64,000 nt of DNA from Prevotella sp. GTDB taxonomy: Bacteria > Bacteroidota > Bacteroidia > Bacteroidales > Bacteroidaceae. Position 1 is the first letter of the stretch. The number at the start of each line of letters is the position of its first letter. Under the pieces are notes generated by a model. That model saw nothing but the letters and a program-made list of their open reading frames with translations. It had not been told where the DNA came from and searched no databases. Below are positions 1 through 64,000 of this stretch, piece by piece. Position numbers and translations under genes: made by a program. Where the stretch lies: the NCBI GenBank assembly GCA_022486815.1, contig JAKVJW010000015.1:1-64000 (forward strand), written 5' to 3'.

Positions 1-1
1 A

Positions 2-178
2 GACCGGATGATCGATACGGAAGAAGAAGAAAAGGTGATGGAAATGATTCGCACCCTACCCGACAAGCAGCAGACCATTCTCCGCATGAAGCATATTGAC
101 GGCATGGAAGTTTCCGAAATTGCACAGACTACGGGAATAACAGAAGAAGCCGTCAGGCAAAATCTCTCACGGGCATGA
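2..178 (+). CDS. ECF/RpoE-type RNA polymerase sigma factor, C-terminal part (5' end outside window; ends at in-frame TGA)
   Basis: Frame translation DRMIDTEEEEKVMEMIRTLPDKQQTILRMKHIDGMEVSEIAQTTGITEEAVRQNLSRA* matches the sigma-70 region 4 HTH pattern. Confidence 0.8.
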   Translation, partial: DRMIDTEEEEKVMEMIRTLPDKQQTILRMKHIDGMEVSEIAQTTGITEEAVRQNLSRA

Positions 179-339
179 AAAAAAATTATCTCTCTCTATA
201 ACAGGTGACAAGCGGGTCACCGGGGCCGCCTACTTCAGGCTGCCCCTTATTTAAAATACAAATGAAATACATCCGGAAGGCAAACAGTACCAGATAAAAA
301 TCTGATGCCTCACGGAATATAAGGAAAGGAAAAAGGAAA

Positions 340-804
340 ATGACAACGATCCATCAAGACCAGGCCAGACAATGGCTGGAAAAGTTTCTCGACGGAATGA
401 CATCCAATGAAGAAGAAGCACTCTATACGTTCTTCGCTTCTGATGAGGTGCCAAAGGATCTCTGGAAATACAAGAAGATGTTCGCCTGGTATGCAGAAAA
501 GATGCAAGGAGAACTGCCACACCGGGCAAAGACAAGACACAAGATCATGAGAGGCTTGTCCATCGCAGCCTCTGTTCTGTTGTTAGCCGGTATCGGACTC
601 GGTGTCCAGAAACATGTCGAGCAGCAAAAGGTCTACGAAAGTTATGAGGGCAGTTATATTCTTCATAACGGAAAAAAGATTACCGATATCCGGGAAATCC
701 TTCCTCGCCTTCAGGCTACGGAAAGCCAGGTTAAGATACTGAAACAGGAAGTTCATCAACAAATCACAGAAAAAACCGACGAGGAAGAACTCCCCGTCAT
801 CTAA
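340..804 (+). CDS. Single-pass membrane protein, possibly an anti-sigma-like partner
   Basis: 154 aa ORF immediately downstream of the sigma gene; one TM segment (GLSIAASVLLLAGIGLGV) with an N-terminal cytosolic region. Confidence 0.55.
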   Translation: MTTIHQDQARQWLEKFLDGMTSNEEEALYTFFASDEVPKDLWKYKKMFAWYAEKMQGELPHRAKTRHKIMRGLSIAASVLLLAGIGLGVQKHVEQQKVYESYEGSYILHNGKKITDIREILPRLQATESQVKILKQEVHQQITEKTDEEELPVI

Positions 805-825
805 ACAAAACAGGAGGACAGAAAT

Positions 826-1428
826 ATGAAACGAATACTAATGATGATTTTCAGTTTTTTGCTCGTATTGCCACTCATGGCTCAAACCAGCATTGAGAAG
901 GTAGTATCTGAGATTGAGAGCAAAGGAGTTGACGGCACGGTTATCATAAAGCGTAACCCCACAACCAAAAAGTTCATCAGCAAGACCCGTTGTTATAACT
1001 TCATCAGCAAGAACGGGAACTATGCAGAAAAACTCATCCGCGCTTTCAAAGAAAGCAGTGATGATGCTATAGAATATGTCCAGTCGAGAAACAACTATGT
1101 GGCAAAGTTTACCAGTGGTAGCACCATCACTTCATATATTCTCAATATCAGCAACAGCAGTAGCCAGAATCCCAGAGTATCTCTCGTCATCACATCAAAA
1201 GACAAAAACTACAGAGCTGAAATCTTCGACTTTGATCCCGGAATGTCAATACAGATCAATCCGGAGGAAAAGGAAAAACTGGAAAAATATGAGAAATTAT
1301 CAGGACATAGAGGAACTAATGGAAATGCTCTTGCTATAGTCGTACGGAACATTCCCAAGAACTCAGGAAACTGTATGATAGGTACGATCTATACCACAAA
1401 TAAAGAAGTATCAGCAGAAGTACAGTAA
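826..1428 (+). CDS. DUF5024-like secreted protein
   Basis: 200 aa, signal peptide MKRILMMIFSFLLVLPLMAQ; family assigned from memory of the sequence pattern. Confidence 0.55.
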   Translation: MKRILMMIFSFLLVLPLMAQTSIEKVVSEIESKGVDGTVIIKRNPTTKKFISKTRCYNFISKNGNYAEKLIRAFKESSDDAIEYVQSRNNYVAKFTSGSTITSYILNISNSSSQNPRVSLVITSKDKNYRAEIFDFDPGMSIQINPEEKEKLEKYEKLSGHRGTNGNALAIVVRNIPKNSGNCMIGTIYTTNKEVSAEVQ

Positions 1429-2360
1429 TGAGGAAAATTATTATTCTTACAGTATTAATTTTGCAGAGTTTATGGGACTTACATTTCAAATAAGACATTT
1501 GATTGGGAAATATATCGACTTTATGAAATGCCTTAAAAGCCATAAGGGGGATAGATCTATGGCTTTTCAAGAAATAAAAGGCTCATATATGAATTTTGCA
1601 AAAAAAGACCTCTGTCTATTTCTTAGAGCATTATATGAATGGCAAAAAAAGAATGCTCTTGACCCTTACCTTATTATTGGCATATTCACTCCTTCAAGGC
1701 AGACATGTATAGAGCCTTCTTTTGATTTCTAATAGCTACCCTTCAGTGCTATTTATGATGATGAAATTTATTGAAAGTAATTTCTAACCACTTTATGATA
1801 CGATAGCAATTGTATATTACTAAAATGATTAAAACTATACGATAACCTACTACACAGCCTGTCAGCTTAAATCCTATCTTTAATACATCTAAAGATTTTT
1901 TAAAATAAGGGCTTGATATGAGAATAGACCTTCTTGATAATCCGTGAAGGGTATCTGCCTGCACTATTTTTTTAAAGTATCTAAAATGCAATGAGTTATT
2001 TGATAGTAGATGTGCTTTTAGTACAGAAATAAATACGAACATTAATATTGAATTTGTCATTGTTATATGTTCTTTTTCTGTATTTATCTACAGCCCAAAA
2101 TTCTTTTTTGCATGTTTTTGCACCTCATAATGCAGCAGCAAAACCGATCATTTTATGTGCATCAAGTGATAGTATCGGCGAATCGGTACTATCTACGCGG
2201 TACTAATACATCAATATTACTACATGATAGTGGCTATTTTTGATATTGTTTTTTCTGTTACATTTTTTGTGTCGAAATGTTAAATTTATCATCTTATGGT
2301 GATCTTCTTTGCACAATACGCAAAAGATGATTATATTTGCATCCATCAAAAGAAGAGAGG

Positions 2361-2492
2361 ATGGAATATACAGAAAAAGAAAATGAGTTGATACAAGCTT
2401 TGAGAAATTACAGAAAGGCTTATCCTAATGGGGCCAAAACGTTAGAACTTTACATTATGGATCTGGTTTATGAACTAATGGAAGATGAATAA
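2361..2492 (+). CDS. Small hypothetical protein (43 aa)
   Basis: MEYTEKENELIQALRNYRKAYPNGAKTLELYIMDLVYELMEDE*; preceded by a -7-like TATATTTGC. Confidence 0.45.
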   Translation: MEYTEKENELIQALRNYRKAYPNGAKTLELYIMDLVYELMEDE

Positions 2493-2556
2493 TTATTGCT
2501 ATTTTTCTTCAGTGGGAGATAATATAGATTAATTACATATATAAATACAAAAATCT

Positions 2557-2802
2557 ATGGAATTACGTGTAAAACAACAAAACGAGACAGTACGACAGGT
2601 ATTGGCTGACGTATATGAAGAAGTAAACTGGGCGTATCTTGCGAAAAATTATTTTGGTAAATCACGTTCATGGATTTACCATAAATTTGCTGGTTTGAAT
2701 AATGGCGCAGTTGATGATTTCAGTGATATAGACCGTGAGAAGTTGAAGGCTGCACTGCATGATATATCAGCGCGTATACTACAAACTGCAGACAAACTCT
2801 AA
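2557..2802 (+). CDS. DUF5053-like protein
   Basis: 81 aa, MELRVKQQNETVRQVLADVYEEVNWAYLAKNYFGKSRSWIYHKFAGLNNG; typical Bacteroidales DUF5053 pattern. Confidence 0.65.
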   Translation: MELRVKQQNETVRQVLADVYEEVNWAYLAKNYFGKSRSWIYHKFAGLNNGAVDDFSDIDREKLKAALHDISARILQTADKL

Positions 2803-2824
2803 TTCATTACTTGAAATTTGATAT

Positions 2825-2853
2825 GCCCCGGGACGAAAATCTCGGGGCTTTTT
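2825..2853 (+). terminator. Rho-independent terminator
   Basis: GCCCCGGGA-cgaaaa-TCTCGGGGC followed by TTTTT. Confidence 0.75.
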
Positions 2854-2935
2854 CGTATAAAAGGGAATCATCGTTCCCAATAATTTGCTACATTTGTATT
2901 AGAAGATTATGATTTGTTGTAGATAATAAAAATCA

Positions 2936-3919
2936 TTGAAAAGTTGTTGTAATACAGATAACAGGACAACGGAGGGGAATATCGCCGGATTTCTGGCATA
3001 TAGAACCGACATAGCCAAGATACATATAAACGGAGGAGCACGGCTTGAGCATGTATCTTTCAGATATTATGATCATGGAATTTATATGCCGACCCAAAGC
3101 AGGTCATACAACAATCTTTTCCCAGACTTATCCGTCTCATTTCCTATAAAGAATGTCCGTGCAGATCTGAGTTATACTGCAAAGACCAGAAGGCCAACCT
3201 ATACCATGTTAAGCAACAATTTGCAATATAATGACCGTTACACCTACCAGGGAGGGAATCCTCTTCTACAGCCGAGTATTATCCATACTATCGGATTGAA
3301 TCTGTCCTATCGCTGGATTAATTTCTCTGCCAATTGGAATCAGTACCATAACCTCTTTTATCAATACATAGAGCCCTATGAGAATAATTCAGACATCACG
3401 GTATTTACTTTCAAGAACTTGTCGCATAGTCAAGTCCTCTATACAGGATGCACTCTGACTCCAAAAGTCGGTCTGTGGCAGCCCATGGTTGATGTCGGGA
3501 TTCAAAAGCAGTTTTTCCATGTCATGGAAAACGGCAGTTTGAGAAAATATGACCATCCTATAGCTTTCTTTACATTCAACAACGCTTTCCAATTGCCAAA
3601 GGATTTTATAATCAACGTTGATATGGACTATACCACAAGTGGAAATTCGACGGCAATCAAATGGGAACGTAGTGGAGGAGCAAATGTAGGTATCTATAAA
3701 GGAATTCTGAAAGACCGACTGACTTTCAACATACAGATAAACGACATCTTCAGCTCTTATAGGAACTCCAATCGGTTACATTATGGAAATCGTGACATCT
3801 ATAAATGGAACCGGTCTGACAGCCGCCAGTTATTGCTGACAGTAAGATATAAGTTCAACTCTGCCAAGAGCAAATACAAAGGTACAGGAGCCGGAAATGA
3901 AGAGAAAAGCAGACTGTAA
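2936..3919 (+). pseudogene. TonB-dependent receptor / outer-membrane beta-barrel family, C-terminal fragment
   Basis: 327 aa with barrel motifs (NNLFPDLSVSFPIKNVRADLSYTAKTRRPTYTML, YQGGNPLLQPSIIHTIGLNLSYRW), but no signal peptide, carboxypeptidase-like domain or plug; only a TTG start is available. Confidence 0.65.
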
Positions 3920-4035
3920 AATACAATATAGTTAGACGCTCTGGCAGAGGATTTTAGGAAAAAGAGTCAGCCTGATCATCAAAACGATTATACCATACTT
4001 AATATGACAAAATATCTGTTAAATACTTACAAGTA

Positions 4036-4082
4036 TAACAAAAAAGTTACCTTTAGTTTGTTTTCATATAACTTTTTTGTTA
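4036..4082. promoter_or_regulatory. Candidate hicAB promoter/operator: 14-bp inverted repeat TAACAAAAAAGTTA ... TAACTTTTTTGTTA
   Basis: Exact reverse-complement pair at 4036-4049 and 4069-4082, overlapping a TTACCTTTGC -7-like element just upstream of hicA. Confidence 0.6.
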
Positions 4083-4122
4083 CCTTTGCATTGTCATTAA
4101 GACAAAAGAGTTCTTTCAATTA

Positions 4123-4302
4123 ATGAAGCGTAGTGAATTAGAAAAGAGACTGAGAGACGCGGGATGCGTCCTATCTCGGAATGGCTCTAAGCATGACAAA
4201 TGGAAGAATCCAAAGACAGGTAAATCTGATTGGATTCCCAGACATGCCAAAGAAGTTCCAACAGGAACAGCTTTAAGTATTCTGAAAAATTTGTCAGCCT
4301 AA
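4123..4302 (+). CDS. hicA: HicA-like mRNA interferase toxin
   Basis: MKRSELEKRLRDAGCVLSRNGSKHDKWKNPKTGKSDWIPRHAKEVPTGTALSILKNLSA*; HicA/YcfA pattern (GCxxxRxGSKHxxW, PRHxKEVPxGT). Confidence 0.9.
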   Translation: MKRSELEKRLRDAGCVLSRNGSKHDKWKNPKTGKSDWIPRHAKEVPTGTALSILKNLSA

Positions 4303-4403
4303 AGATTGAGTTGGGGTGAAATAATCCCTAACTCGCTTTAGAACCAAGTTCACAAGTGGAATGGATTGAGAACTCTTTTTTATAAGAAACAAAAACGTAA
4401 GAT

Positions 4404-4802
4404 ATGAAAAAGGTTAGAGTTACAGTGGAAAAAGCATCGGACGGCAACTTCTGGTGTCGGACGGAAGAGGAGATTAACGACACCTTCCTGACTTCTGAAG
4501 GTGCTACTGTAGAAGAGGCCAAGAAGGATCTTCTTGATTGCTATGAAGAAGCAAGACTGGACGCAGAAGAGGAAGGAAAGGAGTTTAAGAAAGTGGAATT
4601 TGAATATAAGTATGATTTGCAATCGTTCTTTAATTACTTCTCTTTCTTGAATATCAACGAAATAGCACGTCGTGCAGGTGTTAATCCGTCTTTGATGAGA
4701 CAATATAAAGGAGGATTCAAGAATGCAGGCGAAAAGACGTATGAACGTCTTTCTAAATGTATTAATGATATAAAAAGAGAATTACAGGCGGCATATTTCT
4801 AA
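4404..4802 (+). CDS. hicB: HicB-like antitoxin with C-terminal HTH
   Basis: 132 aa, partial RNase-H-like HicB fold plus HTH (INEIARRAGVNPSLMRQYKGG), adjacent to hicA. Confidence 0.85.
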   Translation: MKKVRVTVEKASDGNFWCRTEEEINDTFLTSEGATVEEAKKDLLDCYEEARLDAEEEGKEFKKVEFEYKYDLQSFFNYFSFLNINEIARRAGVNPSLMRQYKGGFKNAGEKTYERLSKCINDIKRELQAAYF

Positions 4803-4828
4803 TGCAGCGTTTCATTAAATAAGAACCA

Positions 4829-4865
4829 GAAGCCTCTGGTGTGCGAAGCATCGGAGGCTTTTTTA
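4829..4865 (+). terminator. Terminator after hicAB
   Basis: AAGCCTCtGG ... CGGAGGCTT followed by TTTT. Confidence 0.65.
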
Positions 4866-4890
4866 TATACCACAGTTAGCTGTTGATCGT

Positions 4891-5136
4891 GTGGCAGAAA
4901 GAGTGAATAAAGGCGGACATAATATTCCATATAATGTTATTCAAAGAAGATACTTTAAAGGAATAGAAAATCTTTTCAATCTGTTTATGAAAGAAGTAGA
5001 CATTTGGGCTATCTATGATAATAGTGACTATGAACGTAAGCGGATTGCTTTTGGAAGAAGATATATCCGCACACGAATCAACAATAAAACACAATATAAT
5101 GAAATCAAGAAGCAGAATCATTCATTAAGACTTTAG
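4891..5136 (+). pseudogene. Zeta-toxin-like P-loop protein, C-terminal remnant
   Basis: VAERVNKGGHNIPYNVIQRRYFKGIENLFNLFMKEVDIWAIYDNSD resembles the C-terminal half of zeta-toxin-family ATPases; the Walker A N-terminus is absent. Confidence 0.5.
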
Positions 5137-5335
5137 ATGAAGGGCTGGCAGAAGCCGAACAACAGATGCTTCGTGATAAAGCCTCACGGAACGAGCCATT
5201 AATATATGCCGATAATGATGGCAATATCAAACGTGTGTCGGCAAAGGATGTTTTGGATTAATCTTTCTTTCAGAAAAACTTCTGACATTTTTTTCTTATA
5301 TTTGCAGAAATAACAAATAATGAAGGAGGAATCAG

Positions 5336-6250
5336 ATGGCCAGCCAAACAGATCTGTCTAAAAGAATGTTGTTGATTTTCTATAAGATCTATACATCAGC
5401 AGTCCGCGAAAAGGAATCAGCCATTCCCAGTCAGGTACTCCTCCACTTTGTCAATAACCATATCAGCACTCCTATCTCTGAAAGAACGTTGCAACGTGAT
5501 ATCAAGGGTATCATGAACATTCTCCCTATACAGATCGACTACAACAGTAAAAGGGGAGGATATACTCTTTTTGAGGAAGGCCTAAAACACAGCAGATCCG
5601 AAGATTCAAATTCCAAATTCAAGAAGAAACTTCAGGAATCAGAAATTGAGAGATTAAAAGAAAGACTCCCCCTGTTCAAGTTGTATGATCCTCTGAGAAA
5701 CCATTATTCAGACATTCCAGACCTGCCGGGGAACTATCTCTTTCTACTTCGTAATGACAGCAGTTTGCCCCCTACTCCAGAGGTTCCTGTTTTCAGTCAT
5801 ATTAACGTCAACGAAGAATCCCTTCGCGTCCTGTATACAGGTATAAGTACCAAAGCACGCCTCCGCAAGCGAATCTATACCAGACATCTTGGGAACAACT
5901 CAGGAAAGTCTACACTAAGAAAATCACTAGGACGATTGTTTGGTTTTCGCCTCATACCCCGTGACAAGAATAAACCCAATGACGGGTATAAGAAATTCTG
6001 TAAAGAGGATGAGGAAAAACTGACAGACTGGATGAAGAGAAACCTGGTCGTGCTGTATGATGACCGGGCTGATAACTATGAGATGTTACAGAACCAGTTG
6101 ATTACTTATCTGAATCCACCTCTGAACATCAAGGACAATCACAATCCGATTAACCTCGAATTCAGGAAAAAGTTAAAAAGGCTCAGAACCGGGAAACTCA
6201 ATCCCGATTCTGAAGCAAATATCATCAACAATGATTCTTATGGGTCATAA
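5336..6250 (+). CDS. HTH (WYL-regulator-like N-terminus) fused to a GIY-YIG-like nuclease domain
   Basis: N-term LLIFYKIYTSAVREKESAIPSQ...ISERTLQRDIKGI; C-term LYTGIS..ARLRKRIYTRHLGNNSGKSTLRKSLGRLFGFRL...ENQLITYLNPPLNIKDN-like GIY-YIG pattern. Confidence 0.6.
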   Translation: MASQTDLSKRMLLIFYKIYTSAVREKESAIPSQVLLHFVNNHISTPISERTLQRDIKGIMNILPIQIDYNSKRGGYTLFEEGLKHSRSEDSNSKFKKKLQESEIERLKERLPLFKLYDPLRNHYSDIPDLPGNYLFLLRNDSSLPPTPEVPVFSHINVNEESLRVLYTGISTKARLRKRIYTRHLGNNSGKSTLRKSLGRLFGFRLIPRDKNKPNDGYKKFCKEDEEKLTDWMKRNLVVLYDDRADNYEMLQNQLITYLNPPLNIKDNHNPINLEFRKKLKRLRTGKLNPDSEANIINNDSYGS

Positions 6251-7526
6251 TATCCAGAACCTTGTCATCCGTGGTACACATAGCATTCTTACCTATACTG
6301 GTCAGATTGCGTATACTCTGATCCACATCATCATCAATAATTCCTTCAGCGGAAGTAACATATTGATTTTCCATGGAAAGCATAGCAGACCACAAGGCCA
6401 TACTGACACCTGAACAGATCTTCAATGAGCAACTGGGTTTGGCACCGTCACAGATCATTCCTGTAAGTGTGGCAATCATGTTCTTCACAGAATGGCAGAT
6501 ATGACTGTAGTCACCTCCCATCAGATAAGTAATACCACAACTGCTGCCGATACTGGCAACCACACAACCACAAAGAGCAGACAGGGTTCCTAGACTCTGT
6601 TTGATATAAATAGCCGTCAGATGACTGAGCGTCAAAGCCCGGATCAGTTCCTCATCCGTATTTTCATTTTCCAGAGCATAGACCACGACAGGATTCGTGG
6701 CACAGATTCCCTGGTTACCCGAACCGGAATTACTCATGACCGGAATCATTGCTCCACCCATACGGGCATCACACGCTGAAGCCGTCTTGGAAATGATATG
6801 GGAAAAGATAGAATTTCCAAAAATACCATGACTAAGCGGGCGGTCCATGGTCTTGCCCAGGCAATGACCATAGTTACCCTTCAGCGATTCAGCCGCTGCA
6901 CGCATATTATAGTCTTTGGTTTTCCGGATAAACTCAAGTTCATCTAATGGAGAGAACATCGCATAGTCATAAACTCTCCTCAGAGTGAGTTGGATATCGT
7001 TCTCCTCTGTTTCCCCATCTACAGTTTTACGCTTGTCATACAGCACCTTGTCATTTATCCTCTCATAGACAAAATGAGTGTGACTGCCGGCAATGATTGA
7101 AACAGAACATTTCTGACCAGCCTGACAGATAACCTCGACATAAAGTTTGTCTACATCACCCTCTTTCAACTGAATCGTAATCGGATCATTCTTCAGATAA
7201 TCCTTCCCCTCCTGAAGAGTTTCAGGAGTCAGATCCTTGATTACCTCCAACTGGTATTCAGACTTTCCAATCAGTGCACCAAGAGCAATAGCAATCGGCA
7301 GTCCCACCATACCTGTACCGGGAATGCCGACTCCCATTGCATTTTTCAGTATATTTTTGCTCAATAAAGCCGTGATCTTCTCCGGCATACAACCCAGATT
7401 CTCTTTTGCACGTGCCGTACAAAGAGCCACAGCCATGGGTTCCGTACAACCTACTGCCGGAACCACCTGCTGCTGGATCAATTTCCGGATCTGATCCCTG
7501 GCTTCCTTATCCAATTCTGCCATCAC
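6225..7526 (-). CDS. L-cysteine desulfidase / UPF0597 (CyuA/YhaM-like) family protein
   Basis: 433 aa, QQQVVPAVGCTEPMAVALCTARAKE...GIPGTGMVGLPIAIALG...NSGSGNQGI. Confidence 0.85.
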   Translation of the reverse strand: MMAELDKEARDQIRKLIQQQVVPAVGCTEPMAVALCTARAKENLGCMPEKITALLSKNILKNAMGVGIPGTGMVGLPIAIALGALIGKSEYQLEVIKDLTPETLQEGKDYLKNDPITIQLKEGDVDKLYVEVICQAGQKCSVSIIAGSHTHFVYERINDKVLYDKRKTVDGETEENDIQLTLRRVYDYAMFSPLDELEFIRKTKDYNMRAAAESLKGNYGHCLGKTMDRPLSHGIFGNSIFSHIISKTASACDARMGGAMIPVMSNSGSGNQGICATNPVVVYALENENTDEELIRALTLSHLTAIYIKQSLGTLSALCGCVVASIGSSCGITYLMGGDYSHICHSVKNMIATLTGMICDGAKPSCSLKICSGVSMALWSAMLSMENQYVTSAEGIIDDDVDQSIRNLTSIGKNAMCTTDDKVLDIMTHKNHC

Positions 7527-9634
7527 TTAGTTTCCTTACCATAATTAGTCAGTCCCTTGTTTAAAAAGTCGAGGTAAGCACTGACATCTTCCTTGTAACT
7601 GAAAGATCTGTTGAGTGGCTGACCGAGGTTATTGACCGGCACATAGAAAGGCTGAGTATTGGAACCGAACTTATGAGCCTGTAGATAACTCCACTTATCA
7701 CCTATTGTACGTAACGTACGCGTATGTCCATGATCCGTCACTTCCATCGGTTTCGGCAGCGGAGTCTTATCATCTACAAAAAGAGAAATCAAAACATAAT
7801 CCTTATTCAGTTTTTCAGCAACCGTAGGATCTGTCCAGACAGCAGCCTCCATCTTCCGGCAGTTGACACAGCCAAAACCGGTAAAGTCTACCAATGCAGG
7901 TTTGCCTTGAGCCTTAGCAGCAGCCATACCCTCTTCATAGTCCGTATACTGCGCCTTCACCTCTTTATCATTAAGATTAAAATCCTGTGTATTCATCGGA
8001 GGTGCAAAAGCACTGACGGCTTTACAAGGAGCACCCCATAATCCGGGAATCATATAGATAGCGAAAGCAATAGAGCAAAGACCAAGCATTACCGAAGCTA
8101 CAGGCATCGGCTTAGGAGGCATCTGCTTCCCATCTGCATCATACAGAACATCCGAGCGGAATCTGAGTTTGCCAACGAGATACATGCCCATAGCGCCGAA
8201 GATGACAATCCATAAAGCGAGGAAAGTCTCACGGCTGAGGATATGCCATCCATACGCCAGATCTGCTACAGACAAGAACTTTAGAGAGAAGGCCAATTCG
8301 ATGAATCCCAGAACCACCTTAATATTGTTCATCCATGAACCGGATTTCGGAGCGGATTTCAGCCAGGACGGGAACATGGCAAAAAGGGTGAAAGGAATGG
8401 CCAAAGCCAGAGAAAATCCGAACATTCCGATAGCAGGACCGGCCCAGTTGCCTGAAGTAACCGTCTGCACGAGAAGCAATCCGATAATAGGTGCCGTACA
8501 GGAGAATGAAATCAATACCAAGGCGAAAGCCATCAAGAAGATAGAAAGTATTCCTGTAGTCTTTGCTGCTTTGGAATCTACTGCATTACCCCAACTATCC
8601 GGGAGTTTGATTTCAAACCAGCCGAAGAAAGAAAAGGCAAAAAGGAGAAGCAAAAGGAACAGGATAATATTGAAGACCGCATTCGTAGCCAGAGAGTTCA
8701 GTGTGCTCGGTCCGAAGATCGCCGTAATAATGATTCCCAAAGCCAGGAATATCACAATGATAGACAGACCATAAAGTGCTGCATCCCTGATACCCCCTTT
8801 CTTTCCACCACCTCGCTTGAGGAAGAAACTGATGGTCATCGGGATAATCGGCCAGATACAAGGCATCAACAGAGCCAACAGCCCGCCTATAAATCCCATC
8901 CAAAAGATATAAAACAAGGAATGACTGGCTACACTATCGTTACCACCAAAGGCCTGTAACTGCTGGATAACAGGTTGCCACCAGGACTGTTCTTCCTGCG
9001 GAGTAGCCTGGACGGCAGCAATAGCATTCGTTTTTGCCTTAGCAGTATCCACAGCAGGAAGAACAGCGGAATCAGCTTTCATTCCCGGCTGGAGCACAGA
9101 AGAGTTATCTCCGGTGCCGGTCGTTGCATTGTCAACTGTCGCTGTTGCTGACGCCGCTGCTCCTGCATCAAAGGAGGGAGACTTCCCTGCCTTCTTCACT
9201 TCTACCTGAGTAGGGGGCAAGCAACTCTGATCATTGCAGGCGCCATATTCGAGATACGCATCAATCTTATAATTCGGTGCCGTAAATTTCACTTTCTGTA
9301 CAAAAGTCACGCTCCCCTCAAAATAGCGGAGCTTCATACCGAACATCGGGTCCATCTTGGATATCTCATGACCGCGTGGAGTCAATTTCCCTACAGGTTT
9401 AACCCCACTCATACTATTCACATGGAAGGTGGCTGATATCGGACCATCATTACCTAAGCCTGTAGAATAAACATGCCAGCCAGCATCGATTCTACCCGTA
9501 AAGATAATCTCTGCATTCGCAGTACCATCCATCTTCACTTGAGAAGAAAATTTGATAGGGTTAACCATCTGAGCATGAGTCACAAGAACGGTCATGACCA
9601 TTATCAGGAATAAAACAGGTCTCTTCATATTCAA
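7523..9634 (-). CDS. dsbD: DsbD-like protein-disulfide reductase with C-terminal thioredoxin domain
   Basis: 703 aa; N-term ACNDQSCLPP, polytopic middle, C-term GFGCVNCRKME. Confidence 0.9.
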   Translation of the reverse strand: MNMKRPVLFLIMVMTVLVTHAQMVNPIKFSSQVKMDGTANAEIIFTGRIDAGWHVYSTGLGNDGPISATFHVNSMSGVKPVGKLTPRGHEISKMDPMFGMKLRYFEGSVTFVQKVKFTAPNYKIDAYLEYGACNDQSCLPPTQVEVKKAGKSPSFDAGAAASATATVDNATTGTGDNSSVLQPGMKADSAVLPAVDTAKAKTNAIAAVQATPQEEQSWWQPVIQQLQAFGGNDSVASHSLFYIFWMGFIGGLLALLMPCIWPIIPMTISFFLKRGGGKKGGIRDAALYGLSIIVIFLALGIIITAIFGPSTLNSLATNAVFNIILFLLLLLFAFSFFGWFEIKLPDSWGNAVDSKAAKTTGILSIFLMAFALVLISFSCTAPIIGLLLVQTVTSGNWAGPAIGMFGFSLALAIPFTLFAMFPSWLKSAPKSGSWMNNIKVVLGFIELAFSLKFLSVADLAYGWHILSRETFLALWIVIFGAMGMYLVGKLRFRSDVLYDADGKQMPPKPMPVASVMLGLCSIAFAIYMIPGLWGAPCKAVSAFAPPMNTQDFNLNDKEVKAQYTDYEEGMAAAKAQGKPALVDFTGFGCVNCRKMEAAVWTDPTVAEKLNKDYVLISLFVDDKTPLPKPMEVTDHGHTRTLRTIGDKWSYLQAHKFGSNTQPFYVPVNNLGQPLNRSFSYKEDVSAYLDFLNKGLTNYGKETK

Positions 9635-9662
9635 TTATATCTTTTAATGATTGTCTTTTTAT

Positions 9663-10799
9663 TTATCGAAACAACTCCGCAAGTTTTGTTGCAAGAGCCT
9701 CTCCTCTGAGTTTATCACTGATTAACCGCCCCTCGTGATCTACGAGAAACATCATTGGGATAAAACGCACATTATACTTCGAACTTATACCCTGTTGGTC
9801 AAGGTATCCAGGCCAGGACATATTCTCCTCCTTCTTAGCTTTCCTCCATGCTCCAGGATCCTTGTCAATAGATATACTTATAATCTGTAATCCCTTATCT
9901 GCATAAAGAGCATACTGTTTCTTCAAATTAGGAATCTCATGCCGGCAAGGTACACACCAACTAGCCCAGAAATCAATGAGAACATATTTCTTACCTTTCA
10001 GAAAGTCACGTAATGTCTTGCCGTCACTCAACGTAAAATCCGGTACTTTCTTTCCTGTATTATCAGACGGATACAATTCTTCATGCACCATCTTGCCATA
10101 ATATGTATTCTTGGCCTTTTCCGTAAGCTTTTCATAGAGTGGCTTATCTTTATCTGTAAAATAATTCATCGTGGCTTCCATCAGGAAAGGTCCCCACCAA
10201 GAATCTCTATTAGCAGAATAAAGAGCTTCATAGGCACTATCTACGGCCATAAAGAACTGATGCTCGTCATGATTAAAATCCTGATACGCTGAAGATTTTA
10301 CAAGACGTTTCAATTCCACAGAATCCTTTGCAGCTCGAGCGACATTCAATTGATGTAAGATCGATGCATTTTTCGTATGGTATTCATTGTACTTCTGATC
10401 AAGTGTCCTCTTAACACTCAGTTTCTCGTTCATCTCGTCCGTTAACGGACTGCCTCCTATTGACACGTCATAGGTATAAACTGGTATTTTATCGGATGTA
10501 TCTTTTTTTGCTGTTCCGGAAAAGGTTATACGACTATTATCCAGAATAAACGGAATCTGTCCATAACTATTCTTTACCAGCATATAGACTCCGCGGGGAT
10601 CTGCCTGGTTGCCGCTGAAAGAGAACTTTCCGTCACGGACAACGGTTTCAGCCAAAGGTTGTCTATCCGTATGGCTGACCCTGTAGATAAGAAGTGTATC
10701 CCCATCCTGCCAACCAGTGACATGCCCTGTAATGTGATACCCCTGAGCAAAAAGAGCAGATGGGATCAGAGCTAAAGACATCAATAAAGAAATTTTCAT
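9663..10799 (-). CDS. TlpA/AhpC-family thiol:disulfide protein (DUF4369-like N-terminus)
   Basis: 378 aa; FWASWCVPCRHEIPNLKK active site; signal peptide. Confidence 0.9.
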   Translation of the reverse strand: MKISLLMSLALIPSALFAQGYHITGHVTGWQDGDTLLIYRVSHTDRQPLAETVVRDGKFSFSGNQADPRGVYMLVKNSYGQIPFILDNSRITFSGTAKKDTSDKIPVYTYDVSIGGSPLTDEMNEKLSVKRTLDQKYNEYHTKNASILHQLNVARAAKDSVELKRLVKSSAYQDFNHDEHQFFMAVDSAYEALYSANRDSWWGPFLMEATMNYFTDKDKPLYEKLTEKAKNTYYGKMVHEELYPSDNTGKKVPDFTLSDGKTLRDFLKGKKYVLIDFWASWCVPCRHEIPNLKKQYALYADKGLQIISISIDKDPGAWRKAKKEENMSWPGYLDQQGISSKYNVRFIPMMFLVDHEGRLISDKLRGEALATKLAELFR

Positions 10800-10823
10800 A
10801 TTATTGTTAGTATTTTTGATAAT

Positions 10824-12251
10824 TTACTGATTAACATTTTGGGCAATCTTTCCGTTACCGGAATTATCAACTGCGCCCTGCGGGAAAGGCATAGTCCACA
10901 AGTGACTGTCTGGAGAAAGTGTATAGTTGACTCCATTCTCTGTCTTTTCAAGAGTCCGGGCATAGGCAGATTCCATATTTAACCGGCGGGCATCACAAAA
11001 TGGTACAATCGTAAGGATCAAAGCATTTGCTTTAACATCCCGAATCTGGCGTATGGCCTCCTCAGCTGAAGAAGCCTTCAGATCCTTAAAATAACCATCC
11101 AGGACACGAGCCTTTCGAACCTTATTAAGCACAGCCATCGCCTCATTGACTTTACCAAGGCGTGCGAGACATTCAGCTTCAATCAGATAGACCTCTGTAG
11201 TAGTCATTCCGCCGCGATTGTAATAACCTGCCGTCATTGCCGTGTAATAAGTTTCACTACCTACAGTCCGTTTTTTCCACCGACTAAGGAATTCTGCATC
11301 CCCAGGTTCGAAACGTGCGGCGCGGTCTACCCCCAAATTTAAATCATTTCCCTGATTAGAACTGCTCCCATGACAGAAATTATAATTCTCACAGAATGTA
11401 AAGTCCATTGGAGAAGTAATTTTCTGATAAGATCCCTCTTTGGCAAGAACACCCTGATTCTTGGAGTAAAAAGCTTTCCAGTCAAAAAGAGAATCATTAT
11501 AGGCAAGAGCAGCCTGAGCATATTTCAAAGCCTTCTCATAATCACTCATCTGTAGATAGACACGAGCTGCAAATGCATTGCCCGTAGCCTTGTCGGCATA
11601 GAGAATATTTGAGGACTTCTCCGGAAGATCCGGCAAAGCAGCATTTATGTCCGCCAAGATAAAATCATAGATACCCTGAACACTCGGTTGTGTATAGGAT
11701 GCTCCTACTTCCGCGCTCGTAATCAGAGGAACACCTCCATCCGAAGAAGCAGTAGAAACATTATAAGTATGACTATAATAGTTGACCAGGGTAAAATATT
11801 TCATAGCTCTCAATATCCGAGCCTGGGCAATGGCAACAGCACGTTCCGCATCCGTACAATTAGTGGCAGAAGGAGCATTCTCCAAAATCAGATTTGCTGT
11901 AGAAATAGCACCATAACCGTTGTAATAAGTGGTCTCGTCACTCTTATTGAGTTTAATCCGATCTGCATTTTCATCCCAAAGATAGTTTGCTTTCCATAAT
12001 GGATAATAACTTAGAGAAGAAGGAGAAATATAGCGGTCATTCATCAAGATAAGGGCTTGCGAAATGTCTTCGCGCTGATTCTGATACTGATTAGCTATCA
12101 TTTCCGTGAAATCCTCAAGCGCTGTGGGGATTTTCTCTCCTTTCGGCACATTATCAAGATAGCCACTGCAAGATGACCAAAAAGGCAAGACAGCTATGAA
12201 AAACAAGGGAAAGAATTTACACAATTTCCTTTTAACTGTATTCGTATTCAT
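10824..12251 (-). CDS. RagB/SusD-family nutrient-binding outer-membrane lipoprotein
   Basis: 475 aa, lipobox-like SSCSGYLDNVPKGEKIP, SusD architecture, adjacent to SusC. Confidence 0.93.
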   Translation of the reverse strand: MNTNTVKRKLCKFFPLFFIAVLPFWSSCSGYLDNVPKGEKIPTALEDFTEMIANQYQNQREDISQALILMNDRYISPSSLSYYPLWKANYLWDENADRIKLNKSDETTYYNGYGAISTANLILENAPSATNCTDAERAVAIAQARILRAMKYFTLVNYYSHTYNVSTASSDGGVPLITSAEVGASYTQPSVQGIYDFILADINAALPDLPEKSSNILYADKATGNAFAARVYLQMSDYEKALKYAQAALAYNDSLFDWKAFYSKNQGVLAKEGSYQKITSPMDFTFCENYNFCHGSSSNQGNDLNLGVDRAARFEPGDAEFLSRWKKRTVGSETYYTAMTAGYYNRGGMTTTEVYLIEAECLARLGKVNEAMAVLNKVRKARVLDGYFKDLKASSAEEAIRQIRDVKANALILTIVPFCDARRLNMESAYARTLEKTENGVNYTLSPDSHLWTMPFPQGAVDNSGNGKIAQNVNQ

Positions 12252-12286
12252 AAATAATTCCTTTTTTAATGTAAAAATCCCAACTC

Positions 12287-15200
12287 TTAGAAATCCAAAT
12301 ACAATCCCAGCACATAATTAGGAGCATTATATCCTCCCAAGAGGTATTTTGCACTTTTACTATGGGCAAAAGTAAACACATTTTCCATATTCATCTGAAA
12401 GCGGGCATTGCTCAGATGGACATGTGAGATCCATTGCCTCGGCAAAGCATAAGAAAGAGAGACATTTGCCAAACGCAGATTAGAAGCATCAATGACGTTG
12501 ATATCAGAATAAGAATAAATAGTATAACTCGCATCACTGAACAAAGGACTTTCTCCAAAGACAGCACGTGGAATATCAGTATTATGTTCATCTCCGCTTG
12601 TTCTCCAACGGTGAATGATATTTTTATTCACAGGACCAATATTAGCCATATAACTGTACATGGTACTGTTATAACTATTGTTCAGCATGGCAAGATCAGT
12701 ATTGCGCATCTTATACCCTCCTTTATAAACCCAAAGGCAGGAAAAATCAAAATCGCGATAGTGGAAATCAAGATTTACAGATGCCAGTCTGGAAGGCTCT
12801 GTGCTCCCCACATACTTGATAGCTCCAAGAGAAGAAGGATTCTGTGTCGTCGGTTTGCCATCATCACCATAAACCTGTGGGAGTCCGTCGGCACTCAGCC
12901 CTGCCCACTTATAAGCATAAATGGATGTATAGGGATTGCCGATAACCGGATAAGACTGCGGATAGTCAAGTTGAAGATAATAAACCGGTGCCGTAACATT
13001 TACGTAAACGACTTTATTCTTATTATAACTGAAATTTGTCGAGACATTAAACCCAAAATCCCGTGTATTGATGATCTGACCATTCAAGGAAAGTTCTATT
13101 CCCTGATTACGCATCTTGCCATTGTTGATCATGTAAGTATTATATCCGAAGCCTTCTGTAGGAACACCCATCGTATTGGCCAACAGGTCAACACCCATCT
13201 TGTTATAATATTCAATACTACCACTCAACCGATTATGCAATACGGCAAAGTCAAATGCAATATTCGTAGTAGTCGTCTTCTCCCAACGAAGATTAGGATT
13301 AGGACGTGAAGTTACACTTCCATACGTTCCACCTACATTAGTGTTCTTAAAATAACTCGCGGTCATATAAGGTGCTGCATTCTTAGCTACATTTCCGGCA
13401 ATACCATAACTAAGACGGAATTTCAGACGGTCAATCCAACTAACATGGAACCATTTTTCCCGGTTGATATTCCAAGCTGCTCCCAGACTCCAGATCGGAT
13501 TTTTCTGATATTTGGAATTCGTCCCCCAAAGGTTACTGCGATCCCAACGGATACTGGCCGTTGCCATATAACGGTCATCATAGGTATAAGCAGCATTGGC
13601 ATAGACGGAAATATAACGATTGTCAATATAACGGAGATAGGCAAAATCATTCGAGGAGAGACCATAACCTCCGAGAAGCCCATAAGTAGAATTGAGTACT
13701 CCCTGATTTACCAATGCATAGGTGAGCATCTGTGGATCATAATCATATAGGGTAGAATTATCATAGTCAAGTACATTTTTCCTGACCTCATGTCCCAGAA
13801 GAGCTACAATATTATGTATCCCCCCGAATGTCCGGTCAAAATTCAGTTGTTGCCGGAAAGTATAAGCCTTGGAAGTCTGATTAGAACGGTAATAGATTTC
13901 ACCATAAGGGACATTGAATATCGTAGAAGTCCCGTTACTCGTAGCATATTTGTCAACAAACTGGCGTACATAATAAGACTCCTTGTCATAAAGTTGTTTG
14001 GTCTTGTCATAACTATATTCATACTGGAACATCACATTATATTTAAGCCATGAGAAGATATTGGCATTCAGTTTGCCATAGATCCGATTTGTGAAACTAT
14101 CCAGATTCCTGATATTACGACTGATCTCATCGAGTGGGGTAATATCCAGATTATAAAGACCATTATTTTTGATAATCGACAAATTAGAATTACTCAGGCG
14201 AGAATCCTGAGTATAAGTATAATTAGTTCCATCACTATTTTTCAAACGGTCATACGGTTCATAGGAATAATAATTCTCTGAAAGTGGGTCGAAAGTCTGA
14301 GTCTTTTGCTTATTGAAATAACTATAGTCTCCTACTTCAACAGTCAGCCATCGATTCAAATCAAGAATATCTTTCAGATCGACACCCCATGCATTATTAC
14401 TGGAATAACGGTCGTTGAGCCGATTATTACGATATGAAACAGAAGCCGTAAAGTTATTGTGTTCACTTCCTCTGCCAACAGTAAGATAATACTGTTGATA
14501 AAAAGCGTCCCTTTTCGCATATTTAGAGACATCCTTATAATACTGATAGCCTCTGGAAGCAAGACTGTTCAGATTATCCTCCATTGTACTCTGAGGAAGA
14601 TTTCCGGCGTAGTAATTCAGGATATTTGTAATACCCTGTGAAGTATACACCTTATTATCCAGCAAAGACTGCGCATAAGAAGCCGCCTGACCTCCCTGAA
14701 GATTAGGATTTTCTTGTGCCCATTCTTTTTCCAGATCAATCATATCCGAAGCATTCGTCAAGCGTTTGTCATAGAAAGAATAGGGATGCCATGTAAGAGA
14801 ACTACTGAAAGATACACTCGTACGCTTCTTCTCCGCTTTTTTGGTTACGATGACCACAACGCCATTAGCTGCGCGTGCACCATAGATACTGGCAGCAGCA
14901 GCATCCTTCAGAACTGTAATGCTCTTAATATCCTCAATATTGAGTTGCGGAAGTTTCTCCTCTAAAGAGCCATACTGATTATAGCGGGTATTTTCCACAG
15001 GAAAGCCGTCTATGACATAAAGCGGGCTTGCATCACCATTCATAGTCGTAGTACCACGAATAAGACTGGAAGAAGTATTAAATCCCGGGACTTCACCCTC
15101 CAGCAATTGGGAAAGATTATCATAACGCTTGGTCTTCAGTTCATCAGCAGTCACCTTAGAGAAACTACCCGTTACACGTTCTTTAGAGATTGTCTGATAT

Positions 15201-15814
15201 CCCGTCACGACGACTTCATTCAATGTATTGTCAGAAAACATCCGGACATTCTTTTGTATAGGGGAAGTCCCCTTGGCCAGAACGATCTTTGAAGATTTCA
15301 TACCAATAAAGCTATAGACAACGCTACAGGCATGTACCGGTAGTTTTAAGGAATAATGTCCCTTGTCATCAGTAACCGCCTGGATATTCGCACCTTCAAC
15401 ACGAACGGAAACTCCGGGAAGGATTTCTCCTTTCTCGTCTGTCAGCAAGCCTGACAAACTCCGATTTTGCACTTCCCGCTCATATCGTGTGACCGTAACA
15501 AGAGTTCCGTTGATCACATATTTGCAGTTTAATGAAGCCATGACCATGTCTAAGACTTCAAGTGCCGGTTTCTTATTAACCTTGACAATTACAGGAGGCA
15601 AACTCTTGACAAGATCCGCAGAACAGATAAAGTTTAATCCGGTTTGCTTTTCCATGACATAGAAAAACGCTTTGACGCTCGCCCCCTTCAAATCCATAGT
15701 AACCTTCTTTTCGCCTATAGATTGGGCATTAGCTACAGACAGGCACGACCAGGATAATAACAATGATAATAAAATCAAAGTCCAACTCCGTCTCGTTAAA
15801 AGTTCTTTTTTCAT
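12287..15814 (-). CDS. SusC/RagA-family TonB-dependent receptor with N-terminal STN domain
   Basis: 1175 aa; STN (FYVMEKQTGLNFICS), CarboxypepD-like, plug (EVVVTGYQTISKERVTGSF), barrel. Confidence 0.97.
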   Translation of the reverse strand: MKKELLTRRSWTLILLSLLLSWSCLSVANAQSIGEKKVTMDLKGASVKAFFYVMEKQTGLNFICSADLVKSLPPVIVKVNKKPALEVLDMVMASLNCKYVINGTLVTVTRYEREVQNRSLSGLLTDEKGEILPGVSVRVEGANIQAVTDDKGHYSLKLPVHACSVVYSFIGMKSSKIVLAKGTSPIQKNVRMFSDNTLNEVVVTGYQTISKERVTGSFSKVTADELKTKRYDNLSQLLEGEVPGFNTSSSLIRGTTTMNGDASPLYVIDGFPVENTRYNQYGSLEEKLPQLNIEDIKSITVLKDAAAASIYGARAANGVVVIVTKKAEKKRTSVSFSSSLTWHPYSFYDKRLTNASDMIDLEKEWAQENPNLQGGQAASYAQSLLDNKVYTSQGITNILNYYAGNLPQSTMEDNLNSLASRGYQYYKDVSKYAKRDAFYQQYYLTVGRGSEHNNFTASVSYRNNRLNDRYSSNNAWGVDLKDILDLNRWLTVEVGDYSYFNKQKTQTFDPLSENYYSYEPYDRLKNSDGTNYTYTQDSRLSNSNLSIIKNNGLYNLDITPLDEISRNIRNLDSFTNRIYGKLNANIFSWLKYNVMFQYEYSYDKTKQLYDKESYYVRQFVDKYATSNGTSTIFNVPYGEIYYRSNQTSKAYTFRQQLNFDRTFGGIHNIVALLGHEVRKNVLDYDNSTLYDYDPQMLTYALVNQGVLNSTYGLLGGYGLSSNDFAYLRYIDNRYISVYANAAYTYDDRYMATASIRWDRSNLWGTNSKYQKNPIWSLGAAWNINREKWFHVSWIDRLKFRLSYGIAGNVAKNAAPYMTASYFKNTNVGGTYGSVTSRPNPNLRWEKTTTTNIAFDFAVLHNRLSGSIEYYNKMGVDLLANTMGVPTEGFGYNTYMINNGKMRNQGIELSLNGQIINTRDFGFNVSTNFSYNKNKVVYVNVTAPVYYLQLDYPQSYPVIGNPYTSIYAYKWAGLSADGLPQVYGDDGKPTTQNPSSLGAIKYVGSTEPSRLASVNLDFHYRDFDFSCLWVYKGGYKMRNTDLAMLNNSYNSTMYSYMANIGPVNKNIIHRWRTSGDEHNTDIPRAVFGESPLFSDASYTIYSYSDINVIDASNLRLANVSLSYALPRQWISHVHLSNARFQMNMENVFTFAHSKSAKYLLGGYNAPNYVLGLYLDF

Positions 15815-15851
15815 AAATCTCCTCTCTTAATCAATTTTCTTTGTTTTTGCT

Positions 15852-16997
15852 TCACTTCTTTCTTCTTGATTCCTGGCCGATAATTATATTACCACCATCT
15901 ACATTAATTTCCAGACCTGTAATCGTACGAAGAGCCCGTATGGTCACGTCTAACGATTCGTACCGATTGAGAATCCCTGTAAAGGAAAGTTTCTCGGCAT
16001 TACTAATATTGAAGACCACTTTTTTGTCATACCAACGGGATAAAACGGACATCAAACGCGATAAGGAACAATCATCAAAAACGAATCTCCCCGTATTCCA
16101 TGCGACATAAGGCATCACATCTACTTTTGTAATCACAGGAGTTGACTCAGCTGTCTTTATTACGGCCATCTCACCCGGCTTCAAAATCCGAGGAGTTCCA
16201 TTCTTAGAGGTAACGCTGATACTTCCATTGACAAGCACAATACTCATAGATCCATTTTCTTCACGCGTATTGACATTGAAATCCGTACCGTATTCCTTAA
16301 CATCACCCATATTGGTCTTTACGATAAAAGGATGACGCTTATCCTTGGCAACGAAGAAATAAGCTTCTCCTTCAAGTTCAATCTGTCTTGAATCGCCCTC
16401 AAACTCCATCGGATAAGTCAGTCTTGAATTATAATTCAGATGTACACGGGTTCCATCCGGCAGACTCATCCAGAATTCCTTGTCATGCCGGGTAACAATC
16501 GTGCCGGCAGAATCATAACGTGATACGATTCCAGCTATCAAGCTATCAGAAGTTACGGATACAGGCGGCCTGTTTTTAACTAAAAATGTAGCTGCGTTCA
16601 AACCAGCATGCTTGGCCTGGTTCATTGCAACAAGAGCTTCCCTTGGCAGTTGAGGATTTCTGACTTCCATCCGGTGATCCCTGAAGAACCAAAAGCCCGA
16701 CACGACGAGAACTAATATGGAAACAGCCGCAGCCCAAACTGACCAAACAGGATAAAGATGAGGAAAATGCTCTTTTTTAAATTCCTTCAAGGCTCTTCGT
16801 GCATTTACTTTCTTATACTGACGATAACGGTCTGAGAAATGACGTAACTGACAAAAAGCCTTATACTTTTCCTTTAGAGCAGGATCTCCCTTCAGCAGAC
16901 GTTCTAAGTCAACTTTCTCTTCGTCCGACAACTCTCCGGTCAGACTTTTCCGGATCAGTGTATTGACATCTGAATGGTCCATATCTATCATTTTCAC
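15852..16997 (-). CDS. FecR-family anti-sigma factor
   Basis: 381 aa; DGTRVHLNYNSRLTYPMEFEGDSRQIELEGEAYFFVAKDKRHPFIV. Confidence 0.95.
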   Translation of the reverse strand: MKMIDMDHSDVNTLIRKSLTGELSDEEKVDLERLLKGDPALKEKYKAFCQLRHFSDRYRQYKKVNARRALKEFKKEHFPHLYPVWSVWAAAVSILVLVVSGFWFFRDHRMEVRNPQLPREALVAMNQAKHAGLNAATFLVKNRPPVSVTSDSLIAGIVSRYDSAGTIVTRHDKEFWMSLPDGTRVHLNYNSRLTYPMEFEGDSRQIELEGEAYFFVAKDKRHPFIVKTNMGDVKEYGTDFNVNTREENGSMSIVLVNGSISVTSKNGTPRILKPGEMAVIKTAESTPVITKVDVMPYVAWNTGRFVFDDCSLSRLMSVLSRWYDKKVVFNISNAEKLSFTGILNRYESLDVTIRALRTITGLEINVDGGNIIIGQESRRKK

Positions 16998-17072
16998 TTA
17001 AAGAACACAAAAAGAAAGAAAAAGGTTACATAAATTTATAAAAAAAAACAATACATATCCATTTTAATATAT

Positions 17073-17657
17073 TTATTCATTAAATACTACTAATACGAAT
17101 AGTAAAGAGAAGACTTCCAAAGAAAGTTTGTCTCTCAACGCCATAATAGCGCGACGTTTATGTGTTTTTACAGTATCTATAGCAATATCCAGAATCTTAG
17201 CAATCTCACCATTTTTCTTCCCTTCCATACTCATCAGGAAGATTTCCCGTTGCCGTGCCGGCAATTCATCTATTGATAAAAACAACTGCCGGTAAACCTC
17301 TTCGGGGAAAAATTCTTCAGATCCATCTTCTGCGAGTTGATATTCCTGCATCCGGTCTGAAATCCGTACCACATGGGTACGTTCAGCTCTTATGGCACGA
17401 ATCTGATTCAGTGTACCATTACGGACACCTGTATAAAGATAAACTTTTAACTGCGCTATTGTCTTGAAAGAAGGTTTGTTTTTCCACAGATTCCAAAACA
17501 CCTCCTGAACTATATCTTTTGAGATTTCTTCATCAGAAGTCATCTGAAAAGAATAATTGACGAGTGCCTTAAAGAAACAAGCATATAGCATGGTCAGTGA
17601 AGAATCATTCCACTGATGCAATGTGTCCAAAGACAAACCATTAACTTTCATACTCAT
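17073..17657 (-). CDS. ECF RNA polymerase sigma factor
   Basis: 194 aa; region 2 and 4 (DIVQEVFWNLWKN; LPARQREIFLMSMEGKKNGEIAKILDIAIDTVKTH). Confidence 0.95.
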   Translation of the reverse strand: MSMKVNGLSLDTLHQWNDSSLTMLYACFFKALVNYSFQMTSDEEISKDIVQEVFWNLWKNKPSFKTIAQLKVYLYTGVRNGTLNQIRAIRAERTHVVRISDRMQEYQLAEDGSEEFFPEEVYRQLFLSIDELPARQREIFLMSMEGKKNGEIAKILDIAIDTVKTHKRRAIMALRDKLSLEVFSLLFVLVVFNE

Positions 17658-17812
17658 CTCAGATACTGTTCAATCAGGAATCACATTTTATATGCATTTA
17701 TATAATCTCACCTTTCGGCAAAGGTAATGAATTTTTGCCAATATTCTAAAAACGCATGTCTTTTTTCTTCGTTTTTCCTACCTTTGCAGTATACAAACTA
17801 TAAGAATAAAAG

Positions 17813-18760
17813 ATGATAGAATTACTTTTAGCAAGTTTTCTCACCTTCATTGAACTTAATTGTGAGAATTTATTCGACACACAGCATGACTCTTTAAAGA
17901 GCGATTATGAGTTTCTTCCTAACGGAGATTATCATTGGACACGAACACGATATTGGCGGAAGTTGGACCATATCGGACAAGAAATCATCGCATTAGGAGA
18001 AGACTCCACACATCAATGGCATTTACCCGACTTTGCCATTCTATGCGAGGTTGAGAACGACAGTGTCATGCGTGATTTAAGCAAGCGCTCACTCTTGAGG
18101 CATGCAAAATACGAATATTTCATCACCCACTCACCAGACCAGCGAGGTATCGATGTTGCTCTCTTATACAACCCATACGCATTTCTTCCCATCCGCCACT
18201 TCAGTTTCAGGGTTCATCCCCTACTGGACATGCGTCCCACAAGAGACATCCTCTATGTAAGCGGCAAACTCAATAATGGCGATACCCTTCATCTGTTCGG
18301 TATCCATGCACCAAGCCGGATGGGAGGAGAACGGGCCTCACGGCCTCACCGCATATTGGTAGAAGAAAAACTTGCAGAAGCCATTGATTCGATCCGGAGT
18401 AAAACGCCGGAGGCCAAGATTATCGTTGCCGGTGACTTCAATGATTACAAAAATTCTCCTGCCCTCAAGAAACTTTATGCCCTCGGATTAATCAATATAT
18501 CCCAAGAAGCTAAAGGGGAAAACGGAGCCAAAGGCACCTACCGTTTCAGAGGAGAATGGGGAAGTCTGGATCATATCCTATGTTCCCGATCTGTAGCAGA
18601 ATCCCTGACGGATTGCCATATCGGCGATCTGAAATTTGTATTGGAACCGGATGAGAAATATGGAGGGGTAAAACCATTCAGAACCTATAGAGGACCTGCC
18701 TACCAACCCGGATATTCCGACCATTTGCCACTTATAGCAAGATTCAAGACCAGAGAATAA
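17813..18760 (+). CDS. Endonuclease/exonuclease/phosphatase (EEP) family protein
   Basis: ELNCENLFD..., VAGDFNDY..., GSLDHIL..., YSDHLPLIARF. Confidence 0.9.
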   Translation: MIELLLASFLTFIELNCENLFDTQHDSLKSDYEFLPNGDYHWTRTRYWRKLDHIGQEIIALGEDSTHQWHLPDFAILCEVENDSVMRDLSKRSLLRHAKYEYFITHSPDQRGIDVALLYNPYAFLPIRHFSFRVHPLLDMRPTRDILYVSGKLNNGDTLHLFGIHAPSRMGGERASRPHRILVEEKLAEAIDSIRSKTPEAKIIVAGDFNDYKNSPALKKLYALGLINISQEAKGENGAKGTYRFRGEWGSLDHILCSRSVAESLTDCHIGDLKFVLEPDEKYGGVKPFRTYRGPAYQPGYSDHLPLIARFKTRE

Positions 18761-18813
18761 AAAGAAGGGACCATTCTTCATTGAAAAGTTTTAAGAAGGG
18801 CTATAACATCTGA

Positions 18814-18847
18814 CAAAAATGCGTATTTACGCAAAAATATCGAAAGG
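18814..18847. repeat. 34-bp direct repeat, copy 1 (contains palindrome TGCGTA-TT-TACGCA)
   Basis: CAAAAATGCGTATTTACGCAAAAATATCGAAAGG, identical at 18889-18922. Confidence 0.9.
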
Positions 18848-18888
18848 AATTAGTTCGTTTCAAGATATAATCGTATATTTGTATCAGT

Positions 18889-18922
18889 CAAAAATGCGTA
18901 TTTACGCAAAAATATCGAAAGG
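18889..18922. repeat. 34-bp direct repeat, copy 2, ending 3 bp before the ATPase start codon
   Basis: Same 34 nt as 18814-18847; ATG of the next gene at 18926. Confidence 0.9.
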
Positions 18923-18925
18923 CTT

Positions 18926-20236
18926 ATGATTATAGAAAGAAATTTTTATCTCAATAAACTAATTGAGCGACGTGAAAATGGACGTATAAAAGTCATTACG
19001 GGAATTCGTCGATGTGGAAAGTCGGTTTTACTCTTTGAACTCTTCCGAGATTATCTAAAAAGAACTGGTGTAGGAGATGACCATATTATCGCCTTGAAAC
19101 TCGATATCGGATCAAATGCCCGTTACCGTAATCCACAAGAACTGGATAAATACGTACGTGGACGAATAACTGATACCAACAAACCATATTATGTGCTTCT
19201 TGATGAGATTCAAGAAGTGAAGGCCATACAGAATCCCTGGCTCAATGATAAGAATGAGACTATAAGTTTTGTTGATATTCTGCTTGGTCTGATGGATATC
19301 AAAAATGCCGATATTTATGTCACTGGTAGCAACTCCAAGATGTTATCGTCAGATATTATGACCGAATTTAAAGACAGAGGTGATGAAATACATGTCAATC
19401 CATTCATGTATAAAGAGTTTTATGGTGCTTATGAAGGGGACAAGCATAATGCATGGCAGGAATTTATCACCTATGGTGGACTACCGCGAATCATCTCAGA
19501 GAAAACCGATGAGGATAAGAGTAAATACCTTCAAGACTTGATCAGATCAACATATCTAACTGATGTAGTTGAACGTAACCATATTCAAAAAGACATTTCT
19601 ATTCTTGACGATTTGCTTAATATTATCGCCAGTAGCATCGGTTCACTGATCAATCCAAGAAAATTAGAGAATACTTTTGCCAGTGTCAAGCAAAAGAAAA
19701 TAACTGATTCAACTATAAGCACCTATCTAGACGATTTTGCAGATGCTTTTATCATACGCAAGGCAACCCAATATGATATCAAAGGTAAAAGATATATCAA
19801 TACTCCCCTAAAATATTATTTCACAGATATCGGCCTGCGTAATGCTCAACTGAATTTCCGGCAACAAGAAGAAACTCACATTATGGAGAATGTCATCTAT
19901 AATGAGCTGTCTGCTCGTGGATTCAATATAGATGTGGGCGTAGTGGAGTATAACTACAAGAATGCTGAAGGTAAAAGTAAACGCACAAAACTTGAAATTG
20001 ACTTTGTTGCCAACAAAGGAAACAAGCGTTACTACATCCAGTCTGCCTTCGCCATTCCAGACGAAGAAAAACGTCTACAGGAAACTAACTCGCTCCGACG
20101 CATCAACGACTCCTATAGAAAAATTGTCGTGGTCCACAATCACATCATCCCATGGTATGACGAAAACGGTATATTTTATATAGGTGTAGAAGACTTTGCA
20201 CTGACCTATATTGGCAAGTTGGCAAAAACTATATAA
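18926..20236 (+). CDS. AAA_14/DUF4143-type ATPase
   Basis: 436 aa, VITGIRRCGKSVLLFELF (Walker A), LLDEIQEV (Walker B), C-terminal DUF4143-like region. Confidence 0.93.
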   Translation: MIIERNFYLNKLIERRENGRIKVITGIRRCGKSVLLFELFRDYLKRTGVGDDHIIALKLDIGSNARYRNPQELDKYVRGRITDTNKPYYVLLDEIQEVKAIQNPWLNDKNETISFVDILLGLMDIKNADIYVTGSNSKMLSSDIMTEFKDRGDEIHVNPFMYKEFYGAYEGDKHNAWQEFITYGGLPRIISEKTDEDKSKYLQDLIRSTYLTDVVERNHIQKDISILDDLLNIIASSIGSLINPRKLENTFASVKQKKITDSTISTYLDDFADAFIIRKATQYDIKGKRYINTPLKYYFTDIGLRNAQLNFRQQEETHIMENVIYNELSARGFNIDVGVVEYNYKNAEGKSKRTKLEIDFVANKGNKRYYIQSAFAIPDEEKRLQETNSLRRINDSYRKIVVVHNHIIPWYDENGIFYIGVEDFALTYIGKLAKTI

Positions 20237-20253
20237 TTCTAACTACTTTTTGA

Positions 20254-20373
20254 GTAGCAGAATCCCTAAAGGATTGTTATATCGGCAATCTGAGATTTGT
20301 ATTGGAACCTGCCTACCAACCCGGATATTCCGACCATTTACCACTTATCGCGAGATTCAAGGCTGGAGAATAA
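20254..20373 (+). pseudogene. Duplicated 3' end of an EEP-family gene
   Basis: VAESLKDCYIGNLRFVLEPAYQPGYSDHLPLIARFKAGE* is near-identical to the end of the 17813-18760 product, with a 48-bp in-frame deletion. Confidence 0.8.
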
Positions 20374-20391
20374 AATGGACTTACCTCCTTG

Positions 20392-20505
20392 TCAATATTT
20401 AAGTTTCACCCACACTCCCTTATGGTCAGTAGGCCACACATCAGGAGGAGCAATAAACAGATCCTTTCTTTCTTCCGTCACCGCCTTACTACGGACTATA
20501 GACTG
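20392..20505 (-). pseudogene. C-terminal remnant of another protein, possibly EEP-like
   Basis: Minus-strand QSIVRSKAVTEERKDLFIAPPDVWPTDHKGVWVKLKY*, resembling an EEP ...SDH(F/Y)... C-terminus; no start. Confidence 0.4.
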
Positions 20506-20910
20506 TCAAGGACTAAAGACTGTCAAACAAACCGGTCTTAGTCGGGAAACTTTACAGATTTACATCCACATAACAATCCGTTTATTTTCTTTCTAAATAT
20601 ATAATGATGTTAATAAGTTCCTTAATTTATATCCAATGACTAACAACCCATAGAACTATTGTTACTGACCATTTGTAGATTTATAATATCTTTCTTATTA
20701 AATGCCAACTCCTATAAATTTAGGTTAGATTAAAACGATTTACAAAAAAATACAAGCATGGAAATTTGAATATGTTATGAAAAAGAGGTAAATTTGCGGC
20801 ATTTAAGTGAATCTTTCTGGATTATGATAAAGAGGTATCTTTTTCTCTGACAATGAAGATCATTAAAAGAATAATATGTTTTTATAACCAGTAACAAATA
20901 CTTTTCAAAA

Positions 20911-21312
20911 ATGGGAAAAAACAAACGGATCAAGTTGTTATTTGTAGCAACTGTTGTAATCGTAATGATGTCATCTTGCGCCACTATTGTTTCCGGTGGC
21001 AGTCCTAAGATCTTCATTGAAGGCGGAAATAAAGAACCCGTAACCATTGTTACAGAAAAAGAAATCTATCAAAATGTACAACTTCCTTATATGGTCAGAG
21101 TAAAGCGCCATCATCTTGACGGACAGAGAATACAAATAAAATCTGACAAATATGATTATCAGGATATCATATTAGAGAAAAAGACTAATAACTGGGCATT
21201 CGGTAATATTCTCTTCGGTGGCCTGATAGGATGGGGCGTTGACTTATTGACAAATTGTGTCAGCAACCCCCAACAGACTCATTTCTATATTGACAAACCT
21301 AACGCAAAATAA
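20911..21312 (+). CDS. Small predicted lipoprotein
   Basis: 133 aa, lipobox-like VMMSSCATIVSGGSPKI, C-terminal hydrophobic segment. Confidence 0.65.
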   Translation: MGKNKRIKLLFVATVVIVMMSSCATIVSGGSPKIFIEGGNKEPVTIVTEKEIYQNVQLPYMVRVKRHHLDGQRIQIKSDKYDYQDIILEKKTNNWAFGNILFGGLIGWGVDLLTNCVSNPQQTHFYIDKPNAK

Positions 21313-21353
21313 GGTAATGTATCTATTTCCAAGTCGGAAAGGATGCCAATAAG

Positions 21354-21395
21354 AAAGAGAAGAGCGTTTTATTTTTGGCACGCTCTTCTCTTTTA
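21354..21395 (+). terminator. Rho-independent terminator
   Basis: AAAGAGAAGAGCG ... CGCTCTTCTCTTT with T-rich tail. Confidence 0.8.
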
Positions 21396-21524
21396 TCAAA
21401 TTTAACATGAATAATGTAATAGGCTTGTTTTAAAATATAATTCTATTCCATAGAGCAGAAGATAAAAGTAAATGCTATTTTTGCATAACTCGTAAAAATA
21501 GCTTATCTTTGCATACACGATGAA

Positions 21525-21596
21525 GGTTCCATAGTTCAATGGATAGAACGTAGGTTTCCTAAACCTTTGATCCGGGTTCGATTCCCGGTGGAACTA
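21525..21596 (+). tRNA. tRNA-Arg (anticodon CCT)
   Basis: GGTTCCATAGTTCAATGGATAGAACGTAGGTTTCCTAAACCTTTGATCCGGGTTCGATTCCCGGTGGAACT; cloverleaf with GGTTCGATTCC T-arm. Confidence 0.95.
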
Positions 21597-21656
21597 CGAC
21601 TTAAGGTCGCCGCACTGCAATGAAAGACAACAAGATCCAACCTTATTAATTTTTTC

Positions 21657-22460
21657 TTGCCTATGCTTGGAGCTATTATAGGAGATATTGCAGGTTCACA
21701 ATTTGAAGACTATAAAGCACCTGCTCCGCAAGCCGGATTTCAATTGTTTGTTAGAAATTGCGGCTATACAGATGATACCGTCACGACGGTAGCCATCGCA
21801 GATGCTATAATGAACCATAAATCTTACAAAGAGAGTTTACTTTACTGGTGTCGGAGATACCCCCACCCATTCGGTGCTTATGGAGGAAGATTTCAGGACT
21901 GGTTAGACTCTGTAAATCCTCAACCTTACGGATCATACGGCAATGGTTCTGCAATGAGAGTAAGTCCTGTAGGATGGTTATTCAATGATTACCATAGCGT
22001 TTTGGATGAAGCCAAGAAGAGTGCAAAATGTAGTCACAATTCTGAAGAGGGTATTAACGGGGCCCAATGCGTCGCTACATTAATTTATTGGCTCCGTACA
22101 TGCCGAATCCGAAGGGATCAAATAGAAAATGCAGTGAAAAAGAAATTCGGGTATGATATTCCACCATTGAAAGATATTAATCGTATTGGTAGTACAGGAC
22201 ATATTGATACAACGTGCAGTGAAACTGTCCCATGGGCTATCAGGTGTTTTCTGGAGAGCCAAGATTTCGAAGATGCCATACGGATCGCAATCATGACTGA
22301 CGGCGATACAGACACAAAAGCTAACATCACCGGAGCCATAGCTGAAGCCTACTATCAGGTACCTGAAGAATTAGCAGAAAAGGCTTTTTCATATCTGCCA
22401 AAAGATATGCTAAGTATTGTTGAACAATTCTGTACGATTATTCAAGACTTTGTAGTATAA
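21657..22460 (+). CDS. ADP-ribosylglycohydrolase (DraG-like) family protein
   Basis: LGAIIGDIAGSQFE...YTDDTVTTVAIADA...TDGDTDTKANITGAIAEAYY. Confidence 0.93.
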   Translation: MPMLGAIIGDIAGSQFEDYKAPAPQAGFQLFVRNCGYTDDTVTTVAIADAIMNHKSYKESLLYWCRRYPHPFGAYGGRFQDWLDSVNPQPYGSYGNGSAMRVSPVGWLFNDYHSVLDEAKKSAKCSHNSEEGINGAQCVATLIYWLRTCRIRRDQIENAVKKKFGYDIPPLKDINRIGSTGHIDTTCSETVPWAIRCFLESQDFEDAIRIAIMTDGDTDTKANITGAIAEAYYQVPEELAEKAFSYLPKDMLSIVEQFCTIIQDFVV

Positions 22461-22546
22461 TAAAGCATTGCAAAGAAAGCAGATTTATTATACTTTGTAA
22501 AAAGGTCAGAGTTATGTGCTTGGACAGAATCAAGCAATATTTAATA

Positions 22547-22610
22547 TTAAAATAAAAAGAACCAGCCCTTATTCCTGTAAAAGAATAAGGGCTGGTTCTT
22601 TTTATTTTAA
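22547..22610. terminator. Bidirectional terminator with 28-bp perfect stem
   Basis: TTAAAATAAAAAGAACCAGCCCTTATTC-ctgtaaaa-GAATAAGGGCTGGTTCTTTTTATTTTAA between convergent genes. Confidence 0.9.
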
Positions 22611-22623
22611 CAATTCTATTATT

Positions 22624-25600
22624 CTATGCTTTGTAATCAACTGGAGCGGAAGCTGCTATAGCTTTTGCCTGTTCCTGTGCCTCCTTATTACGAAGATGTC
22701 TTCCTAAAACAAGATAAGCAACAGGAGAGGCGATGAAGATAGAAGACAAAGTACCGAATACAACACCGAGAATCATTGCAAACGAGAATGAACGGATGCT
22801 TTCTCCACCGAGGAAGAAGATACAAAGTAATACGATCAACGTGGCCAAAGATGTATTTACGGTACGTGCCAATGTTTCATTAATGGAATCATTGAATAAT
22901 CCCTGCAAATCTTTCTCTGCCCGTTGCTGATGCATACGGAGATTTTCACGAATACGGTCAAAGACAACCACCTTATCGTTAATAGAATAACCGATTACCG
23001 TCAATATAGCTCCAATGAATGTCTGGTCAACCTCAAGAGAGAACGGCAGAATACCCCAGAATAAGGAATAAATGCCCATAACAAGAAGAGCATCACAAGT
23101 CAGAGCAACGATAGAGCCTAAAGAGAATGCAACATTGCGGAAGCGAATCAATATATATAGGAAAATAGCGATCAAAGCCAAGATGACACTGATAACAGCA
23201 CCATTAGTAATATCCTTGGCTGCTGTAGGTCCGACCTTCTGGCTACTTATAACACTACCTCCCTGACGCATATCAGGATTCTTGAACTTTGCGAGACTCT
23301 GCTGAGTAATCAAATTAGCTTTTTTCAGTCCTTTGTAAAGTATGTTCTCAGCCTGACTATCAATAGTAGGATCATTATTTTCAATCTCCCAGTTGGTAGA
23401 TACACGAATCGTCTTATGGTCGGTACCTAATGCAATAGCAGTAGTATTAGCTTTCGTTCCATCCTTGTTAACAAATGCATTACCAAGAACATCACGAACC
23501 TCTTCCGGTTCCACCGATTTCTCAAAGGTTACGACATAATTTCTACCTCCAGTAAAATCAATGCTGCGACTCATGCCACGAACTGCGAAACTCACAATAC
23601 AGATCACAATAGCAACACCCCATATAAAGCGTGTTTTCTTGAAAGCTGCCATAAAATGATAGTGCGTGTTCTGCATCAGGTTCTTCGAAATAGCCGTATA
23701 GAATTTCTGATTCTGCCAACGGTCATGCTTCATCTGATGCTCATAAGTCAGGCGGGTAAGGAATACAGAAGTAAAGAACGAACATACCAAACCAATAATC
23801 CAAGTGGTAGCAAAACCACGGATAGGACCTGTACCGACTACCAGTAAGATAACACCCGTAATCAATGAAGTTACATTACTATCGAAAATAGCAGAAAAGG
23901 CTGCTTTATACCCCAGTTCAATAGACTGTTTAATGCCCTTACCAAGACGCATCTCTTCCCTGACACGTTCATAAATCAGCACATTAGCATCAACAGCAGT
24001 ACCTAAGGTCAGCACAATACCCGCTATACCAGGCATGGTCAAAGCCGACTGGAACGAGGCAAGTACACCTAACGTAAAGAACAAGTTGATAATCAAAGCA
24101 CCATTAGCGATCATACCGGGAATCACGTCATACATCATGCACATGAAAATCATCAATATCACGAAAGCAATGATGAAAGAGACAAAACCCTGATGGATAG
24201 ACTGTGCTCCAAGGGAAGGCCCGATAACCTCTTCCTGTACGATACGAGCAGGAGCAGGCATACGACCGGACTTCAAGATATTAGCCAAGTCTTTAGTTTC
24301 CTCAATAGTAAAGTTACCACTAATCTGAGAGCTTCCGCCATCAATTTCCTGATTTACACGAGGAGCAGAATAAACAGAACCATCCAAGACTATGGCAACA
24401 GCTTTTCCTATATTAGCTTTCGTCAGTTGAGCCCACTCTCTGGACCCTTCTGAATTCATAGTCATACTCACGACAGGTTTACTGAACTGATCAAACTCAT
24501 CCTTGGCATCTGTGATCACATCACCTTGCAAAGGAGCCTGTCCATTAGGAGTAGAGACCTTTAAAGCATATAACTCAAATACATTCTTCGCATTAATACC
24601 TTCAGCCGGTTTCGCACTCCACAGCAATTTCAAATCACTCGGCAAAACTTGTTTAGCCTGAGCTGAATAGATAATACGGTCAACAGCAGCTGTATCACGG
24701 ATGTTAGCATATCCAACCAAAGCAAGAGACTGATTCCCAGTCAATTGCAGACGTGCGAGCAAAGGATGGTGTTTGATAGCAGCAGTTGTAGCTGCTGATT
24801 GAGAAACCTGATTCTGATTATCAGCACCCTTCAGCTTGAACATGGGCTTTGCCATCTTGGTAACCTGCTTCTTGGCTACTTTCTTCTCCTTCTGAGCTGT
24901 AGAATCCTTTTCAGCGACCATCCGCTGATCCAACTGTTGCAGATAAGGAGCAATCTCTTCTGCATTATATGTTTCCCAGAACTCCAGATTAGCACTTCCC
25001 TGAAGGAGTTTACGCATCCGTTCCGGATCCCGGATGCCAGGCATTTCAACCATGATACGACCTTCTTGTCCCTGAAGTCTTTGAATATTAGGCTGTACTA
25101 CGCCAAACTTATCAATACGGGTACGAACGACATTAAAAGAGTTGTCGATAGCCGCCTGAATATTTGTACGAAGGACTTTCTCTACCTGACTGTCAGAGCT
25201 CTGTGGGTTTACTTTCCCCTGCAACTCTTGTGTAGCAAAAATCTCAGCCAGTTTATGTCCAGGTGCATTTTTATGATAGGCATTGATAAAGAGAGACACA
25301 AAATCACTCTGACCTTTTTCCTCTTCAACCTTTGCTTCTGCTATAGACTTAGTGAAAGCCGGATCTGTCTTATGGTCAGCCAGCATCTCTACAACGTCAG
25401 GAACTGAGATTTCCAGGACGACATTCATACCACCCTTCAAGTCCAGTCCAAGGCCAATCTGAGTCTCCATACAGTTCTTATAAGAATAAACGCCCAGATA
25501 CTTCACTGAGTCCTTATAATCCTGCGCGGCAATAGGGTCTTTGATCTTCGCTGCTTGATAGTCATAATAGCTCGTGGCTACAGAAAACGACAGGTAGAAG

Positions 25601-25656
25601 ATACTTGCAAGCGTCAGTAAAACAGCTATACAAATTACTAATCCTTTGTTATGCAT
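22624..25656 (-). CDS. secDF: Protein translocase fusion SecDF
   Basis: 1010 aa; SecD (GLGLDLKGGMNVVLEI) and SecF (SIDFTGGRNYVV) domains in one ORF. Confidence 0.96.
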   Translation of the reverse strand: MHNKGLVICIAVLLTLASIFYLSFSVATSYYDYQAAKIKDPIAAQDYKDSVKYLGVYSYKNCMETQIGLGLDLKGGMNVVLEISVPDVVEMLADHKTDPAFTKSIAEAKVEEEKGQSDFVSLFINAYHKNAPGHKLAEIFATQELQGKVNPQSSDSQVEKVLRTNIQAAIDNSFNVVRTRIDKFGVVQPNIQRLQGQEGRIMVEMPGIRDPERMRKLLQGSANLEFWETYNAEEIAPYLQQLDQRMVAEKDSTAQKEKKVAKKQVTKMAKPMFKLKGADNQNQVSQSAATTAAIKHHPLLARLQLTGNQSLALVGYANIRDTAAVDRIIYSAQAKQVLPSDLKLLWSAKPAEGINAKNVFELYALKVSTPNGQAPLQGDVITDAKDEFDQFSKPVVSMTMNSEGSREWAQLTKANIGKAVAIVLDGSVYSAPRVNQEIDGGSSQISGNFTIEETKDLANILKSGRMPAPARIVQEEVIGPSLGAQSIHQGFVSFIIAFVILMIFMCMMYDVIPGMIANGALIINLFFTLGVLASFQSALTMPGIAGIVLTLGTAVDANVLIYERVREEMRLGKGIKQSIELGYKAAFSAIFDSNVTSLITGVILLVVGTGPIRGFATTWIIGLVCSFFTSVFLTRLTYEHQMKHDRWQNQKFYTAISKNLMQNTHYHFMAAFKKTRFIWGVAIVICIVSFAVRGMSRSIDFTGGRNYVVTFEKSVEPEEVRDVLGNAFVNKDGTKANTTAIALGTDHKTIRVSTNWEIENNDPTIDSQAENILYKGLKKANLITQQSLAKFKNPDMRQGGSVISSQKVGPTAAKDITNGAVISVILALIAIFLYILIRFRNVAFSLGSIVALTCDALLVMGIYSLFWGILPFSLEVDQTFIGAILTVIGYSINDKVVVFDRIRENLRMHQQRAEKDLQGLFNDSINETLARTVNTSLATLIVLLCIFFLGGESIRSFSFAMILGVVFGTLSSIFIASPVAYLVLGRHLRNKEAQEQAKAIAASAPVDYKA

Positions 25657-25854
25657 TTTTAGTTATATTATTAATTTATTGTTTTTCTTATGGACTGATG
25701 GGCATCACTCCTTTCAGGCATGGACACAATACCAGTCAGATGTGCAAAAGTACGTATTTTTTAGCATTTATAAAAATTTAAAGGACTTTATTATTCTTTT
25801 TTTAGTGTTTCCAGGCGTTTCACCTATGATTTTCATCTGGCAGCCTTCCTAGGT

Positions 25855-26943
25855 TCATCGAGGACCAAGCCAGCAATAAATTGGATAATGGTCCGATTCT
25901 TTTATTTTACGATCTACTTTTGCTCTATATGGCTGCCAATCTGTAGAGCAAAGGATATGATCAATTCTAAATAACATTCCACTCCTGTGATAGCTCCAAC
26001 CCGGTCCGTTCCCTGTAGTAACATAGCAGTCTGTCAAGCCCTTGGACATCCTATAAAGAGAATAAGATATGGGATTATCATTAAAATCGCCACAAACAAT
26101 AACAGAACGTCCCTTTCTATGCGTAGAAATATAATTGGCCACGGAGTCCACCTGAGGCGCACGGGTCGCCGCTGCCAAAGACAACTTATCAATTAAACGA
26201 TCGGACTTTTCCTGGCCACCATCAGCAACGATTCCACCTTTAACCAAACTCTTAAAATCAGCCTTATCTTCCGGATCCAATTTATTTGACTCGAAATGAT
26301 TATTCACGACCAACACTTCCTTGCCATGAATATGTAAGACACAAGTAATACTGATATTGCCTTTTGAAGTATATGGAATAATCTTCTTCCGGCTCATTGG
26401 GAACTTACTGTATATAGCCACCACATCTCCACTACGTGTTTTCTCTTCATGGTAGGAGTAAGGATAAATCCTACGAAAAATATTATCCGCTGAATCACGG
26501 TCCAGCCCACCAGCTTCCTGCAAGCAAACCAAATCAGCACCAGACATCGCTATATAATGAATAACGGGATTAGCCGAAGCCGTGTCGTTTCTGGGCGGAA
26601 AAAGTCCATACTGCTCAACATTATAGGACAACACTTTTATAGCTTTTTCCGGTACCTTCTGAGACAAATTGAAAGGAGAATAACGGCGAACAGGTCCATA
26701 GCATAGCAAGAATCCGATAACCGGAATAATCGCTCCACGAACTCGAAAAGTCAACCAAAAGAACAGAAACAACAAGTTTAGAAAAAAGAAGATAGCAAAA
26801 GCCATACCCAAACACGCTAGCAAAGGATGTACAACAGGATTAATCCGACCAGAATAACCAGTCAGAATCATCATCAAAATCGTTGCCACATTAGCACCAG
26901 CAATAATCTGAAGCAAAATTTTCTTCAATTTGCCCGCCATCAC
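25855..26943 (-). CDS. Endonuclease/exonuclease/phosphatase family membrane protein
   Basis: N-terminal TM segments, then VLSYNVEQYG...VCGDFNDNP...RIDHILCS...SDHYPIYCWL. Confidence 0.9.
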   Translation of the reverse strand: MMAGKLKKILLQIIAGANVATILMMILTGYSGRINPVVHPLLACLGMAFAIFFFLNLLFLFFWLTFRVRGAIIPVIGFLLCYGPVRRYSPFNLSQKVPEKAIKVLSYNVEQYGLFPPRNDTASANPVIHYIAMSGADLVCLQEAGGLDRDSADNIFRRIYPYSYHEEKTRSGDVVAIYSKFPMSRKKIIPYTSKGNISITCVLHIHGKEVLVVNNHFESNKLDPEDKADFKSLVKGGIVADGGQEKSDRLIDKLSLAAATRAPQVDSVANYISTHRKGRSVIVCGDFNDNPISYSLYRMSKGLTDCYVTTGNGPGWSYHRSGMLFRIDHILCSTDWQPYRAKVDRKIKESDHYPIYCWLGPR

Positions 26944-26992
26944 ATTGATCTAATAATCCGGAAACAATCTCTTCCGGATCACAAGACACGAC

Positions 26993-28051
26993 TCACTTGT
27001 GATCACTTTCATCAAATAATTCCTGTTTTTCTTTAGTCGTCAGACTGTCATAACCACTTTTCCTGATCTTATCCAAGATACGATCTATCTCTTCTTGATG
27101 AGCCTTTTTACGGGCATTATAGTTCCAGTCCTGATTTTCTTCAGAAGGTGCAGAAGGTTCTGATTTCTTATGCTTCTTCCAGTTAAAGCCAAACTTTCCT
27201 TTTCCGGTATTCTCTTTCCGCTGATTATTTCCGAAAGGTCCGTTATTTGTAGAGAAACCATCTCTGTCACCAGAATGTTTTCCCCCTCCAAAAACATTTC
27301 TCATCCTATTAAACGCAGCTTCACCGCTTGACATTCCATAACTCTGACCAGGATGTTTATTCCAATAGCGAATCAACAGGAATCCGAAAAGCATACCTCC
27401 CAAATGCGCGAAATGAGCCACCTGATCTCCAGGAGTAGCCAAAGCAGAAAACAACTCAATAGCTGCATAACCTAATACGAACCATTTAGCCTTAATTGGA
27501 ATGGGAAAAGGAAAAATAAAGATTTTCTCATTCGGCAGCAACATACCGAAGGCCAACAGAACCGCATAAATTGCGCCGGAAGCTCCTACAGTCGTCATCA
27601 CATTAAACGCACTCGGACTCACCATACTAAAGGTGTAACCCATGGAATGTAACTGAATGGAAATCGAAATATATTGTGCTAATTCCTGGCATAAACCAGC
27701 ACCGACACCACACGCCAGATAATAGAAAAGAAATTTCTTCGGTCCCCAGATATTCTCTACGACACAACCGAACATCCAAAGTGCAAACATATTAAAGAAG
27801 ATATGCTCCAAATTGGCATGCATAAACATATAAGTAATCAGTTGATAGATATGAAAATCTGATGCCTTGAAGAAATGAAGACCAAAAATATTATTCAAAA
27901 TTAAATTACCATTGGGGTCATGGCCATACAATACGCAGGCCAGGAAGGCCAGTGTATTAACGATCAGCAAATCCCTCGTAACTCTCGGTGTATGGAACAT
28001 AAACAATCCTCTTATTGATATTACAAGCGCAAAATTACGAAAAATATCCAT
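26993..28051 (-). CDS. Rhomboid-family intramembrane serine protease
   Basis: TVGASGAIYAVLLAFGML (GxSG motif), HAHLGGMLFGF; true start probably an internal Met (MFHTPRVTRD). Confidence 0.93.
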   Translation of the reverse strand: MDIFRNFALVISIRGLFMFHTPRVTRDLLIVNTLAFLACVLYGHDPNGNLILNNIFGLHFFKASDFHIYQLITYMFMHANLEHIFFNMFALWMFGCVVENIWGPKKFLFYYLACGVGAGLCQELAQYISISIQLHSMGYTFSMVSPSAFNVMTTVGASGAIYAVLLAFGMLLPNEKIFIFPFPIPIKAKWFVLGYAAIELFSALATPGDQVAHFAHLGGMLFGFLLIRYWNKHPGQSYGMSSGEAAFNRMRNVFGGGKHSGDRDGFSTNNGPFGNNQRKENTGKGKFGFNWKKHKKSEPSAPSEENQDWNYNARKKAHQEEIDRILDKIRKSGYDSLTTKEKQELFDESDHK

Positions 28052-28203
28052 TAAAACGCCTTTAAAGAAACTGTTTTAGGGCTTTTTTTCTTAAATTGAT
28101 CACTTTTTTATCTTTTTTGTTTGAGATATCAAATCTCTTTCCTATATTTGTCGATGGATTAGAATAAATCATTATTTATTAATTAATTAAATATATTTTG
28201 ATC

Positions 28204-28479
28204 ATGAATAAGACTGAATTAATTGACAAAATTGCAGCTAAATCAGGTTTGAGCAAATCTGATTCTAAAAAAGCGCTCGACGCTAGTATTGAAGTATTGA
28301 AAGAAGCTCTCGGAGCAGGTGACAAAATCCAGCTTGTAGGTTTCGGCACATTCAGTGTAAACAAACGCCCTGCACGTCAAGGTATTAACCCTGCTACAAA
28401 ACAAAAGATTAAGATTGCTGCCAAGAAGGTAGTTAAATTCAAAACCGGAACAGAACTGGCTAATGTAGTCAACAAGTAA
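28204..28479 (+). CDS. HU family DNA-binding protein
   Basis: MNKTELIDKIAAKSGLSKSDSKKALDASIEVLKEALGAGDKIQLVGFGTFSVNKRPARQGINPATKQKIKI. Confidence 0.97.
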   Translation: MNKTELIDKIAAKSGLSKSDSKKALDASIEVLKEALGAGDKIQLVGFGTFSVNKRPARQGINPATKQKIKIAAKKVVKFKTGTELANVVNK

Positions 28480-28554
28480 ATATTTCAAGAAAAGGACGTT
28501 TCAATTGAATCGTACCTTTTTTTGTTAAAGGGAGTTTACCCAATCAAAAACATG

Positions 28555-28580
28555 CCCCACAATGGGTAGCCATTATGGGG
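28555..28580 (-). terminator. Terminator downstream of the kduD-like gene
   Basis: CCCCAcAATGG-gtag-CCATTaTGGGG; T-rich on the minus-strand 3' side. Confidence 0.65.
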
Positions 28581-28628
28581 AATATTTTATAACTTTTTCC
28601 AATTTTCTCTTTTTCAGAAAGACCGCAA

Positions 28629-29432
28629 TCAGGGTTGTTTCCCGATGTAGGCCAAGATACCTCCGTCCACATAGAGGATATGACCATTTACGAAATCAGA
28701 AGCATCAGAAGCTAGAAACACAGCAGGCCCCATTAGATCTTCAGGAGTCCCCCAACGGCCAGCCGGTGTTTTACTGACAATAAAACTGTCAAAGGGATGA
28801 CGGCTTCCATCTGGTTGACGCTGGCGCAATGGTGCAGTCTGAGGAGTAGCGATATACCCCGGTCCAATTCCATTACATTGTATGTTAGCATCACCAAATT
28901 CAGAACAGATATTCCGAGTAAGCATCTTCAGTCCACCTTTAGCAGCAGCATAGGCAGAAACTGTTTCCCGACCAAGTTCACTCATCATAGAACAGATATT
29001 GATAATCTTTCCATGTCCTTTCTTGATCATTCCGGGGATAACAGCCTTACTGACAATAAACGGAGCATTCAGATCAATATCTACTACCTGACGGAAATCA
29101 GCTACAGACATCTCAAGCATAGGAATACGTTTGATGATTCCCGCATTATTAACCAAGATATCAATGGCACCCAGATCTTTTCCAATTCTGGAAACCAAGT
29201 CTTTCACTTGTCCTTCATCTGTACAGTCAGCTATATAACCTTTAGCATCAATACCTTTAGCCTTATAATCAGAAAGAGCCTTATCCAAATGTTTCTGAGA
29301 ACGACAGTTAAAGGCAATTTTTGCACCAGCCTTAGCAAAAGCCTCAGCTATAGCAAAGCCGATACCATAAGCAGCACCAGTAACAAGAGCTACCTTACCC
29401 TCCAATGAGAAATTTTTAGAAAATGTATCCAT
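28629..29432 (-). CDS. kduD: 2-dehydro-3-deoxy-D-gluconate 5-dehydrogenase (KduD-like SDR)
   Basis: TGAAYGIGFAIAEAFAKAG, NNAGIIKR, YAAAKGGLKMLTRN; adjacent to kduI. Confidence 0.9.
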   Translation of the reverse strand: MDTFSKNFSLEGKVALVTGAAYGIGFAIAEAFAKAGAKIAFNCRSQKHLDKALSDYKAKGIDAKGYIADCTDEGQVKDLVSRIGKDLGAIDILVNNAGIIKRIPMLEMSVADFRQVVDIDLNAPFIVSKAVIPGMIKKGHGKIINICSMMSELGRETVSAYAAAKGGLKMLTRNICSEFGDANIQCNGIGPGYIATPQTAPLRQRQPDGSRHPFDSFIVSKTPAGRWGTPEDLMGPAVFLASDASDFVNGHILYVDGGILAYIGKQP

Positions 29433-29543
29433 ATATCATATTGTTTTTAAGATCGTCTATTTATTATTTCGTTTGTCTGAATTATCCCCTGTATTCTCAC
29501 CTTTTATCATTCAGGATAAATAAAGAAAGGCATTCCTCCTCTG

Positions 29544-30398
29544 TCATTTTAAATCTGTGATAGCAAAGAAGTCCTGATCTGCATAATCCAGATTTTCTCC
29601 TCCCATCCCCCAAATAAAGGTATAGTTATGAGTGGCTGCAGCAGAATGAATACTCCACTCAGGAGATAACACGGCCTGATTGCCTTTCATCCAGATATGA
29701 CGGGTCTCAAGAGGCTGTCCCATCAGGTGACAGACGGCTTGGTCTGCCGGAACTTCAAAATAGAAATAAGCCTCCATACGCCGGCTGTGGATATGAGCCG
29801 GCATGGTATTCCAGACACTTCCCACACTGAGTTCAGTCATCCCCATCTGAAGTTGGCAAGTTGGCAGGACCTGATTGACAATCATCTTATTGATCGTCCG
29901 CTCATTACTCATCTCCAAAGAGCCCAGATGTACCCTGACAGCATCAGCCTTTGTTATCTTCTTACAAGGATATTCTTTATGAGCAGTGGTACTGTTAAAA
30001 TAGAACAAGGCAGGTTTTGAAGCATCCTTACTGGAGAATGTAACTTGACGGTCGCCCCGGCCAACGTATAAAGACTCCTTATATCCAAGTTCATAAGTCT
30101 TATCACCTACCTGCACAACACCATCACCAGTTCCCACATTATAAATTCCCAGTTCACGGCGAGTCGTAAAAAAAGGAGCCTTCAACGGATCTATGGCCTC
30201 CAGCAGAAGAGTTTCCTTGACAGGCATAGCCCCTCCAACGACCATCCGGTCATACATCGAATAAACCATATTCACCTCATCAGAAGTAAACAAAGTCTCA
30301 ACCAGAAATTCTTTTCTTAAACGAGTAGTATCATAATTCTTTGCATCCAAAGGATGAGATGCATAACGCAATTCGTAATTAGTTTTCATCGACTTCAA
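29544..30398 (-). CDS. kduI: 5-dehydro-4-deoxy-D-glucuronate isomerase
   Basis: 284 aa, MPAHIHSRRMEAYFYFEVP, HNYTFIWGMGGENLDYADQDF. Confidence 0.95.
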   Translation of the reverse strand: MKSMKTNYELRYASHPLDAKNYDTTRLRKEFLVETLFTSDEVNMVYSMYDRMVVGGAMPVKETLLLEAIDPLKAPFFTTRRELGIYNVGTGDGVVQVGDKTYELGYKESLYVGRGDRQVTFSSKDASKPALFYFNSTTAHKEYPCKKITKADAVRVHLGSLEMSNERTINKMIVNQVLPTCQLQMGMTELSVGSVWNTMPAHIHSRRMEAYFYFEVPADQAVCHLMGQPLETRHIWMKGNQAVLSPEWSIHSAAATHNYTFIWGMGGENLDYADQDFFAITDLK

Positions 30399-30687
30399 GT
30401 TTGTTTAATTCAAAAGCAAAGCAACCGATCCATCTTTTCCACACCCGGCTGCATCCTATTTTACTTATGCAAAGATAATCAATTAAATGAGAAAAAGCAG
30501 CAAAAGGCAGAAGAAAAAACTTTTCCATTTAAAGATAAAACACCCTCAATCCCCTTTTTTATTTTAAAGAGTGCATTGAAGGTGCTTATATGGCAACAAG
30601 AAAAGCCAATACAAACAGTATCTATAGTATTCCCCGTCCGATTCCAGAAATCAACAGTCAGAAGACTCTACACTAATCCACATCCAT

Positions 30688-32874
30688 TCACCCTCTACTA
30701 CTTAAATGATAGTTCCCAGGTGTAAGATGGGTCACGTTCCCACCCAGTACAACGGTAGCCTGAGTACCTTCAGGTACAGTCAAGGTCAAATGAGTCTGTC
30801 CTTTTTCCTTCTTAAGATTTACACGGATCATACCATACTTCGTCTGCATATTTGCAGATACCTGTGACAGTCCTGCCAGATCCGGTTTTACCTCAAAAGT
30901 CTTGAATCCCGGAGACGTAGGCCTCACGCCACAGACATCCTGCCCAAAGATTACGGTCATACCACTAGCCCAGGCATGGTTAATACTACCACCATTATCC
31001 CAGAACTCAAAAACAGTTGTCAGGTCCTTAAAGGACATCATCTTGGTATATTTTTCTTTAGCCCTCTGTAATGCAAATTCCCCCTGTCCCATTTTAAACA
31101 ATGCTTTTTGCACATACATTTCCATAAGGGGACTGGCAAAATATGATTTTTTGAATATTTTAAAGAGTTCCGGATACTTGTCAGGACCCGCTAACCCAGA
31201 CAGTACGGCCATAGCCTGAACACGATCATCACTTTCAACTTCCTTATAGGAATCAGATCGATAGTTACTACCCTTCCAATAACATCTATCGAAATTTTCC
31301 TCCATTTTCTTCATCGCTGCATCATCAGCACTTACATCCGCCTGTTTGCCTAACATCCGAGCAAAGTCCCTTTCACCTTTCAAGGCTAAATAGTACCATT
31401 CAGCCGTAAGCAAAGGCAAGTCGATATGATCGCCCCAGTCAGCCCAACTCCAACCTCCTTCTCTCGCTATTGCATAGCCATTATTATCCAACTTCCACAC
31501 CTTATGAAGATACTTGTGAAGACGGTTGTAAATTGCAGCAACAAAGGAACTGTCACCACTATCATAATACTGTGTATGGAAACCATACCAGCCGACAGAC
31601 ATCAACATCTGGACAGGAAGTTCCTTATCCCAGTTACCGGCAGGAACCGGAGCAAAGATTGTTCCATCCGGCCGTTGCCAGTTCATGAGTTCATAGATTC
31701 CTTTATTGATAATATGCCAGGAAGAAGGAGAAAGTGTATAAAAATTTTCCTGTATGTCATTCGTAACATCACCCCACCATTGCGCACGTTCACGATCAGG
31801 ACAATCCGAATACGTATCACGCATATTTACATAAAGTGTCCGTGCTGACCGTTTCCATAATTCTGTAAAGAACGGATCATTGCATTTAAAGTCACCAACT
31901 ATATTCGTATCATAACCACTTTCACGGTATCTTACAGCCAACACCTTCACATTCTCGGGAATCCTATATTGCACTTCATTTCCATTCATCCATCCCAAAG
32001 ATTCATATTCCTGTACACCGTTGCAAGTAACATACTCAGCACGGACACAGGGTACACCACCGACGACATAATCATCAGTACGCATATCGATGGTATCACC
32101 TGCTGGAGCCTTCACTTTAAGATAAGGTGTCACCTGTGCATCATAAGGTAAGCGACAATGTAAAATGCGTGTTTTAGCATCAAAGGACTGACTCACATAT
32201 TTTTTCAAACCTGAATACCTGAACAAAGGGATGGGACGTAAAATCAATTTTCCAAATGTATTATTCTCTACTACAGAAGAGAACACCTTTGCAGAAGGAA
32301 AATGCCCTCGAAAAACTGAAGAATACCATTTTCCCAAATTCTTCCGTCCATCAAAACAAAGGTTACTTTCACAAAGACGATAATTAGGGTCAGGATTACC
32401 GACCTTACCATACGCCTTATATACAGCTGCTTCCCAAGACTCATCAGATACAATATTGACATTGCCCAAAGAAGCATCAAAGAACAAGGCAGCCTGACCG
32501 CTACTCTTATGACTGAAACCTTCTTTACCAAAATAAAGGGAAAGGATAGCAATCACATTGCGGCCTTTATGCAGGTAAGGGCCGATATTCACCGCATCAT
32601 AATAGGAATCAGATGGAGAAGGACCTCGCTTCAAACCACCTTCGAACACAACCATCCGACCATTTACCCATAACCAATACTTCGAATCAACGGAAATCTT
32701 TGCCGTCAGGAATTTAGGAGTGGAAGAAAGTCGAACTGTCTTGCGGAACACTTGCCATGTATTCACAACATTGTTACAGTCCTCTGCTTCGATCCATTTT
32801 GCCGTTTTCCGTGAGGCAAATGATTCTACAGAGAAGATCATTAATAAAAAAACTAGTAAGAATCTACTTTTCAT
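30688..32874 (-). CDS. Alpha-L-rhamnosidase-like glycoside hydrolase (GH78-type)
   Basis: 728 aa, signal peptide, DTYSDCPDRERAQWWGDVTNDIQENFYTL, GSINHAWASG. Confidence 0.85.
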   Translation of the reverse strand: MKSRFLLVFLLMIFSVESFASRKTAKWIEAEDCNNVVNTWQVFRKTVRLSSTPKFLTAKISVDSKYWLWVNGRMVVFEGGLKRGPSPSDSYYDAVNIGPYLHKGRNVIAILSLYFGKEGFSHKSSGQAALFFDASLGNVNIVSDESWEAAVYKAYGKVGNPDPNYRLCESNLCFDGRKNLGKWYSSVFRGHFPSAKVFSSVVENNTFGKLILRPIPLFRYSGLKKYVSQSFDAKTRILHCRLPYDAQVTPYLKVKAPAGDTIDMRTDDYVVGGVPCVRAEYVTCNGVQEYESLGWMNGNEVQYRIPENVKVLAVRYRESGYDTNIVGDFKCNDPFFTELWKRSARTLYVNMRDTYSDCPDRERAQWWGDVTNDIQENFYTLSPSSWHIINKGIYELMNWQRPDGTIFAPVPAGNWDKELPVQMLMSVGWYGFHTQYYDSGDSSFVAAIYNRLHKYLHKVWKLDNNGYAIAREGGWSWADWGDHIDLPLLTAEWYYLALKGERDFARMLGKQADVSADDAAMKKMEENFDRCYWKGSNYRSDSYKEVESDDRVQAMAVLSGLAGPDKYPELFKIFKKSYFASPLMEMYVQKALFKMGQGEFALQRAKEKYTKMMSFKDLTTVFEFWDNGGSINHAWASGMTVIFGQDVCGVRPTSPGFKTFEVKPDLAGLSQVSANMQTKYGMIRVNLKKEKGQTHLTLTVPEGTQATVVLGGNVTHLTPGNYHLSSRG

Positions 32875-32909
32875 GAAATTTAGAATTTATTCTCAACATA
32901 AGAAAAAGT

Positions 32910-32943
32910 AAATGAGATCAGCCTTGAAGAACTGATCTCATTT
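32910..32943 (-). terminator. Stem-loop between the GH3 and GH78 genes
   Basis: AAATGAGATCAG-ccttgaagaa-CTGATCTCATTT. Confidence 0.6.
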
Positions 32944-32957
32944 ATCTATTATAGGAA

Positions 32958-35183
32958 TCAAATCACTGCTAAAACTTTCTTCTGGACACCTTTTGAAATT
33001 TTCATAGGAGCCGTGGCCTTAATATCTTCTACCGATTGCCCAGCCTTTACCTGATAAACACCGGGATCCAATACCCAACTATTGGTGTTTTCATTAAAGG
33101 AGGCCATATCCATCGTCCGGAACGTCATCGTAAGCGTCTGGGACTCTCCAGGTTGCAGGGTACGTGTCTTGGCAAAAGCTCTCAACTCTTTCTTTGGTTT
33201 TTCAAGGGCACCTTTAGGAGCGGACACATAAAGTTGGGCAACTTCCTTACCCGCAACCTTACCGGTATTCGTTACCGTGACGACTGCTTTACAAACTTCC
33301 CTGCCATAACGGACTTTCAAGTTACTGAACGAGAATGTGGTATAAGACAAGCCATATCCGAAAGGATAGGAAACCGGTTTATCAAAAGTGTCAAAATAGC
33401 GATAACCTACCCAGATTCCCTCATCATACTTGGTAAAACCAATTGTTGACTTATCCTTGTCGAATACGCCCCCATTATCATTCTGAGGGAAGTTCTTCGA
33501 AGAGGGAACGTCTTCATAAGCTAATGGGAAGGTCATCGGCAGATGACCGGACGGGCATACCTTACCGGATATAACATTTGCAATCGCATTTCCACCTTCC
33601 TCTCCCGGTTGCCAAGGCAAGAGGATAGCATCCGGGATATTTTTCCAAGAGGTTGTCTCTATAACTCCACCGATATTCAGAATGACAATTAATTTTTTGC
33701 CTTGTGCATGAAAAGCATCAGCTATATTTTTCATTGTATTCAATTCTGCTGGACTCAATTTCCAATCACCGGGTTCATTACGGCGGTCACTGCCCTCACC
33801 TGAATTTCTTCTGATTGTCATGATTGCCACATTGTCGACAGATGCACGATGCCTGGCATAGGATGGGCCTATATTGATATCAGCATCAGCGTCCTCATAC
33901 AACTCTGCCATATCCGGGTCTACCTGATAACCTGCATTTTCCAGACCTTTGAAGATATTAACAACATAAGGCTTGTTCACATCTCCGGATCCAAAGCCAT
34001 TAGCCAGGAAGCCTTTATAGGAGCCTATACCGAAAAGGGCTATCTTCTGACCCTGGACCAAAGGCAAAGTCCCTTCTCTATTCTTAAGAAGTATGATACC
34101 CTGTGCTGCCATCTCACGGGCTACTGCTGCATGGGCTTTCAAATCAGGTGCATCAGATGCCTTATAATGACGAAAATGAGGAGTTTTAACAATATAATTC
34201 AACAGATTACGGACATTACGATTTACGACATCTATAGAAAGTTTGCCATCCTTCACAGCATTGATAATATCCTGTACCTGCACATCCAATCCCCATTCCA
34301 TAAGGTCATTTTCCGCGTTTACCTGTTCTACTGTATTTCGCCGCTCTGTCCAGTCCGTCATCACCATTCCTTTATAGCCGACTTCTCCGCGAAGCCAGTC
34401 ATGAAGCAAGGGTTTGTCTGCCTGTGTATACGGGCCATTCAGAAGGTTGTAGGAGGACATGATTGTCCAGGGATTACCTATCCTGATGGCCAACTCAAAG
34501 TTTTTAAGATAGAGTTCGCGCAGGGCGCGCTGGCTGACAATGGAATTGTTCTGGGTACGGTAGGTCTCCTGGTTATTGCAGACAAAGTGTTTGGCAGAAG
34601 TGCCGACACCATTGGACTGAATTCCCAATATTTCATTACCCGACATTGTACCACTCAGGACAGGGTCCTCAGAGAAGTATTCGAAATTTCTTCCGCAGAG
34701 TGGATTACGGTGCAGACACATACCCGGTGCCAAGAGAACATCGCATCCATATTCCAATACTTCGTTCCCCATATTCCGGCCGACTGCCCTGGCACACTGC
34801 GTATCCCAGGATGAAGCTACAAGGGTCCCTATAGGATTACCAGTGGCATAATAAGTACGGCTGTCTCCTTTACGGGTAGGTGATATACGGACTCCGGCAG
34901 GACCGTCTGTCAATACGGTACAGGGAATTCCCAGACGAGGAATTGCCTTCGTCATGCCCGCTGCGCCGATTTTCGCTTCAGGTAGTACCGGTCCTTTCTT
35001 GCCATTTACGACCTCATAGTCCCCGCCTACAAGCAACTCTGCCTTCTCTTGCAGCGTCATGGCCTTCAAGACCTCATCTATGGAATTCTTCCCAAGTTGC
35101 GGAACATTGGCCTTGTGTACCGGTTTTGATTCCCCGGCTATAACAAGACTTAAAAATAAGGTTAATAAGATTGCTTTTTTCAT
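32958..35183 (-). CDS. Glycoside hydrolase family 3 (beta-glucosidase-like) with fibronectin III-like C-terminus
   Basis: 741 aa; LTDGPAGVR, SAKHFVCNNQE, GMVMTDW. Confidence 0.93.
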   Translation of the reverse strand: MKKAILLTLFLSLVIAGESKPVHKANVPQLGKNSIDEVLKAMTLQEKAELLVGGDYEVVNGKKGPVLPEAKIGAAGMTKAIPRLGIPCTVLTDGPAGVRISPTRKGDSRTYYATGNPIGTLVASSWDTQCARAVGRNMGNEVLEYGCDVLLAPGMCLHRNPLCGRNFEYFSEDPVLSGTMSGNEILGIQSNGVGTSAKHFVCNNQETYRTQNNSIVSQRALRELYLKNFELAIRIGNPWTIMSSYNLLNGPYTQADKPLLHDWLRGEVGYKGMVMTDWTERRNTVEQVNAENDLMEWGLDVQVQDIINAVKDGKLSIDVVNRNVRNLLNYIVKTPHFRHYKASDAPDLKAHAAVAREMAAQGIILLKNREGTLPLVQGQKIALFGIGSYKGFLANGFGSGDVNKPYVVNIFKGLENAGYQVDPDMAELYEDADADINIGPSYARHRASVDNVAIMTIRRNSGEGSDRRNEPGDWKLSPAELNTMKNIADAFHAQGKKLIVILNIGGVIETTSWKNIPDAILLPWQPGEEGGNAIANVISGKVCPSGHLPMTFPLAYEDVPSSKNFPQNDNGGVFDKDKSTIGFTKYDEGIWVGYRYFDTFDKPVSYPFGYGLSYTTFSFSNLKVRYGREVCKAVVTVTNTGKVAGKEVAQLYVSAPKGALEKPKKELRAFAKTRTLQPGESQTLTMTFRTMDMASFNENTNSWVLDPGVYQVKAGQSVEDIKATAPMKISKGVQKKVLAVI

Positions 35184-35620
35184 AAAATGAATTTTTGAAT
35201 TGATTTATCCTATCCTTAGCTACCCAACCGTCACCAAAGAATTCATGAGAAACCAAAAGAAAATTGCAGAAATCCCCATGACAATCCTTATGAGAAGTTG
35301 AGTTATTATTTTCGGATCCCCCTATGTATTATATACATAAGAAACTGATTTTCCAGCATAAATGTAGAAGATTATTATATATAACAATGTATCACGGCAT
35401 ATAAATAAAATCCAGAATAAAGAAACTTCTTTTTGACGGTATGTCTCAAAGAATTGGTTATTTCATGGACTTCATCATTTCTTATTTATTCCTATTTTCA
35501 GAACTGCTTATCTGATTACAAAAGTAAGATAAATTTCTGAATCAGATTCATTTGTATCAAAAATTACAGTCAGTTTATCAAAACAGAAAGGAAGAAAAGT
35601 ATGGTCACTAAAGAAAAAGC

Positions 35621-35656
35621 CTTAACCTGGAAGAAGTTAACTTCTTCCAGGTTAAG
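35621..35656 (-). terminator. Terminator of the pst-phoU operon
   Basis: Perfect 36-bp palindrome CTTAACCTGGAAGAAGTTAACTTCTTCCAGGTTAAG; minus-strand tail GGCTTTTTCTTT. Confidence 0.85.
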
Positions 35657-35692
35657 ACAGATAAAGCATTCACAAAGAAATTAAGAAATACC

Positions 35693-36400
35693 CTAATGTT
35701 CAGGTTCCAAATCCTCAAAAACAGTTTTACTATGACGTAAATTTTCTCCTATATTAGCATAGATAGAAGCCTCTGCTATATTCGTCGCATGGTCAGCTAT
35801 ACGTTCAATATTTGAGATGATACTATTTAAGTTTATAAAAGTAAACAACAGATGCTGAATATCATTAGAATAATGACTTTTCCTAATCGTATCTTTAATC
35901 AATTTGTGATTAATTTCATCCACGACACTATCATTTCTTATTGTCCAGACAGCAGCATTGTTATCATCATCAACAAATGATGAGATGGACTTCTTTACCA
36001 TCATGATACTTGACGCCATCATATTAGAGATGACAGACACCATATGTTCATAAATTACTTTATCCTCAATACGAGGCAACAATTTATCAATATTCTTAAC
36101 CTGATCACCGATTCTTTCCAGATTGGATATAATTTGATAAACTGACATAATCTTGCGAATATCAGAAGCCACAGGATTCTGCAATACAATAATATCTATT
36201 ATTTCATTGCCAAGGCTTGTCTCATACTCATCTATCATATCTTCATTTTCTTTTATTTCCTCTTGAAGTTCAGAAGGTATCTGTATAGTATGATCAACAA
36301 ACAGTTTGTCCATAATATCAAGTTGGCGCATTACGATTTTCACCATCTCATTGAAATGGATCGATATAGAATGCAACGCATTATCTTTAGTTATTGCCAT
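35693..36400 (-). CDS. phoU: PhoU-like phosphate transport regulator
   Basis: 235 aa PhoU helical repeats; last gene of the pst block. Confidence 0.9.
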   Translation of the reverse strand: MAITKDNALHSISIHFNEMVKIVMRQLDIMDKLFVDHTIQIPSELQEEIKENEDMIDEYETSLGNEIIDIIVLQNPVASDIRKIMSVYQIISNLERIGDQVKNIDKLLPRIEDKVIYEHMVSVISNMMASSIMMVKKSISSFVDDDNNAAVWTIRNDSVVDEINHKLIKDTIRKSHYSNDIQHLLFTFINLNSIISNIERIADHATNIAEASIYANIGENLRHSKTVFEDLEPEH

Positions 36401-36444
36401 AATATCTATATTTTATATTATAATATTTTTCCTTCCATAACCAC

Positions 36445-37230
36445 TTATCCGAATTTACCGGTGAGATACGCTTCTGTTCGAGGATCCGAAGGAGTCGTGA
36501 ACATTTTCTGAGTATTATCATATTCTACCAATTCACCCAAATACATGAACATCGACTTATCTGAGATTCGTGCAGCCTGAGACATATTATGAGTAACCAT
36601 AATAATGGTATAATCCTTTTTCAATTTAACAAGCAAGTCTTCTATTTTGGATGTTGAAATAGGATCAAGAGCAGATGTCGGCTCGTCCAAGAGAATAACC
36701 TTGGGTTTAAATGCGATTGTCCGAGCAATACACAAGCGTTGTTGCTGGCCTCCTGAAAGGAAATTCCCCTTACTATGAAGGTTGTCCTTTACTTCATCCC
36801 AAAGAGCAACATCTTTCAAAGATGTCTCGACGATCTCTTCTCGTTCTGATTTTTTCAAACGAATACCATTCAATTTATAACCAGCAATCACATTATCAAA
36901 AATACTCAATGTGGGAAACGGGTTCGGACGTTGAAATACCATTCCGATTTTGCGACGTAAATTGATGGTAGACATCTCATATATATTATCACCATTCAGC
37001 AATATTTTCCCATCAGTATGTATATTTGGGTACAACTCATGCATACGGTTAATTGCCCTCAGGAGTGTTGTCTTCCCACATCCAGACGGGCCCATGATAG
37101 CAGTAATAGAATTACTTAGGATTTTAGCTGATACATCTTTCACTGCATACTTATCATCACCATAACTTATCGAAATATCATCTATTGACATTACCGGTGT
37201 TGCTGTTTCCTTTTCTTTTATTTCTTTCAT
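36445..37230 (-). CDS. pstB: Phosphate ABC transporter ATP-binding protein
   Basis: MGPSGCGKTTLLRAINRM, LSGGQQQRLCIARTIAFKPKVILLDEPTSALDP. Confidence 0.97.
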   Translation of the reverse strand: MKEIKEKETATPVMSIDDISISYGDDKYAVKDVSAKILSNSITAIMGPSGCGKTTLLRAINRMHELYPNIHTDGKILLNGDNIYEMSTINLRRKIGMVFQRPNPFPTLSIFDNVIAGYKLNGIRLKKSEREEIVETSLKDVALWDEVKDNLHSKGNFLSGGQQQRLCIARTIAFKPKVILLDEPTSALDPISTSKIEDLLVKLKKDYTIIMVTHNMSQAARISDKSMFMYLGELVEYDNTQKMFTTPSDPRTEAYLTGKFG

Positions 37231-37248
37231 ATTCCGTATTTCTATAGA

Positions 37249-38151
37249 TTATTTTTTCCTTTTAGCTTCTATCCATTTGGATATCAAATTAAGCAGTAAT
37301 ACAAATCCCATCAGAAAGATCGTTGAGCTCCAAATAAGATCCACCATATTCGGATCATTATAAAACTGCCATATCAGCAGAGGAACTGCACTACCAGGTT
37401 TCGTGATATTCCAATTTATATTCGGATTGCCAAGAGTCGCAAGCATCAAAGGTGCCGTTTCTCCGAGCACTCGAGAAACAGAAAGAAGTATACCACTTAC
37501 CAGTCCTGAAAAAGCCGATGGAATAAGAACCCTCCATATCACTTTATAGTAAGGTGTACCAAGAGCTATTGCAGCCTCCTTAAGCGTATCAGGAACCATC
37601 TTCAGTGATTCTTCGGTAGAACGGACTATCAGCGGAAGCATCATAATAGCCAATGCAACCCCACCTGCCAAAACGGAATAGCTTTTAGTAATCGGAACAA
37701 CAATCCAGATATATGCAATAAGGACAATAACGATAGAAGGAACTCCCTGCAGAATATCTGCAATATCTCGTATCAAACTTGCATACTTTTTTTGACTGTT
37801 TTCCGATAGATATACACCAATTAAGATGCCTATGGGTATAGAAAGAACAGAAGCAATACCAACAAGATAAAGAGAGCCAAGAATACCGTTAGCTATACCA
37901 CCAGGTATAACCTGCCCACTGACCTTAGCCATCATAGCTGTAAATGTATCAGGAGCAACCTGAGTAAAGAATGCCCAGTTGATCTGTCGGTAACCCTTAA
38001 CCAATAATGTCCCAATTATCAAGAATACCATTGAAATCGTAATGAAAGAAAAAAGTATGACTGCTATCTTAAACAGACCATCTTTTGCCTTCTGATACTT
38101 TATATGGGATAGAGAACTATCCTCCTTTTCTATATCAATAGTACGATTCAT
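37249..38151 (-). CDS. pstA: Phosphate ABC transporter permease PstA
   Basis: 300 aa permease, EAAIALGTPYYKVIWRVLIPSAFSG loop, operon context. Confidence 0.95.
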   Translation of the reverse strand: MNRTIDIEKEDSSLSHIKYQKAKDGLFKIAVILFSFITISMVFLIIGTLLVKGYRQINWAFFTQVAPDTFTAMMAKVSGQVIPGGIANGILGSLYLVGIASVLSIPIGILIGVYLSENSQKKYASLIRDIADILQGVPSIVIVLIAYIWIVVPITKSYSVLAGGVALAIMMLPLIVRSTEESLKMVPDTLKEAAIALGTPYYKVIWRVLIPSAFSGLVSGILLSVSRVLGETAPLMLATLGNPNINWNITKPGSAVPLLIWQFYNDPNMVDLIWSSTIFLMGFVLLLNLISKWIEAKRKK

Positions 38152-39029
38152 TATCCAATCTTTTTAATAATATATTTACCTATAGCATTTACTATTGTTG
38201 TCAAGGCAAACAATAATAATCCTATCTCTATCAATGCACTTAATTGTAATCCACTAGCTTCTCCAAATTGATTAGCAATGACACTCGCCATCGTATTACC
38301 AGTACCGAATATACTAGTAGGAATGATATTTGCATTCCCTATAAGCATGGTTACAGCAAGAGTTTCGCCAAGGGCACGGCCTAACGCCAATACATAACTG
38401 GCAGCTATGCCTGAACGGGCATTTGGCAATACGACAGTCTTTATGACCTCCAGCCTCGTAGCCCCTAAAGAATAAGCTGCTTCCTTCAGTTCATTAGGTA
38501 CCATCGCTATTGTGGTATTACTTAGGGATGTAGCATACGGGACAATCATGATGGCTAAGATTAAAGACGATGTAAAAACGCCAAAACCTTGTGGACTCAA
38601 TCCCAATTTAACCACAAGCGGACATAAGATATAAAATCCCCAAAGGCCATAAATGATCGAAGGTATACCAGCTAACAAATCAACCAAAGTTCCTACAACG
38701 GCAGCAATCTTTGTTCCCTTAAAATATTCGGCGATAAAAAGTGACGTAAAGAATGCCAAAGGAATAGCAATTATCAAAGCCAGCACAGATGTCATCAACG
38801 TGCCTACAATAAAAGCTAACGCGCCATAACTTTCACTACCCTGGGTAGGATCCCATTTCGATGATACCAAAAATTTCCATCCAAACTCTGAGATGGATGG
38901 CATAGAACCTTTTATTAATGAGACTAGTATCCCTCCCCCTATAAGTAAAATCACTATAGAGGAAGCGAATAATACACGCTTTAGTACTTTATCACTATTT
39001 ATTTGCATATTATATATGTAGGCGGACAC
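38151..39029 (-). CDS. pstC: Phosphate ABC transporter permease PstC
   Basis: 292 aa permease, EAAYSLGATRLEVIKTVVLPNARSG loop, operon context. Confidence 0.95.
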   Translation of the reverse strand: MSAYIYNMQINSDKVLKRVLFASSIVILLIGGGILVSLIKGSMPSISEFGWKFLVSSKWDPTQGSESYGALAFIVGTLMTSVLALIIAIPLAFFTSLFIAEYFKGTKIAAVVGTLVDLLAGIPSIIYGLWGFYILCPLVVKLGLSPQGFGVFTSSLILAIMIVPYATSLSNTTIAMVPNELKEAAYSLGATRLEVIKTVVLPNARSGIAASYVLALGRALGETLAVTMLIGNANIIPTSIFGTGNTMASVIANQFGEASGLQLSALIEIGLLLFALTTIVNAIGKYIIKKIG

Positions 39030-39050
39030 AGAGTCCGCCCTTTATAATTT

Positions 39051-40109
39051 TTATTTCAGAACCCGTTTACCATTGTAAGTAATCGTGCGTAATATAGCCT
39101 TTGCCTTTGCTGCAACATTAGGAGCCAACGGAGCATAATTCACTTTTGAAGCAATCTTTTGTGCATCATGGTCTAACATCCAATCTACCAATTTTAAAGT
39201 AGCTTGAGCCTGAGCAAATGAACGATTATTGTAAGCTTGATTTTTATAAAGAAGCAGCCATGTAAAACCCGCAATTGGATAAGCGTCTTTTGCTGATGAA
39301 TTGTTCAGCATTACACGAGTATCTGCAGGAATAGCACATTGGGCAGCAGCACTAACTGATGCGACAGAAGCTTCGATAAAGTTGCCTGATTTGTTCTGAA
39401 CCAATGCTGATGGCTGATGCTGTGCAAATGTATATTCAGAACCAACATACCCGATAGAACCTACTGTCTGATGAATAGCTCCTGCAACACCAGGATTACC
39501 TTTTGCACCTATTCCAACAGGCCAGTTTACGGTTTTCCCTGAACCGATTTTTGCCCTCCATGCAGCATCTACTTTTGACAAGTAATCAGTAAACATATTA
39601 GTTGTTCCACTACCATCAGAACGATGAATCACGACAATTGCTTTATTCGGAAAATGAATACCGCTATTAATCTTTTTCAATTCAGTACTGTTCCAGTTTT
39701 TAATCTTTCCTGAGAAAATTGCGGCCAAAACATCAGGAGTCAATTTTATCTGTTTGATGCCCGGCAGATTGAATGCTATGACAACTGCTCCACAACAAGT
39801 CGGTATATGTACGACTGGTGCGGGCATCTCATTCATTTCCTTATCACTGAGGAAAGCATCAGATGCTCCAAAATCTACGACTTTGTCTTTTAAACTCCGG
39901 ATACCACCACCGGAACCTATTCCTCCATAAGTAACTTTTACATGTGCCAAATGTCCATATGTTATAAATGCAGCATTATAAAACGGCTGTGGAAATGTTG
40001 CACCTGCGCCTGAAATAGTTTTTGAACCAGCGTTCTTGCTTAAGATGGTTATAACCAATCCTAAAGCAATTATAGCTAATACAGCAACTAAGATAATTCT
40101 TTTCTTCAT
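39051..40109 (-). CDS. pstS: Phosphate-binding protein PstS
   Basis: ISGAGATFPQPFYNAAF..., HRSDGSGTTNMFTDYL. Confidence 0.96.
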   Translation of the reverse strand: MKKRIILVAVLAIIALGLVITILSKNAGSKTISGAGATFPQPFYNAAFITYGHLAHVKVTYGGIGSGGGIRSLKDKVVDFGASDAFLSDKEMNEMPAPVVHIPTCCGAVVIAFNLPGIKQIKLTPDVLAAIFSGKIKNWNSTELKKINSGIHFPNKAIVVIHRSDGSGTTNMFTDYLSKVDAAWRAKIGSGKTVNWPVGIGAKGNPGVAGAIHQTVGSIGYVGSEYTFAQHQPSALVQNKSGNFIEASVASVSAAAQCAIPADTRVMLNNSSAKDAYPIAGFTWLLLYKNQAYNNRSFAQAQATLKLVDWMLDHDAQKIASKVNYAPLAPNVAAKAKAILRTITYNGKRVLK

Positions 40110-40310
40110 AAATTTTATATTTAAATGATTTATATTGGAAACTTACCAAGAAGTTTGTTATCGAATTCAAACCTGATTGTTTTGGATCTTGAATCTGGAC
40201 AGTAGTGATATAAAGTATCTATTACAAAAATATGACACATTACTATCATCGCTTTATCTTTAAACCATTACTCATTGATTTTCATTATCGAAGGCAAAAA
40301 TACATATTAT

Positions 40311-40606
40311 ACCGATTGGCGGAATTAAAGCATGAAGGAAAAGGCAGGGCAAGAAGTCGTATATATATTTAATTTTCAACCACTTATGCCGTTTATCATT
40401 TATATTACCACATGATCCGAAATTACCAGCACTCTGGTTATGAGCTTTCCAGTACTATGGAAAGGGGCTTTCCAGTACTATGGAAATGGGCTTCCAGTAC
40501 TATGGAAATGAGCTTCCAGTACTATGGAAATATGCTTTCCAATACTGTGGTAATGAGCTTTCCTGTTAGCGGTGATATTAGATGAAAATTAATTCCGCCA
40601 ACGGAT
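40311..40606. mobile_element. MITE-like non-coding element copy 1, with TIRs, 7-bp flanking direct repeats and an internal array of dyad repeats
   Basis: TIR ACCGATTGGCGGAATTAA / TTAATTCCGCCAACGGAT; flanking ATATTAT at 40304-40310 and 40607-40613; internal 22-23 bp units such as CTTTCCAGTACTATGGAAATGGG. Confidence 0.8.
40423..40580. repeat. Tandem ~22-23 bp dyad-unit array inside element copy 1
   Basis: Consecutive units TTACCAGCACTCTGGTTATGAGC / TTTCCAGTACTATGGAAAGGGGC / TTTCCAGTACTATGGAAATGGGC / TTCCAGTACTATGGAAATGAGC / TTCCAGTACTATGGAAATATGC / TTTCCAATACTGTGGTAATGAGC. Confidence 0.9.
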
Positions 40607-40879
40607 ATATTATGTATTACATTAAGATTTCTATTTGATAACAATACATTTACATTCTTATTTCGAATATATTACATGGGTTTTTTATTAAACGCTTCAT
40701 AATATAAAAGATAGGAATTCCTATCAAAAAGGTTATAATATCAGCCATTACATATATTTGTTAAATGAAAGCTGATATAATCAAAAGGTCATACAAAAGA
40801 AACTTCTGCCGGGTTCATTGATTCTCACCAATAAAAACATAAGATCTAGTTACATGAACATTTATACCCTTAAACAAAA

Positions 40880-40910
40880 AATCCGCAAATCATTAAATGA
40901 TTTGCGGATT
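40880..40910 (-). terminator. Terminator downstream of tRNA-Gln
   Basis: AATCCGCAAATCATT-a-AATGATTTGCGGATT; minus-strand T-tract (TTTTTTG). Confidence 0.85.
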
Positions 40911-40917
40911 CCAGAAG

Positions 40918-40988
40918 TTGTCCTAGGCGGATTCGAACCACCGCTGACAGAACCAAAAACTGTAGTGCTACCATTACACCATGGGACA
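40918..40988 (-). tRNA. tRNA-Gln (anticodon TTG)
   Basis: Minus strand TGTCCCATGGTGTAATGGTAGCACTACAGTTTTTGGTTCTGTCAGCGGTGGTTCGAATCCGCCTAGGACAA. Confidence 0.93.
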
Positions 40989-41125
40989 ATTTTCCATTTC
41001 TGCGTGCAAAGGTAGTGGTTTTTTACGCCACCACCAAATTTTTATGATTTTTTTTGTGACTCAGAAATACACACATTAGCTGATATTAATGCTTACAGAA
41101 AGACTAAGTCACAAAATATCATCCG

Positions 41126-42427
41126 TTATTTTACGGTAATCAAGAAATAATTCTTTTTTCCTCTTTGAACCAATAGATATTTGCCATCTATCAAATCCTC
41201 AGAGGTTATCAGACGGTCGAAAGCCTGTACCTTATCCTTATTCAGAGATACGCCACCACCCTTGACAAGTTTACGCATATCACTCTTACTCTGGAAGATC
41301 TCCATTCCTTCCCTGTTGAACAAGTCTATAGCAGCCTGCCCCAGATCATCTTTAGTCAACTCATAGTGAGGAACCCCCTTGAACACATCCAACAAAGTAG
41401 CCTCATCAAGTTGGGCCAAATCATCCTTAGTTGATTTACCGAACAAGATATTACTTGCTGCAACTGCCATCTGCAAATCCTCCTTCGAGTGAACCATTGT
41501 CGTAACTTCCTCAGCCAGTTTCTTCTGAAGGATACGTCGTCCCGGATCTTTGTGATGTTCAGCGATAAGAGCTTCTATAGTAGGACGATCCAGAGAAGTA
41601 AAGATCTTGATATATTTTTCTGCATCGACATCACTGACATTAAGCCAAAACTGATAGAAAGCGTATGGAGTAGTACGATTGCGGTCAAGCCAGACGTTTC
41701 CACTCTCCGTCTTCCCGAATTTCTTACCGTCAGCTTTTGTAATCAACGGACAGGTCAGGCAATAAGCCTGCGCCTCTGCTCCTAAAGTACGACGTATCAA
41801 TTCTGTACCTGTAGTCATATTACCCCACTGATCATTTCCACCCATCTGGAGTTTAACCCCTTTATGCTCATAAAGCCAAAGAAAGTCATATCCCTGGAGG
41901 AGCTGGTAAGTAAACTCCGTAAAGGACAATCCATCACGAGCTTCACCATTCAAGCGCTTCTGGACACTATCTTTGGCCATCATATAGTTAACCGTAATAT
42001 GTTTGCCTATATCCCGAACAAAATCAAGGAAGGAGAAATCCTTCATCCAATCATAATTATTGACCAATTCCGCCTTATTTGGTTCATTGCCGTCAAAATC
42101 AAGGAATTTAGAAACCTGCTTTTTTATACATTCCTGATTATGGTATAATATATCCGCATTCAGAAGATTACGTTCCTGGCTTTTACCAGAAGGATCCCCG
42201 ATCATTCCAGTAGCACCTCCAAGAAGCAGGTAAGGTTTATGACCACAAGCCTGGAGATGACGGAGCATCATAATACCACAGAGGTGTCCGATGTGCAGAG
42301 AATCTGCAGTAGGATCAGTACCCAGATAAGCAGATACGATTTCTTTCTGCAAGAATTCTTCAGTACCCGGCATAATCTGTGCCAACATTCCACGCCACTT
42401 TAATTCCTCAACAAAATTTTTTGCCAT
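41126..42427 (-). CDS. tyrS: Tyrosyl-tRNA synthetase
   Basis: [30 protein letters not shown]4-like C-terminus. Confidence 0.97.
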
Positions 42428-42587
42428 CGTATGATTCCTTTATATATATTTTAATTGTTGTTCAGAGCAACCTAAACAGAAAGTTCTGCATTATATCCCC
42501 CCAAAAGTTTCCTCAAAGACACAGATTACCATTTTCTTCCAATAGAAATATCGCGAGTTTTATCCGATTATCGCTATTGATATATAC

Positions 42588-42860
42588 TTATGGGACCGGG
42601 TCATAACCTGATCCTCCCCAAGGGTTGCAACGGAGGATCCTTCGTATAGACAGGTAAAGACCCTTAAAAGGCCCGTATTTCAATAAAGCCTGTCGAGTAT
42701 ATTCCGAGCATGTAGGTGTAAAACGACAACTAGGCGGAGTTAAAGGGGATATGAACCTCTGATAAAACAGAACCGGCAATACCAATACCCAAGTCATTAG
42801 TCTGAGTATCAGATGGAATAACATCTTCATCCCTCCAAGTATAGCCTTAAATATTTTCAT
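42588..42860 (-). CDS. yidD: Membrane protein insertion efficiency factor YidD
   Basis: [49 protein letters not shown]. Confidence 0.97.
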
Positions 42861-43255
42861 ATTCGTTCACTCATCCGCCGTAGTAAGGATATAACTTTTC
42901 TCTCTATTTCATCCGTTTCGTATAATTGTGAATCCTGCCAAAGGAATGCTATCATAACCTTGTCTTCAGGAATGGCAGACAAGGCATGAAGCAAGATTTG
43001 TTTGTTTTTACGGAAAGCTTCTCTAATCTGCCTCTTCACCCGGTTACGTTTGACAGCTCGTTTAAAACAACGCTTCGGGACGCTTACCAGTATCTCATCC
43101 TGCGGTTCTTCTGCAACACGTTCTGTTACCTGATACACGACTCGCAAAGGGAAAGCAGATAAGGAACAGCTGCTACCTCTCGAAAAGAGTCGATCTATAA
43201 GCAATTTGCTACATAGCCGCTCACTTTTACTAAATGTAAGCGATTCAGCAGACAT
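42857..43255 (-). CDS. rnpA: Ribonuclease P protein component
   Basis: Adjacent to yid[27 protein letters not shown]. Confidence 0.95.
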
Positions 43256-43262
43256 AAGGAAA

Positions 43263-44018
43263 CTATTTTTTCTTATTTTCTTTCTTCAAATAAGCATTTA
43301 AGGCACTGGTCATCGATGGATGATCAGCAGAAGGAGCCTGAAGATCCAAGCGAAAGCCCTCATCTATAACCGTTTTAGCTGTTGCCGGACCAAAAGCAGC
43401 AATGCGAATATCACCTTGAACAAGATTCGGAAAATTTTCCTTCAATGCCTTCACACCAGTAGGGCTAAAGAATACGACCATATCGTAATCAAAATTCTTT
43501 TTCTCATCATCCGTAAAGTCATTACTTACTGTCCTGTACATCACGCACTCTGTATGATTCAATTTTTTGTCATCCAGTAAACTGGCAATCTTATCACTAT
43601 GGACACTACTCAACGGAACGAGAAACTTCTCTCCTTTATGTTTTGTCATCAGAGGTATAAGGTCATCTATCTTACCCGTATTACCGAAGAAGATCTTTCG
43701 CTTATGATACTGGACATACTTCTGAATATAAAGTGCTATTGTCTCTATCACACAGAAATATTTCATATCTTCAGGAATTGTAATCCGCATTTCCTTAGCC
43801 AGTTTGAAATAATTGTCAATAGCATGACGAGATGTAAACACTACAGCAGAATAATTCAACAAATTGATTTTCTGCTGACGGAATTCCCTTGAAGTGATGC
43901 CTTCAATTTTAAAGAATGGGCGAAACACGCACTCCACTTTAAATAATTTCTCTAAGTCATAGTAGGGAGACTTTTCGCTTGTTGGCCGAGGCTGAGAAAC
44001 CAGAATTTTCTTTATCAT
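43263..44018 (-). CDS. hemD: Uroporphyrinogen-III synthase family protein
   Basis: 251 aa; VVFTSRHAIDNYF, FFSPTGVKALKENFP, AFGPATAKTVIDEG. Confidence 0.88.
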   Translation of the reverse strand: MIKKILVSQPRPTSEKSPYYDLEKLFKVECVFRPFFKIEGITSREFRQQKINLLNYSAVVFTSRHAIDNYFKLAKEMRITIPEDMKYFCVIETIALYIQKYVQYHKRKIFFGNTGKIDDLIPLMTKHKGEKFLVPLSSVHSDKIASLLDDKKLNHTECVMYRTVSNDFTDDEKKNFDYDMVVFFSPTGVKALKENFPNLVQGDIRIAAFGPATAKTVIDEGFRLDLQAPSADHPSMTSALNAYLKKENKKK

Positions 44019-44023
44019 CTGTC

Positions 44024-45043
44024 CTAAAAAGTTATTTTCATATCATTGCCAATCATCTCCCAAATGCCCCACAGAACAAGCATGGGGATGATTTCAAGCA
44101 TACAAAAGTACAAAATATTTTGCAAAATGGCACTGATTCTTTGGTAAAAGATAATAAAGGCTTTATAAAAGGTGAATAATTTGAACAAAACTACCACAAT
44201 AACAGCATATATCAGACCTGTTTGGAGAGGTAATCTAAAATAAGCCAGCAGCATAATCATAGGAAAAAGCACTACTCCTTCAGCAGATACGAGAAAGAAA
44301 TAAGCGTGAAACCATTGCTCCATTTTCCTTTTATCAAAAAAGATCCAGTTGACAAACCAATATACCAAACCTTTTACCAGAAAATAAACTGCCAATACGC
44401 CTGTATAGATTCCTATAATCTTATATCTGGAGATCATGAACGTATCTCCAAACGTGGAACGTGTATATAAAAAGAAAGTCAGAGCAAAAAGCAGACAGGT
44501 CTGAAGGATAAAGAAAAACTGATACCTGAATTCATTAGAAGTTTCCGTCATGGCTGTCTGTCCCATTCGTGGCGGGAAAAAGAAATCCTTTGCCTGATGG
44601 AAAAAGAAAGAACGGCATTTGGAAAAAGCAACAGCAGCAAGTATAAAACATCCCAGCAATAACGCTGTAAGCAAATCATCGCCTGCTATGGAATAAGGAA
44701 TGGGGTCACCTACTACTCCTAATCTTCCTCCGGGCAGTTCAGGATGAAACATCGAATCTTTGGAAAAGAAAGATTCCTTATAATAGGTAGGCAAAATGAC
44801 ATTCTTAAAACTTCTCCCTGCCTGCTGTCCAGGAAGATGGAGTGTATCCGGCATGGTACTCCAATGTACGCTGGCCGGATGAATATTTCGCTGAATTGCA
44901 GAATCCTGTTGTTCTGGCGTAGCCCCATCGGGCAACCACTTCAGCACCTGAGCCGGTGTCAGTTGATGCGAAACCCCTCGATGTATATTACGAAAGCCAT
45001 GCATCGATGCGGAAGAGAGCGGCAAGGAATCTGCTACTGTCAT
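44024..45043 (-). CDS. DUF4271-like membrane protein
   Basis: 339 aa, multiple TM segments, position between hemD and metK. Confidence 0.75.
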   Translation of the reverse strand: MTVADSLPLSSASMHGFRNIHRGVSHQLTPAQVLKWLPDGATPEQQDSAIQRNIHPASVHWSTMPDTLHLPGQQAGRSFKNVILPTYYKESFFSKDSMFHPELPGGRLGVVGDPIPYSIAGDDLLTALLLGCFILAAVAFSKCRSFFFHQAKDFFFPPRMGQTAMTETSNEFRYQFFFILQTCLLFALTFFLYTRSTFGDTFMISRYKIIGIYTGVLAVYFLVKGLVYWFVNWIFFDKRKMEQWFHAYFFLVSAEGVVLFPMIMLLAYFRLPLQTGLIYAVIVVVLFKLFTFYKAFIIFYQRISAILQNILYFCMLEIIPMLVLWGIWEMIGNDMKITF

Positions 45044-45046
45044 AAA

Positions 45047-46303
45047 TTATAATCCAAACTCCTTTTTAATTCTTTCTACTTGATCCAACTTTTCCCATGT
45101 AAAAAGTTCAACCTCAACGGTCTTCGGATCATGATAACGAGAAGTAAATACTTTCTTCACGATTTCATTTTTCCGCCCCATATGCCCATAGGAAGCCGTC
45201 TCAAGGTACATCGGCTGGCGGAGTTTCAATACACGCTCAATGACCTTTGGGCGGAGGTCATACATTTCAGAGATTTTCCTTGCGATCTCACCATCTGTCA
45301 TTTTCACATGATTCCTGCCATACGTATTCACATAGACACTCACCGGTTCTGCTACGCCAATAGCATAAGCTAACTGCACCAATATCTCATCAGCAACACC
45401 TGCAGCAACCAAATTCTTGGCAATGTAACGAGCTGCATAAGTAGCAGAGCGATCTACCTTCGAAGGATCTTTCCCAGAGAAAGAGCCTCCTCCATGAGCT
45501 CCCTTTCCGCCATAAGTATCTACGATAATCTTGCGCCCCGTCAATCCTGTATCTCCATGAGGACCGCCGATAACGAATTTACCGGTTGGATTAACAAAGT
45601 ATTTGATCTTATCATTAAAGAGTGCCAGCGTTTTTGCCCCACAACGTTTCTTAACTTCAGGTATCAGGATATGAAGAACATCATCCTTTATCTTTGCCAG
45701 CATGCGGGAATCATTTTTATCGAATTCATCATGCTGTGTAGAGACTACTATCGTATCGATATGCTGTGGAATATTATCATCACTATATTCTATCGTAACC
45801 TGACATTTCGAATCCGGCCGAAGATATGGCATCAACTTCCCCTCTTTCCGTATGTCTGCCAATGTCTTCATGATCAAATGTGCCAGATCAAGTGAGGCAG
45901 GCATATAATTTTCAGTTTCATTAGTAGCATACCCGAACATCATCCCCTGATCACCGGCTCCCTGGTCATCTTCTTTATCGCGGATAACACCACGTGCAAT
46001 ATCAGGACTTTGCTCATGAATCGCAGAGAGAAAACCACAAGAATCGCCATCAAACTGATATTCAGATTTTGTATATCCGATACGTTTGATTTGCTTACGC
46101 GTAACTGTTTGTAAATCAATATAAGTTTTCGAACTTACTTCTCCCATAACAATGACCTGACCCGTAGTGACAAAGGTCTCAATGGCACAGCGCGCATTCT
46201 TATCAAAAACGAGAAATTGATCGAGCAAAGCATCAGAAATCTGATCACACACCTTGTCTGGATGTCCTTCAGAGACTGATTCTGATGAAAATAAGTATGA
46301 CAT
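45047..46303 (-). CDS. metK: S-adenosylmethionine synthase
   Basis: SESVSEGHPDKVCDQISDA, GAGDQGMMFGYATNET, GGGSFSGKDPSKVDRS. Confidence 0.98.
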   Translation of the reverse strand: MSYLFSSESVSEGHPDKVCDQISDALLDQFLVFDKNARCAIETFVTTGQVIVMGEVSSKTYIDLQTVTRKQIKRIGYTKSEYQFDGDSCGFLSAIHEQSPDIARGVIRDKEDDQGAGDQGMMFGYATNETENYMPASLDLAHLIMKTLADIRKEGKLMPYLRPDSKCQVTIEYSDDNIPQHIDTIVVSTQHDEFDKNDSRMLAKIKDDVLHILIPEVKKRCGAKTLALFNDKIKYFVNPTGKFVIGGPHGDTGLTGRKIIVDTYGGKGAHGGGSFSGKDPSKVDRSATYAARYIAKNLVAAGVADEILVQLAYAIGVAEPVSVYVNTYGRNHVKMTDGEIARKISEMYDLRPKVIERVLKLRQPMYLETASYGHMGRKNEIVKKVFTSRYHDPKTVEVELFTWEKLDQVERIKKEFGL

Positions 46304-46465
46304 ATTTATCTCTAATATTATTCTGTTCTATTTAATTCTGCAAAGTTACTAATTTTCCGGATAATCCCAAGCTCTTTATTCCTTTTTAAGTTCAAATCTC
46401 CAACAATCTGTCATCAGCATCAAGAAGGCTATATAGTACAGAAATTCCAAAGCAGATATAGTAGA

Positions 46466-47407
46466 TTATTGATCCATTTTCCTGTCAGGATGTGAAAGCC
46501 GTTGGTTCCTTGGGTGATGCTCCAGAATTTCTCTTCTCAGATCTGATGTCTCAAGATGGGTATATATTTCAGTTGTCCCAATATCTTCATGTCCAAGCAT
46601 AGCCTGAATAGCACGCAGATCAGCCCCTCCTTTCAGTAATGCGGTGGCAAAGGAATGCCTGAGCGTATGTGGGGAAATCGTTTTTTGTATCCCAGCTTCA
46701 CGCGCCTGCTTCTTAATCATAATAAGAATCATGACACGAGTTAAATGATGTCCACGGCGATTCAAGAAGACATAACTTTCTTCACCAGGTTTTATATCCA
46801 TCTGACGACGATCATAAAACCAAAGATTCAGTTCTTTGATAGCAGTATCTGAAATAGGAATCAGCCGTTCCTTATTTCCTTTTCCTATCACTCTGACAAA
46901 CTTTTCATCCAGATACAAATTGGAAAGTTGCAGATTAACCAGTTCTGATACACGCAGGCCACAAGAAAACAAGACTTCAATAATAGCTTTATTGCGTTGC
47001 CCCTCCCACCTGCTGAGATCAATGGAAGCCTCCAGTTGATCTACCTCCTCAGTAGTCAGATATTCAGGCAGATGCTCACCCAGTTGAGGAGATTCCAGCA
47101 GTTCGGAAGGATCATCTTTCAGATAACCTTCCATTTGCAAATAATGATAGAAAGAGCGTACCCCACTCAATATCCGTGCCTGAGAACGAGGAGCTTCACC
47201 CATGTCATGTAAACCGGCCGAAAATTGCTCCAGATCTTCAAGTTGGGCGTCTACAGGATTTACCTTTCTCTTTTCCAAGAAATCAAGCAACAGGAGGACA
47301 TCCCGATGGTAAGCTTCTACCGTATTAGGGGAATAGCTTCTTTCGAGTTTAAGATATCTCTGATAGCCTTTCATCATCTCTAAAGAAAGATTCTTTTCCA
47401 TTTCCAA
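46466..47407 (-). CDS. xerD: Tyrosine recombinase XerD-like
   Basis: YLKLERSYSPNTVEAYHRDV, SCGLRVSELVNL, SPHTLRHSFATALLKGGADLRAIQAMLGH. Confidence 0.93.
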   Translation of the reverse strand: MEMEKNLSLEMMKGYQRYLKLERSYSPNTVEAYHRDVLLLLDFLEKRKVNPVDAQLEDLEQFSAGLHDMGEAPRSQARILSGVRSFYHYLQMEGYLKDDPSELLESPQLGEHLPEYLTTEEVDQLEASIDLSRWEGQRNKAIIEVLFSCGLRVSELVNLQLSNLYLDEKFVRVIGKGNKERLIPISDTAIKELNLWFYDRRQMDIKPGEESYVFLNRRGHHLTRVMILIMIKKQAREAGIQKTISPHTLRHSFATALLKGGADLRAIQAMLGHEDIGTTEIYTHLETSDLRREILEHHPRNQRLSHPDRKMDQ

Positions 47408-47510
47408 ACTTCAATAGTTTTTATCTCCCCGACTGATCATTTCAGGATTTTTCACTATATTTGCAGTCTAAGATTCTTTTTATGAACAAAGATACAATTT
47501 ATTTTTGAAT

Positions 47511-47939
47511 ATGAAGATACAAATCATCAATGGTCCCAATTTAAATCTCTTAGGCATAAGAGAACCCGGAATCTACGGGCATAACTCCTTTGAGAGTTAT
47601 CTGCCGGAACTTAAGGCAAAATATCCGGAGATCCAGATAGACTATTATCAAAGCAATATTGAAGGAGAGTTGATCGACAAGATGCAGGATACAGGATTCT
47701 CCTACGATGGCATCATACTCAACGCTGGTGCCTATACGCATACCAGTATTGCCTTGCAGGACTGCATCCGCAGCCTGAAATGCCCAGTCATTGAGGTGCA
47801 CATCTCAAATGTCTTTCAAAGAGAAGAGTATCGACACAAATCGATGATCAGTTGTGCATGCCTTGGAACTATCTGTGGCTTTGGCCTTTCCGGATATGAT
47901 CTGGCTATAGCCGGAATCATGTCTACTAAAGAAAAGTAA
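47511..47939 (+). CDS. aroQ: 3-dehydroquinate dehydratase, type II
   Basis: IINGPNLNLLGIREPGIYG, YQSNIEGELIDKMQ, EVHISNVFQREEYRHKS. Confidence 0.97.
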   Translation: MKIQIINGPNLNLLGIREPGIYGHNSFESYLPELKAKYPEIQIDYYQSNIEGELIDKMQDTGFSYDGIILNAGAYTHTSIALQDCIRSLKCPVIEVHISNVFQREEYRHKSMISCACLGTICGFGLSGYDLAIAGIMSTKEK

Positions 47940-47984
47940 TATTCTTCGCATAATAACACCATCAAGATCTTTCTGCCTATCAAA

Positions 47985-48728
47985 ATGACAAGATTAAATC
48001 AGAAAGAAACTGCTCCATTTTCCAATCCCAATGATGAAATGCCAGAAGACTATCTTCTGGACCAATACATTCAGGAGCACAGTGAACCTGAGGGTGATTA
48101 CCTTTATCGTCTCTGGCGTGCAACGAATATCCATACTCTACATGGGAGGATGGCAAGCGGGTACCTGCAAGGGAGGATGCTGAAAATGTTTGTCAAGATG
48201 ATCCGTCCAAAAAACATTCTCGAGGTCGGAACATTCAGCGGTTATAGTGCAATCTGCATGGCAGAAGGGCTTTCGAGAGATGGAATGGTATATACCTTCG
48301 AGATCAATGACGAGATAGAAGATTTTACCCGCCCATGGATAGAAAACTCTCCGGTAGCTGACAAAATCTATTTTCGTATTGGAGACGCAAATATAGAAGC
48401 TCCCAAACTGGGAGTCATCTTTGACATGGCCTTCATTGACGGTGACAAACGCACCTATATTGAAACATACGATACAATTATGAACCTTCTCCGCCCTGGA
48501 GGTTTTATCCTTGCGGACAACACTCTTTGGGATGGACATGTTATCGACCCACGATACGAAAAAGATGCACAGACCACAGGCATCCGTCACTTCAACGATT
48601 ATGTCGCAGCGGATCATCGTACGAAAGAGGTCATTCTCCCCATCAGAGACGGACTGACAATAATCCAGAAAACACAGGATTTGTCTGATCAGCCCAATAG
48701 TTTCTTACTCAAATACCTTACCGGATAA
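47985..48728 (+). CDS. O-methyltransferase
   Basis: ILEVGTFSGYSAICMAEGL, DMAFIDGDKRTYIETYD, GGFILADNTLWDG. Confidence 0.95.
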   Translation: MTRLNQKETAPFSNPNDEMPEDYLLDQYIQEHSEPEGDYLYRLWRATNIHTLHGRMASGYLQGRMLKMFVKMIRPKNILEVGTFSGYSAICMAEGLSRDGMVYTFEINDEIEDFTRPWIENSPVADKIYFRIGDANIEAPKLGVIFDMAFIDGDKRTYIETYDTIMNLLRPGGFILADNTLWDGHVIDPRYEKDAQTTGIRHFNDYVAADHRTKEVILPIRDGLTIIQKTQDLSDQPNSFLLKYLTG

Positions 48729-49918
48729 TATACTGCAAGCCATCCTACTGCGATTACAGTCAGGAAGACCAAAAAGATATCCGTATAATGAACACTTACG
48801 GGATAAGCATCTACGATGAATGAACCGGCAGATTGCCCGAGTGAAACAAAACCATAAGTCTGTTGCAACCAGCAAAGGAGCAAACCGAGTCCAATTCCTA
48901 CAATTGCACCAATAATAGAGATCAATCTGCCTTCAAAAAGGAAGACACGTACGATCTGCTTGTCATTTGCTCCAAGATTACGTAAAGTAACGACATCTTC
49001 TTTTTTATCAATAATCAACATGGATAAAGAACCGATGATGTTAAAACAAGCCACGACAAGAATGAATGTCAGGAAAAGATAGGCCATCAATTTCTCTACG
49101 GTCATAATCTTGAAAGTATCATCTTGCTGTTCAAAACGGTCAAGGACTCGGTATTTTTTCCCAGCAATTTTCTGCATATCCTTCTTTACTGCTTCAAGAT
49201 CAGAATTCTGTTTCAATCGAAGTTCCAATGCAGAAAGCATTCCCTGCTGACAGAACATATTACGGGCAAAGGCAATAGAAGTTAAAATATAATTATTGTC
49301 ATACTTTGCCTGCTTCACAGAGAATACTACACCCGGTGAAATAATAGAATCAACTACAAATCCACTGGCAGGATTCATCATATCCAACTGTCCATCTTTT
49401 ATCGGGGCATAAATTTTCATATAGCCGTCCCAGTCAGCCCCGGCATCTAGTTGCTGAGCAAGTTGTATACCTAATATACCATATTGCAAGTTTGCAGCAT
49501 GAAGTTCAAAAGTGCCATTGCCATAAAGAATATCAGTAATATGGGATAACTGCGGGAAATTATCTTCCACTCCTTTGATGGTTACCATGGCCTGCTTATT
49601 ATGATAGATTGCAAGTGCATGATCTTCCACACATTCAGTAGACACCTCAACTTGTGGGAGTTTACGGATCTGAGTGAGAACAGGATCATCAGCGGGAGCC
49701 GTTTTCCCCATCACAGGAACAACTTCCAACTGAGGGTCGAAGTTAGTAAACAACGATGCCACAAGGTCATGGAAACCATTGAACACGCTCAGAACGATAA
49801 CCATAGCCATTGTAGCTACTGCTACTCCCAAGACACTGATAGCACTGATAACATTTATGGCATGAGTACTCTTCTTTGAGAAAAGATATCTTCGAGCTAT
49901 GAAAAAAGGAAAATTCAT
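48689..49918 (-). CDS. FtsX/LolC-E-like ABC transporter permease
   Basis: 409 aa; FFIARRYLFSKKSTHAINVISAISVLGVAVATMAMVIVLSVFNGF. Confidence 0.92.
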   Translation of the reverse strand: MNFPFFIARRYLFSKKSTHAINVISAISVLGVAVATMAMVIVLSVFNGFHDLVASLFTNFDPQLEVVPVMGKTAPADDPVLTQIRKLPQVEVSTECVEDHALAIYHNKQAMVTIKGVEDNFPQLSHITDILYGNGTFELHAANLQYGILGIQLAQQLDAGADWDGYMKIYAPIKDGQLDMMNPASGFVVDSIISPGVVFSVKQAKYDNNYILTSIAFARNMFCQQGMLSALELRLKQNSDLEAVKKDMQKIAGKKYRVLDRFEQQDDTFKIMTVEKLMAYLFLTFILVVACFNIIGSLSMLIIDKKEDVVTLRNLGANDKQIVRVFLFEGRLISIIGAIVGIGLGLLLCWLQQTYGFVSLGQSAGSFIVDAYPVSVHYTDIFLVFLTVIAVGWLAVYYPVRYLSKKLLG

Positions 49919-50032
49919 ACTGATAAATCAAGAACTGACCGGACAGCAACATATTCTCATAACAACAACTATGAATGACAGATTCATAAATCCTGCATGT
50001 AAAGCTACCCTTCGGACAATAAAACTCAATGA

Positions 50033-50371
50033 CTAATTTTTACTCAGGATTTGATCAATATGCTGTTGATAATCCAGCGTATCATCAAGGAAGAAGCGTA
50101 ACTCCGGAATGATCCTCAATTGCTTACCGACACGCGTCCCCAGGTTAAAGCGAATCGTTTTTTCGTTTGCACGGATATTCTTCACGATTTCATCTGCCTT
50201 TTCAGAAGGAAAGATAGAAAGGTAAGCCGTGCAAATACTCATATCAGGACTGATCTTCGTATTCGTCACACTGATCAAGATACCATGTGCCCTTCGGGTC
50301 TGTTCTTGAAAAAGTGTTGCCAACTCCTTCTGAAGAAGTCTGGCTATACGGTTTTGTCTTGTTTCTCGCAT
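50033..50371 (-). CDS. rbfA: 30S ribosome-binding factor RbfA
   Basis: RQNRIARLLQKELATLFQ...ISVTNTKISPDMSICTAYLSIFP...RIIPELRFFLDDTLDY. Confidence 0.96.
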   Translation of the reverse strand: MRETRQNRIARLLQKELATLFQEQTRRAHGILISVTNTKISPDMSICTAYLSIFPSEKADEIVKNIRANEKTIRFNLGTRVGKQLRIIPELRFFLDDTLDYQQHIDQILSKN

Positions 50372-50506
50372 AATATAATCTTTTTACTGATATTTACATT
50401 TAATAGAAATTCCACCCAAGGTAAGAAGAACAAGCATAATCTTATTCTTAACAGATATCCTTCTCAACAGGAATACGGTGTGTTCCGTTTTGACCGTCGG
50501 AAAGTA

Positions 50507-51346
50507 TTATTCCAGATCAATATGATTTACAGGAACCTCTTCTTTTAAGAAAATCTGAGCACTGTCTTTGAACTTTTCCGGATTTTCAGTAGTATAATAG
50601 AGACAAGTTCCCCGCTTCGTACACATCTGATCCATCTTCTGATGACGCTTCAGATAATCTACAAGACTTGTCGCCACATAATCTCCTTGCGGCACCAGAC
50701 GAACACTAGAATGAATATACTTCGAGATCTTCGGCATCAACAAAGGATAATGTGTACATCCTAAGATAATCGTATCAATCAAAGGATCCTGCTGCATCAG
50801 TTTGTCAATACGTCTTTTCACAAAATAGTCTGCACCGGGGCTATTAGCTTCCCCATATTCAATGAGAGGTACCCAGAAAGGACAAGCTACCCCCGTAACT
50901 TTAATATCAGGCCAGAACTTCTGTATTTCCAAATCATAACTATGACTGGCCACGGTTCCTTCAGTAGCCAGAAGTCCTACATGATTATTATGGGTAAGTG
51001 TGCCTATGATCTCTGCAGTCGGTCGTATAACGCCCAGGACCCTACGCTGCAGATCAATCCGGGGGAGGTCCTGCTGCTGGATTGTCCTGAGAGCTTTTGC
51101 CGATGCTGTATTGCAACCAATGATTATCAAGTGGCAGCCCATTTCGAATAGTTTGATGACAGCCTGACGGGTAAAGTTATATATCACATCGAAAGAACGG
51201 TTACCGTATGGAGCTCTTGCATTGTCTCCGAGATAGAGATAATCGTATTGCGGCATGGCCTGACGGATTCCATGCAGAACTGTCAATCCACCATAACCAG
51301 AATCGAATACCCCTATCGGACCAGGAGCGGAAGATAGATTCATCAT
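50507..51346 (-). CDS. murI: Glutamate racemase
   Basis: IGVFDSGYGGLTVLHGIRQAMP, IIGCNTASAKAL, LGCTHYPLL. Confidence 0.97.
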   Translation of the reverse strand: MMNLSSAPGPIGVFDSGYGGLTVLHGIRQAMPQYDYLYLGDNARAPYGNRSFDVIYNFTRQAVIKLFEMGCHLIIIGCNTASAKALRTIQQQDLPRIDLQRRVLGVIRPTAEIIGTLTHNNHVGLLATEGTVASHSYDLEIQKFWPDIKVTGVACPFWVPLIEYGEANSPGADYFVKRRIDKLMQQDPLIDTIILGCTHYPLLMPKISKYIHSSVRLVPQGDYVATSLVDYLKRHQKMDQMCTKRGTCLYYTTENPEKFKDSAQIFLKEEVPVNHIDLE

Positions 51347-51459
51347 ATATTATATCTAAGAGATTTCGAACTCTAACCTTTATTCATTTTCTCTGATGAA
51401 GGAAAGAGCGAACCCTCAATTTGTTAAGTTAACTTTCAGTCTATCAGCCACACATCAGA

Positions 51460-51999
51460 TTATTGCAAGGCAGACTCCAGTGTTGCAGTAATATCTATAC
51501 CAAGAGAGGTATCGATGTATGGAACAGCGTCATTATCAGTATTCAGGACAAAAGCCAGCCCCTGCTGTTTCCCTATTTTGCTCACCGCTGCAGCAATACT
51601 TGCTTTCAGTGGAGCCATCGCATTCTGCTCTGCCTGTTTCAACAGACGCTTGGACTGTTCTCTGAAAGCAATATTTTTTTCCATCAAATCACGCAACTCG
51701 GCTTGTCGTTTTTCCAAGATAGAAGGAGCAAAATCTCTTTGTCCCTCCAGAAATTCTTCATACTTATTATTAAACTCCTCTTCTACACGCTTCATCTCTA
51801 CATCATATTTATTGCTCAAATAACTGAGATTACGACGTGTTTTAGCGTATGCCGGCATCGATTGAAGGACAGTTTGATAAGAGAAATAACCGAATCGCTG
51901 GGACAGAGCAGAAACGTTGGATGCAGATGGTTGTTGAATCTGTGCACTGGCAACACAAGGCACCAATGCCAGAAACACATATAATAAAAGTTTTTTCAT
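51460..51999 (-). CDS. OmpH/Skp-family periplasmic chaperone (paralog 3)
   Basis: 179 aa; signal peptide, FGYFSYQTVLQSMPAYA, coiled coil. Confidence 0.9.
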   Translation of the reverse strand: MKKLLLYVFLALVPCVASAQIQQPSASNVSALSQRFGYFSYQTVLQSMPAYAKTRRNLSYLSNKYDVEMKRVEEEFNNKYEEFLEGQRDFAPSILEKRQAELRDLMEKNIAFREQSKRLLKQAEQNAMAPLKASIAAAVSKIGKQQGLAFVLNTDNDAVPYIDTSLGIDITATLESALQ

Positions 52000-52117
52000 A
52001 TAAAAGCCTCTTTAATTACCTAATCGGATAAAATACTCTGACGGATGTACTTGAAAAGAGTCAAAAGGGCAGACCCCAACGAGAGCTGCCCTTCCTATTT
52101 CAATATAAAAGTATGCT

Positions 52118-52615
52118 TTATTTCAATTTCAGAACTTCAACTTTACACAAAGGAGTAATATCTTTTACAAGAGTAGCGCTGATGTAAGGCATAGAACCTT
52201 TCAGGAAGATAGAAGTATATGCACCTTCCTTGCCAACCTTCTCTATTACCTGAGATACCTTAGCCTGAATAGGAGCCAACTTAGCCTGCTGGGCTTTCTG
52301 AAAATCCTGAGATTTCTGCTGAGCAGTCTGTTGATATTTATCTCCAAGATCCTGCAATTCTTTTTCTTTAGCTTCTTTTGCAGTAGCATTCATAGTAGAA
52401 GCACTCTTCTGATACTCATCATATTTCCGCTGAATTTCAGTCTGCATGCTTTTCAGATCCTTTTGGTCCTGATCGTTCAGATTCTTCAGCTCTGTCTGGG
52501 CAGCAGCATATTCAGGAAGGACTTGGGCTACAGCATCTAAGTCAACAACGCCAAATTTCTGTGCAAAAATTGACATTGGTATCATCAACATCAACATTAA
52601 AAGTAACTTTTTCAT
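52118..52615 (-). CDS. OmpH/Skp-family periplasmic chaperone (paralog 2)
   Basis: 165 aa; KFGVVDLDAVAQVLPEYAAAQTEL. Confidence 0.93.
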   Translation of the reverse strand: MKKLLLMLMLMIPMSIFAQKFGVVDLDAVAQVLPEYAAAQTELKNLNDQDQKDLKSMQTEIQRKYDEYQKSASTMNATAKEAKEKELQDLGDKYQQTAQQKSQDFQKAQQAKLAPIQAKVSQVIEKVGKEGAYTSIFLKGSMPYISATLVKDITPLCKVEVLKLK

Positions 52616-52670
52616 TTTCTTTATTTTTATAGTTTAATTGCGAAGTTATTCAATCCCCTGAAGTGCAAAG

Positions 52671-53192
52671 TTAATACTTATTATTCGAATATCCTAATTT
52701 CCTCAACACTTCATTAGAGATGTCAATCTTCGGTGAACCGAAGATAATACCTGAATTACTGGCACGATCAACGACCAGCGAATAGCCATGAAGTTCACAG
52801 ATATCTTTTACCACCTTATAGATCTGATTCTGAATGGGAGACATCAGAGACTCACGCTCTTTAGCCAGCTCTCCTTCCGGGCCAAAATACTTCTTCTTCA
52901 AATCACTAGCCCTTTTTTCCACACTAACAATAGCCTGCTGGCGGGAACTCCTTTGCTGTTGAGAAAGAAAAGTCATCTCATTCTGATAGTTCCTATACAT
53001 CACACTTGCTTTGTTATTGATGGAATCAATCTCTGCTTTCCATTTCTCACCCATCTGGTTAAGTTGTTTATTAGCAAGTTCATAAGCAGGGATGTTCTTC
53101 AAAATATAATCCATGTCCACAAGTGCGAATTTCTGAGCGCTTGCCGTCATTGCCAATAGGACAAAGAGGCACAATGTAATTACCTTTTTCAT
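52671..53192 (-). CDS. OmpH/Skp-family periplasmic chaperone (paralog 1)
   Basis: 173 aa; KFALVDMDYILKNIPAYELANKQL. Confidence 0.93.
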   Translation of the reverse strand: MKKVITLCLFVLLAMTASAQKFALVDMDYILKNIPAYELANKQLNQMGEKWKAEIDSINNKASVMYRNYQNEMTFLSQQQRSSRQQAIVSVEKRASDLKKKYFGPEGELAKERESLMSPIQNQIYKVVKDICELHGYSLVVDRASNSGIIFGSPKIDISNEVLRKLGYSNNKY

Positions 53193-53341
53193 TTCTTAAT
53201 CCTTTTTATATTACGCTACGCGGTCGTCATTTAAAAATCGGCCTCATCACTTATTTTATAATTTATAGAATCCATGAGCTATAAGAACCCTGTTAAATGC
53301 AGTGGAACAAACCCATCAGATTCTCAGTAAGAGAATAACCA

Positions 53342-55990
53342 TTAAAACTCCTGTCCAAGGATAAAGTGGAACTGACTTCCGCCTTTCTGTCCAAAGACCT
53401 TATCAAAGCCATAACCCCAGTCAATACCCATCAGACCAACCATTGGCAAGAATATCCTGACACCTACACCGGCAGAACGCTTCATATCGAATGGATTGAA
53501 TTTCTTCGTATCTGTCCAGGAATTACCTGCTTCCATAAAGGTCAACCCATAAATCGTCGTATTACCCAGAAGGAATGGATAGTGAAGTTCCAATGTATAG
53601 CGGTCATAAGCATAACCCTCAGCTCCATACGGAGTAAGAGAACCATTCTCATAACCACGTAATCCGATTGTCTCTTCAGCATATCCTGTAGAATAGCCAC
53701 TCATACCGTCACCTCCCATATAATAGGTTTCAAATGGACTCTTCTTATATTTGTTGTATGCACAAAGAAGTCCCAGTTCCACACGTGTCATCAATACGAA
53801 TGTCTTAGGGCTGCCACTTAAGGCAGTATAAGTACGAGCTTTAAATTTCCACTTGTTATATTCTATCCAACGATATTTTTCCTGCATCTGACGGTTATAA
53901 TCAGGATCAAGGGGATTAGTTGCCAAATTCTTGTAATCCTTATGATCCCAACTGCTCCATGGTGGAGTAAGCGTGACACTTGCCTGGAAATCAGAACCAT
54001 AACGGGGATAAATCTGGTTATCTGTAGAAGTACGATTCAATGCAATTGTCAAGTTAAGATTGTTGGCATTACCATTAGACATCAGGAAGTACTTCCAGTT
54101 CTTCAGCATATACCGCGTGTAAGCCAGTTGCAAGGAGAGCGTAAAGTAGTCATCCGGCCACCGCAGTCGTTTCCCCCATCCTACATTCACGCCAAACATC
54201 TTAACGTACTCATCCGGATCATAATAATTCTCATAACTGTTATTGTAACTACTGCCATAACCATACATATAGTTATAATAATTGTTCATGTAAGAACTAT
54301 TATAGTAGTTACTTGACACATCTGTCTGCTTAGAGAAATATGCTCCGACACTGAACTGGATAGGACGCTTGCCGCCGAACCAATTAGTAGAATAACTTAC
54401 ATCATAGTTCTGATAATAGGTACCATTCGTCTGTGCTCCCAGACTCAGTGTTTCACCGTCACCGATCGGCATAATGCCACGGTGCTCCTTATTCATATTA
54501 AACAGATTTCTAATAGAAAAGTTGTTCAGTTTCAAGGCTACACGCCCGATCACTCCTGTCTGTCCCCAACCGAGAGAAAATTCTATCTGGTCATTACTTT
54601 TCTGTACCAGATTCCAGTTGATATCTACTGTACCATCCTCATAATTCGGCTTCACATCAGGATTTACCTTTTCCTGATCAAAATATCCCATAGAAGCAAT
54701 CTCACGCGCAGAACGCTGAAGGGCACTCTTGGAGAACAAATCTCCTGGTTTCGTCCGCAGCTCACGACGGATCACATTCTCATACAGACGGTCATTTCCC
54801 GTAATACGTACATGATTAAGATGAGCCTGCTGACCTTCCCAGATACGCATCTCAAGGTCAATACTATCACCTACTATATTGACCTCAGTAGGCTGAAGAG
54901 TATAGAACAGATAACCATGATCCCAATATAGATTTCCTACTGCATCATCATCTGTTGTCAAACGCTTATTCAACAGTTTCTGATTATACACATCCCCTTT
55001 CTTCATGCCTAATACAGCATTCAGATGATCAGTAGTATAAACTGTGTTGCCGACCCAAGTAATATTACGGATATAATATTTTTTACCTTCTTCAATCTTT
55101 AAATAGACATCTACGTGCTTAGAATCATAATTCCACACACTATCCTTAAGGATCTGCGCATCACGGAAACCTAATTCATTGTATTTGTCTATCAGATTCT
55201 GTTTATCCTTTTCCCAATTTTCCTGGGTAAACTTCTTGCTCTTTAGGAATGTAGCAAGTTTATCGACTTCATGGGTTTTCTTAAAAGCACCTTTTTGCAA
55301 GAATCCTCCCTTAATTCTGGCATCAGATAAAGACTTGTTGCCTTCAATGATAATCTGATGAACTTTCATCTTCTCTTTCTTATCAACGATGACATCAAGG
55401 ATGACCTGGTTTTTATTAGCTACATCATCACGCTCATTGATTGTGATATCCGCATTTTTATAACCTTTGTCATCAAAATATTTCTTAGCCAATATCTTAG
55501 CACGATCAATCATGTCAGGGGTAATCTGACTACCCTTCAAAAGGCCGAGTTTCTTTTCCATATCACTCCGCTCGCTTTTTTTCAATCCTATATAATTGAT
55601 CATTGAAACACGAGGGCGAACTGCCAGATAGATATGCAGATAAATTTTGTCACCAACCAAGGAATCGGCTGCTATCTGAACCTTGGAAAACAGTCCATGT
55701 CTCCAATACCGCTTTACAGCATCTGTGATTTCGTTACCAGGGACGGTAATCTGCTGACCTACAGAAAGGCCGGAAATACCTGCAAGAACATAGTCTTCAT
55801 AATTTTTTACACCAGAAACATTTATTCCACCAATAGTCACCGTACGAGGTGTACCCGCATAGGAGATATCAGGATTGACAATCTTATCCTGAGCATCTGC
55901 GCTCATCGCCAATCCAAGAATCATGACGAGTAAAAACAACACCTTACTTATATGGTCCATACAATATATATATTTCTTTTTCAATTTCAT
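53342..55990 (-). CDS. bamA: Outer membrane assembly factor BamA
   Basis: 882 aa; POTRA repeats and C-terminal barrel ending ...FHFILGQEF; next to ompH genes and uppS. Confidence 0.95.
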
Positions 55991-56874
55991 TCAACCTCTT
56001 CAAAACATTCTCCCTCAACCGTAATCTTACTGGACGGATCTGAAACTTCCTCACCGTCATCAGTTTGACGATCATTCTTCGTATCCTCAATCTGAGCCTC
56101 TGTTTTGCCGAATCTACGCTGCCGCTTCTGGTAACTTAAGATAGCCTTATAGAGATTTTGCTCTCTGAAATCAGGCCAATACGTATCACAAAAATACAAC
56201 TCTGTATATGCGATCTGCCAAAGGAGATAGTTGGACACACGTAATTCTCCACCCGTACGAATCAGCAAATCCGGATCCGGCATAAAACTAGTTTCCAGAT
56301 GTCTGCTGACAACATCTTCCGTAATCAGTTGGTCAAGCTCTTCTTCTGAATATTTACCAAGCGATTTCTTCTGCAGTTCACCGATTATATTCCGCATAGC
56401 CTTGGTGATTTCCCATCTGGAGCTATAGCTCAAAGCCACGACCATCGTCATTCCATCATTTGAAGCTGTAGTTTCCATCGTCTCCTTAAGTCTGTCCTGT
56501 ATTTCCATAGACAATCGGTTAATCTCACCAATAACACGGAAACGGACATTGAATTTCATAAAGATATCATCTTTCAGAGAAGACAGGACCAATCCCATAA
56601 GTTCCTGAACCTCTGAAGTGGGACGATTCCAATTTTCCATGGAAAAGGTATACAGCGTGAGATATTTTACACCCAGACGAGCACATTCTGCTGTAATGCA
56701 ACGAACAGTCTCAACACCGGCCTGATGCCCGAGTTTACGTTCTTGTCCACGCGCTTCTGCCCAACGGCCATTACCGTCCATAATGATAGCAATGTGCCGG
56801 GGAATCCGACTCATATCCAGTTGATTCTTCAAATCATTTCGTTCCATCCTTTTATCTTTTTCAACTGTTTCCAA
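55987..56874 (-). CDS. uppS: Isoprenyl transferase / undecaprenyl diphosphate synthase
   Basis: [34 protein letters not shown]; 4-bp ATGA overlap with bamA. Confidence 0.96.
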
Positions 56875-56943
56875 AGATATTCCCAGTTATTCACGAACTA
56901 TCTTATAAGAAAACGGCAACCTCTTTCCAAAAGGTTTTAACAC

Positions 56944-58356
56944 CTAATTGGTAAAGTCTGTCTGCGTATCAGACCATCCCTTACTATTATGACGGCCGCG
57001 CCATATATTACCGGTTGACTGGTCAATGATCCAGAGATTATTATTCTTATCTGACGTAAAAGCAAATCCCTTATGCAGTGTACCTATTGTCCGGGTAAGT
57101 TTTTTCGTAACGGCGGAATCCAAATGCCAAGTCAGGCCATGGTCATTACTGTTATAGAGTTTAAGATCACTACCAAGAGCTTCTATATCACTCCCATAGG
57201 CCGCCGCTAAAAGTTTATCCGGCATTACACCTTTTATATAAACCGCACTGGAAGGTTTCTGATACCACACTGTAGGAGCAGTATAAGACCAACCTTGCGG
57301 TTCTGCCCCCAAAGAATATTCTGCTACATGATTCCATACAGAAACATTACCTTGAGTGTCATTACCTACAAGCGTTATCAGATCGGTATTGTCATTGGTC
57401 AGTGACGGCAGTAAAACACAACTCATATTTGCTGTAAGAAGATTCTCCACATCACCATCTACACTCTGATCAGACCAAGTAGAGCCGCCATCTCCGGAAT
57501 ACATAAAGCCTGTCGCTGTAGTACCAAAAAGCTGCATTGTACTTGCACCTACAAGTGACGTTAAAGAAGGATTCATTCCGACCTTATCCCATGTGCGGGC
57601 ATCCTTGGATCGATAGACAGCTCCACCACTTAAGAAATAGAGATAGCCACCTCCGGCAACCACATTTTGATAATCCTTCGCCTGCAAAGCGGAAGAAGAG
57701 GGAATCTCAGTCCAATTCTTCCCGTCAGTTATCGGCGTAGAGAAAATCTTCAGACTATTGCCATCCTCGCCAAAGATATACATTTCATCTCCATTAACTA
57801 CAGCCTTCAAATTTGAAAGGGCTGCAATTCCTGCATTTACCCCAAGATGATTCAATGGGAAGGAATCTGCAAATTCTTTATGGAAATTGACCTTTAGCGT
57901 ATAGACCACATAGGCTGACAAATTACTATTGAAAACATAAAGATGTCGTGGTACAGAAAGATCCAGAGAATCCGTACTTTGATAATAAACGACATTCTTC
58001 ATGTCAGACGATTCCTTCTCATGTCCCAAGCTATCCAACTGCAGGACACCTACAATACCACTATTCTTACTACTAATCGTTGTTACGATCTTCTTTGCAT
58101 CAAGACCAGCGGGAAGAGAATCTCTATTACTGATAATGTGAGAGATCTGATCTATGTTAAATTTATATTTGGCACAATTCACCGTATCCGGTTTTCCATC
58201 GGACATTTTATCCACAAGTGAATTCAGCGTCCCAACAGAAAAAGATGTTATGGCTGTGTCATGGTAATATGTAATGTCATCGTTATTACTTAAACAGGAT
58301 GAAAGCATCCAGACAGCACACAGCATCACGACGAAAATTGACAGCGTTTTTTTCAT
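56944..58356 (-). CDS. DUF6242-like lipoprotein with beta-propeller-like repeats
   Basis: 470 aa, lipobox LSSCLSNNDD; repeated S(K/G)D..WTW/DS motifs. Confidence 0.65.
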   Translation of the reverse strand: MKKTLSIFVVMLCAVWMLSSCLSNNDDITYYHDTAITSFSVGTLNSLVDKMSDGKPDTVNCAKYKFNIDQISHIISNRDSLPAGLDAKKIVTTISSKNSGIVGVLQLDSLGHEKESSDMKNVVYYQSTDSLDLSVPRHLYVFNSNLSAYVVYTLKVNFHKEFADSFPLNHLGVNAGIAALSNLKAVVNGDEMYIFGEDGNSLKIFSTPITDGKNWTEIPSSSALQAKDYQNVVAGGGYLYFLSGGAVYRSKDARTWDKVGMNPSLTSLVGASTMQLFGTTATGFMYSGDGGSTWSDQSVDGDVENLLTANMSCVLLPSLTNDNTDLITLVGNDTQGNVSVWNHVAEYSLGAEPQGWSYTAPTVWYQKPSSAVYIKGVMPDKLLAAAYGSDIEALGSDLKLYNSNDHGLTWHLDSAVTKKLTRTIGTLHKGFAFTSDKNNNLWIIDQSTGNIWRGRHNSKGWSDTQTDFTN

Positions 58357-58603
58357 TGCACTCCTTAAAATATTTTTGCTTGCAAATTTACATAGTTTTA
58401 TTCAGATAAAACGCCTTTTAGTAACATTATTATATAAATTATGGATTACATGTGTATTTTTTAAGTTTGTTTAGGGAAAACAGAACCTATACGAAGAAGA
58501 CTATCTATACGAATATTTACATCAACTGCTTGCAATGACCTTAAAAAATTGATACAGCAAGAACTAAAAAGGCTTTTTGAAGGAAAAATAACATATACGA
58601 AAA

Positions 58604-58635
58604 CATCCCGCCTCTTCTTACGAAGAAACGGGATG
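58604..58635 (-). terminator. Terminator downstream of pckA
   Basis: CATCCCG ... CGGGATG with minus-strand TTTTCG tail. Confidence 0.6.
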
Positions 58636-58667
58636 AATATCTAAATTACAAGCTAATTTCTAAACTA

Positions 58668-60281
58668 TTAGAGTTTAGGGCCTGCAGGAACTAGAGCTTT
58701 ACCAGCGTCATTACCTTCATACTTCTTGAAGTTCTTGATGAAGCGAGCAGCCAGATCCTTAGCCTTCTTGTCCCATTCTGAAGAATTTTTATAGGTATCA
58801 CGTGGATCAAGAATAGCATCATTAACACCATCCAAGTGAGTAGGAACAACAAAATCGAAATAAGGAATCCTCTTCATAGGAGCCTTATCAATCTCATGGT
58901 CAAGAATACGATCAATGATGCCACGTGTATCACGAATAGAGATACGTTTACCGCTTCCATTCCAACCTGTATTCACCAGATAGCACTTAGCACCGCTCTT
59001 CTGCATGTGACGTACCAGTTCATCAGCATACTTTGTCGGATGCAACTCCAGGAATGCCTGGCCGAAGCAAGCAGAGAAGGTAGGAGTAGGTTCTGTAATA
59101 CCACGCTCTGTACCTGCCAATTTAGCAGTAAATCCAGAAAGGAAATAATACTTTGTCTGTTCTTGGTTCAGGATAGAAACAGGAGGTAGTACACCGAAAG
59201 CATCAGCGCTCAGGAAAATCACCTGTTTAGCTGCTGGTCCGTGAGAAACAGGACGAACAATATTTTTAATATGATAGATAGGATAAGATACACGGGTATT
59301 CTCCGTTACACTCTTATCATCGAAGTCAATTATACCATTCTTGTCAACCGTCACATTCTCAAGCAGAGCATCACGTCTGATTGCGCCATAGATATCAGGT
59401 TCTGCGTCCTTATCCAGTCTGATTACCTTAGCATAGCAGCCACCTTCAAGATTAAAGACGCCATTGTCGTCCCATCCGTGTTCATCATCACCGATCAACT
59501 TACGTTTCGGATCTGTAGACAAAGTGGTCTTACCAGTACCGGACAAGCCGAAGAAAATAGCAGTATTCTGGCCATTCATGTCCGTATTGGCAGAACAGTG
59601 CATAGAAGCAATGCCCTTCAAAGGCAAGAAGTAATTCTGCATAGAGAACATACCCTTCTTCATCTCACCACCATACCAAGTATTAATGATTACCTGCTCT
59701 TTAGAAGTTACATTGAACAGTACTGCTGTCTCTGAATGCAAGCCAAGTTCTTTCCAATTCTCAACCTTAGCTTTAGAAGCATTGTAAACAACGAAATCAG
59801 GTTCCTGATCAAACTCTTCCTCGTTTTGAGGACGGATGAACATATTTGTTACGAAATGTGCCTGCCATGCCACCTCTACGATGAAGCGAACCTTCATGCG
59901 GGTGTCTTTGTTAGCACCACAGAAACCATCAACAACATACAGTTTCTTGTTTGAAAGCTCTTTCTTTGCAATCTCTTTAACAGCTTTCCAAGTAGACTCA
60001 GAAGCACGGTGGTTATCGTTATGATATTCCTCAGAATCCCACCATACAGTGTTATGGGCTTTGGCATCATCAACAATAAATTTATCCTTAGGAGAACGGC
60101 CGGTATAAATACCTGTCATCACGTTAACTGCGCCCAGTTCCGTTTCCTGACCCTTATCATAGCCGGTAAGCTCTGGCTTGGTTTCTTCATTGAACAACAC
60201 TTCATAAGAAGGGTTGTAAAGAACCTCAGTTGTACCTGTGATTCCATACTTCTCCAATACTGACTTAGTAAATTGTGCCAT
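58668..60281 (-). CDS. pckA: Phosphoenolpyruvate carboxykinase (ATP)
   Basis: [28 protein letters not shown]. Confidence 0.98.
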
Positions 60282-60833
60282 TTTAAAATTTATTTTTAAA
60301 AAAGTGAAATATAATTCTTCTCTTTAACTGTCTAAACAGTTCTCGAAACCTCAATCCCGAAATTCCTCACAAAGATAAGAAAAAAGTTGAGAAGCACCAA
60401 CTTTCCAAAATAAAAAGATAACTTATAGGAGTTTTTTAGGTTAAAAATATTGAAAAACAATTCTGCCCCTTAACTTTTGTCATTTAGAGTTTACAAATGA
60501 AGACAGGCTCCTTTCACTGTGCAACAATCCCAAGTAAACCAATTCAAAACATAATCCTATCCTAAGGGCTGGCAAAAATCATATTACCTTATAATCCTAA
60601 TAAATCAAACTATTTTTTCTGATTCTACAAACAGATTTTCATAGAATCACATTGACTTTTTATATTAAGTTTTTCTGATTTTATTCTAAGATGGCATTGC
60701 ATATCCAACTTTCAAAATCATGAATCATAAATGGGGCTAATATAATCTTTTGCCACTTTAATTTCCAAAACAGGAAAGCCTCTACACAGAACAAAGACCT
60801 GAAAACAAAAGCGGAAAGACCATCTCAACCATA

Positions 60834-61598
60834 TTATTTCGGCGTTGGATAATTATACTGATCAAAATAACGGAAAGCATGAGGTGCTGGATACCATTCA
60901 TTTTCCACTGAAATACCTAAAGAGAAATTCTTATTATGATAGGTAACCCCTCCACCTATCACATTAGCACCGGGAGCATGCATTCCATATCCCATAGAGC
61001 TACACATTGGTTCACATGTAAGTGCATAAGGATTATAATAGCCAAAATCATTGCCATAATAAGGTCCATAGCCATAACCCCACGGACTGTATGCCCTATT
61101 ATTACTACTAAGGGATAACTGTCCATAGATATATGCTTCCCAATGAGGATTTATGCGATAATCCAGCATTCCATAAAGGCCTGCATCTGCATACTGATCA
61201 CTACCCCAATTGAGATGGCTGATGTATCCGCCTGCGCCCAGCCAAAGTCGATTATCCTTTGTCAAAGGAGTGAGATATAACGCATTCATCGTCTGTGAAA
61301 AGCCTCCGCGATGAGGTACATTATGTCCAAAAGTAGCAAAAGCAGAGGCGCCCAGATTTACATTCAACCCTTGATGAAGACCATACGCAAAATCATCAAT
61401 CACCTGAGGCTCTATTGATTTTGACAAAGAGCGACCTGAAGAAAGATTTGAGCCATCTGTTTTCTGTGCAGAAGAAGTCGCTGCTGTATCAGCCACCATC
61501 TGACGCCAGATTTCTTTCTGCGCCTTTAAATCTGGTTGTTGGGCATAAACACCCACAACCAACATGACATATCCTATAAAGAATAAAAATCTTTTCAT
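60834..61598 (-). CDS. Secreted/outer-membrane hypothetical protein
   Basis: Signal peptide MKRFLFFIGYVMLVVGVYAQQ; Gly/Tyr-rich beta-strand-like C-terminus. Confidence 0.65.
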   Translation of the reverse strand: MKRFLFFIGYVMLVVGVYAQQPDLKAQKEIWRQMVADTAATSSAQKTDGSNLSSGRSLSKSIEPQVIDDFAYGLHQGLNVNLGASAFATFGHNVPHRGGFSQTMNALYLTPLTKDNRLWLGAGGYISHLNWGSDQYADAGLYGMLDYRINPHWEAYIYGQLSLSSNNRAYSPWGYGYGPYYGNDFGYYNPYALTCEPMCSSMGYGMHAPGANVIGGGVTYHNKNFSLGISVENEWYPAPHAFRYFDQYNYPTPK

Positions 61599-61914
61599 TT
61601 TCACAGCAAAGATAGAGAGAAAAAGGAAAAGACCGTTATCCAAAAGTATTAAAAAAAGTAGAATTCTATTATTTTTATCTTCCTTTTACCTTTTTTTAAA
61701 GGATTCTCAACTTCAAGGCAAAATATAAAATTATTTTTTCTTACCTTTGCAAGAATTTAGGGTTTCCCGTACTATCAGAAAGGAAAAATAGACCCAGACG
61801 ACAAAAAGAATATACAAAAAGAGGGTGTATACATGCGTTCACTACCTGATGCTCACCTATACAGACTCTTGTTTGTCTCTATTAATCAATCATTCGCCAA
61901 ACCAAAATCAGACA

Positions 61915-62574
61915 ATGGAAATAAAAAATTTAAGTAAAGACAATTCTATTATCAACCAGTACATGGCTGAAATCCGTGATGCAGAATATCAAAAAAACCG
62001 ACTTCTGTTCAGAAACAATGTCACACGTATCGGAGAATGCGAAGCTTATGAAATCTCAAAAGCACTACACTATGAGGAAAAAGAGGTAACTACACCTCTA
62101 GGAATTTCAAATGTCAACATACCTAAAGACCAAATCGTCTTAGGAACCATCTTCCGCGCTGGCCTACCTTTTCATACTGGTTTCCTGAATATCTTTGATC
62201 ATGCCGAAAACGGTTTCGTATCTGCTTATCGCAAATATACAGATAAAGAGCACCACAATGTAGACATCCATGTAGAATATCTCGCTACTCCCAGCATTGA
62301 AAACAAGACCTTGATTATTGCCGATCCAATGCTAGCTACAGGGGGAAGCATGGAATTAAGTTATAAAGCCTTTTTGACCAAAGGTGTACCCAGACGTATT
62401 CATGTAGCCTGCATCATCGCTACTCAGCAGGGAATTGACCATATCAGATCTATCTTCCCAGAAGATAAGACAACCGTATGGTGTGCTGCTATAGATCCAG
62501 AAATGAACGAACATAAATATATTGTACCGGGATTTGGTGATGCAGGAGATTTATGCTATGGTGACAAGATATAA
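61915..62574 (+). CDS. upp: Uracil phosphoribosyltransferase
   Basis: ILRAGLPF-like TIFRAGLPFHTGFLNIFDHAE; LIIADPMLATGGSMELSYKAFL (PRPP loop). Confidence 0.93.
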   Translation: MEIKNLSKDNSIINQYMAEIRDAEYQKNRLLFRNNVTRIGECEAYEISKALHYEEKEVTTPLGISNVNIPKDQIVLGTIFRAGLPFHTGFLNIFDHAENGFVSAYRKYTDKEHHNVDIHVEYLATPSIENKTLIIADPMLATGGSMELSYKAFLTKGVPRRIHVACIIATQQGIDHIRSIFPEDKTTVWCAAIDPEMNEHKYIVPGFGDAGDLCYGDKI

Positions 62575-62696
62575 GTATGTCTTAACATGATTCCCCTAAA
62601 ACTGAGAATAAGGACAATTCCAGTTTCATATTCAGACCCAACGCAATTCTATCATCTTATTTCCAAAATGCTAACAGGTCTGAATATTTATTTATA

Positions 62697-63037
62697 ACCC
62701 GTTGGCGGAATTAAAGCATGGAGGAAGAAGCATGGCAAGAAGTCATATATATCTAATTTTCGGCCACTTATACCGTTTATCATTTAAATTACCACATGAT
62801 CCGAAATTACCAGCACCTTGGTTATGAGCTTTCCAGTACTGTGGTAATATGCTTTCCAATAATATGGTAATGTGGTTACCAGTACTATGGTAATAAGCAT
62901 TCCAGTACTGTGGAAATGTGGTTACCTGACTATGGTAATGTGGTTACCAGACTATGGGAATGTGGTTACCTGACTATGGTAATGTGGTTACTAAACTTAG
63001 CGGTAATATTAGATGAAAATTAATCCCGCCAACGGGT
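62697..63037. mobile_element. MITE-like non-coding element copy 2, with TIRs, 7-bp flanking direct repeats and an internal array of dyad repeats
   Basis: TIR ACCCGTTGGCGGAATTAA / TTAATCCCGCCAACGGGT; flanking ATTTATA at 62690-62696 and 63038-63044; same organisation as 40311-40606. Confidence 0.82.
62806..63012. repeat. Tandem ~22-23 bp dyad-unit array inside element copy 2
   Basis: Units TTTCCAGTACTGTGGTAATATGC / TTTCCAATAATATGGTAATGTGG / TTACCAGTACTATGGTAATAAGC / ATTCCAGTACTGTGGAAATGTGG / TTACCTGACTATGGTAATGTGG (x2) / TTACCAGACTATGGGAATGTGG. Confidence 0.9.
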
Positions 63038-63255
63038 ATTTATAGTATAACGACGTCTTTCCCAGAATAATAATCGTGTATGCCATAAATACACATTTTG
63101 TGAATATACAATGGCATCATATCTTTAAAGATTCTAAGATCTATTACAATAAAGTTAATCAGCATTCCCCATCAAGAAGAAATTTGTAAAAAATAAATAA
63201 AAAGTTAATTAAATCAACTAAAAGTTTCGTTTAATAAAATTATTTAGTATCTTTG

Positions 63256-63590
63256 CCTCGAAATACTTCTCTTATATGAGAAACTTTCTATAAAAGTAAA
63301 GAATAGGATGACAATTGATTAAAAATCAAGAATGAAAACGACCAGCCCATTATTCACCAATAGAAAAAAATCAAAGTATGCCCATTGTTGATTAGCTGTA
63401 CAACCACTTTATGAATTCTCATATAAGGTAACATCGCAATTTCCGTAGCGCATTCATTCTTGTCATTTACGTTGGGGGCTAAGCTCCTTAACAAAACAAC
63501 AAATAATAAAAAAGCATTTATATTTAACCAATAATGTTGACTGCCCCCGGTTATTGAGATGGCGATCTCAAATTAAAGGGACAGTTTTTT
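63256..63590 (+). ncRNA. Candidate structured leader RNA or independent small RNA
   Basis: -7-like TATCTTTG at 63248-63255; 12-bp inverted repeat (63271-63282 with 63416-63427); GGGGGC/GCCCCC pairing option; terminator-like stem and TTTTTT at 63541-63590. Confidence 0.4.
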
Positions 63591-63633
63591 ACTTAATAGT
63601 AAATATAGAAATTAAAGAATTATTGAAGATATA

Positions 63634-63852
63634 TTGATTATGAAATTTAAGATGAAAACTAAGTATTCAGAACCAGAAGATGCACGAGAAGCATTCCATA
63701 AAAGCGAGAAACGACATGCAGTAAATGATAAAATTAGTAAATGGTTCTCATACTTATGTGTACTTGTTACAATTGCTATTATTATTTTTGTTATCTATGC
63801 TTATTTCATAGACAAGCCAAATATATATAATGGATGTTCTATTCATCCTTAA
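63634..63852 (+). CDS. Small single-pass membrane protein
   Basis: 72 aa ORF; TM segment WFSYLCVLVTIAIIIFVIYAYFI; likely start is the ATG of MKFKMKTKYSEPEDAREAF or nearby. Confidence 0.5.
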   Translation: MIMKFKMKTKYSEPEDAREAFHKSEKRHAVNDKISKWFSYLCVLVTIAIIIFVIYAYFIDKPNIYNGCSIHP

Positions 63853-64000
63853 TGAAAGCAGAAGATTTTCCTTGAAATATCTCAAGGAAAATCTCATAAA
63901 CTGATTTCATTTTATTACCCTGAAAAATTTTCATCAAAATCAGACTGTACCATTATCAAGTTGTGGTAATGAGATTATGTCGATCGCTTAAAAAAAAGTT

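Follow-up and report, generated by a model that had tools for sequence, protein, structure and literature searches.

Plasmid iterons lie next to a small gene with a spacing of about 22 bp, equal to two helical turns, and are classically direct repeats; type III toxin-antitoxin systems carry tandem repeats adjoining a small gene, and the repeat RNA binds an endoribonuclease toxin. REP/BIME sequences are clustered, dispersed intergenic palindromes; cognate copies accompany the gene for their RAYT partner, and the type of repeat tracks the protein (PMC3733652). BrickBuilt of Porphyromonas gingivalis is a short MITE (small non-autonomous transposon) with a leader and a tail around 23-nt tandem units, about 20 intergenic copies, IS5-like GAGACC... 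ends (Table 2 therein) and inconsistent duplications (PMC4596501).

The window analysed here, a stretch of 64,000 nucleotides (positions 1 to 64,000 of contig JAKVJW010000015.1 of Prevotella sp.), holds two copies of a MITE in which a left body is followed by an array of short inverted repeats, or dyads (Table 1). Judged from sequence comparison, we consider it probable that an IS982-moved MITE here carries a DUF6078-type array, that DUF6078 binds DNA in a sequence-specific manner, and that its sites are the arrays.

An IS982-type MITE carrying a dyad array

The first-pass annotation had described the 341-bp segment as one of two insertions of a mobile element, and its account of the architecture holds. 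The ends of copy 2 are complementary at 17 of 18 positions, the left body is common to both copies, and the 7-bp duplications of the two copies are unlike one another. A 12-base element end occurs three times in the window, compared with 0.11 expected. Neither copy encodes a protein, the longest stop-to-stop run in copy 2 being 66 codons, and the ORF upstream of copy 2 is presumably upp, as it was first named. Unit number varies, as had been noted, with nine units in copy 2 and seven in copy 1 when counted by eye. Elsewhere, the window contains a perfect, terminator-like 28-bp inverted repeat with an 8-nt loop (22547-22610), and a degenerate dyad resembling a single array unit (63946-63973; ACCATTATCAAGTTGTGGTAATGAG).

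Table 1. Coordinates, within the window, of the two MITE copies and the neighbouring gene.
Feature	Position	Strand	Remarks
ORF, putative upp	61825..62574	+	ends 115 bp before left duplication of copy 2
MITE copy 2	62697..63037	+	341 bp; no ORF
Left 7-bp target duplication of copy 2	62690..62696	.	ATTTATA
Right 7-bp target duplication of copy 2	63038..63044	.	ATTTATA
Left terminal inverted repeat of copy 2	62697..62714	+	ACCCGTTGGCGGAATTAA; identical to IS982-family element ends in relative G010
Right terminal inverted repeat of copy 2	63020..63037	-	TTAATCCCGCCAACGGGT; 1 mismatch to left end
Left body of copy 2	62715..62806	+	common to MITE copies
Dyad array of copy 2	62807..63006	.	~9 units of 22-23 bp, arms TTWCCA/TGGWAA
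MITE copy 1	40311..40606	+	296 bp
Left 7-bp target duplication of copy 1	40304..40310	.	ATATTAT
Right 7-bp target duplication of copy 1	40607..40613	.	ATATTAT
Dyad array of copy 1	40423..40577	.	~7 units

Searching the genome of origin (G000; 2.93 Mb, 85% complete) with the element yielded 32 matches spread over roughly two dozen places, with both MITE ends present at about a dozen and many of these flanked by distinct 7-bp duplications, in keeping with the independent insertions proposed earlier. Perfect duplications of differing sequence flank copies 1 and 2 and four further copies (L031, L034, L041b and L047), and near-perfect or shifted duplications were found at another five (L032, L038, L041a, L043 and L045). 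In the relative G010 (L054), a 1,025-bp segment between identical 18-bp ends encodes a 324-aa transposase, which scored 241 bits against the NCBI IS982 model NF033520 (cut-off 130), and the segment is therefore an IS982-type MITE; a second relative, G016 (L055), has a similar element inside near-identical ends. Matching ends, duplications of constant length, the lack of a transposase gene, a length below 1 kb and multiple copies are all as in an IS982-derived MITE, and an IS982-family transposase would move this non-autonomous element together with its DUF6078-type array. In G000, all IS982 copies found were broken, among them an internally deleted 578-bp remnant with perfect terminal repeats (L033; G000:C1:39992-40569) that adjoins an array-bearing MITE remnant. 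The duplication length of 7 bp rests on the MITE copies because IS982 copies in relatives had no clear 7-bp duplication. The MITE was not found in the other genomes among 398 of the same genus, and a pattern for its left end had 0 matches across the genome collection.

The first-pass annotation had also proposed that the arms changed jointly from TTCCA/TGGAA to TTACCA/TGGTAA, and here the counts disagree: across this genome the variable positions of TTxCC..GGyAA combine as A-T 50, T-A 12, A-A 23 and T-T 32 times, with no covariation (Fisher p=0.68). About half of the array units in this genome have an arm mismatch, and complementary pairs across the spacer are, if anything, depleted. The broader suggestion, that the dyad rather than its sequence is maintained, thus fails on the joint change in this genome, but draws support from the many self-complementary arms beside DUF6078 genes and from covariation within one arm type elsewhere (see below). 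The array is likewise no private part of the element: in G000, about nine places have arrays without recognisable MITE ends (L035, L037, L040, L042, L044, L048, L049, L052 and L053), and relatives have MITE-free arrays.

Period-22 arrays beside DUF6078 genes

A pattern of three consecutive arms matched 43 of the 398 same-genus genomes, with up to 168 matches in one and almost no control matches; G375 was the richest genome seen, with 84 pattern matches per strand and many arrays. A stricter four-arm pattern recovered at least 119 stretches from the public genome collection and none from viral contigs; the matches listed were mostly from Prevotella and allies, with others from Parabacteroides, Bacteroides, Tannerellaceae and one Flavobacterium. 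Successive arms are separated by 5 bp on either side, which gives a half-period of 11 bp. The arrays are mostly intergenic, between co-directional (60), convergent (28) or divergent (14) gene pairs, and those that lack MITE ends may have spread as well. A comparison of Segatella baroniae genomes, made to look for an empty insertion site, showed an array at the same place in two genomes and no match to the region in B14.

When proteins encoded beside arrays were clustered, the largest cluster was clearly DUF6078 (PF19555), with seven members from seven species, and in each of the seven the array starts shortly after the stop codon. The sole DUF6078 gene detected in G000 (C5:88671-89105) has a MITE-free array (L053) just 3' of it, of the same type as the array of copy 2; its best-scoring period is 22, compared with 23 for the MITE arrays, in which 22 ranks second. 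The next gene after that array (L307, 2230 onward, G000:C5) resembles sbcD, presumably encoding a subunit of the palindrome-processing nuclease to judge from its sequence; this single case was absent at other loci and was treated as chance.

Period-22 dyad arrays were present in 39 of 125 DUF6078 flanks within 400 bp, compared with 0 of 193 at 700-1500 bp (p=2e-18), raw fractions being inflated because genomes chosen for their TTACCA arrays supplied many of the 68 DUF6078 loci. Among 30 loci picked only by Pfam score, 11 had arrays, and most of the others are members of a subclass whose genes adjoin that of a VapE-like helicase. A scan of periods 16-29 (14 periods) that assumed no arm sequence gave a period of exactly 22 for about 42 of the 45 positive loci. 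A tblastn search of plasmid and phage-labelled records supplied five out-of-sample DUF6078 genes, one of Bacteroides finegoldii and four on contigs from human faeces; each had a 3' array with previously unseen arms, and 22 was the single best of the 14 periods in all five. Outside the one subclass, most DUF6078 genes have an array beside them, usually just after the stop codon and in some cases 5' of the gene. At the genome level, DUF6078 was detected in 18 of 19 array-rich genomes (at least 8 matches), compared with 60% of the genus, kinship being ignored; five of 28 genomes with at least two array matches had no detectable DUF6078. G012 has arrays and no detected DUF6078, and G309 (Segatella baroniae; C4, L310, L320) combines dispersed TTACCA arrays with a full-length DUF6078 gene bearing TTGGAC arms and a DUF6078 fragment nearby; in both, arrays may have outlived their partner protein. 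No DUF6078 was found in the viral collection, and the open-access literature, which covers only part of the field, yielded no papers on DUF6078 or on such repeats.

Arm types and the DUF6078 protein

The arms beside DUF6078 genes comprise about 20 different self-complementary sequences, including AGTACG/CGTACT, AGTCCG/CGGACT, TTCGGAC/GTCCGAA, TACCAC/GTGGTA, TTCCCA/TGGGAA, TTCCA/TGGAA, TTACGG/CCGTAA, TTGTAG/CTACAA, GTACA/TGTAC, TTGGAC/GTCCAA, TTATAC/GTATAA and GTTTTC/GAAAAC. Arms other than TTACCA were found at DUF6078 genes of genomes without TTACCA arrays, and several at second or third DUF6078 genes of genomes that also have them. Across 14 types, arm complementarity was 92%, compared with 41% when the 3' arms were shuffled between types, the representatives having been chosen by a dyad scan. 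Neighbouring units within an array share 92% identity in their arms and 51% in their loops and spacers, a difference seen in 40 of 40 arrays, and we therefore attribute the conservation to constraint on the arms, not just to copying.

The arm at the DUF6078 gene predicted dispersed arrays in two further genome groups. An AGTMCG pattern had 9-49 matches in six of the seven genomes with that DUF6078 type and 0 in three genomes of other types, and a TTCCA pattern matched exactly at five sites in G355, with no exact match in the other six genomes. Within the AGTMCG type, distinct dyads carry the variable pair as C-G 33, A-T 12, C-T 1 and A-G 0 times (p=3e-10, kinship ignored), and the nearest DUF6078 protein has the same arm in 26 of 44 cases, compared with 10 expected.

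DUF6078 itself is a protein of about 145 aa with conserved cysteines, modelled by AlphaFold with moderate confidence (pLDDT 79, pTM 0.63) with cysteines in the N-terminal part and helices in the C-terminal part. Fold searches with this model gave no significant match; weak hits to the BldD helix-turn-helix fold (probability about 0.05) and hits to small phage proteins (E=0.05 despite a probability of 0.99) were not relied on. By sequence, comparison with PDB, PHROGs and PADLOC gave no meaningful match, and no catalytic motif was recognised. The subclass directly downstream of a gene for a VapE-like P-loop helicase of about 403 aa (L266, L267, L273, L275-L277, L280, L282, L283, L286, L289, L290, L293 and L294) is mostly without arrays, and seven other loci have the gene order DUF6078 - array - VapE.

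The arrays, then, consist of inverted repeats in a row at a constant period of 22 bp, or two helical turns (22-23 in this genome), and arrays of the same arm type occur both at the DUF6078 gene and dispersed between genes. The period is constant and the split between loop and spacer variable, and a DUF6078 that binds double-stranded DNA on one face, every two turns, is therefore the simplest reading. Each DUF6078 would recognise its own arm sequence and bind it cooperatively on a single face of the helix, and on this proposal arm and protein would co-evolve. A binding protein had been suggested at the outset, and DUF6078 is now a concrete candidate. Points that weigh against the explanation as a whole are the moderate protein model and its lack of a significant fold match, the mostly array-free subclass next to VapE, the genomes that have arrays and no detectable DUF6078, the differing arm in G309, and the IS982 copies of relatives with no clear 7-bp duplication. 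Binding could serve regulation, chromosome organisation, replication together with VapE, or mobilisation of the arrays. On balance we favour the view that these are parts of an undescribed, Bacteroidales-wide DNA-recognition system, in which DUF6078 proteins read their own 22-bp-phased palindromic arms with some 20 co-diversifying specificities and the arrays are partly MITE-borne. Such a system would give a protein family without known function a candidate DNA target, would account for a large class of intergenic repeats that lack annotation in Bacteroidales of the gut, rumen and mouth, and would offer some 20 matched protein-site pairs at fixed helical spacing as a resource for the evolution of DNA specificity. 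It also prompts one to ask how dispersed arrays affect the chromosome, and the MITE illustrates how such sites may be carried to new loci.

Alternative explanations and known systems

The strongest competitor is a selfish system resembling RAYT and REP, in which DUF6078 or the VapE helicase moves arrays to intergenic sites with little regulatory role. It overlaps with our preferred explanation, for a mobiliser would bind too, and it accommodates the dispersed intergenic copies with their patchy species distribution, the excess of convergent (28) over divergent (14) gene pairs, and the REPtron-like placing of an array at the partner gene (PMC3733652). Against this, no conserved array ends were seen, the loops differ between copies, so that these are not of recent origin, a HUH transposase (PF01797) was not found in G000 (85% complete), G343, G375, G334 or G201, and DUF6078 lacks a recognised catalytic motif; we regard this explanation as possible but doubtful. 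Far less credible is an ordinary minisatellite within a MITE, as in BrickBuilt, whose unit number changes through slippage and which needs no partner protein. Its 23-nt units, with variable copy number inside a MITE (PMC4596501), are matched here, and a few homogeneous arrays do occur elsewhere (e.g. L167 and L186), but drift affects loops and spacers and spares the arms, MITE-free arrays exist in many species, and the adjacency to DUF6078 with its predictive arms already disfavoured this reading, making it very improbable.

An action of the array as RNA, through transcript hairpins that serve as a terminator, as a 3' UTR stabiliser or, for DUF6078, as a repeat RNA like a type III antitoxin, would suit its usual position just 3' of the gene and the folding of the element, which is better than that of shuffled sequences (z=-3.5), yet the element folds likewise as DNA (z=-3.4). 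The period of 22 holds however loop and spacer divide it, in keeping with helical phasing of DNA, arrays are in some cases 5' of the DUF6078 gene, dispersed arrays occur in all gene orientations, PADLOC gave no match for DUF6078, and an Rfam search of the window returned tRNAs only, all of which render a role as RNA unlikely. We judge as equally unlikely an iteron-like replication or maintenance module, in which the array, bound by DUF6078, would be the loading site of the VapE-like helicase: two-turn repeats of 22 bp, the order DUF6078 - array - VapE and a VapE-like domain score of 125 bits speak for it, whereas a VapE gene is missing near most array loci, single genomes carry many dispersed chromosomal arrays, and classical iterons are direct repeats.

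The novelty is the pairing of DUF6078 with its arrays, since none of the defining features tested for known repeat-protein systems is found here; the MITE alone belongs to a known kind. With IS982-family insertion sequences it shares identical 18-bp ends, the transposase family being confirmed in relatives, and it differs in having no transposase and an added dyad array. Type III toxin-antitoxin repeats contrast with an array that is usually 3', palindromic, helically phased and dispersed, and no similarity of DUF6078 to known toxins was found with PADLOC. The spacing is that of plasmid iterons, but the units are inverted repeats in dispersed chromosomal arrays, and a VapE-like helicase is near only some of them. 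BrickBuilt is alike in its leader and tail layout, its tandem array of ~23-nt units and its variable unit number, but the ends here are ACCCGTTGGCGG, of IS982 type with 7-bp duplications and not GAGACC, and the accessible part of the BrickBuilt description mentions no partner protein or dyad (PMC4596501). With REP and RAYT the system shares dispersed palindromes, copies at the partner gene and a repeat type that follows the protein; it differs in that no GTAG or CGTC tag was seen in the unit, whose arms are TTWCCA/TGGWAA, no RAYT was found in G000, and the repeats have a fixed 22-bp tandem phasing with DUF6078 as their partner.
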